Assembly: GCF_020172665.1 (NCBI RefSeq)
Contig: NZ_CP083985.1
Location: 1,152,302-1,216,301, forward strand
Source of the DNA: [Mycobacterium] zoologicum
GTDB taxonomy: Bacteria; Actinomycetota; Actinomycetes; Mycobacteriales; Mycobacteriaceae
Length of the DNA stretch: 64,000 bases
Direction of reading: 5' to 3'
The notes under the pieces are model-generated. The model did no database searches. It was not told the DNA's origin and saw nothing but the letters and a program-made list of their open reading frames with translations. The position numbers and the translations under genes are program-made. Numbering within the stretch: position 1 is the first letter of the stretch; each line of letters starts with the position of its first letter. Shown piece by piece: positions 1-64,000 of the stretch.

Positions 1-19
1 AGATGTGTATAAGAGACAG
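1..19. other. Nextera transposase mosaic-end adapter (sequencing artefact)
   Basis: The first 19 bases read AGATGTGTATAAGAGACAG, which is exactly the Tn5 mosaic end used in Nextera/tagmentation libraries. Read in the frame of the following gene it gives the residues MYKRQ, a recurrent artefact in public protein sets. It is not organismal DNA; real sequence begins at base 20 and the contig ends there inside a gene. Confidence 0.97.
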
Positions 20-550
20 GGTAACTTCCCGCCGCCCGCTCCGGGCTACTACTCGCCGCCGGTCGGGAACCCGGTGGGCCAGCTTCCCCAGCAGGCCTAC
101 ACGTCGTGGCTCACCCGTTTCGGGGCGTACCTGATCGACACCCTCCCGGTGATGGTCGTTTACGGAATCCCGTCGATGATCGCCAGCGGTATGGCCGAGA
201 AGGAATGCATCACTACGTCCTCGGGTGTGGCGTGCACGGTCACGCCGTCGAGCGTCGGCGTGCTGCTGATGTTCGTGGGTTGGGTGGCGGCGATGGCCTA
301 CGTGATCTGGAACTACGGCTACCGGCAGGGGACCACCGGCTCGAGCATCGGCAAGTCGGTGCTGAAGTTCAAGGTGGTCTCCGAGCAGACCGGGCTGCCG
401 ATCGGGTTCGGCATGTCCGTGGTGCGCCAGCTGGCCCACATCGTCGACAGCATCACGTTCTTCATCGGGTACCTGTTCCCGTTGTGGGACGCCAAACGTC
501 AGACGCTGGCCGACAAGATCATGACGACGGTCTGCCTGCCCATTCAATGA
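20..550 (+). CDS. pra: Proline-rich antigen homologue with RDD domain, 5'-truncated
   Basis: This is the C-terminal 176 residues of a membrane protein; the start is lost at the contig end, where adapter is fused in frame. A short Pro/Gly/Tyr-rich stretch is followed by an RDD domain: the first membrane helix begins at WLTRFGAYLID, then comes a second helix (MFVGWVAAMAYVIWNYGYRQG) and the conserved stretch SSIGKSVLKFKVV, ending with DAKRQTLADKIM. The sequence and the position just upstream of metB match the mycobacterial proline-rich antigen Pra (Rv1078 in M. tuberculosis). RDD proteins are small membrane proteins of unclear function. Its stop overlaps the next start (ATGA), so the two are probably translationally coupled. 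Confidence 0.88.
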   Translation, partial: GNFPPPAPGYYSPPVGNPVGQLPQQAYTSWLTRFGAYLIDTLPVMVVYGIPSMIASGMAEKECITTSSGVACTVTPSSVGVLLMFVGWVAAMAYVIWNYGYRQGTTGSSIGKSVLKFKVVSEQTGLPIGFGMSVVRQLAHIVDSITFFIGYLFPLWDAKRQTLADKIMTTVCLPIQ

Positions 551-1359
551 GCTGCGGGGCCGGCGGCGCCGGGTTGACCCGTCGGCGATTGATCTGGCTG
601 GCGGGCGCTGCGGGTGTGGGCGCGGCCGCGGAGCTCAGCGGGTGTGCGCGTCGGGCGGACCCGCCGGCATCGGCGAGCCCGGCTGCACCAGAGCCGATTC
701 CTACTGCACCACAGCCGATTTCGGCGCCCGCGCCCGAGTCGATCGCGCCGCCCCCGCGCGTCGGTGCGTCGGCTCCGCTGCTGTGCCGTGACGCTTGGGG
801 AGCCAGGCCGCCCCGGGGACCGGGGGTGCCGCACACTCCCAATCGCATGACGGTCCACCACACTGAAGTGGTTCTCGGCGACAACAGCGACGCACCTGCC
901 CGCCTGCGGCAACACCAGCGCTACCACCAGGATTCGCACGGGTGGATCGACATCGCCTACCACATCGGCGTCGACCGAAACGGGAACATCTACCAGCTGC
1001 GCAGCCCAGAGATCGTGGGGGACACCGCAACAGGCTACGACCCGACCGGTCATTTCCTGGTCGTGTGCGAGGGCGACTTCGACAAGGAACCCGTGTCGGA
1101 TGCTCAGCTCAACGCAGCGGCACTGGTGTTCGCCTGGGCGGCTCAGCGGTTCGCCATTGCGACCGACACGCTGGCCGGGCATCGCGATGTCAGCGATGGC
1201 ACCACCTGTCCCGGGGAGAGCCTGTACGCGCATGTAACCTCGGGCGACCTCAAGCGTCGCATCGACGGATTCATCGCCGACGGCCCGGTGGATCTGCACG
1301 TGACATGTGGCCCGGAAGCGGCCGCGATCGTGGCCGACATCGAGGCGGGGCGTCGCTGA
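547..1359 (+). CDS. Tat-exported lipoprotein N-acetylmuramoyl-L-alanine amidase (PGRP/Amidase_2 fold)
   Basis: The 270-residue protein begins with a twin-arginine signal (TRRRLIWLAG, residues 11-20) and a good lipobox (LSGC, Cys33), so it is probably a lipoprotein exported by Tat. A Pro/Ala-rich linker of about 45 residues follows. The catalytic domain has the peptidoglycan-recognition/Amidase_2 pattern: WGARPP, the zinc histidine in VHHTEV, AYHIGVDRNGNIYQLR, the second histidine in LAGHRDV, and TTCPGESLY. It should cleave the lactyl amide bond between muramic acid and the stem peptide in the cell wall. The start ATG overlaps the pra stop. Substrate range is not shown by the sequence. Confidence 0.85.
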   Translation: MSCGAGGAGLTRRRLIWLAGAAGVGAAAELSGCARRADPPASASPAAPEPIPTAPQPISAPAPESIAPPPRVGASAPLLCRDAWGARPPRGPGVPHTPNRMTVHHTEVVLGDNSDAPARLRQHQRYHQDSHGWIDIAYHIGVDRNGNIYQLRSPEIVGDTATGYDPTGHFLVVCEGDFDKEPVSDAQLNAAALVFAWAAQRFAIATDTLAGHRDVSDGTTCPGESLYAHVTSGDLKRRIDGFIADGPVDLHVTCGPEAAAIVADIEAGRR

Positions 1360-1402
1360 CGTCAGCAGCAAATCATCTGACGTGGCCTGGTGGCTGGTGG
1401 CC

Positions 1403-1408
1403 TAGGCT
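1403..1408 (+). promoter_or_regulatory. -10 hexamer TAGGCT, leaderless metB promoter
   Basis: TAGGCT lies 8 nt upstream of the metB ATG and no Shine-Dalgarno sequence is present. This geometry is typical of leaderless mycobacterial transcripts and supports the ATG at 1417 over the in-frame GTG at 1390. Confidence 0.55.
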
Positions 1409-1416
1409 GGTCAGCG

Positions 1417-2583
1417 ATGACTGAGCACCGCAAACCCATGGGCCTGGCCACCACCGCGATCCACGCCGGATACCGCCCCGACCCCGCGACCGGGGCGGTC
1501 AACGCGCCGATCTATGCCAGCAGCACCTTCGCCCAGGACGGCGTCGGCGGACTGCGCAGCGGCTTCGAGTACGCCCGCACCGGCAACCCGACCCGCGCCG
1601 CCCTGGAAGCCGCCCTGGCCGCGGTCGAACGGGGCCGTTACGGGCGGGCGTTCTCCTCCGGGATGGCCGCCACCGACTGTGCGCTGCGGGCGATGCTGCG
1701 TCCGGGTGATCACCTGATCATCCCGGACGACGCCTACGGCGGCACCTTCCGGCTGATCGACAAGGTGTTCGCCCACTGGGGTGTGACGCACACGCCGGTG
1801 CCGCTGTCGGATCTGGCCGCGGTGCGCGCCGCGCTCACCGACACCACCCGGCTGATCTGGGTGGAGACCCCCACCAACCCGCTGCTGTCGATCGCCGACA
1901 TCGCAGGCATAGCAGCCATCGGGCACGAAAAAGACGTAAAGATATTGGTGGACAACACTTTCGCCTCACCCGCCCTGCAGCAGCCACTGACCCTGGGTGC
2001 CGACGTGGTGCTGCACTCGACCACCAAATACATCGGCGGGCACTCCGATGTGGTGGGTGGCGCATTGGTCACCGACGACGAGGAACTCGACGCCGCCTTC
2101 GCGTTCCTGCAGAACGGGGCCGGCGCCGTCCCGGGTCCCTTCGACGCCTATCTGACCATGCGGGGCCTCAAGACGCTGGTGCTGCGGATGCAGCGGCACA
2201 GCGAAAACGCCGCGGCGGTCGCCGATTTCCTCAACGGGCACCCCGCGGTGGCCAGCGTGCTCTACCCGGGTCTGCCCGGGCACGCCGGACACGACGTCGC
2301 CGCGGCACAGATGAGCGGCTTCGGTGGCATGGTGTCGGTGCGCATGCGCGGCGGTCGGGCCGCGGCACAACAACTCTGCGCGGCGACCCGGATCTTCATC
2401 CTGGCCGAGTCGCTGGGCGGGGTCGAGTCGCTGATCGAACACCCAGGCGCCATGACGCACGCGTCGACGGCCGGCTCACAACTGGAAGTCCCCGACGACC
2501 TGGTGCGGCTGTCGGTCGGTATCGAGGACATCGGGGACCTGCTCGCCGATCTGGAGCAGGCGCTGAGTCAAGCTCAGGAGTGA
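1417..2583 (+). CDS. metB: Cystathionine gamma-synthase
   Basis: A PLP enzyme of the Cys/Met metabolism family (388 residues, the length of the mycobacterial MetB). It joins O-acylhomoserine and cysteine to cystathionine in transsulfuration. Visible motifs are [50 protein letters not shown] and the PLP lysine motif [12 protein letters not shown]; the C-terminal half contains [16 protein letters not shown]. The ATG at 1417 is chosen because it gives the family length and follows a leaderless-type -10 box. Its 3' end overlaps the convergent greA by 10 nt. Confidence 0.95.
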
Positions 2584-3068
2584 TAGGGCTCCGCGCTGAC
2601 CAGGGTCACCTTGACGGTCTTGCCGCTGGGCACCGTGTAGCTGCGCTCCTCGTCCACCTTGGCGCCGAGCAGGGCGTGGCCCAGCGGCGAGTTCGGTGAG
2701 TACACCTCGAGCTTGTCTTCGCTGATGCCTTCCTGGCGGGTGGCGATCAGGAAGGTCTCGGTGTCCGATTTGTCGCCGTCGTAGAAGACCTTGACCACAG
2801 AACCCGGCAGGGCCACCCCGGACTGCGTCGGGGCCTCGCCGACCTTGGCGTTGTTCAGCAGCTCCTGTAGTTGCCGGATGCGGGCCTCCTGCTGGCCCTG
2901 CTCCTCGCGTGCGGCGTGATAGCCGCCGTTCTCCCGCAGGTCGCCTTCTTCGCGGCGGTCGTTGATCTCCGCGGCGATCACCGGACGGTTTGCGATCAGC
3001 TGGTCGAGTTCGGCCTTGAGCCGGTCGTGTGACTCCTGCGTCAACCAGGTCACCTGGGTGTCCGTCAT
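2574..3068 (-). CDS. greA: Transcription elongation factor GreA
   Basis: A 164-residue GreA: the N-terminal coiled coil ([41 protein letters not shown]) carries the acidic tip residues that reach into the RNA polymerase secondary channel, and the C-terminal FKBP-like domain contains [14 protein letters not shown]. It reactivates backtracked polymerase by stimulating transcript cleavage. It is convergent with metB and lies downstream of the DUF4307 gene on the same strand, with a 137-nt gap holding a strong hairpin. Confidence 0.96.
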
Positions 3069-3154
3069 CTCACTGTGCTCCTCGTGTCGTCGGACCCGGC
3101 GATCTCAGTCAGCGGGGGTCGACGCTTGTAAATAATGCAGTCGTTAATGCAGCA

Positions 3155-3182
3155 ATACACGGTCCCATCCGGAACCGTGTAT
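3155..3182. repeat. Intergenic inverted repeat (9-bp stem) between greA and DUF4307 gene
   Basis: ATACACGGT (3155-3163) pairs exactly with ACCGTGTAT (3174-3182) around a 10-nt loop that can pair two further bases. A second short palindromic stretch, GGTACACGGTACC, begins at 3184 and repeats the ACACGGT core. It lies downstream of the DUF4307 gene and upstream of greA. No U-tract follows on either strand, so it is not a classic intrinsic terminator; it could be a transcript-end hairpin or a protein site. Confidence 0.55.
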
Positions 3183-3205
3183 CGGTACACGGTACCACCG
3201 CACCG

Positions 3206-3640
3206 TCAGGGTGACTGTAAATAACCTGGTACATCGGTCCCGCAACCGTAGACATCGCCCATGACCGGGGGCTGGGACGACGCGACGGTCGTCGTCACCT
3301 GGACGGTCGCCGACTCCGACGGCCCGATCAGCAGCTCACGCCGGCCGGCCTCGCTGCCGTCGGCCGCCCGGACCCGCACGATGCAGTCCACCGGGCGTGA
3401 CGGATCGGTCCTGGTCACGTTGATCGTCACCGACACCGTGTGGTCGTCGAGCACCCGGTAGCCGTACATGTCGCCCTTGACCTCGGCGGCGGTCAGCCGC
3501 TGGTAGCCCAGCACGGCCAGCGCGGCAGCGGTCGCGACCGCCAGCACGCCGAGGGTGATCGCCAGCAGCCGCCGGGGCAGGGCACTGCCTCGGGAATCCC
3601 CGTAACGGGCCGGCGTCGGGTCGGTCGTGGAGTCGGTCAT
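3206..3640 (-). CDS. DUF4307 family single-pass membrane protein (Rv1081c-like)
   Basis: A 144-residue protein: a short cytoplasmic N-terminus, one membrane helix (LLAITLGVLAVATAAALAVLGY), then an outside domain with DMYGYRVLDDHTVSVTINVTRTDPSRPVDCIVRVRA and a final YGCGTDVPGYLQSP. The domain pattern and position between greA and mca match the actinobacterial DUF4307 family, whose role is unknown. The start at 3640 (MTDSTTDP) fits the family; the open frame upstream to 3808 lacks family character. It is divergent from mca. Confidence 0.82.
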   Translation of the reverse strand: MTDSTTDPTPARYGDSRGSALPRRLLAITLGVLAVATAAALAVLGYQRLTAAEVKGDMYGYRVLDDHTVSVTINVTRTDPSRPVDCIVRVRAADGSEAGRRELLIGPSESATVQVTTTVASSQPPVMGDVYGCGTDVPGYLQSP

Positions 3641-3752
3641 CGTGCGGTGCGCCCCATGGTCGTCGGGATCGGTTGCCGCGCCCGCCGCGCGTGGTGGAAC
3701 GATGGGGGCCGGAAACCAACCAGAACTATAGGGGCAATAGGGGAACGTGCAG

Positions 3753-4622
3753 ATGAGCGGACTGCGGTTGATGGCGGTGCACGCCCACCCCGACGACGAG
3801 TCCAGCAAGGGGGCCGCGACCCTGGCCCGCTACGCCGACGCCGGGCACCGGGTGATGGTGGTGACGCTGACCGGCGGGGAGCGCGGCGACATCCTCAACC
3901 CGGCGATGGACCTGCCGGACGTGCACGGGCGCATCGCCGAGGTTCGTCGCGGCGAGATGGCCAAGGCCGCCGAGATCCTCGGCGTCGAACATCACTGGCT
4001 GGGGTTCGTCGACTCCGGGCTGCCCCAGGGGGACCCGCTGCCCCCGTTGCCGGATGGCTGCTTCGCGCTGGAGCCACTGGAGGTGCCCACCGAGGCCCTG
4101 GTGCGCGTGATCCGGGAGTTCCGCCCGCACGTGATGACCACCTACGACGAGAACGGCGGATACCCGCACCCCGATCACATTCGCTGCCACCAGGTTTCGG
4201 TGGCAGCCTTCGAGGCCGCCGGTGACTACCGCCGCTTCCCGGAGGCCGGTGAGGCGTGGCCGGTCGCCAAGCTGTACTACAACCACGGATTCCTGCGGCA
4301 ACGAATGCAGATGCTGCAGGACGAATTCGCCAAGCGCGGCGAGGTCGGCCCGTTCGCCAGGTGGCTGAAGCATTGGCAGCCCGACCATGACGTGTTCGCC
4401 GACCGGGTGACCAGCCGCATCGAGTGCTCCGACTACTTCTCCCAGCGCGACGACGCGCTGCGCGCGCACGCCACTCAGATCGATCCGAACGGTGATTTCT
4501 TCGCCGCCCCGATCGAATGGCAGCAACGACTGTGGCCCACCGAGGAATTCGAGCTGGCCCGGTCCCGGGTGCCGGTTAGCCTGCCCGAGACCGACCTGTT
4601 CGCCGGGATCGAGGACAACTGA
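3753..4622 (+). CDS. mca: Mycothiol S-conjugate amidase
   Basis: A zinc-dependent LmbE-like deacetylase of 289 residues. It hydrolyses mycothiol S-conjugates in the cytosol, releasing mercapturic acids for export, and so detoxifies electrophiles and antibiotics. The metal-binding motif AHPDDES is at residues 11-17; TLTGGERG and the second ligand motif [11 protein letters not shown] follow. The near-complete match to mycobacterial Mca, rather than MshB, is clear from [19 protein letters not shown] and [22 protein letters not shown] 3753 has a GGGGA Shine-Dalgarno sequence 8 nt upstream; a GTG lies 6 nt earlier. The stop overlaps the next start (ATGA). Confidence 0.96.
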
Positions 4623-4876
4623 TGACTCACGCTGCACTGACCACGCTGTTGCTGTTGGCCGACGACGTGCCCCGCAACACCGGGCCGGACTTCGGCAAGG
4701 CCAGTCCGTTGGGACTGTTGGTGATCGTGTTGCTGCTGTTGGGCACCTTCGGGTTGGTGCGGTCGATGAACACCCAGCTCAAGAAGCTGCCGGAATCGTT
4801 CGACCCCGAGGACCCGGCCGCCGACCAGGCCGCCGACGACGGGACCGTCGGTGAGGGCGACAAAGCGCAAGGCTGA
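4622..4876 (+). CDS. Small single-pass membrane protein downstream of mca (Rv1083-like)
   Basis: An 84-residue protein with one strong hydrophobic helix (LGLLVIVLLLLGTFGLV, about residues 30-46) followed by SMNTQLKKLPESFDPEDP and a very acidic tail. It overlaps mca by one base of the ATGA junction, so it is probably translated with it. The same small gene follows mca in M. tuberculosis (Rv1083). Function unknown; the coupling suggests membrane-side support for mycothiol detoxification, but that is inference. Confidence 0.78.
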   Translation: MTHAALTTLLLLADDVPRNTGPDFGKASPLGLLVIVLLLLGTFGLVRSMNTQLKKLPESFDPEDPAADQAADDGTVGEGDKAQG

Positions 4877-4910
4877 ATAGGCCGTCCGCACCTGGATTAA
4901 CGTAGGTGGT

Positions 4911-6917
4911 GTGGTCAACCGCCTTGCACAGTCCACCAGTCCGTATCTGCGTCAGCATGCCGACAACCCGGTGGACTGGCAGGAGTGGACACCGCAGGCG
5001 CTGGCCGAAGCCGCGCGGCGCGACGTGCCGATCCTGCTCTCGGTCGGTTACGCAGCCTGTCACTGGTGCCATGTCATGGGCCACGGATCTTTCGAGGACC
5101 CCGAGGTCGCCGAAGCGATGAACGCCGATTTCGTGTGTATCAAGGTCGACCGCGAGGAACGCCCGGACATCGACGCGATCTACATGAACGCCACCATCGC
5201 GCTCACCGGCCGCGGCGGCTGGCCGATGACCTGCTTCCTGACTCCCGACGGCCGGCCGTTCTTCTGTGGCACTTACTACCCGAAACCCGCTTTCCTGGAA
5301 CTGCTTTCGGCGGTGACCAAGACCTGGCGGGAGCGTCGTGACGAAGTGCTGGACACCTCGCAGCACATCGCCGACGAGTTGCGCTCGATGGCCACCGGCG
5401 TGCTCGGGGACGGGGTGCCGGTGGACACTGCGCTGTGCGACGCCGCGGTGGCGGCGGTGCTGGCGGATCAGGACCTCGAGCACGGCGGTTTCGGCGGTGC
5501 GCCGAAGTTCCCGCCGTCGGCGCTGCTGGAAACCCTGCTGCGACACCACGAACGCACCGGCGGCGGCGCCGCGCTGGACGCGGTGGCCCGCGTCGGGCGG
5601 GCGATGGCCCGGGGCGGAATCTACGATCAGCTGGCCGGTGGATTCGCCCGCTACAGTGTCGACACTGCCTGGGTGGTACCGCATTTCGAGAAGATGCTGT
5701 ATGACAACGCCTTGCTACTGCGGGGCTATGCGCACTGGGCCCGCCGCACCGGTGATCCGCTGGCGATCCGCATCGCCGACCAGACCGCGCGGTTTCTGCT
5801 CGATGACCTCTGCGACGGCGGCATGTTCGTCTCGTCGCTGGACGCCGACGCCGACGGCCGGGAGGGCTTGACCTATGTCTGGACCCGCCAGCAGTTGCAG
5901 GATCTGCTGGGCGAGGACGACGGCGCTTGGGCGGCAGACGTTTTCGGGGTCACCCCAGGTGGCACTTTTGAAGCGGGTGCCTCTGTCCTGCAACTGCCGG
6001 TCGACTCGTCCGATCAACAGCGATTCGAGCGGATCAGGCAGCGGTTGCTGGTCGCCCGACGCAGCCGGCCCCAGCCCGCCCGCGACGACAAAGTCGTCAC
6101 CGCCTGGAACGGGATGGCGATCACCGCCCTGACCGAAGCCGCTGTGGCGCTGGGGGATTGGAGCCTTCTCGGTGCGGCGCAGGGCTGCGCAACGGCGGTG
6201 GTCGACCTGCACCTGGTGGACGGTCGGCTGCGCCGGGCCAGCCTGGGCGGCCGCGTCGGCGACAGCGCGGCCATGCTGGAGGACTACGGCGCGCTGGCCA
6301 CCGGCCTGCTCAGCGTCCATCAGCTCACCGGCGACCCGCAGACCCTGCAAGCCGCCACCGGCCTGCTGGACACCGCCCTGGAGCACTTCGCCGACCCGGC
6401 GCATCCCGGCCGCTGGTTCGACAGCGCCGATGACGCCGAGGCGCTGGTGATGCGCCCCGCCGAACCGGCCGATGGTGCCACCCCGTCGGGGGCGGCGCTG
6501 ATCACCGAGGCGCTGCTGACCGCCGCGCATCTGGCCGATGCGCCGCGGGGCGAACGCTACCGACAGGCGGCGGAGCAGGCGTTGGCGGCGCATTCAGGGC
6601 TGCTGGCCCGCTCGCCCCGGGCGGCTGGGCACTGGCTGGCGGTCGCCGAGACCTACGTGCGGGGGCCGCTGCAGGTGGCGGTGGCCTGCGAGCGCCCCGA
6701 CTCGACCCTGCTGACGCAGGCCCGGCAACTGGCGCCCGGCGGGGCGATCGTCGTCGGCGGCGCGGCCGGCTCCTCGGAGCTGCTGATCGGGCGCGACCGC
6801 GTGGGCGGCGCCGACGCCGCCTACGTCTGCCGGGGCACCGTGTGCGACCTGCCGGTGACCGGCACGGCCGAGTTGGCAGCGGCCCTTGAAGTGCCCGCGA
6901 TGCGGTCTTCCGTGTAA
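4911..6917 (+). CDS. Thioredoxin-domain / YyaL-type (DUF255) protein
   Basis: A 668-residue protein with an N-terminal thioredoxin-like DUF255 domain (SPYLRQHADNPVDWQEW, the redox pair CHWC in AACHWCHVMGHGSFED, DREERPDIDAIYM, GRGGWPMTCFLTPDG) and a C-terminal six-hairpin glycosidase-like alpha/alpha barrel (GGIYDQLAGGFARYSVD, WVVPHFEKMLYDNA, SLDADADGREG, DDKVVTAWNGM). This is the conserved YyaL/spermatogenesis-associated-20 family (Rv1084 in M. tuberculosis); its biochemical role is not established. GTG 4911 begins the conserved NRLAQSTSPYLRQHA region. No signal peptide. Confidence 0.9.
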   Translation: MVNRLAQSTSPYLRQHADNPVDWQEWTPQALAEAARRDVPILLSVGYAACHWCHVMGHGSFEDPEVAEAMNADFVCIKVDREERPDIDAIYMNATIALTGRGGWPMTCFLTPDGRPFFCGTYYPKPAFLELLSAVTKTWRERRDEVLDTSQHIADELRSMATGVLGDGVPVDTALCDAAVAAVLADQDLEHGGFGGAPKFPPSALLETLLRHHERTGGGAALDAVARVGRAMARGGIYDQLAGGFARYSVDTAWVVPHFEKMLYDNALLLRGYAHWARRTGDPLAIRIADQTARFLLDDLCDGGMFVSSLDADADGREGLTYVWTRQQLQDLLGEDDGAWAADVFGVTPGGTFEAGASVLQLPVDSSDQQRFERIRQRLLVARRSRPQPARDDKVVTAWNGMAITALTEAAVALGDWSLLGAAQGCATAVVDLHLVDGRLRRASLGGRVGDSAAMLEDYGALATGLLSVHQLTGDPQTLQAATGLLDTALEHFADPAHPGRWFDSADDAEALVMRPAEPADGATPSGAALITEALLTAAHLADAPRGERYRQAAEQALAAHSGLLARSPRAAGHWLAVAETYVRGPLQVAVACERPDSTLLTQARQLAPGGAIVVGGAAGSSELLIGRDRVGGADAAYVCRGTVCDLPVTGTAELAAALEVPAMRSSV

Positions 6918-6920
6918 CCT
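6915..6920 (+). promoter_or_regulatory. -10 hexamer TAACCT, leaderless promoter of the isomerase-like gene
   Basis: TAACCT ends 7 nt before ATG 6928 and overlaps the stop region of the preceding gene. No Shine-Dalgarno sequence is seen. The spacing fits a leaderless transcript and supports the 6928 start. Confidence 0.5.
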
Positions 6921-6927
6921 GCGCCAC

Positions 6928-7311
6928 ATGACGAGCGCACCCGAGCGAGCCCAGGCCATCACCGAGACCGTCCACCGCTACATCGAGCTGGTGGGCAGCG
7001 GCGACGCCGACGCGCTGGTCGGGCTGTATGCCACCGACGCCACCCTGGAGGACCCGGTCGGCGGTGAGGTGCACATCGGCCACCAGGCCATCCGCAACTT
7101 CTACTCGGCCATCACCGGGCTGGACCGCAAGGCCGAGTTGGTGACGCTGCGGGTCGCCGGCAACGAGGCGGCGTTCCATTTCGCGCTGACCATCACCAAT
7201 GGCGACCACCGGATGCGCATCGAACCGATCGACGTGATGGTGTTCGACGGCGACGGCAAGATCGCGGGGATGAAGGCCTACTGGTCGGCGGAGAACATCA
7301 CCCAGCTGTAG
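6928..7311 (+). CDS. Ketosteroid-isomerase-like protein (NTF2/SnoaL fold)
   Basis: 127 residues. It resembles the true bacterial steroid delta5-3-ketoisomerases more than generic SnoaL proteins: Tyr18 in VHRYIELV, Asp42 in [10 protein letters not shown] and Asp102 in [10 protein letters not shown] occupy the positions of the catalytic Tyr/Asp/Asp triad of Comamonas and Pseudomonas KSI, and [10 protein letters not shown] matches the core strand. Such enzymes move the double bond of delta5-3-ketosteroids to delta4 in steroid catabolism. It converges on the R2-like oxidase gene with a 14-nt overlap. Substrate is inferred from the three residues only. Confidence 0.8.
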
Positions 7312-8248
7312 CCAGCACTTTGGCGTCCTCGTCGGCGAAGCGGTCCTCCAGCGCCAGCGGCGTGTAGTCCACGTCGATCTCTTCCAGCGGACGCCCGCGG
7401 GCGCTTTCGATGGTGCCCAGGCGGCGCATTCCCTTGTCCATCGCGTAGCCGGCGAACTCTGCCGTGGTCAGCCCGAACGGGACGTCGTCGCCGTAGAGCC
7501 CGAAGACCTCGTCGACGACGCGCACCGCCACCGGCACCAGCTCGTTCAGGCGCGCCTCGAACACCGCCCAGTTGGCGTCGTCGGCGGCCACGTGGCGCCG
7601 GCAGGTGAAGGTGCCCCACGCCATGTGCCGGCGCTCGTCGTCGCCGATGTGGCCGATCAGCTCCATCATTCCGGGCAGGATGCCGCGGTGGGCGCAGACC
7701 CGCTTCCAGGCCTGGTAGCCGGTGAGCGCCAAGGTGCCTTCGACCACGTGGTTGTAGGTCACCGAGGCCCGGATCTGCGCGGCCGGCGACGGGTCGGCCA
7801 GCAGCGCGTTCAGTGATTGCGGCAGTTCGGTGTTGAAGATCCGCAAGTACGACGGCATCGGGTCCAGCAGGCTCTGCAGATCTTCGGTGATCCCGACCGC
7901 GTCGAGCCACAGCCGGAACACTTGAACGTGCTTGGCCTCCTCGAATGCGAACTGGGTCAGATACATCTCGTCACCGAGCCTGCCTTCGGCGCGCATCGCC
8001 GCCATGAACGGCTGGATATCGCTGGTGACGGCTTCCTCGCCGGCGATGAAGATCGCGCAGAGTCGGGTGGCGAGGTCACGCTCCCGCTCCGACAGCGACT
8101 CCCAATCCTGCCGATCGCGGGAGAAGTCGATGTCGGCGGGGTTCCAGGATTTCGCGTTGCCACCGGCGAACAGCTTCAAAGGCAAACTGTGCCAATTGAG
8201 TCCACCGCCGGCCAGCGAACCGTAAGCGGTTCGGCTCACCCCGGTCAT
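7298..8248 (-). CDS. R2-like ligand-binding oxidase (R2lox)
   Basis: A 316-residue ferritin-like protein of the ribonucleotide-reductase R2-like family that is not part of RNR. All hallmark residues are present: metal ligands Glu71, Glu104, His107, Glu170, Glu205 and His208, and the Val74-Tyr165 pair that forms the tyrosine-valine ether cross-link in Mn/Fe R2lox proteins (numbering by the fixed +3 offset from M. tuberculosis Rv0233). Known members bind a long-chain fatty acid and are thought to oxidise a hydrophobic substrate. The start overlaps the stop of the upstream DUF1214-like gene (ATGA), so the two are coupled. Confidence 0.93.
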
Positions 8249-10158
8249 GCGACGCCGCCGTCGAACAGGTAGCTCATGCCGGCTGACAGCATCTGCTGCG
8301 CGGCCTGGTAGAGCTCGGTCATCTGGTCACTGACGGAGGTGAAATCACCGGCGGTGAGCGCCGGGTGGCCGTCGGAATTCAGGATCGAGGTCGCCAGGTC
8401 GTCGCGCGCGTTGAGGAAGCCCGCGGTGATGCTGGTGGCCGGGTCGGTCCACATCTGAGTGAAGGCGTCGGGGAGGCCCATCTCCAGCCGCAGGGCCGCC
8501 AGCACCATGGGCAGCTCGATGTCCTTGAGCGCCAAGGGCAGGTTCTCGACGAGCGCCGCCGTGGCACCGCTCGGGTCGGCCATGAAGGCGTTGATGACGC
8601 TGCCCAGGTTGGGCATCCACGTAGCGTCCGTCATCCGGTCCAGCACCGAGGGCACGTCCTGCTGGCCACCGAAGATCTTCTCGAACTGCTCGTCGCCGAC
8701 CGCGGCCTTGATCTGATCGAACTCCAGGTTGGTCGTCACCCAGCCGATGGGGTTGTGCGTCTGGTCCATGGCGTAGTCGTACTGGAAGATCCGCTGCTGG
8801 ATCTCCGCGGCGTACTCGGCGGCGCTGACGGTCGGGTAGTCCGACGGCAGCAGGGTGCCGACCTCGCCGACCGGCACGGTTCCGAGGATCTGCGCATTGG
8901 CCGGGATGTCACCGTTGAGGCCCTGGATGCGCAGCGCAAGCAGCCCGTCCTGCAGGCCGGAGGTGTTGATCCAGTTGGCGACACCCGGGTTCTGGTCGCT
9001 CAGCACGTAGTAGGTGTAGCCGTCGGAGTCGTGGAACGCCTGGGTGTTGTTGAGGCTGCCGGTGACGGTCGCGTACGCCGAGGTGCCCGTCCAGGCGTTG
9101 GCGATCTGGGCGCCGGTGTAGGTGGCGTCGATGTTGGGCACCTTGACGACCATCGCCTCGCCGTCCGAGACCTGGAAGTGCACGAAGCTGGTGATCTGAC
9201 CGGGCAGCAGCGGCCCGCCCGGGATGGCGTTGGTGGTCGTGGCCCAGGGCTTCACCGAATCCATCGGGATGGTGTCGAAGACGTACTGCAGGCCCAGCAG
9301 GGTGAAGCTGGAGTTGTTGTCCACCAGGTTGTCGCCGGCCTGGCCCAGCAGCGCGGAGATGTCGTCATCGGAGAGCACCGGCAACGTGAACGCGGGCTGG
9401 TCCTCCAGCGCGACCGAGACCGCGGTGTGCGGCAGACCCCAGTCACCGAGGGTGTCGCGGATCAGCACCGAGCCGTAGCCGTCGGTGTCGATCCAGTTGG
9501 CGCCGGTGGGCGCGTCGGGGCCCACGTAGATGGTGTAGCTGCCGTCGGGGTTGGCGTGGAACTCCGACAGGTTGAAGGCGGTGACCGAGTGCCAGTCGGT
9601 CTCCTTGGTCATGCCGTTGCCGGTCATCATCGTGAAGGTCACTTCCTCGGTGCCCGGTCCGGGGTGCACGGTGACCACCTCGGTCTTGTCCCCGACGGGC
9701 AGCAGGTGGTACTGCTCGTCCGGGTTCGGGCTGTTCAAGAAGTTGTAGGGCTCGGCGCCCGGGGCGTTCCACTGATAGGGGATCACCGACGTGGAGTTCT
9801 GCGAGTAGCTGTGGTCGAGGTTGTACTGCGAGAGTCCGAGGACCAGCTGGTTCATCGCCGACATCTGCGCGTACCCGGGCAGCAGGGTCTTGTCGAAATC
9901 GGTGACGAACGGGTACTGGCTGTTCGTGGCGATGACGGTGTTCTGCCCCGCGACGATCTGGTCCAGCAGGGCCTGGAACGGGCTCGTTGATCCCGTCGTC
10001 AGCAGGATCGACGGCGCCTTGACCGCCGGCGGCGTCGCTGACGCCGCGGGGGACGCCGTCAAGGCGACCACCAGCGCGCCGGCCGCCGTGGCCGCCGCAC
10101 GAGCGCGTCCCGGCGACGCCGGACGGGTGACTTTCGAGGCGGACTGCTGGTGTGTCAT
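8245..10158 (-). CDS. Large secreted protein with DUF1214-like domains
   Basis: 637 residues. The N-terminus is a Sec-type signal peptide (basic [21 protein letters not shown], probable cleavage after ASPAASA near residue 42). The mature protein has at least two repeats of a DUF1214-like pattern: [20 protein letters not shown] with [26 protein letters not shown], and later [20 protein letters not shown] with [17 protein letters not shown]1254/1214 proteins are widespread in mycobacteria and have no firm function. ATG 10158 has a GGAG Shine-Dalgarno sequence 5 nt away. It forms an operon with R2lox (4-nt overlap) and is divergent from a PucR-type regulator. Confidence 0.78.
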
Positions 10159-10269
10159 CTTGCTCCAGGTGCTGATAGATCGGCTGATTCCCGCTAATGC
10201 TGGCTTGAAGCAATCCGGTGATACAAGTGGCAGATGCACCGATTTCCCATCCAAAATCCGGCGTCACTA

Positions 10270-10298
10270 GTGCACTATGCACCATTGTCGGATACGCT
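10270..10298. promoter_or_regulatory. Palindrome and leaderless -10 in the divergent regulator promoter
   Basis: GTGCACTATGCAC (10270-10282) is a perfect 5-3-5 inverted repeat. TACGCT (10293-10298) lies 6 nt before GTG 10305 and looks like a leaderless -10 box of the PucR-type gene. The palindrome sits at about -35 to -23, a place where autorepression would be expected. The operator role is inference. Confidence 0.5.
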
Positions 10299-10304
10299 CC
10301 GCCG

Positions 10305-11531
10305 GTGAACTGGGAGCGGCCATCCGACCGGGTCTGCGAGCTGATGCGCCAAGGCGCCCAGCTGGGCGTGAGCGGTCTCGAACCGTGGCTGGGTGAACTT
10401 CACCGGGCAACACTCGCTTCGGACTATGTGCGCACCATCGCCGATGATCCGGTGATCGTCGAGGCGGTCCGCCAAAGCCTTCGCTCGAACCTGCTGCACT
10501 GGCTGGCAGCGAACGTCGCTCACCCCGCAACGCCGGTAGCGCCCAACCTCGATGACGAATCACTCACCGCCGCACGTGATCTGGTTCGTCACGGGTTGGA
10601 TGAAGCGGCGATCGTCGACGGCTACCGGGTCGCGCACAATGTGACATGGAAGTCCTGGCTGCAACTCGCATGTGAATTGACGTCCGACCCGGACGAACTG
10701 CGCGAGCTACTCGATGTGTCGGCTCGCTCGCTGGCGGGCTTCATCGACGAGACGGTCGGTGCGGTCTGTCGCCAGATCCGAATCGAGCGCAATGACCTGA
10801 CCCGCGGAACACACGCCCAGCGACGGCAGACCGTCGCGCTGGTCATCGATGGTGCACCGATCAGCCAGCGGCACATCGAGGATCGCCTCGGGTACCAACT
10901 CGGGGGGAGCCACACCGCGGTGGTGATCTGGGGCGACGAATCCAACGTCAATCTGTCCGATCTGGATCGCGCCGCCGAAATGTTGATGGGCAACACCGAA
11001 GGGCGGGCGTTGTCGGTGCTGGCCGATGCCCGGACCCGTTGGGTATGGCTGCCCGGAGTCGACGCCCCGGACCTCGGCGACATTGCCGTCGAACTGGGTC
11101 AGCGGTCAGGTGTGCGGATGGCCATCGGGCCGACGGCGGCGGGTATCGAGGGGTTTCGCAGCAGCCATCTCGACGCGATCACCACCCAGCGCATGATGGC
11201 GCGACTGGGCTCACCGCAGCGGCTCGCCAAGTTCACCGACATCTACCTCATCGCGCTGGTCACCGCGAACACGGACGAAGCGGACCGCTTCATCACACAG
11301 ACGCTCGGGGACTTCGAGTCTGCCGACGCCGAACTGCAGCGCACCGTCCTGACCTTCATCTACGAGCAGTGCAACGCCGCGCGAACGGCCGAGCTGCTGT
11401 ACACCCATCGAAACACGGTGCTGCGCAGGATCGCCCGCGCCAACGAGTTGTTGCCGCAGTCATTGGAGAAGGGCGGCGTGCACATCGCGGTCGCGCTGGA
11501 AGTCCTGCACTGGCGTGGCGTGAGCCGTTAA
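10305..11531 (+). CDS. PucR/CdaR-family transcriptional regulator
   Basis: 408 residues with the usual three-part layout: an RsbR-like N-terminal sensor region ([21 protein letters not shown]), a central degenerate GGDEF-like region ([20 protein letters not shown] ... [18 protein letters not shown]), and a C-terminal helix-turn-helix of the HTH_30 type ([29 protein letters not shown]). GTG 10305 is preferred to a GTG at 10218 because a TACGCT hexamer lies 6 nt upstream and the extra N-terminus looks non-coding. It is divergent from the DUF1214-R2lox operon, which it may control. It converges on trhA with a 4-nt overlap. Confidence 0.87.
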
Positions 11532-12235
11532 TACAGCGCCGCGAACCAGATCGCGATGTACTGACAGACCGCCGCCACCGCGGTGCAGGCGTGGAAGAAC
11601 TCGTGGTAGCCGAACGTGGCCGGCCACGGGTTCGGCCACTTCAGCGCGTACATGATCGCCCCGATGCTGTAGAGCGCGCCGCCGACGGTCAGCAGCACCA
11701 TGGCCGCCACCCCGGCGTTGTGCATGATCGTGGCGATGAAGAACGCCGACACCCAGCCCAGCAGCAGGTAGAGCGGCACCCCCACCCATTTCGGGGCGGT
11801 CGGCCAGCACAACTTAAGCACCACCCCGGCCAGTGCGCCGCCCCACACGATCATCATCACCAGCCGTTCCTGGCGGCCGTGATCCATCGCCAGCAGTGCG
11901 AACGGGGTGTAGGTGCCGGCGATGAAGATGAAGATCATCGCGTGATCGAGGCGCTTCATCCGGATCCGGGTGGCCACCGATTTCCAGGTCACCCGGTGAT
12001 ACGTTGCGCTGACGGCGAACATGCCGACCACCGAGATGGTGTAGGCCAGCGTCGCCAATCCGGCTTCGAGGCCGGCCAGCGGCCAGGTCACCGCGATCAG
12101 GGTGATCCCGGCGATGACCGCCACGATCGCCGAGACCAGGTGAATCCACCCGCGGGCTCTCGGTTTCACCGGCCCCGCAGCGAAGTCGGGCAGCTCAGGG
12201 TTGGGCTCGGCGATGATGTCGGCGTGGGTGCTCAT
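11528..12235 (-). CDS. trhA: Hemolysin III family membrane protein (TrhA)
   Basis: A 235-residue, seven-helix protein of the HlyIII/PAQR family. Conserved elements are [16 protein letters not shown], the histidine/tyrosine pair in [27 protein letters not shown] and the terminal [22 protein letters not shown], whose histidines form the predicted metal site. The family acts in membrane energetics or lipid homeostasis; haemolysis is not a proven role. Position next to the Z-prenyl synthase matches Rv1085c-Rv1086. Confidence 0.9.
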
Positions 12236-12306
12236 GGACCTTCCCCAAGCGGATTCCCGGATGCGATTGGCGGCAACTTCTCCCGATCACAGTAGTCTGG
12301 GTTTTT

Positions 12307-13095
12307 GTGGCGATCATCCCGGCGCGCCTGAAAGAGCCGCTGTACCGGCTCTACGAATTGCGGCTACGGCAGGGCCTGGCGGCCTCCCGATCGGCGCTGC
12401 CGCGCCATATCGCCGTGCTGTGCGACGGCAACCGGCGCTGGGCCCGCGACGCCGGCTACGACGACGTCAGCTACGGCTACCGGATGGGCGCTGCCAAGAT
12501 CGCCGAGATGCTGCGGTGGTGCGCCGACGCCGGCATCGAGATGGCCACCGTCTATCTGCTGTCCACCGAGAACCTGCAACGCGACCGCGAAGAGCTCGCC
12601 GCGCTCATCGAGATCATCACCGATGTGGTGGAGGAGATCTGCGCACCGGCCAACCGCTGGAGCGTGCGCACCGTCGGGGACCTGGAACTGATCGGCGCCG
12701 AGGCTGCCCAACGGTTGCGCGCCGCGGTAGAGGGCACAGCTCGCACGGGTGAGTTTCACGTCAACGTCGCCGTCGGCTACGGCGGCCGGCAGGAGATCGT
12801 CGACGCCGTGCGCGGCCTGCTCGGCAAGGAACTGGCCAACGGCGCCACCGCCGAGGAACTGGTCGAAGCCGTGACCGTCGAGGGCATTTCGGAGAACCTC
12901 TACACCTCCGGTCAGCCCGATCCCGATCTGGTGATCCGCACCTCCGGCGAGCAGCGGCTGTCCGGCTTCCTGCTGTGGCAGAGCGCCTATTCGGAGATGT
13001 GGTTCACCGAGGCGCACTGGCCGGCGTTCCGCCGGGTCGACTTCCTGCGCGCGCTGCGCGACTACAGCGTTCGACATCGGCGATTCGGGCGGTAG
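12307..13095 (+). CDS. Short-chain Z-isoprenyl diphosphate synthase (Z-FPP synthase type)
   Basis: A 262-residue cis-prenyltransferase. CDGNRRWAR carries the catalytic Asp, and YLLSTENLQRD, GYGGRQEIVDAVR, DPDLVIRTSGEQRLSGFLLWQ and SEMWF are the other conserved blocks. It is nearly identical in pattern to M. tuberculosis Rv1086, which makes omega,E,Z-farnesyl diphosphate, the primer for decaprenyl phosphate needed in arabinogalactan and peptidoglycan synthesis. It lacks features of the long-chain paralogue UppS. GTG 12307 follows a TAGTCT hexamer by 8 nt, suggesting a leaderless mRNA. Confidence 0.92.
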   Translation: MAIIPARLKEPLYRLYELRLRQGLAASRSALPRHIAVLCDGNRRWARDAGYDDVSYGYRMGAAKIAEMLRWCADAGIEMATVYLLSTENLQRDREELAALIEIITDVVEEICAPANRWSVRTVGDLELIGAEAAQRLRAAVEGTARTGEFHVNVAVGYGGRQEIVDAVRGLLGKELANGATAEELVEAVTVEGISENLYTSGQPDPDLVIRTSGEQRLSGFLLWQSAYSEMWFTEAHWPAFRRVDFLRALRDYSVRHRRFGR

Positions 13096-13097
13096 CG

Positions 13098-14465
13098 GTG
13101 ATCGTGCTGTCGGGCCTGGTGTTCACCCTGAGCTGGTGGCTCGGGACCTACCTGCTGGCCCGGGACCCCCGCAAGCCGGTGCTGGTGCTGGCCGCCGTCG
13201 GGCTGTGCGGCTTCGCGGCCGTGGTCGCCGCCGACGCGGTGCGGGCGGTGTGGCAGCCGGAGCTACTCGGCAAGCTGGAGATCTACCTGGCCGTGGTGCC
13301 CGGGGTGGCCTGGTTCGCGGTGCTGCTGGAGTTGGGCCGGCCCTGCGACCGTTGGGGCGGCCGGGGGCGTGAGACGCTGCTGATCGGCGCGGTGGCCGCG
13401 GTGGCGCTGACCGGTGCGGCCTGGGCCGGCAGCGTCGATGGACCACTGCGGGCCGGGCACTGGCTGCTGTTCGCGGTGATCTCGGCGTCCACGGTCGGGG
13501 CGATGGTCAAGGCGCTGATCCGGCCGGCGCAGCCCGGTTCGGTGCTCGGGGTGGTGGTCGTCGCGACGTTGTTCTTCGCGTTGGCCAACGCGATCCTGAT
13601 CATCCCGCTCGGGGTGGTGCCCAGCGGGATCGCGTTGGCCGCCACCGGTTTCGACGTGCTGCTGCTGGGGCTGGCGGTGGCGCTGTGGGATGCCTTCGAC
13701 GAGGGCCAGGCGCTGCGCCTGGACATGCTGCGCTCGTTTCTGGCCTCCGGCGCGATGACGACGCTGCTGGGCGGCCAGGTCCTGCTCGCGTTGGTGCTGA
13801 CCCGCGGCGACACCGGCACCCAGGTCGTGCTGACGGTGCTGATGTTCACCATGATCGCGGTGGCCATCGAGGCGCAGGTGTTCATCGACCGGCTGGCCGG
13901 GATCTTCGACCGGCTCGCGTTCTGGCGGTCCCCGGAGCTGCGCGCCGACCGTGCCGCGCTGCGCGAGACCGAGGCGGCGCTGGCGCTGCGCTCGAGCGGC
14001 CCGCTCGACGACCTCGACGAGGACGCCTTCGTCCGGCTCACCCGGCGGGCGCTGGGCCACTACGGGGATCTGTCGAAACTGGTCGCCAGCCCGCTGACCG
14101 CGCTGCCGGTGATCGACGAGCGACTGGCGGCCCGCGGCGCCCCCGACGCTCCGCTGGAGCGCGCCAACGAACTCAAGGCGTTGCTGGCCGACCGGATCTC
14201 GGCGCTCAAACCGCGTGACTGCGGCGAGTTCGGTACCACCGAGCAGTGGCGGCACTACAACGCGCTGTACTTCCCGTACGTGGTGGGGGTGCGGGCCTAC
14301 GCACAGAACGCCACCGCCGCCGGACTCGATCCCACCGCCCGCCAGGCCTGGCAGTGGCTGGTCACCGAGGTGCCGCAGCGCTCCCTGCACAACTGGCAGA
14401 ACGCCGGGGCCCGGGTGATCGCCGCCGATCTGCGCGGCCGGGTCGAGGTGTCGCCAGGCCTCTGA
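13098..14465 (+). CDS. Polytopic membrane protein of unknown function
   Basis: 455 residues. The first 240 or so hold about eight hydrophobic segments (VIVLSGLVFTLSWWLGTYLL, LVLAAVGLCGFAAVVAADAV, ILIIPLGVVPSGIALAATGF and others), with two more near FLASGAMTTLLGGQVLLALV. The remaining 170 residues are soluble and alpha-helical (ADRAALRETEAALALRS, RLTRRALGHYGDLSKLVASPL, WRHYNALYFPYVVGVRAYAQ). GTG 13098 lies 2 nt after the preceding stop, implying an operon with the prenyl synthase. I do not recognise the family; the pairing hints at lipid-carrier or envelope work. Confidence 0.72.
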   Translation: MIVLSGLVFTLSWWLGTYLLARDPRKPVLVLAAVGLCGFAAVVAADAVRAVWQPELLGKLEIYLAVVPGVAWFAVLLELGRPCDRWGGRGRETLLIGAVAAVALTGAAWAGSVDGPLRAGHWLLFAVISASTVGAMVKALIRPAQPGSVLGVVVVATLFFALANAILIIPLGVVPSGIALAATGFDVLLLGLAVALWDAFDEGQALRLDMLRSFLASGAMTTLLGGQVLLALVLTRGDTGTQVVLTVLMFTMIAVAIEAQVFIDRLAGIFDRLAFWRSPELRADRAALRETEAALALRSSGPLDDLDEDAFVRLTRRALGHYGDLSKLVASPLTALPVIDERLAARGAPDAPLERANELKALLADRISALKPRDCGEFGTTEQWRHYNALYFPYVVGVRAYAQNATAAGLDPTARQAWQWLVTEVPQRSLHNWQNAGARVIAADLRGRVEVSPGL

Positions 14466-14567
14466 CCTGCGATTGGCAGCGCTTGGCAGTGCCGTGCGTC
14501 GATGTGGCAGCGGGTTGTGAGCAACGTCGGGGGTGTCAGTAGAAGACCCTGGACAAGGAGCTTGATC

Positions 14568-14975
14568 ATGACCGCAATAACCACGCCGATCCTGTTCGAC
14601 GCGACCGACTCACTGCTGCGCTTCGCCCTGCGCGCCGACGCCGTCATCACCGGAATCATCGGTTTGGCCGGTGTGATCGCCGCCCGCCCGATGGCGGCCA
14701 TCGAGGGCTTGACCCCGGCCCACGAATACGCCCTGGCCGCGTTCTGCGTCCTCTACGGAGCGGTGGTGTACTTCCTGTCCGCGCTTCCGGAGGTGCGCCG
14801 GGCCGGGATCGGTGTGATCGCCGCGAACCTGGTGTGCACGGTGGCCGCCGTTGCGGTGGTGGAGGCGGGTGTGTTTCCGCTCACCGGAATCGGGATCGCG
14901 GCGATGCTGGGCAGTGCCGTCTACACGGCGTTCTTCGCGTGGATGCAGTTCCGCGGGCTGCGTCGGCTGAGCTGA
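14568..14975 (+). CDS. Small four-helix membrane protein, unknown
   Basis: 135 residues with four hydrophobic helices: DAVITGIIGLAGVIAARPM, EYALAAFCVLYGAVVYFLSAL, GIGVIAANLVCTVAAVAVV and LTGIGIAAMLGSAVYTAFFAWMQF. The start has a strong Shine-Dalgarno sequence (AAGGAG, 14555-14560) 7 nt before ATG 14568, so this is translated by the canonical route. The size and helix layout resemble small DoxX- or SPW-like proteins, but no diagnostic motif is visible. Confidence 0.75.
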   Translation: MTAITTPILFDATDSLLRFALRADAVITGIIGLAGVIAARPMAAIEGLTPAHEYALAAFCVLYGAVVYFLSALPEVRRAGIGVIAANLVCTVAAVAVVEAGVFPLTGIGIAAMLGSAVYTAFFAWMQFRGLRRLS

Positions 14976-15027
14976 TCGCGGGTCGCTCAGCGTGTCGCCG
15001 CGGCCGCCACCAATTACAGTTTGGGCC

Positions 15028-15588
15028 ATGATGTGGCGGCTGGCGGCGATGACGCTGATTCCCGTGACCCTGATGTTCGCCGAAGCGCCGGCGCAGGCCG
15101 ACGACAAGAGCTACCTGAGCTACCTCGAGTCCCACGGCTTCAAGTACCAGAACAGCCCGGGGCTGTCGACGCCGGCGGGCGCGGTGCAGTTCGGCGGGTA
15201 CATCTGCCAGAACCTGCGGCGCGGCCGTCCCGCCCGGGATCGGTTCGGCACGAAGGTCGCCGACGGGATCACCAAGGTGGTGGTGGACGCCGCGCAGAAG
15301 GAGATGTGCCCGGACACGTTGGCCGCGACGCCGACACCCACACCCGTGCCGGTGGAGCCGACGCCGACCAACGAGGTGATCCCGCCACTGCCGCCGCAGA
15401 CTCCGCCGCCGGGGCAGGAGCCGCCGCCGGGGCAGGAACCGCCGCCGGCCGAGCCTCCGCCGCCGAACGAGCCCCCGCCGCCGAACGAGCCCCCGCCGCC
15501 GAACGAGCCGCCCGCGCAGGGCCAGCCCGAGCAGCAGCCGGGGCAGCAGCCAGGACAGCCACAGCCGGGAACCGCTACTCTGCCGTAA
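15028..15588 (+). CDS. Secreted DUF732 protein with proline-rich tail
   Basis: A 186-residue exported protein. The signal peptide (MMWRLAAMTLIPVTLMFAEAPAQA) is followed by a DUF732 domain: DDKSYLSYLESHGFKYQNS, an internal GGYICQNLRRG and a later EMCPDT, giving the paired cysteines typical of this mycobacterial family. The C-terminal 75 residues are almost entirely Pro, Glu, Gln, Gly and Asn, with PPGQEP and PPPNEP repeats. DUF732 proteins are small, secreted and of unknown function. The tail resembles cell-wall-spanning linkers. Confidence 0.85.
   Translation: MMWRLAAMTLIPVTLMFAEAPAQADDKSYLSYLESHGFKYQNSPGLSTPAGAVQFGGYICQNLRRGRPARDRFGTKVADGITKVVVDAAQKEMCPDTLAATPTPTPVPVEPTPTNEVIPPLPPQTPPPGQEPPPGQEPPPAEPPPPNEPPPPNEPPPPNEPPAQGQPEQQPGQQPGQPQPGTATLP
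15451..15510 (+). repeat. 18-bp tandem repeat coding for PPPNEP
   Basis: Three 18-nt units begin at 15451, 15469 and 15487 (consensus GAGCCCCCGCCGCCGAAC, one T/C difference in the first) and a partial fourth unit follows. They encode the PPPNEP repeats of the DUF732 protein. Such in-frame units can change in number by slippage. Confidence 0.85.
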
Positions 15589-15589
15589 G

Positions 15590-16528
15590 TCAGAGCTTGC
15601 GCAGCCGCAGCCGGTTGATGGAGTGATCGGCGTCCTTGCGCAGCACCAGGGTGGCCCGCGGCCGGGTCGGCAGGATGTTCTCGATCAGGTTCGGCCGGTT
15701 GATGGAACGCCAGATGTCACGCGCGGCTGCCACCGCCTGCTGGTCATTCAGCGCCGCGTAGTGGTGGAAGTGCGAGTCGGGGTTCGCGAACGAGGTGGAG
15801 CGCATCGCCAGGAACCGCGAGACGTACCAGTGCTCGATGTCCTCCACCCGGGCGTCGACGTAGAGCGAGAAGTCGAACAGGTCCGAGATCATCAGCGTCG
15901 GCCCGGTCTGCAGCACGTTGAGGCCCTCGAGGATCAGGATGTCGGGGTGGCGGACCACCTGCTTGGCGCCGGGGACGATGTCGTAGCTCAGGTGGGAGTA
16001 CACCGGCGCACACACCATGTCGGCGCCGGACTTCACCGACGTCACGAAGCGCATCAGGGCGCGGCGGTTGTAGCTATCGGGAAAACCCTTGCGGTGCATC
16101 AGGTTACGGCGTTCCAACTCGTGGTTGGGGTACAGGAACCCGTCGGTGGTGACCAGATCCACCCGCGGATGGTGGCCCCAGCGGGCCAGCAGGGCCTGCA
16201 GCACACGCGCGGTCGTCGACTTGCCGACGGCCACGCTGCCGGCCACACCGATGATGAACGGCACCGGTCGGTCGGGGCTCAGATCGTTCTCGCCGAGGAA
16301 CTCCGCGGTGGCGGCGAACAGCTGCTGGCGGGCGGCGACCTGCAGGTGCAACAGACGGGCCAGCGGCAGGTAGACCTCTTCGACCTCGAGCAGGTCGACC
16401 TGCTCGCCGAGGCCGCGCAGCGCCACGACCTCTTCGGCGCTCAGGGGCATCGGCGTCGACATACGCAGCGTCCGCCATTGCCGTCGGTCGAACTCCACGT
16501 AGGGACTCGGCTCACTCAGCCGCCGCAT
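15590..16528 (-). CDS. coaA: Pantothenate kinase, type I
   Basis: A 312-residue kinase, the exact length of mycobacterial CoaA. It phosphorylates pantothenate in the first step of coenzyme A synthesis. The P-loop is [54 protein letters not shown] and [16 protein letters not shown] are the other conserved blocks, and RLRLRKL ends the protein. CoA feedback inhibition is expected for type I enzymes. It ends 2 nt from the convergent DUF732 gene. Confidence 0.97.
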
Positions 16529-16573
16529 GACCGTACAGTCTTGCAGCCGCCTCGACCGTTAGCCTGATCGGGT

Positions 16574-17776
16574 ATGGAGCCCGACGTGTTGATCCGTGAA
16601 TACCTGCTGCTCGGTCTGCGCTTCGACCGGATCGAGCCGGGCTACGTCGACGCGTTCACCGGCGATCCGGCGCTGCAACGCCTCGTCGAGAACGAACCGG
16701 TGCCCGATCCGGCCGAACTCGCGCGTCAGGCCGAGCGGCTGCGTGCGGCACTGCCCGGTGGACTCGAGGCGGCGCGGGCGGACTACCTGCGGGTGCACCT
16801 GCGGGCCCTGGCCTGCGCCGGACGCAAGTTCGCCGGGCAGCAGGTCGGATTCGTCGAGGAGGTCAGCGACTACTTCGACGTGGCGACGATCGTCAAGGGC
16901 GACCCCGACCGTTACCGGGCCGCACACGCCCGGCTCGACGAAGCCCTCGGCGGGACGGGTCCGCTGACCGACCGGATGGCCGCGCACCGTCAGGCGGACG
17001 AGATTCCGCCGGAGCGGCTGGAGGCGTGCATCCACGCGTTCTCTTCGGCGCTGCGCGACCGGGTCCGCGCGAACTTCCCGCTGCCCGACACCGAGACCAT
17101 CACCTACGAGGTGGTCACCGATAAGCCGTGGTCGGGATTCAACTACTACCGCGGCGACTATCGATCCACGGTGGCCGTCAACGCCGACCTCAAGCAGCTG
17201 ATGTCCAACCTGCCGCGGCTGGTGGCCCACGAGTCCTACCCGGGGCATCACACCGAGCACTGCCGCAAGGAGGCCGGGCTGGTGGCCCGACTCGGCCAGG
17301 CCGAGCAGACCATCTTCCTGGTCAACACCCCGCAGTGCCTGATGGCCGAAGGCCTGGCCGACCTGGCGCTGTATGCCGCGGTCGGCCCGGGGTGGGGCGC
17401 GTGGGCGGCGGACATCTACGCCGATCTGGGGCTGCGGTTCGACGGCGAGCGGGCCGAAGCGGTGTCCGAGGCGGCCGCCGAGCTGGCCGATGTGCGCCAG
17501 GACGCGGCGCTGATGCTGCACGACGAGCACCGCGACACCGACGAGGTCGCCGAGTATCTGCGCCGCTGGCTGCTGGTAACCGACGACCGGGCCCGGCAGA
17601 GCCTGCGGTTCCTGTCCTCACCGCTGTGGCGGGCCTACACCTCGACCTACGTGGAGGGCTACCGGCTGCTGCGGGCCTGGCTGGACGCCCGGCCGGTGGG
17701 TGTGAACCTCACCGAGCGGTTCGGTCGGCTGCTGGACGAGCCGCTCATTCCGTCGGCGATAGACTTGCCCGCGTGA
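16574..17776 (+). CDS. DUF885-family putative zinc metallopeptidase
   Basis: 400 residues, mostly alpha-helical. The motif HESYPGHH (residues 219-226) with an upstream [17 protein letters not shown] and a downstream EGLADLALY gives the HExxxGHH-type metal site of the DUF885 family. Members are predicted cytosolic peptidases. There is no signal peptide. A TAGCCT hexamer 8 nt before ATG 16574 suggests leaderless transcription, divergent from coaA. The stop overlaps the glyA GTG start. Activity is inferred from the motif only. Confidence 0.78.
17760..17765 (+). promoter_or_regulatory. -10 hexamer TAGACT upstream of glyA
   Basis: TAGACT lies inside the 3' end of the DUF885 gene and ends 7 nt before GTG 17773. 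It fits a leaderless promoter giving glyA its own transcript, and supports the GTG start. Confidence 0.45.
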
Positions 17777-19080
17777 CTGCCGCACCTCAAACCCACTCAT
17801 CCACGATGTCCGCCCCGCTGGCTGATGTCGACCCCGACATCGCCGAGCTGCTCGGCAAGGAATTGGGGCGCCAGCGCGACACCCTGGAGATGATCGCCTC
17901 GGAGAACTTCGTGCCGCGGGCGGTACTGCAGGCGCACGGCAGCGTGCTGACCAACAAGTACGCCGAGGGCCTGCCCGGCCGGCGCTACTACGGCGGGTGC
18001 GAGCACGTCGACGTGGTGGAGAACATCGCCCGCGACCGCGCCAAGGAATTGTTCGGCGCCGACTTCGCCAACGTGCAGCCGCACTCCGGGGCCCAGGCCA
18101 ACGCCGCGGTCTTGCAGGCCCTGATGGAGCCCGGCGACCGGCTGCTCGGCCTGGACCTGGCCAACGGCGGACACCTGACCCACGGGATGCGGCTGAACTT
18201 CTCCGGCAAGCTCTACGAGAACGCCTTCTACGGCGTGGACGCGGTCAGCCACCGCATCGACATGGACGTGGTGCGCGCGCAGGCGTTGGAGTTCAAGCCG
18301 AAGGTGATCGTCGCCGGCTGGTCGGCCTACCCGCGCATCCTGGACTTCGAGGCGTTCGCCTCGATCGCCGCCGAGGTGGGGGCCACGCTGTGGGTGGACA
18401 TGGCGCACTTCGCCGGCCTGGTGGCCGCGGGGCTGCACCCCTCGCCGGTGCCGCACGCCCAGATCGTCTCGACCACCGTGCACAAGACCCTCGGTGGCCC
18501 GCGCTCCGGGCTGATCGTCGGCAAGAAGGAATTCGCCAAGCAGATCAACTCGGCGGTCTTCCCGGGACAGCAGGGCGGCCCGCTGATGCACGTCATCGCC
18601 GCCAAGGCCGTCGCGCTCAAGATCGCCGGCACGCCCGAGTTCGCCGAGCGTCAGCAGCGGGTGCTCTCCGGCGCGAAGATCCTCGCCGACCGGCTTCTTG
18701 CCGCCGACGTCGCCAAGGCCGGGGTGTCGGTGGTAAGCGGTGGCACCGACGTGCACCTGGTGCTGGTCGATCTGCGTGACTCGCCGCTGGACGGTCAGAT
18801 GGCCGAGGACCTGCTGCACGAGGTCGGAATCACCGTCAACCGCAACGCCGTCCCGAACGACCCGCGGCCGCCGATGGTCACCTCGGGGCTTCGGGTGGGC
18901 ACTCCGGCGCTGGCCTCGCGCGGCTTCGGCGACGCGGAGTTCACCGAGGTCGCCGACGTCATCGCCACCGCGCTGGCGGCCGGCTCGGCAGCGGATGTAC
19001 CGGCGCTGCGGGCCCGGGTCACCAAGCTGGCGCAGGACTTCCCGCTGTACGACGGCCTGGAGGACTGGAAGCTCGTTTAG
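17773..19080 (+). CDS. glyA: Serine hydroxymethyltransferase
   Basis: A PLP enzyme interconverting serine and glycine with tetrahydrofolate. Conserved blocks: [57 protein letters not shown], the PLP lysine in [28 protein letters not shown] and [10 protein letters not shown]. It corresponds to GlyA1 (Rv1093). GTG 17773 overlaps the previous stop and follows a leaderless-type -10 box, giving 435 residues; ATG 17806 ([11 protein letters not shown]) is the start that matches the annotated M. tuberculosis protein and remains possible. Confidence 0.95.
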
Positions 19081-19111
19081 GGCAGGGTTTGACACGCCCG
19101 GCGTGCCCGAG

Positions 19112-19145
19112 TTGACAAGATAGTGTGAATTCGGGTTACAGTAAC
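19112..19145 (+). promoter_or_regulatory. desA2 promoter with GTTACAGTAAC palindrome
   Basis: TTGACA (19112-19117) and TACAGT (19137-19142) are spaced 19 nt, and the ATG at 19150 is 7 nt downstream, so the mRNA is probably leaderless. The -10 box lies inside GTTACAGTAAC (19135-19145), a perfect 5-1-5 palindrome. Mycobacterial desA1/desA2 promoters are repressed by the acyl-CoA-responsive TetR protein MadR at a palindrome; this site is in the right place, but I could not compare it with the published motif. Confidence 0.6.
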
Positions 19146-19149
19146 TTTC

Positions 19150-19977
19150 ATGGCTGAACGTCCTGTTGCTAATGCGCTGATCCGCGAGCTGGAGCCGGTG
19201 GTCGACGCGAACCTGGTCCGGCACATCGACACCGTCGACCCGTGGTTCGCGCACGACTACGTGCCGTTCGAGCAGGGACGCAACTTCGCCTTCCTGGGCG
19301 GCACGGATTGGGACCCGTCGCAGGTCTCGCTGCCCAAGGTGATCGCCGAAGCCTGCGAGATCCTGCTCGTCGAGAAGGACAGCCTGGCCGGCTACCACCG
19401 TGAGCTTGTCGAGCACTTCATCCTCGAAGACAAGTGGGGCCGCTGGATCGGCCGCTGGACCGCCGAGGAGCACCTGCACGCCATCGCGCTGCGGGAGTAC
19501 CTGATGGTGACCCGCGACATCGACCCCGACGCCAACGAGCGGGTCCGGATGGAGCACGTGCAGAAGGGCTACCGCGCCGACCACTTCAGCCAGGTCGAGA
19601 CGCTGGTGTTCATGGCCTTCTACGAGAGCGCCTGCGCCGAGTTCTGCCGCAACCTGGCCGACAAGACCGAGGAGCCGGTGCTCAAGGGGCTGATCGGCCG
19701 GATCGCCGCCGACGAGGAGCGCCACGAGGAATTCTTCGCCAACCTGGTCACGCACTGCCTGGACTTCGTGCCCGAGGAGACGGTGGCCGCCATCGCCGCC
19801 CGGGCCGCCGACGTCAAAGTCGTCGGCGCCGAGATCGACGCCTATGCCGACCGGCAGGCCGGGATCGCCGAAGCCGGCATCTTCGGACCCGACCAATTGC
19901 GACGGGTGGTCTCCGACCGGATCAGCGCGTGGGGGCTGGCCGCGAACCCCGATCTCAAGGGCTTCGCCATCAGCTGA
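19150..19977 (+). CDS. desA2: Acyl-ACP desaturase DesA2
   Basis: 275 residues, the same length as M. tuberculosis DesA2 (Rv1094). A soluble ferritin-like di-iron desaturase fold with KDSLAGYHRELVEHFILED, RWTAEEHLHAIALREYL, VFMAFYESACAEFCRNLA and DEERHEEFFANLVTHCL, the last two containing the C-terminal ligand helices. It acts in mycolic acid precursor desaturation together with DesA1. DesA2 paralogues are noted for an altered metal site, so activity should not be assumed from the fold alone. Confidence 0.94.
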   Translation: MAERPVANALIRELEPVVDANLVRHIDTVDPWFAHDYVPFEQGRNFAFLGGTDWDPSQVSLPKVIAEACEILLVEKDSLAGYHRELVEHFILEDKWGRWIGRWTAEEHLHAIALREYLMVTRDIDPDANERVRMEHVQKGYRADHFSQVETLVFMAFYESACAEFCRNLADKTEEPVLKGLIGRIAADEERHEEFFANLVTHCLDFVPEETVAAIAARAADVKVVGAEIDAYADRQAGIAEAGIFGPDQLRRVVSDRISAWGLAANPDLKGFAIS

Positions 19978-20034
19978 TTTGCTCCGGCGCGCCTGCGCGG
20001 CGCGCATGCGTCGACGGGGGTACCGTCGCACTCG

Positions 20035-20172
20035 ATGGCTAGCCACATGCTCTGCTGTCTAGGCGGCACCACCGGTCGTGAACACGACAGACCGGCCCTG
20101 GTCTTGGTGCTGTCTCACCCCGTCGAATTGCTCGCGCGGGGTCGCGCGGGCCTGCACCCGCTGGAGCGCTGA
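20035..20172 (+). CDS. phoAT: Small ORF upstream of phoH2, PhoAT antitoxin-like
   Basis: A 45-residue ORF (begins [18 protein letters not shown], ends HPLER) that stops 1 nt before the phoH2 start. A TACCGT hexamer ends 8 nt before ATG 20035 and there is no Shine-Dalgarno sequence, so the phoAT-phoH2 mRNA may be leaderless. In mycobacteria phoH2 is known to be preceded by a short cognate antitoxin gene, phoAT, and the position, size and near-overlap match. I infer identity from this layout rather than from a remembered sequence. Confidence 0.66.
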
Positions 20173-20173
20173 A

Positions 20174-21481
20174 GTGCCTGAAATCCGGACGTACGTGCTC
20201 GACACCTCCGTGTTGCTGTCGGACCCGTGGGCCTGTGCCCGGTTCGCCGAACACGAAGTCGTGGTTCCGCTGGTGGTGATCAGTGAGTTGGAGGCCAAAC
20301 GTCACCACCATGAGCTGGGTTGGTTCGCGCGCCAGGCGCTGCGCATCTTCGACGACATGCGACTGGAGCACGGACGGCTCGATCAGCCCATTCCCGTTGG
20401 GACGCAGGGCGGTACGCTGCACGTCGAGCTCAACCACAGCGACCCCGCTGTATTGCCGACCGGATTCCGTTCCGACAGCAACGACTCCCGGATCCTGACC
20501 TGCGCCGCCAACCTCGCCGCAGAGGGACGGCGAGTCACGTTGGTGAGCAAGGATATTCCGCTGCGAGTCAAGGCCGCTGCGCTCGGCCTGGCCGCCGACG
20601 AGTACCACGCCCAGGACGTCGTGGTCTCCGGCTGGACCGGGATGGATGAGGTCGAGGCGTCCGTCGACGACATCGACGCCCTGTTCGGCGAGGGTGAGAT
20701 CGACCTGGCCGCTGCGCGGGATCTGCCGTGCCACACCGGAATCCGGCTACTCGCCGGTGCCTCGCACGCACTGGGCCGGGTCAATGCCGCCAAGCGGGTG
20801 CAGCTGGTCCGCGGCGACCGGGAGGTGTTCGGGCTGCGCGGGCGCTCCGCGGAGCAGCGAGTGGCACTGGACCTGCTGCTCGACGAATCGGTGGGCATCG
20901 TCTCACTCGGCGGTAAGGCCGGCACCGGCAAGTCCGCCCTGGCGCTGTGCGCCGGCCTGGAAGCCGTGCTGGAACGGCGCGCCCAGCGCAAGGTGGTGGT
21001 GTTCCGACCGCTGTATGCCGTCGGCGGCCAGGAGCTGGGCTACCTGCCGGGCAGCGAGAACGAGAAGATGGGGCCGTGGGCCCAGGCAGTGTTCGACACC
21101 CTCGAAGGTCTGGCCAGCCCGGCGGTGCTCGAAGAGGTGCTCTCCCGCGGGATGCTGGAAGTGTTGCCGCTGACCCACATTCGAGGCCGCTCCCTGCACG
21201 ACTCGTTCGTGATCGTCGACGAGGCCCAGTCGCTGGAACGCAACGTGCTTCTGACCGTACTGTCCCGGCTGGGCACGGGGTCGCGGGTGGTGCTCACCCA
21301 CGACGTCGCCCAGCGCGACAACCTGCGCGTCGGCCGGCACGACGGGATCGCCGCGGTCATCGAGAAGCTCAAGGGCCACCCGCTGTTCGCCCACATCACA
21401 CTGCTGCGCAGCGAGCGTTCGCCGATCGCCGCGCTGGTCACGGAAATGCTCGAGGAGATCAACCCAGAGTCGCTGCCCTGA
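20174..21481 (+). CDS. phoH2: PIN domain - PhoH ATPase fusion toxin PhoH2
   Basis: A 435-residue protein with an N-terminal PIN ribonuclease domain ([63 protein letters not shown]) fused to a C-terminal PhoH helicase-like ATPase (Walker [13 protein letters not shown] near residue 246, Walker [28 protein letters not shown]). In M. tuberculosis and M. smegmatis PhoH2 is an ATP-dependent RNA helicase and RNase controlled by PhoAT. GTG 20174 has GGAG 8 nt upstream; the frame is open to 20078 but that part overlaps phoAT and is not PIN-like. Confidence 0.94.
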
Positions 21482-21501
21482 GCCCCCGGTAGGCTGCCGG
21501 G

Positions 21502-22350
21502 GTGGCAGAACGTGCGCGCATAGGTGTCGTGGCGATAGCTGTTGCGGTGCTCGGCGCCTGCACCAGCCATGTACACGAGGCGTTGGCCGAACCGGTGGAC
21601 TGCGCCGTCGTCAAGTGCGTGGCGCTGACGTTCGACGACGGCCCGTCGCCGTATACCGATCGGCTGCTGGGGATCTTGAACGATGCCGGGGCCCGCGCGA
21701 CGTTCTTCCTGATCGGCAACAAGGTGGCGGACAACCCGGCTACCGCGAGGCGGATCGCCGAGGCCGGGATGCAGATCGGCAGCCACACCTGGGAACACCC
21801 GAACATGACCACGATCCCGGCCGGGGATGTGCCCGCGCAGTTCTCGAAGGCCAACGACGCGATCGCCTCGGCCACAGGGGTTAAGCCGACGCTGTGGCGC
21901 CCACCCGGCGGGCTCACCGACGACGCGGTGAACGCCCGGGCGGCCGAATTCGGCCTGGCCGGGGTCCTCTGGGATGTCATCCCATTCGACTGGATCAACG
22001 ACGCCGATATCGCCGCCAGCCGCTACATGCTGATGACCCAGATCAAGCCCGGATCGGTGGTGCTGTTCCACGACACCTACTCATCCACCGTCGACCTGGT
22101 GTACCAGTTCCTGCCGGTGCTCAAAGCCAATGGCTACCACATGGTTACGGTCAGCGAGCTGCTCGGCCCGCGCGCACCGGGCAGCGTCTACGGCAGCCGG
22201 GACAACGGCCCGCCGGTCAACGAGTTGCACGACATCCCGGCCGCGGACATCCCGTCGTTGCCGGCGACACCGTCGCCGCCGCCGATGCCGAACTTGCCGA
22301 TCACCGACATTCCCGGGGCGAATTCGGGGGGACCGAACAACGGGGCGTGA
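21502..22350 (+). CDS. Exported polysaccharide deacetylase (NodB domain)
   Basis: 282 residues. The N-terminus (RIGVVAIAVAVLGACTSH) is a lipoprotein signal with Cys at LGAC. The NodB domain has motif 1 LTFDDGPSPYTDRLL, motif 2 HTWEHPNMTT (HxxxH-type metal ligands), motif 3 RPPGG, and motif 5 GSVVLFHDTYSST. It should remove acetyl groups from a cell-wall glycan, in line with Rv1096, studied as a peptidoglycan deacetylase. The C-terminal 70 residues are Pro/Asp/Ser-rich. A TAGGCT hexamer 6 nt before GTG 21502 suggests a leaderless mRNA separate from phoH2. Confidence 0.88.
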   Translation: MAERARIGVVAIAVAVLGACTSHVHEALAEPVDCAVVKCVALTFDDGPSPYTDRLLGILNDAGARATFFLIGNKVADNPATARRIAEAGMQIGSHTWEHPNMTTIPAGDVPAQFSKANDAIASATGVKPTLWRPPGGLTDDAVNARAAEFGLAGVLWDVIPFDWINDADIAASRYMLMTQIKPGSVVLFHDTYSSTVDLVYQFLPVLKANGYHMVTVSELLGPRAPGSVYGSRDNGPPVNELHDIPAADIPSLPATPSPPPMPNLPITDIPGANSGGPNNGA

Positions 22351-22486
22351 CGCTCATCGAGCGGGATCGTCGGCGACCTCGATCTCGCCGGCACCCGCCG
22401 CCGCCCGCAGTAGGTGGAAGTCGTCGTCTATCGCGCGCGACGGATATCGGCCGCCCAGACGACGAAGCGTGACAGAATCTGCATGC

Positions 22487-24511
22487 ATGACTGATTTCAC
22501 CAGGCGTGCAATTCTCGGTCGATTTGCTGCCGTCGGCGTTACCGCCGCGGCCGCCTCCGCGCTGACGTCGGCGTGTGAGGGCAACCAAGTCGGTGGCTCG
22601 ATAACTACCGACAACAAGGTCAAGCCGGCGACGGAGGCGACCAAGGCCGCCAACAACAAGGTGCGCGATTCGCTGCCGTTCAACGACCGCGGCGACTTCG
22701 AGGATGCCCAGCGCAATCTCGTCGCCCGTCCCGACACCCTGACCATCACCGACGCCGACGGCAAGGTCGTCTGGGATCTGGAGAGCTACAAGAAGTTCAT
22801 CGCCGACGACAAGCCGGCACCCGATACCGTCAACCCCAGCCTGTGGCGCAACGCGCAGCTGTGCATGAACTACGGCCTGTTCAAGGTCGTCGACCGCATC
22901 TACCAGGTGCGCGGCTACGACCTGTCGAACATTACCTTCATCCAGGGTGACACCGGCTGGATCGTGTTCGACACGCTGATCTCGCCCGAGACGGCCAAGG
23001 CCGCGCTGGATCTGGTGAATCAGCATCTCGGGGAGAAGCCCATCGTCGCCGTCGTACACAGCCACTCCCACACCGACCACTACGGCGGGGTGCGCGGGAT
23101 CATCGCCCAGCAGGACGTCGACTCCGGCAAGGTCAAGGTCATCGCGCCGGTGAACTTCGTCGAGGACGTCGTCGACGAGAACGTGATCGCCGGCAACGCG
23201 ATGTCGCGACGCGCGGTCTACATGTACGGTGCCCTGCTGCCCCGTGATCCCGCTGGCGGGGTGAACGCCGGTCTGGGGCAGACGATCTCGACCGGAAAGC
23301 CGACCTTGGTCATTCCGACCGACATCGTCTCCACGACCGGAACGAAACTGACCGTCGACGGTGTCGAGATGGTGTTCCAGATGACGCCCGGCACCGAGGC
23401 GCCCACCGAGATGAACACGTTCTTCCCGCAGTTCAAAGCGATGTGGATGGCGGAGAACACCACCAACACCATGCACAACCTGCTCACGCTGCGCGGCGCG
23501 CAGGTGCGCAACCCGCTGATCTGGGCGGCATTCATCGACGAGACCATCCGGCTCTACGGCGCGCAGACCGAGGTGAAGTTCCAGAGCCACCACTGGCCGA
23601 TGTGGGGCAACGCCAAGATCATCGACTACTTCAAGCGTCAGCGCGATCTGTACAAATACACCCACGACCAGTCGGTGCGGTTGATGAACCAGGGCCTGAT
23701 CGGCTCGGAGATCGCCGAAGAGATCTCACTGCCCCCCGAACTGAACGACTTCTGGCCGGGCCGCGGCTACTACGGCACGCTCAGGCACAATTCCCGTGCG
23801 GTGTATCAGCGCTACATGGGCTGGTATGACGGCAATCCCTCGGACCTGGACGACCTGCCACCGGCCGACGCCGCCACCAAATACATCGAGTACATGGGTG
23901 GCGAGAACGCGGTGTTGAAGAGGGTCAAGGGCGATATCGACTCCGGCAATTACCGTTGGGCCGCAATGGTGCTCAAGCACGTCGTCTTCGCCAACCCGGA
24001 CAGCGTCGCCGGCAAGAACCTGCTGGCCGACTGCTATGAGCAACTCGGCTACCAGGCCGAGTCCGGCCCGTGGCGTGCGGAGTACCTGCAGGGGGCGTAC
24101 GAACTGCGCAACGGAGTGCCGGACGTCGCCGCCACCGATACCGTCAGCCCGGACACCATCCGGGCCATGCCGCCGGAGAAGTTGTTCGACTATCTCGCGG
24201 TGCGCCTCAACGGGCCGAAGGCGGCGGGCAAGAAGATCACCCTCAACATGAAGTTCACCGATCTGAAATCCGAATACGGACTGACGGTCGAGAACGGTGT
24301 GCTGAACTACGCGCCCGAGCCGGTGGCCGGCGCCGACGCCGACCTCACCTTGACCAAGGCAACCCTCGACGACATCGAGCTCAAGAACGTCAGCCTGGAT
24401 GAGGCCATCGCGACCAAGAAGATCACCATCGACGGCAATCGGGGCGCCTTCGACGAGTTCATGGGGCTGCTGGACACCTTCCCGTTCTGGTTCAACATCG
24501 TCACGCCCTGA
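22487..24511 (+). CDS. Tat-exported alkyl sulfatase (SdsA1-like metallo-beta-lactamase fold)
   Basis: 674 residues. A twin-arginine signal (FTRRAILGRFAAVGVTAAAASA) is followed by the alkyl-sulfatase layout: a metallo-beta-lactamase domain with HSHSHTDHYGG (H193, H195, D197 and H198 are ligands) and TFFPQFKAMWMAENTTNTMHNL, an all-alpha dimerisation domain (RQRDLYKYTHDQSVRLMNQG, GYYGTLRHNSRAVYQRYMGWYDGNP), and a C-terminal SCP2-like lipid-binding domain (LNMKFTDLKSEYGLTVENGVLNY). It should hydrolyse alkyl sulfate esters such as dodecyl sulfate outside the cytoplasm. A GAATCT hexamer ends 6 nt before the ATG. Confidence 0.92.
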   Translation: MTDFTRRAILGRFAAVGVTAAAASALTSACEGNQVGGSITTDNKVKPATEATKAANNKVRDSLPFNDRGDFEDAQRNLVARPDTLTITDADGKVVWDLESYKKFIADDKPAPDTVNPSLWRNAQLCMNYGLFKVVDRIYQVRGYDLSNITFIQGDTGWIVFDTLISPETAKAALDLVNQHLGEKPIVAVVHSHSHTDHYGGVRGIIAQQDVDSGKVKVIAPVNFVEDVVDENVIAGNAMSRRAVYMYGALLPRDPAGGVNAGLGQTISTGKPTLVIPTDIVSTTGTKLTVDGVEMVFQMTPGTEAPTEMNTFFPQFKAMWMAENTTNTMHNLLTLRGAQVRNPLIWAAFIDETIRLYGAQTEVKFQSHHWPMWGNAKIIDYFKRQRDLYKYTHDQSVRLMNQGLIGSEIAEEISLPPELNDFWPGRGYYGTLRHNSRAVYQRYMGWYDGNPSDLDDLPPADAATKYIEYMGGENAVLKRVKGDIDSGNYRWAAMVLKHVVFANPDSVAGKNLLADCYEQLGYQAESGPWRAEYLQGAYELRNGVPDVAATDTVSPDTIRAMPPEKLFDYLAVRLNGPKAAGKKITLNMKFTDLKSEYGLTVENGVLNYAPEPVAGADADLTLTKATLDDIELKNVSLDEAIATKKITIDGNRGAFDEFMGLLDTFPFWFNIVTP

Positions 24512-24946
24512 TCCCGGGGGAGTCTGTCGTCAAGTTGCCTCATGTCATCCCTGAAGGGGTGGGGTTCTGTCAAGGCGTTGGTGACCAGGTAATTTGCTGA
24601 TTTTCGGCCTCCGTGTGGGCGGCATCGGGTAAGGGCCGGGGTCAAGACGCAGCGCCCGCAGCGTGAGCGAGGACGAACGGTCTTGATGCCGGACCGTGCC
24701 GATGCATACTTCGGCGGATGCCGGAAGATCAGCGGCGCGAGTGTGGTTGTGGGCCTTCTCCAACTGTGATGGTGTGCAGGTACTTTGGGGCAGGGCCGGA
24801 CTTTTCCGGCTGCCGGTCATCCCTTCGCCCAGCTGTGGTGGGCATGGAGCGGTGCGGTAGCAACACGCGGGGTCAATCAAGAGGGCGACCACGCCGTTGG
24901 GGGGTCAGACAAAATAGCGACCGCGCACGTGTTGCGTCCGGAGTGC
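24512..24946. other. 435-nt non-coding stretch between alkyl sulfatase and IS110 transposase
   Basis: No convincing gene. A 115-codon frame on the minus strand (24545-24892) is Pro/Arg/Ser-rich with no domain pattern. Base composition is patchy and lower in GC than the neighbours, as in the non-coding ends of insertion sequences. Part of it is probably the 3' end of the IS110 element (downstream of its transposase). I could not fix the IS boundary. Confidence 0.5.
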
Positions 24947-25975
24947 TCACGCCGCCCGGGCTTTGTCGAGCGCGCGGATGTGTCCGTCGCGCAGTCCGTA
25001 GTAGACCAGTGTGAGCAGTTTGCGTGCCGCGGCAACCTTGGCGATGTTCTTGCCGCGGCGAGCTTCGATACGGTCCTTGTCGGCCGCGATCTTGGCCGTC
25101 GTTGGGTGGCGCTGCACCGCCTCGATCGTCGCCCACCGAACCAGCTTGGAGCCTTGTTTGGTGATATGCCCGCGATGCACGACAGTGTCGGACTCGCGGT
25201 GGCGCGGGGTCAGCCCGGCCCAGGAGCAGAGTTGGGCCGGACCGGTGAAGCGACCGACGTCACCGATCTCGGCGACGAACACTGCCGCCAGCACCGGTCC
25301 GATACCGGGCACCTGCTGGATGGCTTGATAGCCGCGGTCAGCGTTGAGCCGTTCGGCGATCAACGCGGCAAACCGTTCCTCGTGGCCATTGAGGGTATCG
25401 ATCAATTCCAGCAGCGAGCGGACCCGTTCTGTGTAGGCGGGGCGCAGGGGCACCTTGGCCAGTCGTTTGCGGCCAGCAACGCCGAACAGATCCGACACCG
25501 CGATCAACACGCCGGCCTTGGCCAGCACGGCATGGACCTGGGCTTTGAGCCCGGATCGGATTGCGACCAGCTTGGCCCGGTAGCGCACCAGTTCGCGTAA
25601 CTCGCGGGTGGTCGGTGGTGCGATCCAGGCCTCGGGCAGGCGACCCATCCGCAGCAGATCGGCCAGATCACCGGCGTCGCGCACGTCGTTTTTCACTCGT
25701 CGGTATCGAAACCCTTTGACTCCCAACGGGTGTGCCAGATGCACCTGCGCTCCGTGGGCTTGCAGCACATCGACCGCCCAGTACCAACCGTAGGTTGCTT
25801 CGAGCACCACCTCAGGGTCAGTGCCGGCGTCCTCGAGCTGCAGTCCCAACGCGACTGGGTCGTTGACGATCCGTACTGCCGAGAGCTGCTCGCCGGACTC
25901 GGATTGGCGCACGATCACCGACCGCTGCCGATGCAGATCGATCCCGACGAACTGCTTGCCGTCATACTCGTTCAT
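24947..25975 (-). CDS. IS110-family transposase/recombinase
   Basis: 342 residues. The N-terminal RuvC-like DEDD domain shows FVGIDLHRQRSV, LEATYGWYWAVDVL and VKNDVRDAGDLADLLRMG, giving the acidic residues; the C-terminal Transposase_20 domain has QVPGIGPVLAAVFVAEIG and LCSWAGLTPRHRESD, whose Ser is the proposed nucleophile. The frame is intact. ATG 25975 has a GGGAGG Shine-Dalgarno sequence. IS110 enzymes recombine without typical terminal repeats and are guided by a structured RNA from a non-coding end of the element. Confidence 0.92.
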   Translation of the reverse strand: MNEYDGKQFVGIDLHRQRSVIVRQSESGEQLSAVRIVNDPVALGLQLEDAGTDPEVVLEATYGWYWAVDVLQAHGAQVHLAHPLGVKGFRYRRVKNDVRDAGDLADLLRMGRLPEAWIAPPTTRELRELVRYRAKLVAIRSGLKAQVHAVLAKAGVLIAVSDLFGVAGRKRLAKVPLRPAYTERVRSLLELIDTLNGHEERFAALIAERLNADRGYQAIQQVPGIGPVLAAVFVAEIGDVGRFTGPAQLCSWAGLTPRHRESDTVVHRGHITKQGSKLVRWATIEAVQRHPTTAKIAADKDRIEARRGKNIAKVAAARKLLTLVYYGLRDGHIRALDKARAA

Positions 25976-26130
25976 AGGGGCCTCCCATGATTCGTGGATA
26001 GTGAACACCCCCAGCATCCGCCGGGAACGCTACGAGGAGCGGAGGCCCCGCCCCTTCATCGCATCAAGATGCGCGCGTAGCACGGTTCGTTGCCTCACGT
26101 AGACGTGCGCGCTTGTTGATTTGGGGTTCA
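24947..26130 (-). mobile_element. IS110-family insertion sequence (minimal extent)
   Basis: The element contains the intact transposase and about 155 nt of 5' non-coding DNA (25976-26130), which separates from neighbouring genes by composition and contains short self-complementary stretches. The true ends cannot be seen: there are no obvious terminal inverted repeats or target duplications, as is normal for IS110. The 3' end may extend well into 24512-24946. Confidence 0.55.
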
Positions 26131-26216
26131 GCGGCGGGGCCGGCCTTGGTGGTGGTCAGGGTGAACAGCTGGGTCGTTAACGCCTGAATCTGGCGTTGGG
26201 TCCACCGCGCCGCCCA
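26131..26216. other. Possible remnant coding sequence beside the IS element
   Basis: Read on the minus strand just after the MFS stop, the sequence stays open in the same frame for about 65 codons (RWTQRQIQALTTQLFTLTTT near its start, KRARLREATN later). It looks like the tail of a charged helical protein rather than intergenic DNA, so it may be a fragment of a gene disrupted during insertion. I do not recognise it. Confidence 0.3.
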
Positions 26217-27569
26217 TCACGACCCCTGGTGCCCCACCGTGCCACACGAGATCGATCCCGACGACCCGCCGCCCTTCTGAATGTCGAGTAGGACCACCAC
26301 GCCCGCGGCGGCCAGGGACAGCGCCCCGACCACCCAGAGTCCGGCCTTGTTGCTGCCGGTCAGATCGGCCAGCCAGCCCGTGACGTAGGGCCCGCCGAAG
26401 CCGCTGATGTTGCCCAGGGAGTTGATCAGGGCGATGCCGCCGGCCGCCGCTGTTCCGGTGAGGAACGTCGACGGCAGCGCCCAGAAGACCGGCATGGCGC
26501 ACATGATCGCGCACGTGGACAGCGTGATCGCGACCATCGCCAGGTACGGATTGGCCAGGTACAACGCCGCTGGGATAGACACGCCGCCGACGATCGCCGG
26601 GATCGCCACATGCCAGACGCGTTCGCCGGTCCGGTCGGCGTGGCGCGCCCAGGGCACCATGACCACCGCCGCTACGGCCCAGGGAATCGCGGTCACCAGG
26701 CCGCGCCCGATGACGCTCAGGTGTAGGCCGTACTGCTGCTGGAACCCGGCGACGATGGTCGGCAGGAAGAACCCGACGGCGTAGAGCCCGTAGACGATTC
26801 CGAAGTAGACGAACGCCAGCGCCAGCATTCTGGGGTGAGACAGCGCCTTGCTCAGCGGCCAATGCCCATCGGCTGCCGCCTGCTCGTCGGCCAAGGTGCT
26901 CTGGAGCCATTGGCGTTCGCTGTCATTGAGCCAATGCGCCTGTGCCGGACGGTCGGTCAGGTAGAACCAGCAGGCGAATGCCAGCGCAACAGCCGGCAGC
27001 CCCTCGGCCACAAACATCACCCGCCAGCCGGACAGCCCGAATATGCCTTGGCCCCAGTCGATCACCAGTGACGACAGGGTGGAGCCGACTGCCGTCGACA
27101 CCGGCACCGCCACCATGAACAGCGACACGGCCTGCGACCGCTGCCGCTGCGGGAACCAGAACGTCAGGTACAAGATGATGCCCGGGAAGAATCCGGCCTC
27201 GGCCACCCCCAACAGGAACCGCAGCGCCACCAGCGTCGGCGCGTTCGGAACGAAAGCGATTGCGGTGCTGACGATTCCCCAGGTCAACATGATGCGGGCC
27301 AGCCAGCGCCGGCCGCCGAAGCGGTGCAGTGCGATGTTGGACGGTATCTCCAGCAGCAGGTAACCGAAGAAGAAGATCCCCGAGGCGAACCCGAACGTCG
27401 TCGCTGTCATGCCGAGCTCGGCGTTCATCCCGTTGGGCCCGGCGAAGCCGATGTTGACACGGTCGAGGTAGTTGACGAAGTAGAGCAGCCCCAGGAACGG
27501 GATCAGGCGCCGCGACACCTTCGCGATCGCCGAGGTGCCCGCCGCAGACGCAGCGGGTTCGGCGTTCAT
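26217..27569 (-). CDS. MFS transporter, anion:cation symporter (ACS) type
   Basis: 450 residues with 12 predicted helices. RRLIPFLGLLYFVNYLDRVNIGFA (start of helix 1), GYLLLEIPSNIALHRFGGRRWLARIM and the helix 4-5 region LLGVAEAGFFPGIILYLTFWFP are typical of ACS carriers such as phthalate, tartrate or hydroxyphenylacetate transporters, so the likely substrate is an organic carboxylate. It lies 10 nt downstream of fum on the same strand and probably shares the glpX-fum transcript. The C-terminal tail after LLDIQK (KGGGSSGSISCGTVGHQGS) is unusual and may come from read-through into DNA altered next to the IS element. Confidence 0.85.
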   Translation of the reverse strand: MNAEPAASAAGTSAIAKVSRRLIPFLGLLYFVNYLDRVNIGFAGPNGMNAELGMTATTFGFASGIFFFGYLLLEIPSNIALHRFGGRRWLARIMLTWGIVSTAIAFVPNAPTLVALRFLLGVAEAGFFPGIILYLTFWFPQRQRSQAVSLFMVAVPVSTAVGSTLSSLVIDWGQGIFGLSGWRVMFVAEGLPAVALAFACWFYLTDRPAQAHWLNDSERQWLQSTLADEQAAADGHWPLSKALSHPRMLALAFVYFGIVYGLYAVGFFLPTIVAGFQQQYGLHLSVIGRGLVTAIPWAVAAVVMVPWARHADRTGERVWHVAIPAIVGGVSIPAALYLANPYLAMVAITLSTCAIMCAMPVFWALPSTFLTGTAAAGGIALINSLGNISGFGGPYVTGWLADLTGSNKAGLWVVGALSLAAAGVVVLLDIQKGGGSSGSISCGTVGHQGS

Positions 27570-27579
27570 CGGTTGCGGC

Positions 27580-28974
<1,395 letters not shown>

Positions 28975-28999
28975 TGCTATGCAGTCCTCGGGTAGACGG

Positions 29000-30031
29000 T
29001 CAGGGCAGGGGATAGGCGGCGTGGGAGTCGCCGGTGAAGTCGACGGCCGAGTACTCGTTGAGCTTCGACAGCCGGTGGTAGGCCTCGATCATCCGGACGG
29101 TGCCGGACTTGGAACGCATCACGATCGACTGGGTGGTGCAGCCGCCGGGGTAGTAGCGCACCCCCTTGAGCAGGTCGCCGTCGGTGACACCGGTGGCGCA
29201 GAAGAAGACGTTCTCACCGGAGACCAGATCCTCGGTGGTCAGCACCGCGTCCAGGTCGTAGCCGGCGTCGATGGCTTTCTGCCGCTCGGCGTCATCGGTA
29301 GGCGCCAGTTGGGCCTGGATCGCCCCGCCCATACAGCGGATCGCAGCGGCGGCGATGATGCCCTCCGGGGTTCCGCCGATCCCGGCGAGCATGTCGGTGC
29401 CCGAGTCGGGCCGACAGGCCGAGATGGCGCCGGCCACGTCGCCGTCGGTGATCAGCCGGATTCGCGCCCCGGTGGCGCGTGCGTCGGCGATCAGCTGCGC
29501 GTGCCGCGGCCGGTCCAGGATGCACACCGTCATGTCACGGGCGGTCAGGCCCTTGACCTTGGCGACCGCGGCGATGTTGTCCGCGATCGGCTTGGTGATG
29601 TCCAGCACGTCCGCGGCTTCGGGGCCGACGGCGATCTTGTTCATGTAGAACACCGCCGACGGGTCGAACATCGCGCCGCGCTCGGCCACCGCCAGCACCG
29701 AGATGGCGTTGGGCATGCCCTTGCTCATCAGGGTGGTGCCATCGACCGGATCGACGGCGAAGTCGCAGTCCGGGCCGTCGCCGTTGCCGACTTCTTCACC
29801 GTTGTAGAGCATCGGCGCATGGTCCTTCTCGCCCTCGCCGATCACCACCACGCCGCGCATCGACACGGAGTTCACCAGTTCACGCATCGCGTCGACGGCG
29901 GCGCCGTCGCCGCCCTCCTTGTCGCCGCGGCCCACCCAGCGGCCGGATGCCATGGCACCGGCCTCGGTGACCCGCACCAGCTCCAAGGCCAGGTTGCGGT
30001 CTGGAGCTTCGCGTCGAGGGGGTCCCGTCAT
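29000..30031 (-). CDS. glpX: Fructose-1,6-bisphosphatase class II
   Basis: 343 residues, the only class of FBPase in mycobacteria; it is essential for gluconeogenesis. Signature blocks: [42 protein letters not shown], the metal-binding [43 protein letters not shown] and [24 protein letters not shown] 30031 ([13 protein letters not shown]) is used; GTG 30040 three codons upstream follows a GAGAAT hexamer by 8 nt and is an equally good leaderless start. Divergent from the DUF4245 gene. Confidence 0.95.
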
Positions 30032-30095
30032 GGCAGTCACGGTTGCTGATTCTCCCAGAGCCGGATCAGCACCACTGAGCTGGGATACTGGCAGC

Positions 30096-30737
30096 GTGAC
30101 CGCAGAGCCCCCGCCGACGCCCCCTCCCGCCCCGAGGCCCGCCAAACCGCGCCTGCTGCAGGACGGGCGGGACATGTTCTGGTCGATCGCGCCGGTGGTC
30201 GTGGCCTGCATCGTGCTGGCCGGTATCGCCGGGACCTGCTCGTTTCGCCCGGGACGGATGGAGGCCGGGCCGGTGCCGTCCTACGACGCCGTCGCCGCCC
30301 TGAACGCCGACGCGCAGACGTTCGGGTTCCCGGTGCGCAAGCCCGACCTGCCCGAGGGCTGGCAGCCCAACTCCGGGGGCCGCGGCAGCATCACCGACGG
30401 GCGCGCTGACGAGACCGGCCAGCGGCTGCGGGCGGTCACCTCGCGGGTGGGCTACATCAGCCCGAACGGGATGTATGTGAGCCTGACCCAGAGCAACGCC
30501 GACGAGGTTCCGTTGGTGGCGTCCATTCAGCCCGGACTGCATCCGACCGGGGCCCAGGACGTCGACGGCACCCGCTGGGTGGCCTACGAGGGGGACGGCA
30601 AGCAGGTGTGGACAACCCGCCTGACCTCGAAGGCCGGGGCGACGCAGCTGGCGATCACCGGCGCGGCCAGTGCCGATGATTTCCGGGTGCTGGCCGCGGC
30701 CGTGCAGTCGCAGGCGCCGCTACCGGCGCAGCGATAG
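30096..30737 (+). CDS. DUF4245 membrane-anchored protein (Rv1100-like)
   Basis: 213 residues. A Pro-rich cytoplasmic start ([21 protein letters not shown]) precedes one membrane helix ([20 protein letters not shown]). The outside domain has [52 protein letters not shown] and a Trp-rich ending, the DUF4245 pattern found next to glpX in mycobacteria (Rv1100). Function unknown. GTG 30096 has a GATACT hexamer 6 nt upstream and no Shine-Dalgarno sequence. Confidence 0.85.
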
Positions 30738-30746
30738 GGCTACGCG

Positions 30747-31892
30747 TCAGCGCGAGAACACCCGCCGCAGTCCGCTCCACCGGCGCGGCTTGGGCGCCCC
30801 GGACCCTTCGGGCTCCTCGTCGGGGCTGTCCAGCGGCACACCGTGATACACCGCCAGGTAGACGTCGATGGTGGTCACGATGATGATCATCAGCACCGGG
30901 CCGATCACGACGCCCCAGAACCCGAACATGCCGATCCCGGCGAAGACGGCCAGCAGCATCAGCGCGGAATTGAGCCGGGCGTCGCGCGGCACCAGGATCG
31001 GGCGCAGGAAATTGTCGATGTTGGTCACCACGATCAGGTGGAACGCCACCACGAACACCCCGCCGGCGACGTTGCCGAACAGTGCCATGCCGATGCCGAA
31101 CGGGATGGTCACGATGCCGCCCCCGAGCGGGATGATCGACAGCGCGGTCAGCAGGATCGCGAAGACGAAGAACGCCTGGTGGAACCCGGCGATATAGATC
31201 GAGGCGGCCCCGGCGACGCCTTGGCAGAACGCGATGACGAACTGCCCGCCGACGGTTCCGCGCACCATCGAACCCATCTTGGCCAGGTACAGGTCGGTGA
31301 CCTCGGCGCCCAATGGGTTGAGCCGGCGGATCAGGGTCTGCAGTTCCTCGCGGTTGGTCAGCAGTGCGAGGAACACGTACAAGAAGATGATCGCCGAGGT
31401 GATTGCGCCCACCGCCCCGCCGACGGCACCCTGCAGCACGTGCAACAGCAGCTCCCCGCCCTTCTGCGCCACATTGACCATCGCCTCGCGCACCCAGTCC
31501 ATGGTCAGCTCGACATGCACGAACGGAATCCGTGCCAGCAGGCCGTTGGCGAATTTCAGCGCCTTGTCGCCCAGTGTGGTGGGGTCGGTGGCCTGCACCC
31601 ACTGCGCCACGTCGCCGGCTGTGCGGGTGATCTGAGCGACGGCCAGAAAGATCGACAGGCCGACCGGGACGATCACGGCGACCAGTGCGGCCAACAGCGT
31701 GCCGGTGGCCGCCAGACCGGTGGGCATCCGCCGCTCCAGGGCGCGGAACAACGGAGTGAACAGGTAGGCGCCCACCGCGGCTACCACGATCAGCACGAAA
31801 TAGCCGCGCAGGAAGAAGGCGCCGAACGCCAGCGCGATCACGGTGAAGACCGCCAGGGCGCGGCGTTGGGTGGGGGTGAAGTCGGAGTTCAC
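30747..31892 (-). CDS. AI-2E family (TqsA/PerM-like) transporter
   Basis: 381 residues with about eight helices: an N-terminal group (ALAVFTVIALAFGAFFLRGYFVLIVV), a long amphipathic central part, then the conserved TSAIIFLYVFLALLTNREEL, GFHQAFFVFAILLTALSIIPLGGGIVTIPFG and GFWGVVIGPVLMIIIVTTIDVYL. The family exports small molecules or ions; AI-2 itself is not assumed. GTG 31892 overlaps the stop of the upstream epimerase gene (GTGA). It corresponds in position to Rv1101c. Confidence 0.87.
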   Translation of the reverse strand: MNSDFTPTQRRALAVFTVIALAFGAFFLRGYFVLIVVAAVGAYLFTPLFRALERRMPTGLAATGTLLAALVAVIVPVGLSIFLAVAQITRTAGDVAQWVQATDPTTLGDKALKFANGLLARIPFVHVELTMDWVREAMVNVAQKGGELLLHVLQGAVGGAVGAITSAIIFLYVFLALLTNREELQTLIRRLNPLGAEVTDLYLAKMGSMVRGTVGGQFVIAFCQGVAGAASIYIAGFHQAFFVFAILLTALSIIPLGGGIVTIPFGIGMALFGNVAGGVFVVAFHLIVVTNIDNFLRPILVPRDARLNSALMLLAVFAGIGMFGFWGVVIGPVLMIIIVTTIDVYLAVYHGVPLDSPDEEPEGSGAPKPRRWSGLRRVFSR

Positions 31893-32938
31893 GGGCGTGG
31901 ATCGCCCCACTTGTCGGCGATGGTTCGCCACGGATCGGCGAACTTCTTGCCGCTGCGGTAGTAGGGGGTTCGCATCCGCAGGACGACTTTGGCCAGCGGT
32001 GCGATCACCTGCAGCAGGTACCGTTTCGCACCGGCTTTGGCAGCCGTTTCCGCCAGGAGGTCCGGCCAGGAGTGGTGCTGGAAGCCCAGCGCGTCCTGGG
32101 CGCGGCGGGAATCCATCCAGTCGGTGTTGAACCAGTCGTCGTCGCGGTCGGGATTACCGGGTAGCCCGACGGGCAGGCCGTTGACCAAGCCCATCGCGGC
32201 GGCCATGGCCGGCGCGACGCCGCACTGGATCTGGCGGTGGGTGTCGTCGCCGCCGATCAGCAGGGTCTCCCCGACGACGGGCGCGGTGGTGGCCGCGACG
32301 AACGCGCATGCGACGTCGCGGACATCGACGGTCTGCAGCCTGCCGTCGGAGGGGAGCAGTTGCTCGAAGTACAGATTGTCGAGCTTCATGTAGGAGCCCG
32401 GCTCGGGGGTCATCACCCCGCCCAGCCGCAGGATCACCCAGTCCAGCGGCGAGGCGCGCACCAGTTGTTCCGCCTGCACTTTGTGGTCGCCGTAGATATC
32501 GGCGGGATTGGTCGGGGTGTCGGCGGTCAGCACGCCCGAGACGGTGTGGGGATTTCGCGACCCGTACACCGCGATGCTGGAGGCCTGCACGAACCGGGGC
32601 GGCTCCGGCTGGTGAGCTGCCGCGGCCAGTAGATGCCCGGTAGCCTCGACGTTGACCTTGCGTGCCAGCTCGCGGTGCATGTAGATGAACGGCGGGATCA
32701 CCGCGGCCAGGTGAATGATCGCCGCCGGTTTGATGCTGCTGACCAGGTCGTCGACGGCCGCCGCGTCGGTGAGGTCGGCGTAGTGGACCTGTACCGCTGC
32801 CGGCAGATCGGCCGCGGCTTTGCGGTTGGCGGGGGTGTCGAGATCGGTCGCGACTACGGAGCGCCCGTCGGCCGCCAGTCGCCTGACCGTCGCCGATCCC
32901 ACTAGCCCGAACGCGCCGGTGACCAGCACCGTGTCCAC
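31889..32938 (-). CDS. NAD(P)-dependent epimerase/dehydratase (extended SDR)
   Basis: 349 residues. The Rossmann motif VTGAFGLVG (residues 6-14), TDLDTP nucleotide contact, the HLAAVIPP segment and the active-site pair SSIAVYGSRN ... YGDHKVQAE (Tyr-x-x-x-Lys) place it in the extended short-chain dehydrogenases. The C-terminal 100 residues form the substrate cap (FNTDWMDSRRAQDALGFQHHSW). Substrate unknown. It is translationally coupled with the AI-2E transporter downstream. Confidence 0.85.
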   Translation of the reverse strand: MDTVLVTGAFGLVGSATVRRLAADGRSVVATDLDTPANRKAAADLPAAVQVHYADLTDAAAVDDLVSSIKPAAIIHLAAVIPPFIYMHRELARKVNVEATGHLLAAAAHQPEPPRFVQASSIAVYGSRNPHTVSGVLTADTPTNPADIYGDHKVQAEQLVRASPLDWVILRLGGVMTPEPGSYMKLDNLYFEQLLPSDGRLQTVDVRDVACAFVAATTAPVVGETLLIGGDDTHRQIQCGVAPAMAAAMGLVNGLPVGLPGNPDRDDDWFNTDWMDSRRAQDALGFQHHSWPDLLAETAAKAGAKRYLLQVIAPLAKVVLRMRTPYYRSGKKFADPWRTIADKWGDPRP

Positions 32939-33001
32939 GGCACCTCCTTCGTGACAGCGAGCATTTCGCGGAGCACCCTAGACACTACGGAGGTGATTGC
33001 G

Positions 33002-33280
33002 ATGTATGACGCAAAGCTGGACCCCAACTGGCATGTCGACATTGAGTTCGGTGAGGACGAGACCCACACACGGGCGACAGTGTGCGCGGATTTCGGCACC
33101 GGGGAAACCATGATCACGCGGGGTGACGCCTATCGGCACCCCAAGGATGCCCGTCAGCCGATGGTCGGCGAGGAGATCGCCGCGGCCCGGGGGTTGATCG
33201 CCCTGGGCACCGCGTTGCTGGAGACCGCCTCTATGCAGATCGAGCAGTCCACCCACCATCCGGTGCATCTGTACCGCTGA
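33002..33280 (+). CDS. DUF1876 small cytosolic protein
   Basis: 92 residues: DPNWHVDIEFGEDETHTRATVCAD, GDAYRHPKDARQPMVGEEIAAARGLIALGTALLETAS. This is the actinobacterial DUF1876 family (Rv2302-like), a small alpha/beta fold of unknown role often seen near stress genes. It has a strong Shine-Dalgarno sequence, GGAGG at 32989-32993, 8 nt before the ATG. It is divergent from the epimerase gene. Confidence 0.88.
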   Translation: MYDAKLDPNWHVDIEFGEDETHTRATVCADFGTGETMITRGDAYRHPKDARQPMVGEEIAAARGLIALGTALLETASMQIEQSTHHPVHLYR

Positions 33281-33378
33281 GGAGGGTGAACGCCCGAATC
33301 CGGCATAAGACTCGCTGGTAGCGGCGGAGAAGCCTATTCTTTGCCGATCGGACAGGTTCGCTGATCGGTGGCGTCGGG

Positions 33379-36300
33379 ATGAGCACGTCAACTTCGTGCC
33401 GTAAGTGCGGCACGGATCTACTGGTGAACGCGCAGTTCTGCCACTCCTGCGGTTCGCCGATCGCGGTTGCCACAACACCGGCCGAGTTCAAGCAGGTGAC
33501 GGTGTTGTTCGCCGATGTGGTGCATTCGATGGACCTGGCTGCGGCGGTCGGTGCGGAGCGGTTGCGCGAGATCATGGGCGCGCTCTTCGGCCGCTGTGCT
33601 GCGGTGGTGCGGCGCTACGACGGGGTGGTGGAGAAGTTCATCGGCGATGCCGTTATGGCGGTGTTCGGTGTACCGGTGGCTTTGGAGGACCACGCGTTAC
33701 GGGCATGCCTGGCGGCACTGGACATCCAGCAGCAGGCACAACAGCTGGCGGCGGAAGTGGCTCGCGCCGACGGCGTCAGCCTGGAGCTTCGGGTGGGGCT
33801 GAACTCCGGCCAGGTGGTCGCCGGTGACCTCGGATCCGATCCGTTGAGCTACACCGCGATCGGCGACCAGGTCGGGTTGGCGCAACGAATGGAGTCGGTG
33901 GCGCCGCCGGGCGGAGTGGTACTCAGCCAATCGACCGTCCGCTTGGTCGAAGACGTCGCCGTACTGGGCGAGCCGGTGGTAGTCCAGTTCAAGGGTGCTG
34001 GTGCGCAGGTGTCCGTGTGTCGACTTCTGGCGGTGTCGCCGGAGCGCCGGCATGTGCCGAGGCAGGATTCGACGCTGGTGGGACGGGCCTGGGAGATGGG
34101 TGCGCTACGGGGCATCCTGGAGGAATCGATCGCAGGGACCGGTTGCGTAGTGGGGGTGGTCGGGCCGCCCGGCATCGGTAAAAGTCGGATCGTCCGCGAG
34201 GTCAGTGCTGTGGCGCGGAGCCGCGGGGCCGAGGTGTTCGCCGCCTACTGCGAGTCCCACGCGCGCGAGGTCCCGTTCTACACGGCGACTTCGCTGCTGC
34301 GCAACGTACTTGGGATAGACGGTCTCGACGACGAACCGGCTCGCAAGCGAGTCGAGGAGCGCGCGCGCGATGCGGATCCGGAGGACCTGCTATTGCTGCA
34401 GGATCTGCTCGGTATCCGCGAGAGCGGGGTCGAGTTGCCCGCCATTGACGCCGACGCCCGGCGGCGCCGGGTGACGCGGTTGGTCGAAGCGATCTGGCTG
34501 GCGCGCACCACACCGGCGGTCTATGTCGTAGAGGATGCGCATTGGATCGATGAGGTCAGCGATGTGTTGCTGGCGGATCTGCTGGGCGTGGCCCGGCAAA
34601 CCCCATCACTGGTGTTGATCACCTACCGGCCCGAATATTGTGGCGCGCTGACTCGGAAAGTGAGCTCGCAGACGATCAACCTCGGGCCGCTCAGCGCGTC
34701 GCAGACGGCCATGCTTGCTGGCGAACTGATCGGCTCCCGTCCCTCGGTGGCGGCGCTGTGTGGGCAGGTCGCGGAGCGGGCCGCCGGCAATCCGCTTTTC
34801 GTCGAGGAGATGGTGCGCGATCTGGCCGAGCGGGGTGTGCTGACCGGGTCTCGCGGTCGCTACGCCTGTGCGGTCGACGATGCCGAGCTCGTCGTCCCGG
34901 CAACGGTGCAGGCCACCATCGCCTCCCGCATCGATCGGCTTGACCCGGCGGTCAAACGGACTTTGCATGCCGCTGCGGTGATCGGGCTGCGGTTCGACGC
35001 CGAGCAGTTGGCATTGCTCGATGGCGAGGCACAGATCGCGCCGTTGCTCGACGCGGAGTTCATTGATCAGGTGGGGTTCACCGCCCAAGCCGAATATGCG
35101 TTCCATCACCCGCTGGTCCGGATCGTGGCCTATGAATCACAGCTGAAATCGCAGCGAGCCATGCTGCATAGGCGGCTTGCTACCGCAATCGAGCAGCAAT
35201 TCGATGCGCTCGATGAGAACGCGGCGATGATCGCCGAGCATCTTGAGGCCGCTGAGGACCTACCCGACGCTTTCGGCTGGCACATGCGTGCCGGGGCATG
35301 GTCGCAACACCGCGACATCCGTGCTGCGCGTGTCAGTTGGGAACGTGCCCGCACCGTCGCCGACCGGTTGCCGATCAACCATCCCGACCGCTCTTCGATG
35401 CGGATCTTCCCACGAACCCTGTTGTGCGGCAGTGTCTGGCGAGTCGGCGGGAATGTCGAAGATACCGGTTTCGGCGAACTGCGTGAGCTCTGTACAGCCT
35501 CCGGGGACCAGGTGTCACTGGCTGTCGGGATGGCCGGCCTGCTGACCACGATGGTATTTCATTCTCGCTACCAGGAAGTCCTGCTGCTTACCGCGCAATT
35601 CGTGGAATTGCTTGAATCCATCGGTGACCCCGATCTGTCGGTTGGACTGTTGTTTGCCGCGCTCTGGGCCAAGCTCGAACCCGGCGACGCGGCAACGGGT
35701 TTCCGGCTGGCGCAGCGCCTCATCGACTTGGCTGACGGCGATCCGGAGAAGGGCAACCTACTGCTCGGCTCACCGCTGACAGCAGCGATCGCGGTCCGGG
35801 GCGTGTTCGGCATGTTGCTCGGACGTCCGGGGTGGGGCGACGACCTAGCTGAGGCTGTCGTGATGGCCCGCGCATTCGACCCGACGACTCGCGCCATCAC
35901 GGTGATGTTCCAATGCCTGCTGATCCCCCAGGGGGCGATCCGGCCCGATGAGGTCACGCAAGACAGTGTGGACATCCTGGAGGTGGCGGAGCACTCAGGT
36001 GACGAATTCGCCTTGGCTGCCGCTCGCCTGGCCCGCGGCCTGGTTCTCGCCTACGGCAACGGTCCGGACCAGGTCCAAGGATTGGAACTGCTGGCGCTGG
36101 CTCGAGAAGCCTCGCTGAATCAGCGATTCATCGCCAGCCTCGCGCAGGTGGCGGACACTCAGATCGCCTTGCAGAAGGTGCAAACGGGTGATCTCGACGG
36201 TGCGATCGGTCTGTTGCGTGAGGTGGTTCGGGCGCTGTTCGAAAGTGGCGTTGTCATCTGGTACGTGCCGGCGGCGATCCGCCTTGTGCAATTGCTGCTT

Positions 36301-36537
36301 GATCGTGACGCGGGCGGTGACCGTCAAGAGGCCGAAGCCATATTGGACGAATTCGCGGTGACGGTGAACGTCGCCGAGTTGGGTCTGCATGAAGCATGGT
36401 TGCTCTACGGCAGGGCGCTGCTGGCAAGGGCTCGCAGTGACACGGCTGCCTACCGCGAGTACGTGAATCGTTACCGTGCCAAGGCAGAGGTGTGCGGATA
36501 CGCCCGACATCTGGCGATGGCGGAGGCGATGATGTGA
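33379..36537 (+). CDS. Zinc-ribbon / class III cyclase / STAND ATPase / TPR-like signalling protein
   Basis: 1052 residues. A zinc ribbon opens the protein (Cys7, Cys10, Cys21, Cys24), then a class III nucleotide cyclase domain (residues about 37-200) with metal aspartates Asp46 in LFADVV and Asp90 in KFIGDAVMAVFG and the block LNSGQVVAGDLG. An AAA/STAND ATPase follows (Walker A GPPGIGKSR near residue 267, Walker B VYVVEDAHWIDE), then a long helical repeat region to the end. Unlike mycobacterial cyclase-ATPase-LuxR proteins such as Rv0386, it lacks a DNA-binding end; the next gene supplies one. Its stop overlaps that gene's start (ATGTGA), so both are made together. Confidence 0.88.
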   Translation: MSTSTSCRKCGTDLLVNAQFCHSCGSPIAVATTPAEFKQVTVLFADVVHSMDLAAAVGAERLREIMGALFGRCAAVVRRYDGVVEKFIGDAVMAVFGVPVALEDHALRACLAALDIQQQAQQLAAEVARADGVSLELRVGLNSGQVVAGDLGSDPLSYTAIGDQVGLAQRMESVAPPGGVVLSQSTVRLVEDVAVLGEPVVVQFKGAGAQVSVCRLLAVSPERRHVPRQDSTLVGRAWEMGALRGILEESIAGTGCVVGVVGPPGIGKSRIVREVSAVARSRGAEVFAAYCESHAREVPFYTATSLLRNVLGIDGLDDEPARKRVEERARDADPEDLLLLQDLLGIRESGVELPAIDADARRRRVTRLVEAIWLARTTPAVYVVEDAHWIDEVSDVLLADLLGVARQTPSLVLITYRPEYCGALTRKVSSQTINLGPLSASQTAMLAGELIGSRPSVAALCGQVAERAAGNPLFVEEMVRDLAERGVLTGSRGRYACAVDDAELVVPATVQATIASRIDRLDPAVKRTLHAAAVIGLRFDAEQLALLDGEAQIAPLLDAEFIDQVGFTAQAEYAFHHPLVRIVAYESQLKSQRAMLHRRLATAIEQQFDALDENAAMIAEHLEAAEDLPDAFGWHMRAGAWSQHRDIRAARVSWERARTVADRLPINHPDRSSMRIFPRTLLCGSVWRVGGNVEDTGFGELRELCTASGDQVSLAVGMAGLLTTMVFHSRYQEVLLLTAQFVELLESIGDPDLSVGLLFAALWAKLEPGDAATGFRLAQRLIDLADGDPEKGNLLLGSPLTAAIAVRGVFGMLLGRPGWGDDLAEAVVMARAFDPTTRAITVMFQCLLIPQGAIRPDEVTQDSVDILEVAEHSGDEFALAAARLARGLVLAYGNGPDQVQGLELLALAREASLNQRFIASLAQVADTQIALQKVQTGDLDGAIGLLREVVRALFESGVVIWYVPAAIRLVQLLLDRDAGGDRQEAEAILDEFAVTVNVAELGLHEAWLLYGRALLARARSDTAAYREYVNRYRAKAEVCGYARHLAMAEAMM

Positions 36538-39155
36538 GCGGAATGAGCTTGCCGTGGCCCCTGATTGGACGCTCCGAGGAGATGCGAACGCTCCAAACGG
36601 CCCTCTCTGCCGCGGATGTCTCCGGGGCCGTCGTTTGGGGTGCGGCGGGGGTGGGAAAGAGCCGGATCGTGCGTGATGTGCTGGCGGCCGCCGAATCGCA
36701 GGGCTACGACGCGCGATGGGCGGTCTGCACCTCCTCGGCGCGCAGCGTTCCGCTCGGCGCTTTCGCAACCTGGGCGCCGGCGGGGGTCACCGACACCACT
36801 GCGCTGCTGCAAGGGGTGATCGAATCTCTGACGTTCGCGCCGTCGGGCACCGCGATGCTCGGTGTGGACGACGTGCATCTGATCGATGACTTGTCGGCGT
36901 TCGTGGTGAACCAGATCGTCCAACGCGGCTTGGCGAAGGTGATTCTCACTGTCCGTGATGACCAGGATGTACCGGCTGCGGCACATGAGATTTGGCGAGC
37001 GGGACGGTTTGAGCGACTCGATTTGCAGACGCTGTCACTTGATGAGACCTCCGAGCTGATGTCGGCGGCCCTGGCCGGCCCGGTGGATACCGACGCGGTT
37101 CGACGACTGTGGAAGTTGACCCGTGGCAACGTGCTGTATCTACGCAACATCGTCGAACACGAGATCGCCGACGGCAGAATCGTGCAACGAGGCGGGTCCT
37201 GGCGCTGGATCGGGGATCCGATCATCCCGCCCAGCCTCACCGAGCTCATCGAATCCCGTATCGGCTCTCTGCCGGGGCCGGTCAGCGATGTACTCGATGT
37301 GCTGGCCGTCGGAGAGCCGATCGAACTGGCGGCTCTGATGCGGATTACCGATCCGGTGGCGGTGGAACAGGCTGACACTCGCGGCCTGATAACTCTCGAC
37401 CCCGCCGACGGCGGTACGCAGGTGCGGGTTGCGCATCCGCTGTACGGGGAGGTCCGGCGTAGACGGGCGGCGCCCACCCGGCTACGACGGTTGCGTGGGT
37501 TGGTTGCCGTAGAACTCGCGGGATCCGAAGACCGCGACGACATCGCCCCGCTGGTGCGTCGTGCGGCGTTGAGTTTTGAGTCGGATCTCGCGCCCGACGC
37601 CGACCTGTTCGCCAGGGCTGCTCACGGTGCGGTCTGGCTGGCGGATCTGGTGCTGGCCGACCGCCTCGGTCGGGCGGCCATCCGTGCCGGAGCCGGACCG
37701 GATTCGAGTTTCATTCGGGCACATGCACTGTCGTGGCTGGGCCGTGGCGAGGAGGCCGATGCGGTACTGGCTGAGGTCGGAACAGCGGACCTGACCGATG
37801 TCGACCACGCCAGGCTGGCTTTTCTGCGGGCCAGCAACATGCTCTGGGGTCTTGGCGAGCCCGCTCGTGCCAGGCAGATCATCGACGATGCCGCATGCTC
37901 GGTATCGGCACCGGCGCGCGACTATGTTGACGCATTTCTGGCGGTGTACTGGTTTGCGACGGACCAGTTGGATGCGGCCAGGCGAGCCGCTGAGAATCTT
38001 GCCCTGGACGACCTGCCTGCGGTCGTCGGCGCCGAGATCGCCTGGGTGCGCACGGTTATCGCCGCCGATGCGGGACGCACGGCGGAAGCCTTGGCGGTGG
38101 CGGATGCGGGGTATACCGTGGCGGCGCGCTCGTTGGATGCCCCACACATGATGTTCAATATCGCGGACGCGCACGTCAGCGCGCTGCTGCTGGCTGGACA
38201 GATAACCGAGGCCGTTGAGGTGGCCGAGTCGGTGCTTCGTCAGGCGGCCGAACTGCCGGGCGTAGCACAGTCGCTCGGCGGTGCGGTTGCTGGACGAGCC
38301 GCGCTGAGCGCCGGCCGTATCGATGCCGCCTGTTTCCTGCTGGACCAGGCTGGGGTGAGCTTCTCCGACAGCGGCCACCTCACCGGCTGGGGATACCGCT
38401 ATCTGATTCCGCGCATCACTGCGCTGGCGATGCGTGGTTCCGTCGGTGAGGCTGCCGAGGGGCTGGACGTGCTCACCGGACTGAAGCGTCCATTCCGGTC
38501 GCTCGACTATGAGCGGAGTCTGGCGCAGGCATGGGTGGCCGCCGGACAGGGCGCTGTCAGCGAGGCGATCAGTGTCGTATTGTCGGCAGCTGAACGCGCC
38601 AGGGCCACTGGGCAGTTCGCTGCCGAAGTATTCTGCCTGCAGACCGCGACGCAGTTCGGGGACCGTTCGGGTGGATCGCGGTTGCGTGAGCTCGAAGCGA
38701 TCGTCGAGGGGTCACGCGTTGGTATCGCCGCCCGGTTCGCCGCCGCACTCCGCGAGGGCGATGGCGCGGAGTTGGTCTCGGTTTCAGAGGATTTCGAGCG
38801 CATCGGCGACCTCGTGGCCGCCATCGATTCCAGCGCCCAGGCTGCGCTGACGTTTCGTCGTCAGGACTTGCGAGGAACCGCGCTGGGATGCGCGGCGCGC
38901 GCCTCGGCGCTGTCCGAACGATGCGGAGGTGCTGACACGCCGGCACTTCGCCAAGCCGCGGAGCCCTTACCGCTGACCGATCGGGAGTCCGAGATCATGA
39001 TGCTGATCGGGGAGGGCCTGTCGAACCGCGCTGTCGCCGAGCGCCTGGCGCTTTCGGTCCGCACCGTCGAGAGCCACATCTACCGGGCCATGCTGAAGAC
39101 CGGGACCTCCAGCCGTGACGAACTCGCCGCCTTGCGGCCTCGGCGCCGGACGTGA
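36534..39155 (+). CDS. LuxR-family STAND ATPase transcriptional regulator
   Basis: 873 residues. It begins with an ATPase (WPLIGRSEEM, Walker A WGAAGVGKSRIV, Walker B MLGVDDVHLIDD), continues with LTRGNVLYLRNIVEHE and a long helical repeat region, and ends in a LuxR-type helix-turn-helix (LTDRESEIMMLIGEGLSNRAVAERLALSVRTVESHIY). This is the MalT/LAL design: ligand or partner binding controls ATP-dependent DNA binding. GTG 36534 overlaps the stop of the cyclase gene; ATG 36543 (MSLPWPLIG) is an alternative. The tight linkage suggests that the two proteins work as a pair. Confidence 0.9.
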   Translation: MSGMSLPWPLIGRSEEMRTLQTALSAADVSGAVVWGAAGVGKSRIVRDVLAAAESQGYDARWAVCTSSARSVPLGAFATWAPAGVTDTTALLQGVIESLTFAPSGTAMLGVDDVHLIDDLSAFVVNQIVQRGLAKVILTVRDDQDVPAAAHEIWRAGRFERLDLQTLSLDETSELMSAALAGPVDTDAVRRLWKLTRGNVLYLRNIVEHEIADGRIVQRGGSWRWIGDPIIPPSLTELIESRIGSLPGPVSDVLDVLAVGEPIELAALMRITDPVAVEQADTRGLITLDPADGGTQVRVAHPLYGEVRRRRAAPTRLRRLRGLVAVELAGSEDRDDIAPLVRRAALSFESDLAPDADLFARAAHGAVWLADLVLADRLGRAAIRAGAGPDSSFIRAHALSWLGRGEEADAVLAEVGTADLTDVDHARLAFLRASNMLWGLGEPARARQIIDDAACSVSAPARDYVDAFLAVYWFATDQLDAARRAAENLALDDLPAVVGAEIAWVRTVIAADAGRTAEALAVADAGYTVAARSLDAPHMMFNIADAHVSALLLAGQITEAVEVAESVLRQAAELPGVAQSLGGAVAGRAALSAGRIDAACFLLDQAGVSFSDSGHLTGWGYRYLIPRITALAMRGSVGEAAEGLDVLTGLKRPFRSLDYERSLAQAWVAAGQGAVSEAISVVLSAAERARATGQFAAEVFCLQTATQFGDRSGGSRLRELEAIVEGSRVGIAARFAAALREGDGAELVSVSEDFERIGDLVAAIDSSAQAALTFRRQDLRGTALGCAARASALSERCGGADTPALRQAAEPLPLTDRESEIMMLIGEGLSNRAVAERLALSVRTVESHIYRAMLKTGTSSRDELAALRPRRRT

Positions 39156-39193
39156 AGTCTCCCGCTCAGTAGTGCTGTCGTTGAAACCGGGCG

Positions 39194-39217
39194 AAATTGC
39201 AGTAGCCCACCACTGAG
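39194..39217 (+). promoter_or_regulatory. ATTGCAGT near-palindromic motif, copy 1
   Basis: ATTGCAGTAGCCCACCACTG (39196-39215) sits 73-96 nt upstream of the secreted-protein start at 39290. CAGTAG and CCACTG form imperfect arms. Over 24 positions it agrees at 20 with copy 2 near 40073. Location just after the LuxR regulator suggests an activator site for it. Confidence 0.55.
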
Positions 39218-39289
39218 GCGCACCCACCGGATATCGGTGACGATCCCTGGTACGCCAACCGGCGTTTTTCGTGATGACAGGAGATGATC

Positions 39290-39799
39290 ATGAACACAAC
39301 GTCTTGTTCCTCCGTCCCGATGGCGGTGGCGGTGATCGGCGCCTGCCTCGTCGCGATCCCTGCGTCGGTACCACCGACCGTCTTGTCGCCCGCGGTTGCG
39401 CTGTCGTCCGCTGGAGACCTGATGGTCAGCGACGTGGGTGCTGTCGTCGATGCACTGACCGGCGCGGACCCCGGTACGGCGCTTGCCGGCGTGCCGGACG
39501 AATACTACGACTACTTGAACGGTTTGGGTGTACCTGCCGAGGACCAGGACTTGGCCCTCGGTGGGCTGATAGCGGGAGTCGCGGCGCTTGCTCAACTCAT
39601 CGCGTCGCTTTTCACGAACCCGTTTGGCTGGCTGCTAGACGCTATTGATTGGGTCGCAAATCTTTTCGGCTTCGACATCTTCCCCGACGACGCCGCCAGC
39701 GCACTGGCGACCGCCGTGCCGGACTTCGACCTCTCCGTTCCGGATGTCGGCATCCCGGACCTCGACCTTTCAAACCTGGTCCCTGACTTCGGGATATAG
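39290..39799 (+). CDS. Small secreted protein, unknown, downstream of LuxR regulator
   Basis: 169 residues. A signal peptide (MNTTSCSSVPMAVAVIGACLVAIPASVPP) is followed by DLMVSDVGAVVDALTGADPG, a hydrophobic stretch LGGLIAGVAALAQLIASLFTNPFGWLLDAIDWVANLFG and an acidic end rich in Asp-Leu/Val-Pro (FDLSVPDVGIPDLDLSNLVPD). No Cys outside the signal. ATG 39290 is chosen over 39284 because ACAGGAG (39276-39282) is then well spaced. I do not recognise a family. Composition resembles mycobacterial exported proteins; it is the first gene after the cyclase/LuxR pair and has the repeated motif upstream. Confidence 0.7.
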   Translation: MNTTSCSSVPMAVAVIGACLVAIPASVPPTVLSPAVALSSAGDLMVSDVGAVVDALTGADPGTALAGVPDEYYDYLNGLGVPAEDQDLALGGLIAGVAALAQLIASLFTNPFGWLLDAIDWVANLFGFDIFPDDAASALATAVPDFDLSVPDVGIPDLDLSNLVPDFGI

Positions 39800-40034
39800 C
39801 CGTCACGATCGACTTCACGATCATCGCCTCGGCCCAGACGCAGACAGAAGAGCGACGATGAGTACCGCAGACTTCGACGGCCCTGGCGGCGTGCTGATGA
39901 GGATCGCTCCGCACGCGACCGGCCACGCATGGGCAGGGGGTCGGACGAGGAAGTGCATCAAGTGGTGGCCCGCTGGGCGGAAGGCCAGGGGAACCCATGA
40001 GGCCACGCGGAGAAGCGCAACGCGGACTGCAATC

Positions 40035-40052
40035 GGTGGGAACTACTGCAAT
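40035..40052 (-). promoter_or_regulatory. ATTGCAGT motif, copy 3 (inverted, with 2-nt insertion)
   Basis: On the minus strand this reads ATTGCAGTAGTTCCCACC: the ATTGCAGTAG core is identical to copy 1, then two extra bases, then CCCACC again identical. It faces copy 2, with 20 nt between them. Confidence 0.45.
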
Positions 40053-40072
40053 ACCATCCGGCTGGGCAGGGC

Positions 40073-40096
40073 AAATTGCAGTGGCTCGCCACTGGG
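40073..40096 (+). promoter_or_regulatory. ATTGCAGT palindromic motif, copy 2
   Basis: ATTGCAGTGGCTCGCCACTG at 40075-40094 contains the perfect palindrome CAGTGG-CTCG-CCACTG (40079-40094). It lies 62-85 nt upstream of ATG 40158, almost the same distance as copy 1 from its gene. The conserved spacing to two different start codons supports a real promoter element. Confidence 0.6.
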
Positions 40097-40157
40097 TTCG
40101 ACGTTCCGCCCAGGCGTGACGATTTGTCGGTAACACCTTCACGGAAGGAGACAGATG

Positions 40158-40352
40158 ATGTCCGTCTCAGTTATGCCCTTGCCGCATATGGTCTCTGCGC
40201 ACCTGGCTGCCGCCGTGCACGCGATGTTTTCGCACCATGCCGACGAGGTGATGTCGACCGCGCACTCGTGGCACCCGCCGCATCACTACCCACCGCAGCT
40301 CAACGACATCCTCGGAGACTCCGCCATGGCCCGGGAGATGGGTCGGTTGTGA
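40158..40352 (+). CDS. Small His-rich protein, unknown
   Basis: 64 residues, His-rich (VHAMFSHHADEVM and HSWHPPHHYPPQLND), ending with DILGDSAMAREMGRL. AAGGAG (40145-40150) is 7 nt before ATG 40158 (an ATG at 40155 is also in frame). No signal or membrane helix. The clear ribosome-binding site and the upstream motif shared with the secreted-protein gene make it a likely real gene. The His cluster could bind metal; that is a guess. Confidence 0.55.
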   Translation: MSVSVMPLPHMVSAHLAAAVHAMFSHHADEVMSTAHSWHPPHHYPPQLNDILGDSAMAREMGRL

Positions 40353-40356
40353 CCGG

Positions 40357-41466
40357 CTACTCCGGGTGCGGCTCGGCGATCACGGTCGCAAGGTGCGGAT
40401 GGGCTTCGGCCTTGACCTGTGCGAACAGCCTGACGTAGTAGGGAATGCAGTCGGCCGTCGCCTGCGCGGTGGTGAACAGCGGCTGGTAGCCCAGGTCGCG
40501 CTGCGCCTTGGCGATCGAGAAGTAGTTGTTCAGGTAAAGCCGTTCCACCGCACCGGGTTCCAGCAGCGGCTCGGGCAAGCCGAACCGGAAATGCAGCCAC
40601 TGCCACGCCACCATGACGTCGCGCACCATGCGGCCGGAGACCCGCATCTTCGGCCAGTGTTCGCCGCAGGCCTCCATCACCGGCCGGGCGAACTCGAACA
40701 TGTTGATCGGTTCACCGTCGTTGATGAAGTAGGCCTGACCCGGTGACGTGCCGCCGGGAGCCAGGTGCTCGGCGGCCAGGATGAAACCGTGAATCAGGTT
40801 GTGCACGTAGGAGTTGTCGAGCTTGGCGCGCTTGCTGCCGATCAGGACTTTGACGTGACCGGCGACCACGCTTTCGAACAGCTTGCGGAACATGGTCTGG
40901 TCCCCGTCGCCCCAGATCCCGGACGGGCGGATCGCACAGGTCAGCATGCCCGCAACACCGTTCTCGCCCAGCACGAACTTCTCGGCGACGACCTTGGTCT
41001 CGGTGTAGAGGTCGTTGTACTTGGTGGTGTAGGCCATGGTCTCGTCGCCGTTCGTGATGGCCTTGCCGCCCATCACCACGCTGTTGGAGGCGGTGTAGAC
41101 GAACCGTTTCACCCCGGCGGCCTGTCCGGCCTGGACCAGGTTCTTCGTGCCGTCGACGTTGACCGCGAAGCTGCGCCGGCGGATCTCATCGGTGACCTTC
41201 GCGCCGCCCTGCAGGTCGATGATCGCCGCGGTGTGGAACACCGTGTCGATGCCCTCGACGGCCTGGGCCACCGTGGCGGCGTCGCAGATGTCACCCTCTA
41301 CGGTCTCCAGTTGCGGGTGCGCGGGCAGCGTCGAAGGCGCGCGGTCGAAGGAGCGCACCTGGTAGCCGCGTTCCAGCAGGGTCTTGACGAAATTGGTTCC
41401 GACGAAGCCGGAGCCACCGGTCACCAATACCCGACCGAGTTCAGTAGTCACTGCTGGATCACCCAT
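40357..41466 (-). CDS. 3beta-hydroxysteroid dehydrogenase/isomerase-type SDR (Rv1106c-like)
   Basis: 369 residues matching M. tuberculosis Rv1106c, the enzyme shown to oxidise cholesterol to cholest-4-en-3-one with NAD. Rossmann motif VTGGSGFVGTNFV, RSFDRAPS, VDGTKNLVQA, active-site SSN-type strand (TASNSVVMGG) and YTETKVVAE (Tyr-x-x-x-Lys), then RPSGIWGDGDQTMFRKLFE and NSYVHNLIHGFILAAEHL are all present. ATG 41466 fits the family length; a TATGCT-type hexamer 7 nt upstream and no Shine-Dalgarno sequence suggest a leaderless mRNA. A KstR-like palindrome overlaps the promoter. Confidence 0.92.
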   Translation of the reverse strand: MGDPAVTTELGRVLVTGGSGFVGTNFVKTLLERGYQVRSFDRAPSTLPAHPQLETVEGDICDAATVAQAVEGIDTVFHTAAIIDLQGGAKVTDEIRRRSFAVNVDGTKNLVQAGQAAGVKRFVYTASNSVVMGGKAITNGDETMAYTTKYNDLYTETKVVAEKFVLGENGVAGMLTCAIRPSGIWGDGDQTMFRKLFESVVAGHVKVLIGSKRAKLDNSYVHNLIHGFILAAEHLAPGGTSPGQAYFINDGEPINMFEFARPVMEACGEHWPKMRVSGRMVRDVMVAWQWLHFRFGLPEPLLEPGAVERLYLNNYFSIAKAQRDLGYQPLFTTAQATADCIPYYVRLFAQVKAEAHPHLATVIAEPHPE

Positions 41467-41479
41467 CGGGCGAGCATAA

Positions 41480-41494
41480 CTGAACGTGTTCCAG
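41480..41494. promoter_or_regulatory. KstR-like palindrome upstream of the 3beta-HSD gene
   Basis: CTGAACGTGTTCCAG contains AACGTGTT, and on the minus strand reads TGGAACACGTTCAG. The KstR consensus for cholesterol genes is TnnAACnnGTTnnA; this site misses it at one outer base. It lies 14-28 nt upstream of the start codon, between and around the expected -35 and -10 boxes. Confidence 0.5.
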
Positions 41495-41515
41495 TTCTTC
41501 GGGCTGAAGTCACGA

Positions 41516-41752
41516 TCAGCCGGCGTCGTCGTCACCGGCGGACAGCGCGTCCTGCACCCGGCGACGAGCCCCGGCGAGATGCTCTTCGCAGCGCTTGGCC
41601 AGCTGTTCGCCTCGTTCCCACAGGCCCAGCGAGGCGTCGAGGTCCAGGCCGCCCTGTTCCAGCCGCTGCACGACGTCGATGAGCTCGTCGCGGCACTGCT
41701 CGTAGCCCAGTTCGCTAACGGGCATCGTCGAAGTGGGCTCGTCAATGGCCAT
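41516..41752 (-). CDS. xseB: Exodeoxyribonuclease VII small subunit
   Basis: 78 residues with the complete XseB pattern: [47 protein letters not shown], forming two helices that bind XseA. ATG 41752 gives the family size. Its start overlaps the end of xseA by 11 nt, so translation is coupled. ExoVII digests single-stranded DNA from both ends. Confidence 0.95.
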
Positions 41753-42980
41753 CGTTGGGTCCTTCACTGGTAGCGGTGATCGCGCCGTCGGTGACCCGAA
41801 TCCGCAGCTGGGTTCCGGCCGGTGCGTCCTCGACCGACCGCAGCACCTGCGTCGTGGCGCCGACGGTCTGCACGACGGCGTAGCCGCGGGCCAGCGTTGC
41901 GGCTGGGCCCAGGGTAGCCAGCCGCGCCGACAGGTGCCCGACTCGTTCGGTCTGCACATCGATCAGCCGGATGACGTCGCGGCGCACCGCGGACAAGGCA
42001 CGTCGCACCTCGTCCCCGCGCTCGGTCAGGGCACGCAGCGGGTCGGCCAGCACCGGGCGGCCGCGCAACTGGGTCAGCACCCGGTCCTCGCGGATCACCC
42101 AGTTGCGCACCGCCTGGGCGCTGCGCCGGCGCAGGTCGTCCACCAGCGCCTGCTCGGCGGCCGCGTCCGGGACGATGCGCTTGGCCGCATCGGTGGGGGT
42201 CGCGGCCCGCAGATCGGCCACCAGATCGCACAACGGGTTGTCGGGTTCGTGACCGACGGCGCTCACCACCGGCGTACGGCACGCCGCGATCGCCCGGCAC
42301 AGGGTCTCGTCGGAGAACGGCAACAGGTCCTCCACGCTGCCCCCGCCCCGGGCCAGCACGATCACCTCGACGCCCGCGTCGGCATCCAGTTCGCGCAGCG
42401 CCTCGACTATCTGGGCCACCGCGGTCGGCCCTTGCACGGCGGTGTTGCGCACCGCGAAGTTCACAGCCGGCCATCTCGCGCCGGCCACCGACGTCACGTC
42501 ATGCTCGGCGGCGCTGGCCCGGCCGGTGATCAGGCCGATCGTGGCGGGCAGGAAGGGGAGCGGCCTTTTCAGCCGCGGATCGAACAGGCCCTCGGCGTCC
42601 AGCAGCTTGCGCAGCCGTTCGATGCGGGCCAGCAGTTCGCCGATCCCGACGGCCCGGATCTCGCTGAGCCGCAGCGAGAACGTTCCGCGGGCGGTGTAGA
42701 AGTTGGGCTTCCCGCAGACCACCACTTGGGTGCCTTCGATGAGCTTGACCGGTGCGGCGGCCACCATCTCGGGGGTGCAGGTGACCGTCAGCGACATGTC
42801 GGCGGCGGGATCACGCAGCACCATGAACACGGTGCGCACCCCGGGGCGCAGGTTGATCTGGGTCAGCTGGCCCTCGACCCACACCGATCCGAGCCGGTCG
42901 ATCCAGCCCTTGACCCGGGTGGCGACGGCGCGAACCGGGAAAGGGCTCTCCGGTGAGCTGCCCGGCGCCGGCGCGGTCAC
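41742..42980 (-). CDS. xseA: Exodeoxyribonuclease VII large subunit
   Basis: 412 residues. An N-terminal OB fold ([36 protein letters not shown]) precedes the catalytic region with [56 protein letters not shown] and the conserved [27 protein letters not shown]. The rest is coiled coil. It forms the nuclease with XseB. The start overlaps the stop of the upstream gene by 4 nt. Confidence 0.97.
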
Positions 42981-43573
42981 TTGGAGTTGGCGCGGGTGAT
43001 CCTGTTGGCCAGCAGCGTCTGGAACGGCGCCCTTGCCTTGGTGGCCTCCTCGTAGTCGAGCAGCGTCTCCAGCTCGTCGGTGCTCAGCGAGGCCAGCCGG
43101 GCCCGCAACTGGGCCAGCGTGAGGTTGCCGTAGTCGAGTTCGTCCACCAGGTCGGGGGTGGGGACCTGCGAGGTCTTGCTGGAGGTCGGGGAGGCGGTCT
43201 GCGGAGGCCGGGCAGACCCGTCGTTGCCGTCCTCACTGAACGAGTAAAGGGCGAAGCGGCCCTCGGAGCGTTGTGCGGAATTGTCGTCGTCGAACGCCTC
43301 GGAATCGGCCCCACCGACCCCGTCGTCTTCGTCTTCGTCGAATGTCGCCCACTCGGGCTGCTCATCCTTGGGCGGGAACAGCGACTCCAGGGTGTTGTCG
43401 CCCTTGTTGACCAGTTCGGCGATGCCCTGCTGCCAGCGCATCACCGCGTGCGCGGCCTGGCTGGCCAGCGTCATCGGGTAGGTCAGGATCGTTTGTGGCA
43501 GCTTGATGGTCTCCTCGACGGCGACAGTCGCCGCGCCTACCAGAAGCCTGACTCCGAACGGTGCAGTAGACAT
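42977..43573 (-). CDS. Putative lipid-droplet-associated protein (MLDS-like, Rv1109c homologue)
   Basis: 198 residues. The N-terminal 60 ([53 protein letters not shown]) form an amphipathic/hydrophobic helix pair like that of the Rhodococcus lipid-droplet protein MLDS (ro02104). [14 protein letters not shown] follows, then a low-complexity Ser/Asp-rich linker and a C-terminal helical hairpin ([24 protein letters not shown] pattern, here beginning [10 protein letters not shown]). Mycobacterial homologues (Rv1109c) carry this annotation. It is coupled to xseA (4-nt overlap), which is a conserved but puzzling link. Confidence 0.72.
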
Positions 43574-43657
43574 GGCCCCCAGCCTGCCTTACCCGCGGGT
43601 CATCTCCAAGTATTGACGGTGACCGGCGCGAGCTGGCGGTTCTCGGCGGCCAGACCG

Positions 43658-43663
43658 TACCCT
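43658..43663 (+). promoter_or_regulatory. -10 hexamer TACCCT, leaderless ispH promoter
   Basis: TACCCT ends exactly 7 nt before ATG 43671, with no Shine-Dalgarno sequence between. This matches the commonest leaderless layout in mycobacteria. Confidence 0.55.
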
Positions 43664-43670
43664 GGGTGCC

Positions 43671-44693
43671 ATGCCGACCCTCGATGTGGAGACCGCGAAC
43701 ACTTCAGCCAGTTCTGGTGCGCAGGCCGCCGCCGGCCACACCGGCAAGCGGGTGCTGCTGGCCGAACCGCGCGGCTACTGCGCGGGCGTCGACCGGGCGG
43801 TCGAGACGGTGGAGCGGGCCCTGGAGAAACACGGCGCGCCGGTATACGTCCGGCACGAGATCGTGCACAACAAGCATGTGGTGGACACCCTGACGAGCAA
43901 GGGCGTGGTCTTCGTCCACGAGGCCGACGAGGTGCCCGAGGGCGCCATGGTGGTGTTCTCCGCGCACGGCGTGGCCCCGAGCGTGCACGAGTTGGCCGCC
44001 GACCGCGGCCTGCGGGTGATCGACGCGACGTGCCCGCTGGTGAACAAGGTGCACAACGAGGCCAAGCGGTTCGCCCGCGACGGCTACGACATCCTGCTGA
44101 TCGGCCACGCCGGGCATGAGGAGGTCATCGGGATCATCGGTGAGGCCCCCGACGACGTGCAGCTGGTCGACGGCTTGGATGCTGTAGCCGCGGTGAAGGT
44201 GCGCGACGAGAACAAGGTGGTGTGGCTCTCGCAGACCACGCTCAGCGTCGACGAGACGATGCAGACCGTGGTCAAGCTGCGCGAGCGGTTCCCGAACTTG
44301 CAGGATCCGCCCAGCGACGACATCTGCTACGCCACCCAGAACCGCCAGACCGCAGTCAAGGCGATGGCACCGGAATGCGAGCTGGTGATCGTCGTCGGTT
44401 CGAAGAACTCATCGAACTCCAACCGGCTGGTCGAGGTGGCTCTGGGCGCCGGCGCCGACGCGGCCCATCTGGTCGACTATGCCGCCGACATCGACCCGGC
44501 TTGGCTGAGTCCGGCGTCCGGCCAGGTGCAGACCGTCGGAGTCACCTCGGGCGCGTCAGTGCCGGAGATCCTGGTCCGCGGCGTGCTGGAGCGGCTCGCC
44601 GAATACGGCTACGACACGGTGTTTCCGGTGACGACCGCCAACGAGACGCTGGTGTTCGCGCTGCCACGGGAGATCCGTCCGGACCGGCGTTAG
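43671..44693 (+). CDS. ispH: 4-hydroxy-3-methylbut-2-enyl diphosphate reductase
   Basis: 340 residues. The last enzyme of the MEP isoprenoid pathway, making IPP and DMAPP with a 4Fe-4S cluster. The three cluster cysteines are in [12 protein letters not shown] (Cys37), [10 protein letters not shown] and [11 protein letters not shown]. Substrate residues appear in [36 protein letters not shown] and [11 protein letters not shown]. Corresponds to LytB2 (Rv1110). The 3' end overlaps the convergent DUF6542 gene by 4 nt. Confidence 0.97.
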
Positions 44694-45805
44694 ATGTCGT
44701 ACTCCCAGGAGTCGGCTTCCTCGGCGCGCTGCCGGCGGGGGCGGCTCGGCGGCTGGGTGCTGGGCTCGCCGCGGTAACGCACGTTGGAGACCGGGTGATG
44801 GCTGGTGGTCGCACCGTTGCTGCGGCCTGCGCCGGCGGCCGGACGACGGCGCGGTAGCGACTCGGGAGATTCGGTCTGCCGGTGGCTGCGGGCCCGCGCA
44901 TCGCGGTTGGCTCGCAGCGGTGGTTCGGCGCGCCGGCGCGGCGCGTCATCACGCCAGCCCGGCTCATTGCGCCGGCGGCGCGGCATCGGCTCGTCGCGCA
45001 GGTCGGGTGCGGGTCGTCGGCGGCGCTCCGGGGCCCGTACCTCGTCCATCGCAGGCTTGATGTGCCGCGACCGGGTGGGCGTCGACCCGTTGGTGCCCCG
45101 CCGGCGCTCCGTTGTCCGGTTCGCGGCGCGTTCCCGGGCGGCGCGGCGCGCCTCCGGGGTGGCCCGCCGGGGGCGGTCACCGGTGCTGCGTTCGGTGCGG
45201 GTTCGTTCGGTGCGGGGCCGGGTGCGTTCGGCGCGAGTCCGCGAGCCGGGTTGCTCGATGGCGTGGGCGGGCTTGCGGTTGACCGCCGCGGTGAGCATGG
45301 CGCTGAGCCGCTGGGCCAGGGCAGAGCCCCGGCGCGCGCTGGTGTCCTCGGTCTCGGCCGTCGACGCGTGCCCCAGCATCCCCAGATACCAGCGGACCAT
45401 CCCGATCAGCAGGACCACGGCCGCGGTGAACAGCATCAGCGGGAATCGCTCGATCAGCGGGTATCCGCAGTTGATGGCGATGTTCTTCAGGCCGGGCCAC
45501 CCGGCGCCGTGGATCAGCCAGTAGGCGCCCGGCACGGCGCAGAACAGGATCAGCGGCGGCTGGATGACGGCGGTGAACACCGCGGACTGGCGCACCACGA
45601 GCACCGCCGCGAGGCAACCGATCACATACAGGGTGGAGAAGACGGCGCTCAGGTCCTTGCTGCCCGATCCACCGTCGAACGCGATCCCGATCGCGGTGGC
45701 GACCGCCGCCACCATCACCGCGCCCCACCAGGGCAGACCGGCCATGCTGGGCAGGATCGAACGGTGGTCAGCCGCCACCGCCGACTTGCCACGCTGTGCT
45801 GCCAC
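44690..45805 (-). CDS. DUF6542 membrane protein with basic Arg-rich tail (Rv1111c-like)
   Basis: 371 residues. The first half holds about four membrane helices ([82 protein letters not shown]). The second half is a long, very basic, disordered tail full of RR, ER and PRR pairs, ending WEYDI. The mycobacterial gene beside ispH and ychF (Rv1111c) has the same plan. Function unknown; the tail could bind nucleic acid, ribosomes or acidic lipids. GTG 45805 begins the hydrophobic protein; the longer upstream frame is antisense to ychF. Confidence 0.8.
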
Positions 45806-45901
45806 ACACTGACGGTACCGGCTTGAGGTGTCTGAATCCGAAAGGCGTTGCCGGATCACCGGGCGGACGTGGGCTGCGTCACGCTTTACACTTGGCTCCC
45901 T

Positions 45902-46975
45902 GTGAGCCTGAGCCTGGGAATCGTGGGGTTGCCCAACGTCGGTAAGTCGACCCTGTTCAATGCGCTGACCCGCAACGATGTGTTGGCAGCAAACTATCCG
46001 TTCGCGACCATCGAGCCCAACGAGGGCGTGGTGCCGCTGCCCGATCCCCGGCTGGCCAAGCTGGCGGAGATCTTCGGCTCCGAGCGCATCCTGGCCGCGC
46101 CGGTGACGTTCGTCGACATCGCCGGCATCGTCAAGGGCGCCTCGGAGGGGGCGGGGCTGGGCAACAAGTTCCTGGCCAACATCCGCGAGTGCGACGCCAT
46201 CTGCCAGGTGGTCCGGGTCTTCGCCGACGACGACGTGGTGCACGTCGACGGCAAGGTCGATCCCGAGGCCGACATCGAGGTGATCGCCACCGAGCTGATC
46301 CTGGCCGACATGCAGACGCTGGAGAAGGCGGTGCCGCGGCTGGAGAAGGAAGCCCGCAACAACAAGGACCGCAAGCCCATGCACGAGGCCGCGGTGGCCG
46401 CCGCAGCCATCCTCGACACCGGCAAGACCTTGTTCGCCGCGGGGGTGGACACCGCGCCGCTGCGCGAGTTGAACCTGCTGACCACCAAGCCGTTCCTGTA
46501 CGTGTTCAACGCCGACGAGGCGGTGCTCACCGATGAGGCGCGGGTCGCTTCGTTGCGGGAGCTGGTGGCCCCGGCCGACGCAGTGTTCCTCGACGCCAAG
46601 ATCGAATCCGAGCTCGCCGAGCTGGACGAGGAGTCGGCGATGGAGTTGCTGGAGTCGATCGGGCAGAGCGAGCGTGGCCTGGATGCCTTGGCGCGGGCCG
46701 GTTTTCACACCCTGAAGCTGCAGACCTACCTGACCGCCGGGCCCAAGGAGGCGCGGGCCTGGACGATTCACGCCGGCGACACCGCACCCAAGGCCGCCGG
46801 GGTGATCCACACCGACTTCGAGAAGGGCTTCATCAAGGCCGAGGTGGTCTCCTACGACGACCTGGTCGAGGCCGGGTCGATGGCTGCGGCCAAGGCCGCC
46901 GGCAAGGTGCGCATGGAGGGCAAGGACTACGTGATGGCCGACGGGGACGTGGTGGAGTTCCGCTTCAACGTGTAG
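45902..46975 (+). CDS. ychF: Redox-regulated ribosome-associated ATPase/GTPase YchF (Obg family)
   Basis: 357 residues. G1 GLPNVGKSTLFNAL, G3 DIAGIVKGASEGAGLGNKFL, the YchF-type G4 substitute (VFNADE) and a C-terminal TGS domain (TYLTAGPKEARAWTIHAGDTAPKAAGVIHTDFEKGFIKAEVV). YchF prefers ATP and binds the large ribosomal subunit. The GTG start at 45902 follows TACACT by 9 nt and starts the conserved SLGIVGLPN; upstream frame to 45848 is not conserved in kind. Confidence 0.96.
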   Translation: MSLSLGIVGLPNVGKSTLFNALTRNDVLAANYPFATIEPNEGVVPLPDPRLAKLAEIFGSERILAAPVTFVDIAGIVKGASEGAGLGNKFLANIRECDAICQVVRVFADDDVVHVDGKVDPEADIEVIATELILADMQTLEKAVPRLEKEARNNKDRKPMHEAAVAAAAILDTGKTLFAAGVDTAPLRELNLLTTKPFLYVFNADEAVLTDEARVASLRELVAPADAVFLDAKIESELAELDEESAMELLESIGQSERGLDALARAGFHTLKLQTYLTAGPKEARAWTIHAGDTAPKAAGVIHTDFEKGFIKAEVVSYDDLVEAGSMAAAKAAGKVRMEGKDYVMADGDVVEFRFNV

Positions 46976-47066
46976 CGCGTGCCGCTTCGTGTGGACAGAC
47001 GCCGGGCCAGAGGACGTGGAGATCCATCCGGGCGGTCTCGATCGGGGCGGCCGACGAGGTGTGCGC

Positions 47067-47072
47067 CATAAT
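47067..47072 (+). promoter_or_regulatory. -10 hexamer CATAAT before relB
   Basis: CATAAT ends 7 nt before ATG 47080, and no Shine-Dalgarno sequence follows. The antitoxin gene is probably transcribed leaderless from here. Confidence 0.5.
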
Positions 47073-47079
47073 TCTGTAC

Positions 47080-47364
47080 ATGACAACGCTGCCCCTTGCT
47101 GAGGTTCGAGCGAATCTTTCCAAGCTGGTCGACGAGGCTGTCCGCACCCACTTGCGTATTGAAGTCACCCGACAGGGCCGGCGAGCAGCCGTGATTCTCA
47201 GTGCTGATGACTATGACTCGATCATGGAGACGCTCGATATCTTGAGCGACTCGGATCTGATGCAGGAGCTCCGTCAGGGGCAGGCGGACGTCGCGCGCGG
47301 GGACTTCCACGCCCTTGACAACGTGGCCAACGAGATGCGGGCCAAAGGGCGATTGCCCAAGTGA
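47080..47364 (+). CDS. relB: RelB/Phd-type antitoxin
   Basis: 94 residues with a Phd/YefM DNA-binding N-terminus (LPLAEVRANLSKLVDEAVRTHLRIEVTRQGRRAAVILSADDYDSIMETLDIL) and an acidic, flexible C-terminus that wraps the toxin. The pattern is close to M. tuberculosis RelB (Rv1247c). Its stop overlaps the toxin start (GTGA), the usual coupling in type II toxin-antitoxin operons. In M. tuberculosis the locus after ychF carries a different pair (vapBC32), so this is an exchangeable site. Confidence 0.9.
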   Translation: MTTLPLAEVRANLSKLVDEAVRTHLRIEVTRQGRRAAVILSADDYDSIMETLDILSDSDLMQELRQGQADVARGDFHALDNVANEMRAKGRLPK

Positions 47365-47627
47365 CCTATGAAGTCATCCTCTCGCCGGCGGCGCGTAGGC
47401 CTCTGTCGGAAGAACTTCCAGAGACGGTTGCTGCGGCCTGTTTCGAGTTCATTGCCGGACGGCTGGCCGAGAATCCCCGCCGGGTCGGCAAGCCGCTGGG
47501 CAATGAACTGGCCGGATCGTATTCGGCGAGGAGAGGAGAATTTCGCGTCATCTACGACATTGATGACGACAGGATCCGTGTCGAGGTCATTTCGATTCGG
47601 CACCGGCGTGACGCGTATCGCGGATGA
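47361..47627 (+). CDS. relE: RelE-family mRNA interferase toxin
   Basis: 88 residues: VILSPAARRPLSEELPETVAAACFEFIAGRLAENPRRVGKPLGNELAGSYSARRGEFRVIYDIDDDRIRVEVISIRHRRDAYRG has the RelE core with the basic pair in SARRGEFRVIYDI and RHRRDAYR. It should cut mRNA in the ribosomal A site and be neutralised by RelB. It starts at GTG 47361 within the relB stop codon. Confidence 0.9.
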   Translation: MTYEVILSPAARRPLSEELPETVAAACFEFIAGRLAENPRRVGKPLGNELAGSYSARRGEFRVIYDIDDDRIRVEVISIRHRRDAYRG

Positions 47628-47703
47628 GGCCACCGCAGAGAAGTCGCCGACGTGTGTCTTGCCGGTGACCTGACCGCGACGGAGGCAGGGGAGGCTCGTC
47701 GTC

Positions 47704-47937
47704 ATGGCAGTTGTCGAGGTGATTTATCTGGTGGCGGCGCTGCTGTGGATTTTCGTGGTGGTGGCAGCGCTGTGCGTCGGAGGCCGCTACATGCTTAGGC
47801 TTCGTGCCAGGCGGCGCCGCGTGAACGGGCTGATCGACAATGTGCGGCTGACCATCGAGCGCTTGGTTGTCCCGTACCGGGCGGTGGCAGCCGGTGGCGC
47901 GGCTGTTCTTCAGCGGGTCGTCAATGGACTCAGTTGA
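47704..47937 (+). CDS. Small membrane protein between RelBE and arr, unknown
   Basis: 77 residues: an N-terminal membrane helix (VVEVIYLVAALLWIFVVVAALCVGGRYM) and a basic cytoplasmic part (LRARRRRVNGLIDNVRLTIERLVVPY) ending AVLQRVVNGLS. GGGAGG (47688-47694) is 9 nt before the ATG, a good ribosome-binding site. The 3' end overlaps the convergent arr gene by 8 nt. I do not recognise it; its location among toxin-antitoxin and resistance genes is suggestive only. Confidence 0.6.
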   Translation: MAVVEVIYLVAALLWIFVVVAALCVGGRYMLRLRARRRRVNGLIDNVRLTIERLVVPYRAVAAGGAAVLQRVVNGLS

Positions 47938-48340
47938 TGATCTCGTCTAGCCCGTCCGCCCGCAGGGCGGCCAGCCGGTCGCGCCACTCCTGGAGTATCT
48001 CGGGGGACAGCCGCGGCCAGTCGTCGACTTCTGCGACGACCCGCAGCGGCTCGCTGCTGCGGTAGGAGCGGGTCGGGTTGCCCGGGAACTTTTTATCGGT
48101 GACGTTCGGATCGTTTTCGAACTCTCCGGTCGGTTCGACGCGATACACCCGCGGTTCCCCGTCGCCGGCCGCGAGCTCGGCCGCCAGCCCGGCACCGTCG
48201 CGCAGGGCGGTGAAGTAGATGTGGTTCATGATGATTTCGGGCCGGTAGTTGGAGCGGAAGCCCGCGGTGAGCAGCTCTCCGGCCCCCAGATCGGCTTTGG
48301 TTCCGTGGAAGAACGGACCTTCGTCCAGCGTCGAGGCCAT
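47930..48340 (-). CDS. arr: NAD+-rifampin ADP-ribosyltransferase
   Basis: 136 residues. FFHGTKADLGAGE (catalytic His region), MNHIYFTALRDGAGLAAELAAGDG, the FENDPNVTDKKFPGNPTRSYRSSEP block and DDWPRLSPE match the Arr enzyme of M. smegmatis, which inactivates rifampin by ADP-ribosylating its C23 hydroxyl. ATG 48340 is selected because TACCCT lies 6 nt upstream (leaderless) and the protein then matches Arr in length; an ATG at 48409 would add 23 residues without family match. Intrinsic rifamycin tolerance is therefore expected. Confidence 0.93.
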   Translation of the reverse strand: MASTLDEGPFFHGTKADLGAGELLTAGFRSNYRPEIIMNHIYFTALRDGAGLAAELAAGDGEPRVYRVEPTGEFENDPNVTDKKFPGNPTRSYRSSEPLRVVAEVDDWPRLSPEILQEWRDRLAALRADGLDEIIN

Positions 48341-48346
48341 CGCCTC

Positions 48347-48406
48347 AGGGTAGCGAGCGTCGCCGGGATCTTCTCGCTGAACAGCAGGAATACCGATAGG
48401 TATACT
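48347..48406. promoter_or_regulatory. Divergent arr / mazE-like promoter region with inverted repeat
   Basis: On the minus strand TACCCT (48352-48347) ends 6 nt before the arr ATG. On the plus strand TATACT (48401-48406) ends 6 nt before the antitoxin ATG at 48413. ATACC-GATA-GGTAT (48390-48403), a perfect-armed inverted repeat, overlaps the antitoxin -10 box and is a likely MazE-type autoregulatory site. Occupancy could also influence arr. Confidence 0.6.
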
Positions 48407-48412
48407 CATGTG

Positions 48413-48640
48413 ATGGCCACGACGATCAAGGTGCCGGTCGAGCTACGCGACCGGATCAACCGCGGAGCGCAGGAGCGGGGCGTGACGGCGGCCGGCTTCA
48501 TCGAAGGACTGATTGATGGCTACGAACGGCGCCGGCGCATGGAGCTATTCGGGCGCGCATTCCGCGGGGCGGATAGGGCCTACTGGGACGAGTTCCGGGA
48601 GTGGGACGTCGCGCTGAGCGACGGATCTGATGGCGAATGA
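48413..48640 (+). CDS. MazE-type ribbon-helix-helix antitoxin
   Basis: 75 residues. The start MATTIKVPVELRDRINRGAQERGVTAAGFIEGLID is a ribbon-helix-helix DNA-binding domain; the rest (YERRRRMELFGRAFRGADRAYWDEFREWDVALSDG) is the toxin-binding tail. ATG 48413 is at +1 of a probable leaderless mRNA. The 3' end overlaps the toxin gene by 11 nt. Confidence 0.87.
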   Translation: MATTIKVPVELRDRINRGAQERGVTAAGFIEGLIDGYERRRRMELFGRAFRGADRAYWDEFREWDVALSDGSDGE

Positions 48641-48986
48641 ACTGCGGCGCGGGATGGTGGTTTGGGCCGAACTCGATCCCGTGCGCGGGCGTGAGCAGGC
48701 CGGCCGTCGGCCCGCACTCGTGATCGCCAGTGATCTCTACCTCGAGCAGGCCGACGCGCTGGCGATCATCGTCCCTGCGACGACGACAGAGCGCGGCTGG
48801 CCCAACCACGTGCTGCTGCGCGGGCCTGACCTGAGCTTCGGTCAGTCGACATTCGCCATGACCGAACAACCGCGAACGGTTACCCGTGAGCGATTGTTCG
48901 ACGTCATCGGTGTCGTTGACGCCGAGACGATGCGCGAGGTCGACGGTTGGCTCGGCGACTTCCTCGGGTTGCCCGCTACCAGATGA
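48630..48986 (+). CDS. MazF-family endoribonuclease toxin
   Basis: 118 residues in the PemK/MazF fold: LRRGMVVWAELDPVRGREQAGRRPALVIASDLYLEQ, IIVPATTTERGWPNHVLL, STFAMTEQPRTVTRERL and the terminal helix EVDGWLGDFLGL. GREQAGRRPALV is the MazF loop with the catalytic Arg. It should cleave specific single-stranded mRNA sequences. The cut site cannot be read from the sequence. It converges on the next gene with an 11-nt overlap. Confidence 0.9.
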   Translation: MANELRRGMVVWAELDPVRGREQAGRRPALVIASDLYLEQADALAIIVPATTTERGWPNHVLLRGPDLSFGQSTFAMTEQPRTVTRERLFDVIGVVDAETMREVDGWLGDFLGLPATR

Positions 48987-49329
48987 CGGCGAGTCCCGCG
49001 GCGGTGAGAACGAGTGCGGCGGCGGCGTAGAACAGGGCACGCGGGGCTTCGCCGCCCGAGCGACGCTGCCGCGCCCGGCCGATGCCCAGGACGGCACCCA
49101 GGGCGATCAGGATCACCAGCTTGGTGCCGATCTTGGGGTAGTTGAGCACCACGCCGGCGGGCCACGGGGCGGCCAGGGCCAGTCCGGTCACCAGCGACAG
49201 CACCACGCCGTAGTCCATGACCGGGGTGAGCTGGAAGCGCCGTGCCGCGGCTTCGGAGACCAGGGCCCCGAAGATCACCGCGAAACCGATGATGTGCAGC
49301 AGAACTATTACGTGCCGTAGTACCTCCAC
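48976..49329 (-). CDS. Small four-helix membrane protein, unknown
   Basis: 117 residues from GTG 49329 (an upstream ATG at 49359 is also open). Four helices: VIVLLHIIGFAVIFGALVSEAA, VVLSLVTGLALAAPWPAG, IGTKLVILIALGAVLGIG and ALFYAAAALVLTAAGLAVIW. The conserved His in the first helix and the overall plan resemble CopD/DUF2269-like proteins, but the assignment is tentative. Confidence 0.65.
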   Translation of the reverse strand: MEVLRHVIVLLHIIGFAVIFGALVSEAAARRFQLTPVMDYGVVLSLVTGLALAAPWPAGVVLNYPKIGTKLVILIALGAVLGIGRARQRRSGGEAPRALFYAAAALVLTAAGLAVIW

Positions 49330-49413
49330 GTCGCTCAGGCTAGCCCGTGCCCATGGCATTGGCCATTCGAGTGCGACGCATCTGGTGGCGAGGTGTCACT
49401 ACGCTTGACCGGC

Positions 49414-49935
49414 ATGACCTCATCGACAACCCGCCTGGCCGCCGTCGTCGCCGCGACCAGCGACCCGGCCGCCGCCGACCCGGCCGCCTCGCAAGTCGTG
49501 TTCCGTGCCTCGGCCGTCGCCCATGACGCCGTGGCGAGCACGGTCACCATGGGGCGCTACAGCGTCGAAGTCGACGAGCCGCCGACGCTCGGCGGCGAGG
49601 ACACCGCCCCCAACCCCGTCGAGTACTACCTGGGGTCCTTGCTGTCCTGCCAAATCGTCACCTGGCGGTATTGGGCGCAGAAGCTGGGCATCACCGTCGA
49701 CGAGATCACCGGGCGAGCCGAGGGGGACCTGGACGTGCGCGGTTTCTTCGGCCTGGACGATGCGGTTCGCCCCGGCTTCAGCGAGGTGCGCGTGGCCATA
49801 ACGGTGACCGGGCCGGAGACCGAGGAACGCTACACCGAGCTGCACCGGGTCGTCGAATCCCATTGCCCGGTAATGGATTTGACCACCAATGTCACGCCGG
49901 TGCGCAGCACCCTGGAGATCGGGCCGCGGCAGTGA
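49414..49935 (+). CDS. OsmC-family peroxiredoxin-like protein
   Basis: 173 residues. The two OsmC cysteines are in YLGSLLSCQIVTWRYWAQKLG and VVESHCPVMDLTTN, so it should reduce organic hydroperoxides or related electrophiles. TACGCT 8 nt before ATG 49414 supports that start and a leaderless mRNA. The stop overlaps the next start (GTGA). Confidence 0.88.
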   Translation: MTSSTTRLAAVVAATSDPAAADPAASQVVFRASAVAHDAVASTVTMGRYSVEVDEPPTLGGEDTAPNPVEYYLGSLLSCQIVTWRYWAQKLGITVDEITGRAEGDLDVRGFFGLDDAVRPGFSEVRVAITVTGPETEERYTELHRVVESHCPVMDLTTNVTPVRSTLEIGPRQ

Positions 49936-50255
49936 TCTTCATCGTGGTCAAGTTCGCGACCAAACCCGAGTGGGCAGAGCGCTGGCCGCAACTGGTGGCC
50001 GGCTTCACCGAGGCCACCCGCGCCGAACCGGGCAACCTGTGGTTCGACTGGTCGCGCAGCCTCGATGATCCGTGCGAGTACGTGCTGGTCGAGGCGTTCC
50101 GCGACGGCGACGCCGGCGGCAAGCACGTCAACAGCGACCACTTCGCCAAGGCCATGGCCGACATGCCGCAGGCGCTGGCGTCGACGCCGAAGATCATCAG
50201 TCAGTCCATCGAGGCCTCGGGCTGGTCGCCGATGGGTGAGCTGACGATCCCCTGA
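49932..50255 (+). CDS. Antibiotic biosynthesis monooxygenase (ABM) domain protein
   Basis: 107 residues: FIVVKFATKPEWAERWPQLVAGFTEATRAEPGNLWFDWSRSLDDPCEYVLVEAFRD then HVNSDHFAKAMADMPQALASTPKIISQSIE is the ferredoxin-like ABM domain of YgiN-type quinol monooxygenases. It is coupled to the osmC-like gene (GTGA), which suggests a shared role in redox or electrophile defence. Substrate unknown. Confidence 0.87.
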   Translation: MIFIVVKFATKPEWAERWPQLVAGFTEATRAEPGNLWFDWSRSLDDPCEYVLVEAFRDGDAGGKHVNSDHFAKAMADMPQALASTPKIISQSIEASGWSPMGELTIP

Positions 50256-50310
50256 GCGATTTCGGCGCGATATTCACCGCTGAGCGGGCAGAATTGCGCC
50301 GAAATCGCAA

Positions 50311-51003
50311 TCAGGGCACCACGACGATCTCCCGGCCCAGCTGATATCCGGGCGTCAACGGCAGGATGTCGCCGCTCCAGAACGAGCCGGGGTCGAACCA
50401 GTTCGCACTCTTGTCGGTCGATAGCAGGCCCATCTCCTCGTAGGTGATCGCGACGGTCTCAGCGCAGTACGCGGTCTGCAGCGCAACCTTGCCGCGGCGT
50501 GCCTTGCGGCGCTGGGTGACTTCGCGAACCTTGCGGTCCAGGAAGGGGATTCCGCGGGTCCAGTCGGCCGCGGTCGGCAGCCGGCCGCGCAGCCAGCGGC
50601 CGGTGAGCCGCGCCGTGGTGGGAAACGCGGTGCCGTCCATCCGGGCGATCGCCCGCAACAGCCGGTCTTCCTGTTCACGGGTGACAGTCCCGCTGAGCTG
50701 GCGAAACCAGCAGCGCTGCTGGTAGCGGCCCAGCCACTGCTCGACGGCGGCCCGGGCGTCGTTGAGCTGGACGCCGCGGTGGTTGGTGCCGGTCCAGAAG
50801 TCGAGCAGCTTGTCGCCGAGTTCGGCATGCCAGATCAGCGGGGGCAGGTCTTCGAGGGCCACCGTCATGCCGACGTGGTTCACCGGGGCGTTGGACAGCG
50901 TCTGAATGGCCCGGTCCGGGCCGGAGCGGCCACGGAACAGCCAGATGTCGCCGGTGCGGGTCTCGCGCAGCGCCTGGTCCAACGTCACCGTGTGTTCGTC
51001 CAC
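50311..51003 (-). CDS. YiiX/YebB-like permuted papain-fold (NlpC/P60 superfamily) protein
   Basis: 230 residues. GDIWLFRGRS near the start, the His in VNHVGMTVALE, and the Cys in LQTAYCAETVAITYEEMGLL are in the circularly permuted order His-then-Cys seen in YiiX/YebB-type amidases. No signal peptide is seen. GTG 51003 is chosen because TAAGGT (51016-51011) ends 7 nt upstream; an in-frame GTG at 51012 would overlap that box. The family is poorly characterised; peptide or lipid amide bonds are possible substrates. Confidence 0.72.
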   Translation of the reverse strand: MDEHTVTLDQALRETRTGDIWLFRGRSGPDRAIQTLSNAPVNHVGMTVALEDLPPLIWHAELGDKLLDFWTGTNHRGVQLNDARAAVEQWLGRYQQRCWFRQLSGTVTREQEDRLLRAIARMDGTAFPTTARLTGRWLRGRLPTAADWTRGIPFLDRKVREVTQRRKARRGKVALQTAYCAETVAITYEEMGLLSTDKSANWFDPGSFWSGDILPLTPGYQLGREIVVVP

Positions 51004-51010
51004 GACAGGC

Positions 51011-51020
51011 ACCTTATGGT
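51011..51020. promoter_or_regulatory. Two overlapping divergent -10 boxes
   Basis: ACCTTA (51011-51016) is TAAGGT on the minus strand, 7 nt before GTG 51003. TATGGT (51015-51020) on the plus strand is 6 nt before GTG 51027. The two -10 boxes share two bases, so polymerase can serve only one gene at a time. Confidence 0.5.
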
Positions 51021-51026
51021 GTGTTG

Positions 51027-51188
51027 GTGCGCAGCATCTGGAAATGGATCGGCCTGGCGGGCGTGGTCGGCGTCGCGGCCGGGGGAGTGCTGGTGGCGCG
51101 GGATCAGCGCCGACGTCGGGCCTACACCCCCGATGAGGTCCGTGCCCGGCTGCATCAACGGCTGGCCGAAGCCGACGGCGCAGACTAG
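51027..51188 (+). CDS. 53-residue single-pass membrane protein
   Basis: The protein begins [20 protein letters not shown], continues [18 protein letters not shown] and ends [11 protein letters not shown]: one N-terminal helix, a basic stop-transfer stretch and a helical tail. The codon use is normal for the genome, the start is placed exactly for a leaderless mRNA, and similar short proteins are found in mycobacteria. It is too short for standard gene calling thresholds. Its stop overlaps the convergent cyclase stop by 4 nt. Confidence 0.7.
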
Positions 51189-52000
51189 CCGGCTTCGACC
51201 GCATACAGCCGGTGGGTGCCGGCGAAGCCCTTCAACTCGACATCCCGGCCGGCGCCGACGCTGATGCCGTCGCAGTCCTTGACGGCGTCGCGCACCGGCC
51301 CGCTGATCAGGATCTGCCCGCCGTCGGCGGCCGCTGCCACCCGCGCGGCCATCGCCACATTGCGGCCGAACAGGTCGTCGCCGCGGCGCACCGAGCGGCC
51401 CATGTGCGCCCCGATGCGCACCCGGATCGGGTGCTGCGGCTTGCGGCCCCGCGGGTGTTGCAGGCCCCGCTGGATGTCGATGGCGCAGCGCACCGCCTGT
51501 TCGGGTTGGGCGAAGGCGATCATGTATCCGTCGCCCTGGTTCTTGACGACGTGGCCGGAGTGGGCACGCACCGAGCGTTGCACCGTCTCGTCATGCCGGG
51601 CGAGCAGCTTTACCCAGGCGCGGTCGCCGATCCGCTCGTTGAGTGCGGTGGACTCCTCGATGTCGGTGAACAGGATCACCACGTGGCCGTCGAGGGTGAG
51701 GCGGGCCAGATCGGGGCGCTCCACCGCTGCCCAGTCGGCGAGGTCTTCGATCGAACTGCGCACGGCCGCGCCGAATCCCTGCTTGCGCACCAGGTTTGCG
51801 GTCTGCCACATCGTCTTGACGGCCTCCCGCCCGCCCTCCAGAAGCAGGTTGCGGGTGTCGACGCGGCTGCGCAGCTCTTCGGCCTCCGCGCTGACCTGCC
51901 GCAGCCGCGCGGTCAAGACCATCAGCGCGACCGCTTCGCCGACCGACACCGCGGCCAGCAGGTAGGCCGCGATCATCGGCGGCGCGAGCCATCCGGTCAA
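51185..52000 (-). CDS. Membrane-anchored class III adenylyl cyclase
   Basis: 271 residues from TTG 52000, which overlaps the previous stop (TTGA); ATG 51976 is the alternative. One N-terminal helix ([21 protein letters not shown]), a coiled region ([25 protein letters not shown]), then a class III cyclase domain: [16 protein letters not shown] and [11 protein letters not shown] carry the metal aspartates, and [22 protein letters not shown] the later conserved block. The product is presumably cAMP. It shares a transcript with the bpoB-like gene. Confidence 0.85.
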
Positions 52001-52848
52001 GGCGCCGACACGAACTCGACAACAGCAGAGCTGAAGGCGTCGTTGTCGTCGCCTGCCGCGGTGTGCCCCGCGTCGGACAGTTCGACCAGCCGGGCGCTCG
52101 GCACCTTGGCCAGGAAGTCCGCGACGCCCTCGGTGCTGACCACATCGGACAGCTTGCCGCGGATCAGCAGGATCGGGATCTGCAGGTCGATCGCGGCCGC
52201 CTCGAGTTTCTCGGTGCGCAGGGCCGGATCGTCGCTGGGTTTGGTCAATAACGCCGGATCCCAATGCCAGTACCAGCGGCCATCGCGCTGGCGCAGGTTC
52301 TTCTTCAGGCCCTCGGGGCTGCGGGGCTTGGCCCGGTGCGGCAGGTAGGCGGCCACCGCGTCGGCCGCCTGCTCCAGCGAGTCGAAACCGTCGATGTTGC
52401 TGAACATGAAGTCGCGGATCCGGGCGCTGCCGTCCTTCTCGTAACGCGGCACCACGTCGACGAGCACCAGCTTTCTCACCCGCTGCGGGCCGGCCTGTTC
52501 GGCGACCAGGATTCCGGTCAGACCGCCCATGCTTGCCCCGATCAGCACCACCGGGCGGTCGATCGTGTCGATCACCGCGATCGCATCGTCAGCCAGGGTC
52601 TCAATGGCGTAGTCGGCGCCGGGGGCACGGTCGCTGTCACCGTGCCCGCGGGTGTCGAGCGCGACGACGTGGTAGCCCTGGTCGGCCAGGATCTGGCCGG
52701 TCTTGTGCCAGGAGAACCGATTCTGGCCGCCCCCGTGCAGCATCACGATCGTCGGACGGGCGTCTGCGGCGGAGTCCCGGTTCCATTCGTCGGCCACCAG
52801 TCGGACGCCCCGGGCGCCTTGGAAGGCGACGGTCTGGGCTGTGCTCAT
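51997..52848 (-). CDS. bpoB: Alpha/beta hydrolase (BpoB-like, non-haem peroxidase family)
   Basis: 283 residues: oxyanion-hole [20 protein letters not shown], nucleophile elbow [11 protein letters not shown] (Ser), acid in [11 protein letters not shown] and catalytic His in [13 protein letters not shown]. Orientation beside and divergent from ephC matches Rv1123c (bpoB). Peroxidase naming is historical; esterase or lactonase activity is as likely. ATG 52848 follows TACCAT by 6 nt (leaderless). Confidence 0.86.
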
Positions 52849-52898
52849 CACCAGATGGTAGATAGGTAGCACGACAAGGCGGACGGAAACGGTGGGCG

Positions 52899-53777
52899 AT
52901 GAGCGAACCGCGATGGATCGACGTGGCCGCGCCCGAGGTGGCGCTCAAGGCGCTGAGCTGGGGCACGCCGGGCAATCCGGTGGCCTTGTGCCTGCACGGT
53001 TTTCCCGACACCGCCTACGGCTGGCGGCGGTTGGCGCCCCGGTTGGTGGCGGCGGGCTGGCACGTGGTGGCCCCGTTCATGCGCGGCTATGCGCCGTCGT
53101 CGATCCCGGCCGACGGGAGCTACCACATCGGTGCGCTGATGGACGACGCGTTGCGGGTGCTCGACGCTGTGGGCCGCACCGGCGGCGACGCGGTGATCGG
53201 TCACGACTGGGGTGCCATGGCGGCCACCGGGATCGCCGCACTGCCGGACACCCCGTTCACCAAGGCGGTGATCATGTCGGTTCCCCCGCCCGCGGCACTG
53301 CGCCAGGCCGGGCTCGCCGTGGCGGGTCAGCTGCCGGCGCAGATGGTACGCAGCTGGTACATCGGCTATTTCCAGCTGCCGGGTCTGCCGGAGCGGTCCG
53401 CCTCCTGGGTGTTGCCGAGGCTGTGGCGGCGCTGGTCGCCGGGCTATGACGCCGAGGAGGACCTGCGCCACATCGATGCCGCCATCGGGACGCCGGAGAG
53501 CTGGCGGGCCGCCCTTGGGCCCTACCGGGCGCTGCGCAGCGTCCGGGCGCCGGCCCGCTACGCCGATCTGCACCAGCACTGGCTGCAATTGCCGAAACTG
53601 CCGAGCCTGTACCTGCACGGGCGCACCGACGGCTGCATGTCGGCGGAGTTGGCGCGGTGGGTGGCCCCGGCGCTGCCCGACGGCAGTGCGGTGGCCGTGG
53701 TTGAGAATGCCGGGCACTTCCTGCAACTCGAGCAGCCCGACGAGGTGGCTGATCAGGTGCTGCACTTTCTTGCCTGA
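52899..53777 (+). CDS. ephC: Epoxide hydrolase-type alpha/beta hydrolase (EphC-like)
   Basis: 292 residues. HGFPDTAYGWRR (oxyanion HGxP), PFMRGYAPSS, the Asp nucleophile in VIGHDWGAMAATG, LHGRTDGCM and the His in VVENAGHFLQLEQPDE are the epoxide-hydrolase pattern; Asp rather than Ser as nucleophile is decisive. It opens epoxides to diols. It corresponds to Rv1124 by position. Confidence 0.88.
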   Translation: MSEPRWIDVAAPEVALKALSWGTPGNPVALCLHGFPDTAYGWRRLAPRLVAAGWHVVAPFMRGYAPSSIPADGSYHIGALMDDALRVLDAVGRTGGDAVIGHDWGAMAATGIAALPDTPFTKAVIMSVPPPAALRQAGLAVAGQLPAQMVRSWYIGYFQLPGLPERSASWVLPRLWRRWSPGYDAEEDLRHIDAAIGTPESWRAALGPYRALRSVRAPARYADLHQHWLQLPKLPSLYLHGRTDGCMSAELARWVAPALPDGSAVAVVENAGHFLQLEQPDEVADQVLHFLA

Positions 53778-53819
53778 TAAGCGGGGCCTGAGTTGAGGTC
53801 GGCGATGCGCGGAAACCCG

Positions 53820-55040
53820 ATGACCGCGATCGACGCGCAGTTCTACTGGATGTCGGAGAAGATTCCCAGCGACCAGTTCCTGGTGTACGCCTTCGCCGGG
53901 GTGCCCGATCTCGGCGCCGCTGCCGCCGAGGTGCTCGGCCGCGCCCGGCTGAGCCCCGAGCTGACCATGCGGGTCGACGACGCCGGCGGGCTGCGCTACC
54001 CGCGCTGGGTGCCGTCGTCGGATCACCTCGGCGTCACCGCGCACCGGGTGCCCGGTGACAGCTGGGCGGGCTGCCTGGACGTCGTCGTGCGCCTCGCCGA
54101 CGGCCAGGTCGACGCCTCCGTGGCGCCGTGGAAACTGCACCTGTTCGCCCCGGTGGACGGCATTCCCGGGCACCGCGGCCGCGGCACGGTGGTGGTGCTT
54201 CAGGTCGCGCACGCACTTGCCGACGGCGCGCGGGCCTCGGCGCTGGCTGCCTGGCTGTTCGGCCGGCCGGCACCGGTGCCGGCGGTGCAGTGGCCACACC
54301 GTGGATGTCTGCCGTTGCGCGCCGTGGTTGCCGCCCGCGAGCACCGCAGCCGGGTCGCCGACACCGGCGCCGGGGTACTCCCGGCGCCGGTGGGTGACCG
54401 GCCGCTCCTGTCCACCAACAATCGGCCGGCCGGGGTCCGCGCGCTGCGCACCCTGGTGCGCCGACGCGCCGAACTGAGTGGGCCCACCGTCACCGTGGCG
54501 GTGCTCTGCGCGGTGTCGGAGGCGCTGGCGCAATACCTCGACGAGCCATGCGATGAGCTGGGCGCCGAGGTTCCGATGGCCAAATCCGGTGGCCGGCAAG
54601 CCAATAACCATTTCGGAAACATTCCGGTGGGGCTCTACCCGCGGTATGACCGGGATACCCGCATCGAGGCGATCGCCGCCGACGTCGCCAACGGCCGGCT
54701 TCGTGCGGACCACTCCGCGACGGTGGCAGCCGACCGGGCGTTCGCGGCCACACCGGCGGTGCTGCTGCGCTGGGGCGTGCAGAACTTCGACACGCAGGCC
54801 CGGCCGGCGCGGGTCACCGGCAACACCGTGGTGTCCAGCGTGTACCGCGGCGCAGCCGACCTGAGCTTCGGGGCGGCGCCGGTGGTGCTGACGACGGGGT
54901 TCCCGGCACTGTCGCCGGTCATGGGCCTGACCCATGGCGTGCACGGCATCGGCGACACCGTGGCGATCAGCGTGCACGCGGCTGCCTCGGCCATCACCGA
55001 TATCGACGTCTATCTGCGTCTGCTGGACGCCGCACTGTAG
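53820..55040 (+). CDS. WS/DGAT-like acyltransferase-fold protein (Rv1125-like)
   Basis: 406 residues. It starts IDAQFYWMSEKIPSDQFLVYAF and contains QVAHALADGARASAL, an HxxxDG-type motif where the first acyltransferase His is in AHALADG, then EVPMAKSGGRQANNHFGN and a C-terminal HGVHGIGDTVAISVHAAASAITD like DUF1298. This is the fold of wax ester synthase/diacylglycerol acyltransferases, but it is a divergent branch and activity is uncertain. ATG 53820 is preferred because family proteins start near this point; 53793 and 53805 are also open. Confidence 0.7.
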   Translation: MTAIDAQFYWMSEKIPSDQFLVYAFAGVPDLGAAAAEVLGRARLSPELTMRVDDAGGLRYPRWVPSSDHLGVTAHRVPGDSWAGCLDVVVRLADGQVDASVAPWKLHLFAPVDGIPGHRGRGTVVVLQVAHALADGARASALAAWLFGRPAPVPAVQWPHRGCLPLRAVVAAREHRSRVADTGAGVLPAPVGDRPLLSTNNRPAGVRALRTLVRRRAELSGPTVTVAVLCAVSEALAQYLDEPCDELGAEVPMAKSGGRQANNHFGNIPVGLYPRYDRDTRIEAIAADVANGRLRADHSATVAADRAFAATPAVLLRWGVQNFDTQARPARVTGNTVVSSVYRGAADLSFGAAPVVLTTGFPALSPVMGLTHGVHGIGDTVAISVHAAASAITDIDVYLRLLDAAL

Positions 55041-55050
55041 GTTGGGGCGC

Positions 55051-55581
55051 ATGGTCACTGCTGCTGATGTCGCATTGCTGATCCTGCGTCTGGTGCTGGG
55101 CGTGTCGCTGGCGGCACATGGTTTCAACAAGTTCTTCGGAGGGGGACGCATCCCGGGCACCGCGAGGTGGTTCGAGAGCATCGGGATGAAGTACGGCAAG
55201 TTCCAGGCGGTGACGGCGGCTGTCGCCGAGATCGCCGCCGGACTGGGCTTGGCCGTCGGGTTGCTCACCCCGATCACCGCCGCGGGCTTCGTGGCGCTGA
55301 TGGCGGTGGCGGTGTGGACCGTGCACCGCAAGAACGGCTTCTTCATCATCAAGGAGGGCTGGGAGTACAACCTGGTGCTGGCCACCGGTGCCGTCACGGT
55401 CGCCATGCTCGGGCCCGGCCGGCTCAGCCTGGATCACCAGATCTTCTGCCACTGCTGGGCCACCGGCTGGACCGGTCTGGCGATCTCGCTCGGCCTCGGG
55501 CTGGTCGGTGCCATTGGCCAGCTGGCGCTGTTCTACCGTCCGCCGGCCAAGCCGGACGCGCCGGCGGCGACCGGCGAGTAG
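55051..55581 (+). CDS. DoxX-family membrane protein
   Basis: 176 residues, four helices with ILRLVLGVSLAAHGFNKFFGGG at the start (DoxX signature), AEIAAGLGLAVGLLTPITAAGFVALMAVAV and a final AISLGLGLVGAIGQLALFY. DoxX proteins act in membrane redox/thiol oxidative stress complexes in mycobacteria. TAGGTT 7 nt before the ATG uses the stop of the preceding gene as part of its -10 box. The last 49 nt overlap prpR on the other strand. Confidence 0.87.
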   Translation: MVTAADVALLILRLVLGVSLAAHGFNKFFGGGRIPGTARWFESIGMKYGKFQAVTAAVAEIAAGLGLAVGLLTPITAAGFVALMAVAVWTVHRKNGFFIIKEGWEYNLVLATGAVTVAMLGPGRLSLDHQIFCHCWATGWTGLAISLGLGLVGAIGQLALFYRPPAKPDAPAATGE

Positions 55582-56990
55582 GGCAGTCCGCTGCCGGCGT
55601 TCTCGTCGACGACGACCTGCCGGCCCAGGTAGGGGAACGCCCGCTGCGGGCAGGCTTCCCGGTCACAGATCTTGCAGCCCGCCCCGATCGGCACCACGGT
55701 GGCCTCGTCGTCGAGGGCGACCCCGGTGGAGTAGACGAGTTTTTCGGCGTGCGCCAGGTCGCAGCCCAGTCCGACGGCGAAGGTCTTGTGCCGGCCCAGG
55801 TAGCCGCGTCCCTCCGGTGGGGTGGTGGTGGCGATCCAGAAGTATTTGCGCCCGTCGGGCATCTGCGCGACCTGGGTGATGATCCGGCCGGGCTGGCTGA
55901 ACGCGTCGTGCACCACCCACAGCGGACAGCTTCCGCCGACCCGGCTGAAGTGAAATGCGGTGGCCGACTGCCGTTTCGAGATGTTGCCGGCCTTGTCGGT
56001 GCGCACGAAGATGAACGGCACCCCGCGCTGGCCCGGTCGCTGCAGTGTCGAGAGCCGGTGACACACGGTCTCGAACCCGACCTCGAAACGGCGTCCCAGC
56101 AGGTCGATGTCGTAGCGCAGCTCGGTCGCGGAACGCTGAAACTGCCGATACGGCAACAGGAACGCACCGGCGAAGTAGTTGGCCAACCCGATCTTGGCGA
56201 CGCCGCGGGACTCCGGACTCAACGACTGGTCTTGCGCCACGATGTCGCTCAGCAGCTCGGCCTGGGTCAACAGTGCCAGTTGGGTGGCGAGCTGGAAGGC
56301 GCGCTGGCCCGCCAGCAGCCAGTGCGCGATGCGCAGCACTCGGGTCGCCGGATCGAAGACCCGTTTGGTCCCGGCCGGTAGGTCGTCGACGACCGCCACG
56401 GTGATGTCGAGCCGCTCGCTCATCAGTGTCGACAGCTGAATGTCCAAGCCGCCGAACCGCATCCCGCTGTCGATGAACAGTCTCTCGGCGGCATCGTCGA
56501 GCTCGCCGATGTAGTTGTTGCGGTCGTAGAAGAAGTCCCGGACCTCCTCGAACGGCATCGGGCGCGCCACGGTCTGCGCGGCGTCGCCGGAGACCCGTGA
56601 CCGATAGGACTCCAATTCGTCTGTGGCGCCGCGTAGTTGGCGGTGCATGGTCAGCAGACTGTTTCCGATCTCGGGCATCCGCGCGACGAGTTCTTCGAGC
56701 TGGCTGTCGCTGGCGACGTGTTCGCCGGCGGTGGCGGTGAACATGTCGCGCAGGTCGGCCACCAGTCGGGCGTCGGCGTCGCCGGAGAAGTACTGCGCCG
56801 GCAGGCCGAACCGCTCGGTGAGCACCAACAGCACCGACACGGTGATCGGTCGTTGATCGTTCTCGAGCTGGTTGACGTAGCTGGTCGACAGGTTCAGCGT
56901 CCGTGCCAGTGCCACCTGGGTCAGGCCGCGCTCCTCACGCAGGCGTCGCAGCCGGGCCCCGGCGAAGGTCCGGGTGGTCGTGGGTGCCAT
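55533..56990 (-). CDS. prpR: PrpR, propionate/methylcitrate regulator
   Basis: 485 residues. An N-terminal Cro/C1-type helix-turn-helix (ARLRRLREERGLTQVALARTLNLSTSYVNQLENDQRPIT), a central IrrE-like/DUF955 region (DIQLSTLMSERLDITVAVVDDLP, ANYFAGAFLLPYRQF) and a C-terminal DUF2083 domain with CKICDREACPQRAFPY. This is the PrpR/RamB family; Mtb PrpR binds short-chain acyl-CoA and an Fe-S cluster and activates prpDC during growth on propionate or cholesterol. ATG 56990 lies 7 nt after TAAGCT (leaderless). Confidence 0.94.
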   Translation of the reverse strand: MAPTTTRTFAGARLRRLREERGLTQVALARTLNLSTSYVNQLENDQRPITVSVLLVLTERFGLPAQYFSGDADARLVADLRDMFTATAGEHVASDSQLEELVARMPEIGNSLLTMHRQLRGATDELESYRSRVSGDAAQTVARPMPFEEVRDFFYDRNNYIGELDDAAERLFIDSGMRFGGLDIQLSTLMSERLDITVAVVDDLPAGTKRVFDPATRVLRIAHWLLAGQRAFQLATQLALLTQAELLSDIVAQDQSLSPESRGVAKIGLANYFAGAFLLPYRQFQRSATELRYDIDLLGRRFEVGFETVCHRLSTLQRPGQRGVPFIFVRTDKAGNISKRQSATAFHFSRVGGSCPLWVVHDAFSQPGRIITQVAQMPDGRKYFWIATTTPPEGRGYLGRHKTFAVGLGCDLAHAEKLVYSTGVALDDEATVVPIGAGCKICDREACPQRAFPYLGRQVVVDENAGSGLPYSPVAAGASGLAGGR

Positions 56991-56997
56991 GTGAGGC

Positions 56998-57103
56998 AGC
57001 TTAGTCGTTCATCGCATTCGCAAGGTTTGCAATTCCACCGGACTTAGGACGCATTAATACGCATTTCCAGTGTATACCGGGGTAGGACTCTCGTGCGTAG
57101 GGT
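56998..57103. promoter_or_regulatory. Divergent prpR/prpD control region with PrpR/RamB-type site
   Basis: TTCGCAA (57017-57023) and TTTGCAA (57026-57032) form a tandem pair 9 nt apart, matching the TTTGCAAA half-site family of PrpR/RamB. For prpR it lies just upstream of the -10 box TAAGCT (57003-56998), at the -35 position, fitting autorepression. For prpD it lies about 80-95 nt upstream of the start, with -10 box TAGGGT at 57098-57103 (7 nt before ATG 57111), fitting activation. Confidence 0.68.
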
Positions 57104-57110
57104 GTGGATT

Positions 57111-58616
57111 ATGCAGCTACATGACGTGAAGACCCACCGCAGCGCCGAAGACTTCCCCCGCTCCGAGCACCTCGCTTGGAAGATCGCGGAGGTGGCTGCG
57201 GACCCGGTGGCCGTCCCCGACGACACCGCGGCGATGGTGATCAACCGGATCATCGACAACGCCGCCGTCAGTGCGGCCTCGGTGCTGCGCCGGCCGGTGA
57301 CCGTGGCCCGCCGGCAGGCTCAGGCACACCCGTCCGAGCCGGGTGCTGCGGTCTTCGGCATCGAGGGCACCTACTCGGCGGAGTGGGCGGCCTGGGCCAA
57401 CGGCACCGCGGTGCGCGAACTGGACTTCCACGACACCTTCTTGGCTGCCGAGTACTCGCACCCCGGCGACAACATCCCGCCGCTGGTGGCGGTCGCGCAA
57501 CAGCTGGGGCTCTCCGGCGCAGACCTGATCCGCGGTCTGGCCACCGCCTACGAGATTCAGGTCGACCTGGTCAAGGGAATCTGCCTGCACGAGCACAAGA
57601 TCGACCACGTCGCCCACCTGGGCCCGTCGGTGGCCGCCGGCATCGGCACCATGCTGAAGCTGGACCCCGAGATCATCTACCAGGCGGTCGGGCAGGCGCT
57701 GCACCTGACCACCGCTACCCGCCAGTCCCGCAAGGGCCTGATCTCCAGCTGGAAGGCCTTCGCGCCGGCGTGGGCCGCAAAGGTGGGCATCGAGGCCGTG
57801 GACCGGGCGATGCGCGGCGAGGGTGCCCCGGCCCCCATCTGGGAGGGCGAAGACGGGGTGATCGCCTGGCTGCTGTCGGGCAAGGACCACACCTACCAGG
57901 TGCCGCTGCCCGGCCCCGGCGAGGCCAAGCGCGGAATCCTGGACACCTACACCAAGGAGTACTCCGCGGAATATCAGAGCCAGGCTCTGATCGATCTGGC
58001 CCGCCGGCTCCGGGGGCGGATCGGTGACCTGAACCAGGTGGCCACGATCGTCCTGCACACCAGCCACCACACCCACTACGTGATCGGCACCGGCTCGGGC
58101 GACCCGCAGAAGTTCGATCCGGACGCCTCGCGGGAGACCCTGGACCACTCGGTGATGTACATCTTCGCGGTCGCCCTGCAGGACGGCAGCTGGCACCACG
58201 TCCGGTCGTACTCCCCGGAGCGCGCCCACCGCCCGGACACCATCGAGCTGTGGCGCAAGATCTCCACCGTCGAGGACCCGGAGTGGACCCGGCGCTACCA
58301 CTCCACCGACCCGAACGAAAAGGCCTTCGGTGCCCGCGCCGAGGTCACGCTGGCCGGCGGCGAAGTGATCACCGACGAGCTGGCGATCGCCGACGCGCAC
58401 CCGCTGGGGGCCCGGCCGTTCGAGCGCAAGCAGTACATCGGCAAGTTCACCGAACTCGCCGAGGGGATTGTGACCGTGGGGGAGCAGGAGCGGTTCCTGG
58501 CCGCAGCAGAGGGGGTGGCGCGCCTCGCCGGTTCGGATCTCCGTGGACTGAACATCGTCGTCGAGCCCGCGGTGTTGGGCCAGGCGCCCGCCACGCCCGA
58601 CGGGATCTTCCGGTGA
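57111..58616 (+). CDS. prpD: 2-methylcitrate dehydratase
   Basis: 501 residues of the MmgE/PrpD family: [87 protein letters not shown] and [19 protein letters not shown] contain the active-site His and Asp residues. It dehydrates 2-methylcitrate to 2-methyl-cis-aconitate. The stop overlaps the prpB start (GTGA). Strongly matches Rv1130. Confidence 0.96.
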
Positions 58617-59530
58617 GTGGGCTGCTCGGAGCGACCGCGGCCCCGTCGGACAAGCGGGCAGCATTTCGGGCCGGACTGCAATCCGGTCGGCTGCAACGGT
58701 TCCCGGGGGCGTTCTCGCCGCTGGTGGCCAAGCTGGTGGCCGAGATCGGATTCGAGGGCGTCTATGTCTCCGGCGCGGCGCTCTCGGCCGACCTGGGGCT
58801 ACCGGACATCGGGCTGACCACGCTGACCGAGGTCGCCGGGCGCGGCGCGCAGATCGCCGCGGTCACCGACCTGCCCACCCTGATCGACACCGACACCGGC
58901 TTCGGCGAGCCGATGAACGCCGCGCGCACCATCGCGGTGCTCGAAGACGCCGGGCTGGCGGGCTGTCACCTCGAAGACCAGGTCAACCCGAAACGCTGCG
59001 GACACCTTGACGGCAAGGCGGTGGTGCCGACGGCCGAGATGGTCAAGCGGCTGCGGGCCGCGGTCGCCGCGCGCCGGGACCCGGAGTTCGTCATCTGCGC
59101 CCGCACCGATGCCGCCGGCATCGAAGGGCTTTCGGCCGCGATCGATCGGGCCAAGGCCTACGCCGACGCCGGAGCGGACCTGATCTTCACCGAAGCACTT
59201 TCCGGGCCAAGCGAATTCGAGCGGTTCCGGGCCGCCGTGGACATCCCGCTGCTGGCCAACATGACCGAGTTCGGCAAGTCGGAGCTGCTCACCGTTGCTC
59301 AACTGATGGACCTCGGCTATAACGCCGTCATCTACCCGGTCACCACGCTGCGGCTGGCGATGTTCGCCGTCGAGGCCGGTATCCGGGAAATCGACACGGC
59401 CGGAACGCAATCCGGGTTACTGGAGAAGATGCAGCACCGCAGCCGGCTGTACGAGCTGCTGCGCTACGCCGACTACAACCAGTTCGATTCGGAGATTTTC
59501 AACTTCACTACTGAGGGAGGCCGGCGATGA
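58613..59530 (+). CDS. prpB: 2-methylisocitrate lyase
   Basis: 305 residues of the ICL/PEPM family: [32 protein letters not shown], and the catalytic signature [17 protein letters not shown] with Cys in KRCGH. It splits 2-methylisocitrate to pyruvate and succinate, the last step of the methylcitrate cycle. M. tuberculosis lacks prpB and uses isocitrate lyase instead; its presence here points to an environmental species. GTG 58613 overlaps prpD; ATGA joins it to prpC. Confidence 0.95.
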
Positions 59531-60645
59531 CCACCGCGGACATTCACAAGGGACTCGCCGGGGTCGTCGTCGACACCACCGCCATCTCCAAGGTGGTGCC
59601 CGAGACCAACTCGTTGACCTACCGCGGTTACCCGGTTCAGGACTTGGCCGCGCGTGTGAGCTTTGAGCAGGTCGCCTACCTGCTCTGGCACGGTGAACTG
59701 CCCACCGACGCCGAGCTGGCACAGTTCTGCCAGCGCGAGCGCGCCGCCCGGCGGGTGGACCGGTCGCTGCTGTCGCTGGTGGACAGGCTTCCGGAGAACT
59801 GCCATCCGATGGATGTGGTGCGCACCGCGATCAGCTACCTGGGCGCCGAGGACCCGTCCGAGGATGACCCGGCCGAGTCGGCGAACTTCGCCAAGGCACT
59901 GAGGATGTTCGCGGTGTTGCCGACGATCGTCGCGGCCGACATGCGCCGCCGCCGCGGCTTGGACCCGATCGCACCGCACAGCCACCTCGGCTACGCCGAG
60001 AACTTCCTGCGGATGTGCTTCGGCGAGGTTCCCGAGCCGGTCATCGTGGAGGCGTTCGAGCAGTCCATGATCCTCTACGCCGAGCACAGCTTCAACGCGT
60101 CCACCTTCGCCGCGCGGGTGGTCACCTCCACGCAGTCCGACATCTACAGTGCTGTCACCGCGGCCATCGGCGCACTCAAGGGTTCGCTGCACGGCGGGGC
60201 CAACGAGGCGGTCATGCACGACATGATCGAGATCGGTGAGCCGGCCAAGGCCGCGGAGTGGCTGCACGGCAAGCTGTCTCGCAAGGACAAGGTGATGGGC
60301 TTCGGGCACCGGGTGTACAAGCACGGTGACTCCCGGGTGCCGACGATGAAGGCCGCCCTGGAACGGGTCGCGGCGGCCCGCGACGGACAGCGCTGGTTGG
60401 ACATCTACCGCATCCTGGAGACCGAGATGTTCGCCGCCACCGGCATCAAACCCAACCTGGACTTCCCAACCGGGCCGGCCTACTACCTGATGGGCTTCGA
60501 CATCCCGATGTTCACCCCGCTGTTCGTGATGAGCCGCATCACCGGGTGGACCGCCCACATCATGGAGCAGACCGCGGCCAACGCGCTGATACGTCCGCTC
60601 AGTGCCTATTCGGGTCAGGCGCAGCGCGCACTCGACGCCGGCTGA
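59527..60645 (+). CDS. prpC: 2-methylcitrate synthase
   Basis: 372 residues, citrate-synthase fold: YRGYPVQDLAARVSFEQVAYLLWHGELP, SLHGGANEAVMHDM (His), MGFGHRVYKHGDSRVP (His/Arg) and NLDFPTGPAYYLMGFDIPMFTP (Asp). In operon with prpDB it condenses propionyl-CoA and oxaloacetate. Corresponds to Rv1131 (PrpC/GltA1). ATG 59527 overlaps the prpB stop. Confidence 0.95.
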   Translation: MTTADIHKGLAGVVVDTTAISKVVPETNSLTYRGYPVQDLAARVSFEQVAYLLWHGELPTDAELAQFCQRERAARRVDRSLLSLVDRLPENCHPMDVVRTAISYLGAEDPSEDDPAESANFAKALRMFAVLPTIVAADMRRRRGLDPIAPHSHLGYAENFLRMCFGEVPEPVIVEAFEQSMILYAEHSFNASTFAARVVTSTQSDIYSAVTAAIGALKGSLHGGANEAVMHDMIEIGEPAKAAEWLHGKLSRKDKVMGFGHRVYKHGDSRVPTMKAALERVAAARDGQRWLDIYRILETEMFAATGIKPNLDFPTGPAYYLMGFDIPMFTPLFVMSRITGWTAHIMEQTAANALIRPLSAYSGQAQRALDAG

Positions 60646-60671
60646 GGCCCGGCGGGGGCTACCATCCGGGA

Positions 60672-61832
60672 ATGTCGCAACTGTTCCCCGATTACCGCCC
60701 GCTCTGGGAGACCGACCAGCACCGCGAACTGCGTAAGCACACCGCGGATTTCCTGCGCAAGGAGTCGACGCCGCACCAGGAACGCTGGGTCGCCCAGCAC
60801 GGGGTGGACCGTGAGTTCTGGAACAAGGCCGGCGACGCCGGGCTGCTGGGCCTGGATCTGCCCGAGGAGTTCGGCGGCGCCGCCGGCGATTACGCCATGC
60901 ACTGCGTGGTGCAGGAAGAACTGGTCTACGCCCACGACCAGTGCTTCGGATTCTCGGTGCACTCGCCGATCGTCGCGCACTACCTGTACGCCTACGGCAA
61001 CGACGAACAACGCAAACGCTGGCTGCCCAAGGTCATCAGTGGCGAGGCGGTGCTGGCCATCGCGATGACCGAGCCGGGTACCGGATCGGATCTGCAGTCG
61101 GTGCGCACCACCGCAGTGCGCGACGGCGACGACTACGTGATCAACGGATCGAAGACGTTCATCTCCAACGGAACTCACTGCGATCTGCTGGTGATCGTCG
61201 CCAAGACCGACCCGTCCCAGGGGGCGGCCGGGGTGTCGCTGATCGTCGCCGAGACAGATGGCCTGCCCGGCTTCGAGCGGGGCCGGGTGCTGGCCAAGAT
61301 CGGCCAGCACGGCCAGGACACCCGGGAGCTGTTCTTCACCGACATGCGGGTGCCGGTCGCCAACCTGCTCGGCGAGAAGGAGGGGCTGGGCTTTTACCAG
61401 CTCATGGACCAGCTGGCCCGCGAACGGCTGATCATCGCGACGCTGTGCGCGGCGCTGGCCGAGTCCGCGGTGCTGGAGGCCATCCGGTACTCCAAGGAAC
61501 GTGAGGCGTTCGGCCGGCCGATCGGTAACTTTCAGCACACCAAATTCGTGCTGGCCGAATGCAAGACGGAGACGCTGGCGATCAAGACGCTGGTCGACTA
61601 CGCGATCAGCCAGTACGTCGGCGGCAAGAACGACCCGATGACCGCGTCGATGGCCAAACTGTTCGCCGCCGAGAAATCCGACCAGGTGGTCGACAAGTGC
61701 CTGCAGATCTTCGGTGGCTACGGCTACATGGCCGAATATCCGATCGCCAACATGTACACCGGGTCGCGGGTGAACCGGATCTACGGCGGCACCAGCGAGA
61801 TCATGAAGGAGATCATCAGCCGATCGCTGTGA
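60672..61832 (+). CDS. Acyl-CoA dehydrogenase
   Basis: 386 residues, flavin acyl-CoA dehydrogenase: AIAMTEPGTGSDLQSVRTTA (FAD/substrate loop), GSKTFISNG, RVPVANLLGEKEGLGFYQLM, EREAFGRPIGNFQHTKF, QIFGGYGYMAEYPIANMY and the catalytic Glu in YGGTSEIMKEIISR. Chain length is not clear. TACCAT 6 nt before the ATG implies a leaderless mRNA separate from prpDBC, although the placement suggests a link with propionyl-CoA-yielding substrates. 3' overlap of 17 nt with the P450 gene. Confidence 0.93.
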   Translation: MSQLFPDYRPLWETDQHRELRKHTADFLRKESTPHQERWVAQHGVDREFWNKAGDAGLLGLDLPEEFGGAAGDYAMHCVVQEELVYAHDQCFGFSVHSPIVAHYLYAYGNDEQRKRWLPKVISGEAVLAIAMTEPGTGSDLQSVRTTAVRDGDDYVINGSKTFISNGTHCDLLVIVAKTDPSQGAAGVSLIVAETDGLPGFERGRVLAKIGQHGQDTRELFFTDMRVPVANLLGEKEGLGFYQLMDQLARERLIIATLCAALAESAVLEAIRYSKEREAFGRPIGNFQHTKFVLAECKTETLAIKTLVDYAISQYVGGKNDPMTASMAKLFAAEKSDQVVDKCLQIFGGYGYMAEYPIANMYTGSRVNRIYGGTSEIMKEIISRSL

Positions 61833-63033
61833 GCTCCAGGCGCTCGAGCCGGCGCACCAGCAGGCTGGGCAGCCAGCGGCTCTCCGGCGCGATCCCGATA
61901 TGCGAGGTGCGCGTCAGCAGTTCGCCGATAACGATCTTCGCTTCGAGGCGCGCCAGGGCGGCGCCGACGCAGAAGTGCGCGCCCTTGCCGAAGGCCAGGT
62001 GACTTGTTGTGCGGTCCAGCCGAAATTGGTCGGGCTCGGCGAAACGTGCCGGGTCCCGATTCGCCGCACCCCACAGCAACAGCAGACGGGACCCGGCCGG
62101 CAGATCGACCCCGCCAAGGCTGGTGTCGCGGCGGACGTGCCGGTAGTGACCGCGGAACGGAGACTCGCACCGCAGCACTTCTTCGAGGAAGGGGCCCAAC
62201 AACTCCGGTGACTCGCGGACCCTGCGCTGGATCTCCGGGCGCGTCGCTAACGTCCAGGCGGCCGAACCGATCAGCGACGCGGTCGATTCGCCGCCGGCGC
62301 TGAACAGGGTGATCATCATGACCTGGGCGGTAACGGTGTCGAGTGCGCCGGAGGCGCATGCGGTGGCCAGCTCGCCGAGCAGGTTGTCTTGCGGGTCGGC
62401 GGCCGCCCGCTGGAAGTGGTCGGCGATGTAGCCGCTGAGTTCCATCACGGCCACACCCGAGGCGGCCAGATCCTCGGCGCTGACCAGCCCCTCCAACAGC
62501 TGGGTGCCCGCATAACCCCAGTGCACCAACTGGTCGACGTCCGCGTCGGGAACCCCGATCAGCCGCGCCACGATCGTCATCGGCAGCCGGTTGGCGACGG
62601 TGCCCATCCACTCGATGTGTCCGTCGCGGAATCCGCCATGCCAACACCGGTCCATCGTCTCGCCGATGAACGGCTCCAAAGCGCGGATGCGCTTGGCCGC
62701 CAGCTGCGGTACCAGCATCTTGCGGTGCGCGGCGTGCGCCGGGTCGTCGGCGGTGGCCAGCACCTGGGTGGGCTCGTCGAGTCCGGGCATCGGGAAGGTG
62801 GCCACCGTGCCGTCGGCTTGATACAGCATCGTGCCGGTCAGGTTCGAGGAGAAATCCGCAGGCCGGTCGAGCGCCTCGACGATGGCGTCCCAGCTGCACA
62901 CCGCATAGAACCCGGACTCGCCGACGGCGTGCACCGGCCCGTCGTCCAGCATCCGCTCATAGAGCGGGTACGGGTCCTGGATACTTGCGTCGTTGAACAG
63001 TTCAAGGCCGATCGCGCCCATTCTGACCGTCAT
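61816..63033 (-). CDS. Cytochrome P450
   Basis: 405 residues, soluble class I P450. I-helix MITLFSAGGESTASL with acid-alcohol pair Glu-Ser/Thr, K-helix ExxR in FLEEVLR, the RHVRRDTSLGGVDLPAGS region, PERF-like FAEPDQFRLDR, and the haem loop LAFGKGAHFCVGAALARLE (Cys355). Needs a ferredoxin/reductase not in this window. Substrate unknown; nearby acyl-CoA dehydrogenase and KstR box make a lipid or sterol plausible. Confidence 0.94.
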   Translation of the reverse strand: MTVRMGAIGLELFNDASIQDPYPLYERMLDDGPVHAVGESGFYAVCSWDAIVEALDRPADFSSNLTGTMLYQADGTVATFPMPGLDEPTQVLATADDPAHAAHRKMLVPQLAAKRIRALEPFIGETMDRCWHGGFRDGHIEWMGTVANRLPMTIVARLIGVPDADVDQLVHWGYAGTQLLEGLVSAEDLAASGVAVMELSGYIADHFQRAAADPQDNLLGELATACASGALDTVTAQVMMITLFSAGGESTASLIGSAAWTLATRPEIQRRVRESPELLGPFLEEVLRCESPFRGHYRHVRRDTSLGGVDLPAGSRLLLLWGAANRDPARFAEPDQFRLDRTTSHLAFGKGAHFCVGAALARLEAKIVIGELLTRTSHIGIAPESRWLPSLLVRRLERLELTAIG

Positions 63034-63144
63034 TGCTCCAGGTTGAGCGGTGGTTTCTCCCGGGTCAACGGGGTCAGCGGAAGTTGAAAATCTCCAGTTG
63101 GCATCCGCGTGGCCGGCCGTCTCAGCGGGGGTGACCGACCGGCA

Positions 63145-63186
63145 TCATCGATGAGAACTTGGGTGGAATTTGTCTCATCATGAGAC
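63145..63186. promoter_or_regulatory. Two palindromes between P450 and TetR genes
   Basis: TCATCGATGA (63145-63154) is a perfect 10-bp palindrome. GTCTCATCATGAGAC (63172-63186) is a perfect 7-1-7 inverted repeat whose half TCAT/ATGA repeats the first. Their centres are about 30 nt apart, close to three helical turns. They lie between the divergent P450 and TetR starts and are the obvious operators for the TetR protein. Confidence 0.68.
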
Positions 63187-63217
63187 GCAGGTTCCAGCGA
63201 GGTGAGAGGCTGGGCCG

Positions 63218-63775
63218 GTGGCGCGACATGACTGGCTGGTGGGCACCGACCGTCCCGCCGCAGCCGCCGAACGGATCTACGCCGCCGCCATCGACCTCAT
63301 CGCGTCCGACGGTCTGGATGCACTGGACATTGACGTTCTGGCCGCCCGCGTCCACTGCTCGCGGGCCACCATCTACCGACATGCGGGCGGCAAATCCGAG
63401 ATCCGCGACGCCGTGGTGGCCCGCGCCGCGCAGCACATTATCGAGACCGTGCGGGATACGGTCGCCGGCCAAACCGGCGCCGAGCGGGTGGTCACCGCGA
63501 TCTCGACCGCCCTGCAGCGAATCCGCACGGACCCGTTGCGGAAGGTGATCATCGGCCCGCTGCGGGGCACGCAGGAGATGACCTGGATGGCGGCGTCCCC
63601 GATGCTGGCCGGATTCGCCCGTGATCTGAGCGGCCTGACCGGGGAAGACCCGCTGGCAGCCCAGTGGGTCGTGCGGGTGGTGCTGTCGCTGTTGTGCTGG
63701 CCGGTCGAGGACGCCGAGGCAGAGCGGCAGATTCTGGAGCGCTTCGTGGCCCCGGCGTTCGACACGAAAAGTTGA
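63218..63775 (+). CDS. TetR-family transcriptional regulator
   Basis: 185 residues. N-terminal TetR helix-turn-helix: AERIYAAAIDLIASDGLDALDIDVLAARVHCSRATIYRHAGGKSEIRDAVV; the C-terminal ligand domain ends with a predicted dimer helix (WVVRVVLSLLCWPVEDAEAERQILERFV). It is divergent from the P450 gene and probably controls it through the palindromes between them. Ligand unknown. Confidence 0.9.
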   Translation: MARHDWLVGTDRPAAAAERIYAAAIDLIASDGLDALDIDVLAARVHCSRATIYRHAGGKSEIRDAVVARAAQHIIETVRDTVAGQTGAERVVTAISTALQRIRTDPLRKVIIGPLRGTQEMTWMAASPMLAGFARDLSGLTGEDPLAAQWVVRVVLSLLCWPVEDAEAERQILERFVAPAFDTKS

Positions 63776-63791
63776 TCGCGACCCGAACTTC

Positions 63792-63809
63792 TAGAACGCG
63801 TTCTAATCT
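63792..63809 (+). promoter_or_regulatory. Perfect KstR box overlapping a leaderless -10 box
   Basis: TAGAACGCGTTCTA (63792-63805) is a perfect 14-bp palindrome and fits the KstR consensus TnnAACnnGTTnnA at every fixed position. TAATCT (63804-63809) overlaps its end and lies 7 nt before ATG 63817, so binding would block the -10 region. KstR represses cholesterol and lipid catabolism genes until a 3-oxo-cholestenoyl-CoA ligand appears. Confidence 0.78.
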
Positions 63810-63816
63810 GACCGGC

Positions 63817-64000
63817 ATGGGATTTCTCAAGCAGGACACCCCGCAGATCGACTTTGAGGAATGGAGCAAGGGCACCCGCGCCGAGAGGATCAAGCCGATG
63901 GCGCGGCACTGGGCCGAGGTCGGTTTCGGTACCCCGGTTTTGCTGCACCTGTTCTACGTCGTCAAGATCGCGCTCTACGTCCTGGGCGCGTGGCTGATCT
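63817..64000 (+). CDS. DUF3556 membrane protein, 3'-truncated by window end
   Basis: 61 residues visible: MGFLKQDTPQIDFEEWSKG, RAERIKPMARHWAEVGFGTP, then the first membrane segment LLHLFYVVKIALYVLGAWLI. This start is typical of the large multi-pass DUF3556 proteins of mycobacteria. It sits behind a perfect KstR box, so it may belong to steroid or lipid catabolism. The rest lies beyond the window. Confidence 0.78.
   Translation, partial: MGFLKQDTPQIDFEEWSKGTRAERIKPMARHWAEVGFGTPVLLHLFYVVKIALYVLGAWLI

Follow-up and report, generated by a model that had tools for sequence, protein, structure and literature searches.

The window analyzed here is a 64,000-nucleotide stretch of [Mycobacterium] zoologicum DNA that contains two large, overlapping genes followed by two small ones. 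The first large gene encodes a cyclase-containing STAND protein (cyc-STAND) and the second a STAND protein with a LuxR-type helix-turn-helix (LuxR-STAND). Each small gene is preceded by a palindromic candidate operator and a predicted −10 element. The features, in order, are:

33379..36537, + strand: cyc-STAND gene, 1052 aa (Pfam, residue check and AlphaFold model)
36534..39155, + strand: LuxR-STAND gene; STAND NTPase, helical repeats and C-terminal GerE/LuxR HTH (Pfam and model)
39200..39215, + strand: operator 1, 16-bp palindromic core CAGTAGCCCACCACTG, with flank AAATTG from 39194
39239..39244, + strand: predicted −10 (GACGAT) of the 39290 gene, 23 nt after operator 1
39290..39799, + strand: gene for a 169-aa protein (171 aa if the start is 39284); no Pfam match
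40079..40094, + strand: operator 2, CAGTGGCTCGCCACTG, a perfect 7-2-7 palindrome, with flank AAATTG from 40073
40118..40123, + strand: predicted −10 (GACGAT) of the 40158 gene, 23 nt after operator 2
40158..40352, + strand: gene for a 64-aa His-rich protein; no Pfam match; small family (alignment of 14 members)

The overlapping STAND gene pair

cyc-STAND is composed of a zinc ribbon (Cys7, Cys10, Cys21 and Cys24; PF13240, 25.8 bits against a cutoff of 25), a class III cyclase domain (residues 36–191; Guanylate_cyc, 1.3e-24), a STAND NTPase (residues 233–414; AAA_16, 1.2e-22) and an alpha-helical repeat C-terminus, and its Pfam scan contained no HTH. The corresponding scan of LuxR-STAND identified AAA_16 (PF13191, above cutoff, 7.2e-9) and a GerE/LuxR HTH (PF00196, 9.4e-13) and no cyclase domain. 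GTG 36534 is the best-placed start for LuxR-STAND and creates a 4-bp GTGA overlap with the cyc-STAND stop; counted from this GTG, the HTH covers about residues 808–873. An ATGA or GTGA overlap is present at this junction in 10 of the 18 loci listed, including two (L014 and L084) where the cyc gene is nevertheless only a remnant. The Pfam domains and the 4-bp overlap confirm an earlier proposal, made in the first-pass annotation, that cyclase and LuxR functions are split over two overlapping giant genes.

The Walker A residues G36, G39, G41, K42 and S43 of LuxR-STAND are invariant among 18 aligned sequences. In the predicted model (mean pLDDT 79.6), the region from about residue 314 to 800 is helical with mostly high pLDDT, as expected for a helical-repeat sensor arm. 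The top PDB match is the STAND-TPR protein 6mfv, with MalT (8bob) at rank 15 and low TM-scores. The cyc-STAND model (mean pLDDT 74.6, with the cyclase part modelled poorly) also matches 6mfv best, followed by Apaf-1, NOD2 and MalT, and here too all TM-scores are low. LuxR-STAND thus combines a STAND NTPase bearing a Walker A motif, a GerE HTH and a helical-repeat arm, the features of a STAND/MalT-type LuxR activator.

Two named families resemble the pair at a distance. The best NCBIfam match of LuxR-STAND is the AbsR2 model NF050132, and its 207 bits fall so far below the 850-bit cutoff that the protein is not AbsR2. The TOMM kinase/cyclase fusion model TIGR03903 aligns to cyc-STAND residues 31–871 (253.7 bits; cutoff 705.75); unlike that fusion, cyc-STAND matched no kinase family in Pfam, and no TOMM genes were recognised by eye among the ORFs at 31–43 kb.

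Pfam scans of five neighbours identified an AI-2E transporter, an epimerase, an Rv2632c-like protein, a 3-beta-HSD and the exonuclease VII large subunit; among the genes scanned there is thus no iniBAC neighbour of the kind that an IniR orthologue would have. These ordinary genes also argue against both large proteins being anti-phage sensors, of the Avs-like STAND or Pycsar-like cyclase kind, which we regard as very improbable. The cyclase domain does match Pycsar cyclase models (best 1.4e-20), a similarity that we judge generic to class III domains; neither small protein matched a PADLOC model, and the outputs lie behind an activator-type promoter. Among four proteins scanned no Pycsar effector model was matched, leaving cyclase-domain similarity only and no sign of a killing effector beside the cyclase.

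Operator and promoter architecture

The motif AAATTGCAGTRGCYCRCCACTG is common to both small genes, at 39194 and 40073, with zero mismatches, and was recovered in 0 of 100 shuffles, which bears out an earlier report of a palindromic motif upstream of both. The full composite element reads AAATTGCAGT-R-N6-Y-ACTG followed at fixed spacing by the −10-like GACGAT. This hexamer, 23 nt after both palindromes, was absent from the first-pass annotation. The fixed spacing places the palindrome near −43.5, the geometry of a LuxR-type activator, with transcription predicted from the sequence to start near 39251 for the 39290 gene and near 40130 for the 40158 gene. A scan for consensus sigma-70 promoters had no match at either small gene, which fits promoters that lack a −35 element.

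The composite is rare in the host. Exactly three sites occur in the 4.4-Mb genome at up to 3 mismatches, all of them perfect: one before each small gene and one before a distant gene for a 220-aa protein (at G000:2083919). The reversed composite has no match at the same threshold, and AAATTGCAGTRGCYCRCCACTG without the −10 element occurs at one further place in the whole genome at up to 3 mismatches, having 3. A chance motif was rejected on the basis of the shuffles, the host-genome counts and the reversed control across genomes. A separate palindrome, AGTGCAGTAGTCGACTACTG at G000:1904620, lacks the GACGAT spacing and was kept out of the regulon. It is conserved before a PGRS-like protein (L098, L099) and an exported-looking protein (L100).

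E. coli MalT is a STAND activator with a LuxR HTH that acts with CRP and several MalT boxes. Both predicted models have 8bob, a structure of the MalT system, in their lists of fold matches. The arrangement here differs in having a single palindrome near −43.5, and no CRP-like site was found between window positions 14885 and 51665.

Distribution of operator, regulator and targets

We surveyed 396 Mycobacterium genomes for the composite at up to 2 mismatches. Among the matches listed there are at least 296 sites in at least 115 genomes, although the genomes are related and the counts are therefore not independent. Of these listed sites, 276 fall in 95 of the 127 genomes with a listed close LuxR (at least 931 bits; at most two LuxRs scored per genome). 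The other 269 genomes contribute 20 sites, one each in 20 genomes, and 32 of the 127 have no composite site among the matches listed. The reversed control gave 5 sites in 4 of the 396 genomes. One further genome-wide match list was likewise built from two scored candidates per genome.

In a set of 20 genomes picked for having operators, close LuxRs (at least 800 bits) were compared with other LuxR-STANDs; these counts exclude seven opposite-strand duplicates of palindromic sites and cyc matches below about 600 bits. An operator lies within 500 bp downstream of 16/34 close LuxRs versus 0/39 more distant LuxR-STANDs, and none of the 39 has an operator within 10 kb. For the 18/34 close LuxRs with no such operator at 1 mismatch, a weight matrix detected variants at three (L128, L135, L138), weaker ones at two (L130, L136) and none at 13. 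The second LuxR-STAND of the host (1e-60; G000:575350, 43%) has no site above score 5 within 1.3 kb on either side. Outside the 20 genomes, an operator in G114 has a more distant LuxR-STAND (40%; L109) about 2.7 kb away, and for two genomes with operators (G081 and G146) the matches listed include a distant LuxR only, so use of the operator may extend beyond the close clade. Plasmid-borne close copies were sought and none was found; six plasmid records match, with a best identity of 42.8%.

These data also bear on whether the operator is owned by another factor that travels with these genomes, the target of LuxR-STAND lying elsewhere, which we consider improbable. Such a factor would account for the 20 genomes in which a single composite site occurs although no close LuxR is listed, and for the 68 of 120 exact operators that lie outside the interval from 3 kb before to 12 kb after a listed LuxR (at most two LuxRs scored per genome). 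It does not sit well with the 28 of 120 found on the same strand within 101 bp after the end of a LuxR match, with the absence of such operators from all 39 paralogues in the 20 genomes, or with the three other-genus loci examined, in all of which LuxR, operator and cyc-STAND recur together. The earlier idea that regulator, operator and outputs are linked locally holds up on this point: the operator tracks close LuxRs across genomes, and the other-genus loci agree.

The consensus was derived from 89 sites, kept from 119 once near-duplicates and sites in a weak start-codon setting had been removed; the 119-site listing excludes loci L024–L057. Two inner palindrome pairs covary (50/89 versus 34.9 shuffled; 64 versus 55.6) and two others do not. 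An A..AT element is found at offset 44 in 52 of 64 nonredundant exact operators, with at most 2 at every other tested offset, and its frequency is alike in stretches without a LuxR-STAND (28/34) and with one (24/30).

The targets vary far more than the site. The 64-aa family, whose conserved C-terminus has the consensus HYPP.LN.FLEDAAMAREM.RL in the 14-member alignment, is present in 9/17 named loci and the 169-aa family in 3/17. The 169-aa protein aligns at 31% identity with the 220-aa protein under the third host operator, and its hydrophobic N-terminus suggests that it is possibly exported. As a universal output it was rejected, with matches in 3/148 genomes, host included, one of them weak. 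In related species the operator also stands before envelope genes and small-molecule genes, and targets outside the host include those for MmpL, P450, polyprenyl synthase, AfsA-like, PKS acyltransferase, PE-PPE and small proteins. The first-pass annotation had taken both small genes to be constant outputs, which these distributions do not support, and had suggested a genome search for co-occurrence, in which the motif does accompany close LuxRs and the small genes do so only in part.

A proposed cyclase partner and a model for the locus

cyc-STAND is present in 13/17 named loci. In the 20 genomes it lies within 5 kb of 17/34 close LuxRs versus 0/39 others, and of 33 exact operators more than 15 kb from any close LuxR, 7 are within 5 kb of a cyc-STAND (0.36 expected). 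Three of those seven lone operators are G389 sites 15–17 kb from the LuxR. This proximity, and the 4-bp coding overlap in 10/18 loci listed, weigh against cyc-STAND being an independent neighbour, with the unit consisting of LuxR, operator and targets only. That reading has a real though minority chance of being right: the LuxR persists with its operator and a 64-aa-family target at loci that retain only traces of the cyc gene (L084, L015), one of these genomes (G073, which contains L084) has no cyc-STAND anywhere at 1e-60, and 97/218 genomes have a cyc-STAND without a listed close LuxR. Conversely, 2/20 genomes have a LuxR of the close clade and no cyc-STAND. cyc-STAND is frequent but dispensable, and the earlier picture of a complete unit needing both giants is not supported.

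The two proteins also differ in conservation. Mean identity in cyc-STAND is 0.44 for the distal repeats versus 0.70 for the cyclase domain; in LuxR-STAND it is 0.61–0.68 for the segments and 0.78 for the HTH (45 sequences, window copy included). Because paralogues are included among the cyc sequences, the lower identity of their repeats cannot be set strictly against the LuxR values.

The cyclase residues discussed next have what we take to be their usual roles (metal Asp, transition-state Asn and Arg, adenine-selecting Lys, and Asp/Thr). The metal Asp residues D46 and D90 and the transition-state Arg170 are kept in 51/51 aligned cyc-STANDs. The transition-state Asn position is Gly166 in all 51, so that the sequence retains the metal ligands of an active class III adenylyl cyclase and, of its transition-state Asn and Arg pair, the Arg only. 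The window copy has K86 and T159 at the substrate-selecting positions, where Lys is found in 16/51 and Thr in 18/51. The missing Asn makes cAMP production, as claimed in the first-pass annotation, doubtful, as does the Lys count.

Consequently, it is rather unlikely that cyc-STAND makes cAMP that acts via CRP or on LuxR-STAND, even with a class III domain, conserved metal Asp and Arg, and Lys86 in the window copy. CRP control of the locus was rejected: no TGTGA-N6-TCACA (the CRP consensus) occurs nearby at up to 2 mismatches, from 14885 to 51665 of the window, and the operator differs from the CRP consensus in half-sites and spacing. The Mclx proteins Rv0386, Rv1358 and Rv2488c combine a cyclase homology domain, AAA/NB-ARC and a LuxR HTH (PMC4452763). 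Two of them, Rv1358 and Rv2488c (Mclx2 and Mclx3), are said there to have lost the transition-state Asn too (PMC4452763), as cyc-STAND has, a further point against cAMP. Mclx proteins carry the three domains in one chain, whereas here they are split over two overlapping STAND proteins in one operon.

By analogy, the closest studied regulator type appears to be IniR (Rv0339c/MMAR_0612), an ATPase-type LuxR-like regulator of mycobacterial iniBAC that, according to the title of the paper, responds to trehalose (PMC5760070); the first-pass annotation did not mention it. IniR resembles LuxR-STAND in its N-terminal AAA+ ATPase, MalT-domain-III-like region and C-terminal LuxR-like HTH, and in sitting close to the operon that it controls, from which a small gene separates it (PMC5760070). 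Its targets differ, the section consulted names no cyclase partner, and a search of the text gave no wording on a palindrome, inverted repeat or binding site.

We think it probable that LuxR-STAND is an activator of the MalT/IniR kind that governs a regulon of its own and receives input from cyclase-STAND partners that diversify. The genes, the operator with its fixed spacing and the co-occurrence are observed; binding of LuxR-STAND to the operator, its activating role and the partnership with cyc-STAND are inferred. At rest, the ATPase of LuxR-STAND would be closed. A ligand or partner would trigger oligomerisation, allowing LuxR HTH dimers to bind the CAGTR-N6-YACTG palindrome centred near −43.5 and RNA polymerase to be recruited to promoters with the −10-like GACGAT and no conserved −35. 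The window would supply two outputs, the 64-aa protein and the possibly exported protein of 169 aa, and the rest of the genome one, the 220-aa protein. The overlapping cyc-STAND would serve as a second, faster-evolving STAND receptor feeding the LuxR-STAND output, through co-assembly with it or through a nucleotide made or bound by the unusual cyclase domain.

More speculatively, each genome might have a small number of conserved LuxR-STAND helpers that read their own operator and serve a larger, fast-changing set of cyc-STAND sensors whose repeats diversify and whose altered-site cyclase acts as a coupling module or non-canonical signal maker, paralleling plant sensor/helper NLRs. The G366 genome has ten cyc-STANDs (at least 700 bits) versus three close LuxRs (at least 800 bits).

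STAND proteins that contain cyclase and LuxR domains are numerous in mycobacteria, and to our knowledge almost no operators or targets have been described for them. For one clade the operator is now defined, the promoter geometry predicts activation, and targets are listed for at least 115 genomes. Together these make it directly testable what the giant proteins regulate and whether the cyclase makes cAMP. They also suggest that non-tuberculous mycobacteria have a switch that governs PE-PPE and exported proteins, MmpL exporters and genes for isoprenoids or polyketides.

Locus and neighbouring genes

The window (G000:C1:1152302-1216301) belongs to a single-contig host genome of 4,425,202 bases. 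ORF and domain scans bear out the genes and domain content that the first-pass annotation had assigned to the locus, and the Pfam scan finds ordinary genes on both sides:

33379-36537: cyc-STAND gene (zinc ribbon, class III cyclase domain, STAND NTPase, repeats)
36534-39155: LuxR-STAND gene (STAND, LuxR HTH)
39290-39799: gene of a 169-aa protein
40158-40352: gene of a 64-aa protein

The two large genes share GTGA at their junction (36534-36537), and a comparable overlap is present at 10 of the 18 loci printed, including two where only a remnant of the cyc-STAND gene is left. Among named relatives, the LuxR-STAND gene is closest to one from Mycolicibacter sp. MYC017 (95%). Of the systems described in the literature searched, IniR (PMC5760070) and the Mclx proteins (PMC4452763; LuxR census, PMC3466318) are the closest. 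In the literature searched, which omits most subscription journals, no paper was found on the operator (six spellings) or joining STAND, LuxR, mycobacteria, adenylyl cyclase and tetratricopeptide, and no title or abstract opening among the matches listed describes the gene pair.

The operator and its candidate regulator

The palindromic motif reported to precede both small genes is confirmed, with two exact copies across the host genome. At 16 of 17 fetched loci of named LuxR relatives, an open frame is preceded by a sequence that differs from ATTGCAGTRNNNNNCYACTG at no more than one position, and the remaining locus (L017) has a weaker copy. The exact pattern is found 120 times, across 71 of 396 Mycobacterium genomes, and the reversed pattern once. 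A LuxR match at 1e-120 is present in every one of the 71, and in 252 genomes of the whole set. Sixty-eight belong to the 127 genomes with a close LuxR (highly similar to the window copy) among the matches listed; two of the other three (G081, G146) have only a distant LuxR, a more remote LuxR-STAND paralogue.

Composite sites, in which a -10-like GACGAT follows the palindrome by 23 nt, were found with up to two mismatches at 296 positions in 115 of the 396 genomes among the matches listed (control search: 5 sites, 4 genomes); the sampled genomes are akin, and some are identical to assemblies of named loci. Of these sites, 276 fall in the 127 genomes with a listed LuxR match of at least 931 bits, 95 of which are positive. 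The remaining 269 genomes include 20 positives, with one site each.

Twenty genomes, every one picked for having operators, contain 34 close LuxRs and 39 distant LuxR-STANDs. An operator lies within 500 bp downstream of 16/34 close LuxRs versus 0/39 distant ones. A weight-matrix scan of the 18 close LuxRs lacking such a site located variants at three (L128, L135, L138), weaker variants at two (L130, L136) and none at 13. Counting against an operator private to close LuxRs, a distant LuxR-STAND in a genome outside this set (G114; L109:3-2108, cut by the stretch end) stands about 2.7 kb ahead of an operator; it shows 40% identity over residues 158-863.

Beyond the genus, the family sample covers 230 genomes from 30 genera, and four of them have composite sites with at most one mismatch. 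Three of these (G414, which probably duplicates the Aldersonia locus L019, G599 and G560) have a LuxR and a cyc-STAND near the site, one of the three cyc-STANDs being broken across frames; the fourth is G550.

Predicted promoter geometry and targets

Alignment of 89 nonredundant sites gives a consensus of about GARATTGCAGTRGYGCRCTACTG. The sequence tGACGATt emerges unselected at offsets 42-49 (A44 0.91, A47 0.80, T48 0.94), and A..AT is found at offset 44 in 52 of 64 exact nonredundant sites, with at most two at every other offset tested. If GACGAT is taken as the -10 element, the palindrome would cover about -51 to -36, the usual position of LuxR-type activators. The aligned nonredundant sites contain no conserved -35. 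In the 59 sites whose ribosome-site scores rank highest, the start codon lies a median of 94 nt from ATTG (range 74-140). The host genome has the operator with its -10 exactly three times, each perfect:

before 39290 (169-aa gene)
before 40158 (64-aa gene)
G000:2083830, before the gene of a 220-aa protein

The 220-aa and 169-aa proteins align with 31% identity. The leader of the 169-aa gene possibly holds an attenuator: directly past the predicted start of transcription, positions 39252-39265 form a hairpin resembling a terminator and include a T run; the scanned region holds six terminator-like sites versus 3.4 in its shuffles.

Fourteen members of the 64-aa family were aligned, and all carry REM close to the C-terminus. 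Other predicted targets include:

L009:11627-11815, L014:10698-10880, L015:10707-10889 and L021:10707-10889: second recurrent small family, marked by GHDWAKDGTLLRVD and 60-64 aa long; Pfam gives no match for the L009 member
L106:7428-8339: glycine/sarcosine N-methyltransferase behind an operator (413.7 bits, cutoff 350), suggesting a possible connection with betaine or osmolytes
L060:3431-14712: isoprenoid-type gene stretch with an operator at each end

The L060 stretch encodes two polyprenyl synthases, a P450, a PPDK-like enzyme, an AfsA-like protein and an MmpL exporter. Similar operator pairs occur in L058, L059, L070 and L109, gene content being known throughout for L060 only. The AfsA-like protein scores far under the ScbA/BarX cutoff (68.4 versus 200 bits). 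Among 30 hand-picked target proteins, Pfam names include AfsA hotdog, polyprenyl synthetase, MMPL, P450, PKS acyltransferase, PE-PPE, methyltransferase, thioesterase, carbamoyltransferase and ABC ATPase; long beta-propeller proteins also occur, and 11 of the 30 have no Pfam match.

Separately, a perfect palindrome, AGTGCAGTAGTCGACTACTGCAT, stands ahead of a PGRS-like or similar exported-looking protein in L098 (G000:C1:1904620), L099 and L100. It is kept in three genomes without the GACGAT spacing and may be bound by a different LuxR-type regulator.

The cyc-STAND as a proposed variable input

Of the 17 named loci, 13 contain full-length cyc-STANDs (at least 900 residues aligned), numbering one to three per locus and lying in either orientation. 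Across 51 aligned sequences, including the window copy, the zinc-ribbon cysteines, both metal Asp residues, the Arg and the Walker A Lys do not vary. In every one of the 51, Gly occupies the position of the transition-state Asn; 16 keep the substrate Lys. AlphaFold models were built from 20 (cyc-STAND) and 18 (LuxR-STAND) sequences, the former model being poor over the cyclase part. For both, the top structural match is the STAND-TPR structure 6mfv; lower-ranked matches are Apaf-1 and NOD2 (cyc-STAND) and MalT (both), all with low TM-scores.

In the 20 operator-chosen genomes, a cyc-STAND lies within 5 kb of 17/34 close LuxRs versus 0/39 distant LuxR-STANDs. Seven of 33 exact operators more than 15 kb from any close LuxR also have one within 5 kb (0.36 expected), three of the seven being G389 sites merely 15-17 kb from a LuxR. 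Among the matches listed for 326 genomes, 97 have both a close LuxR and a cyc-STAND, 11 the LuxR alone, 97 the cyc-STAND alone and 121 neither. No cyc-STAND is present at 1e-60 in genomes G073 and G202. At three loci, one of them from G073, the cyc-STAND gene before LuxR is internally deleted:

L084:8137-8415 (G073): one open frame with the zinc ribbon and last ~40 residues; 4-bp overlap with the LuxR start kept
L014:7460-7989: start and end in different frames; LuxR overlap kept
L015:7863-7970: 38-residue zinc-ribbon frame ending ahead of LuxR

These remnants are perhaps retained as a leader for LuxR translation. From the co-occurrence counts, the two genomes without a copy and the G073 remnant, the predicted cyc-STAND input is frequent yet dispensable. 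Its signal would pass by co-assembly or else by nucleotide.

Mean identity among cyc-STANDs is 0.44 in the distal repeats versus 0.70 in the cyclase domain, and among LuxR-STANDs it is even (0.61-0.68) and highest in the HTH (0.78); the two sets are not strictly comparable because the former includes paralogues. On these sequence comparisons, we read the divergent cyc-STAND repeats as probable receptor diversification around a common output.
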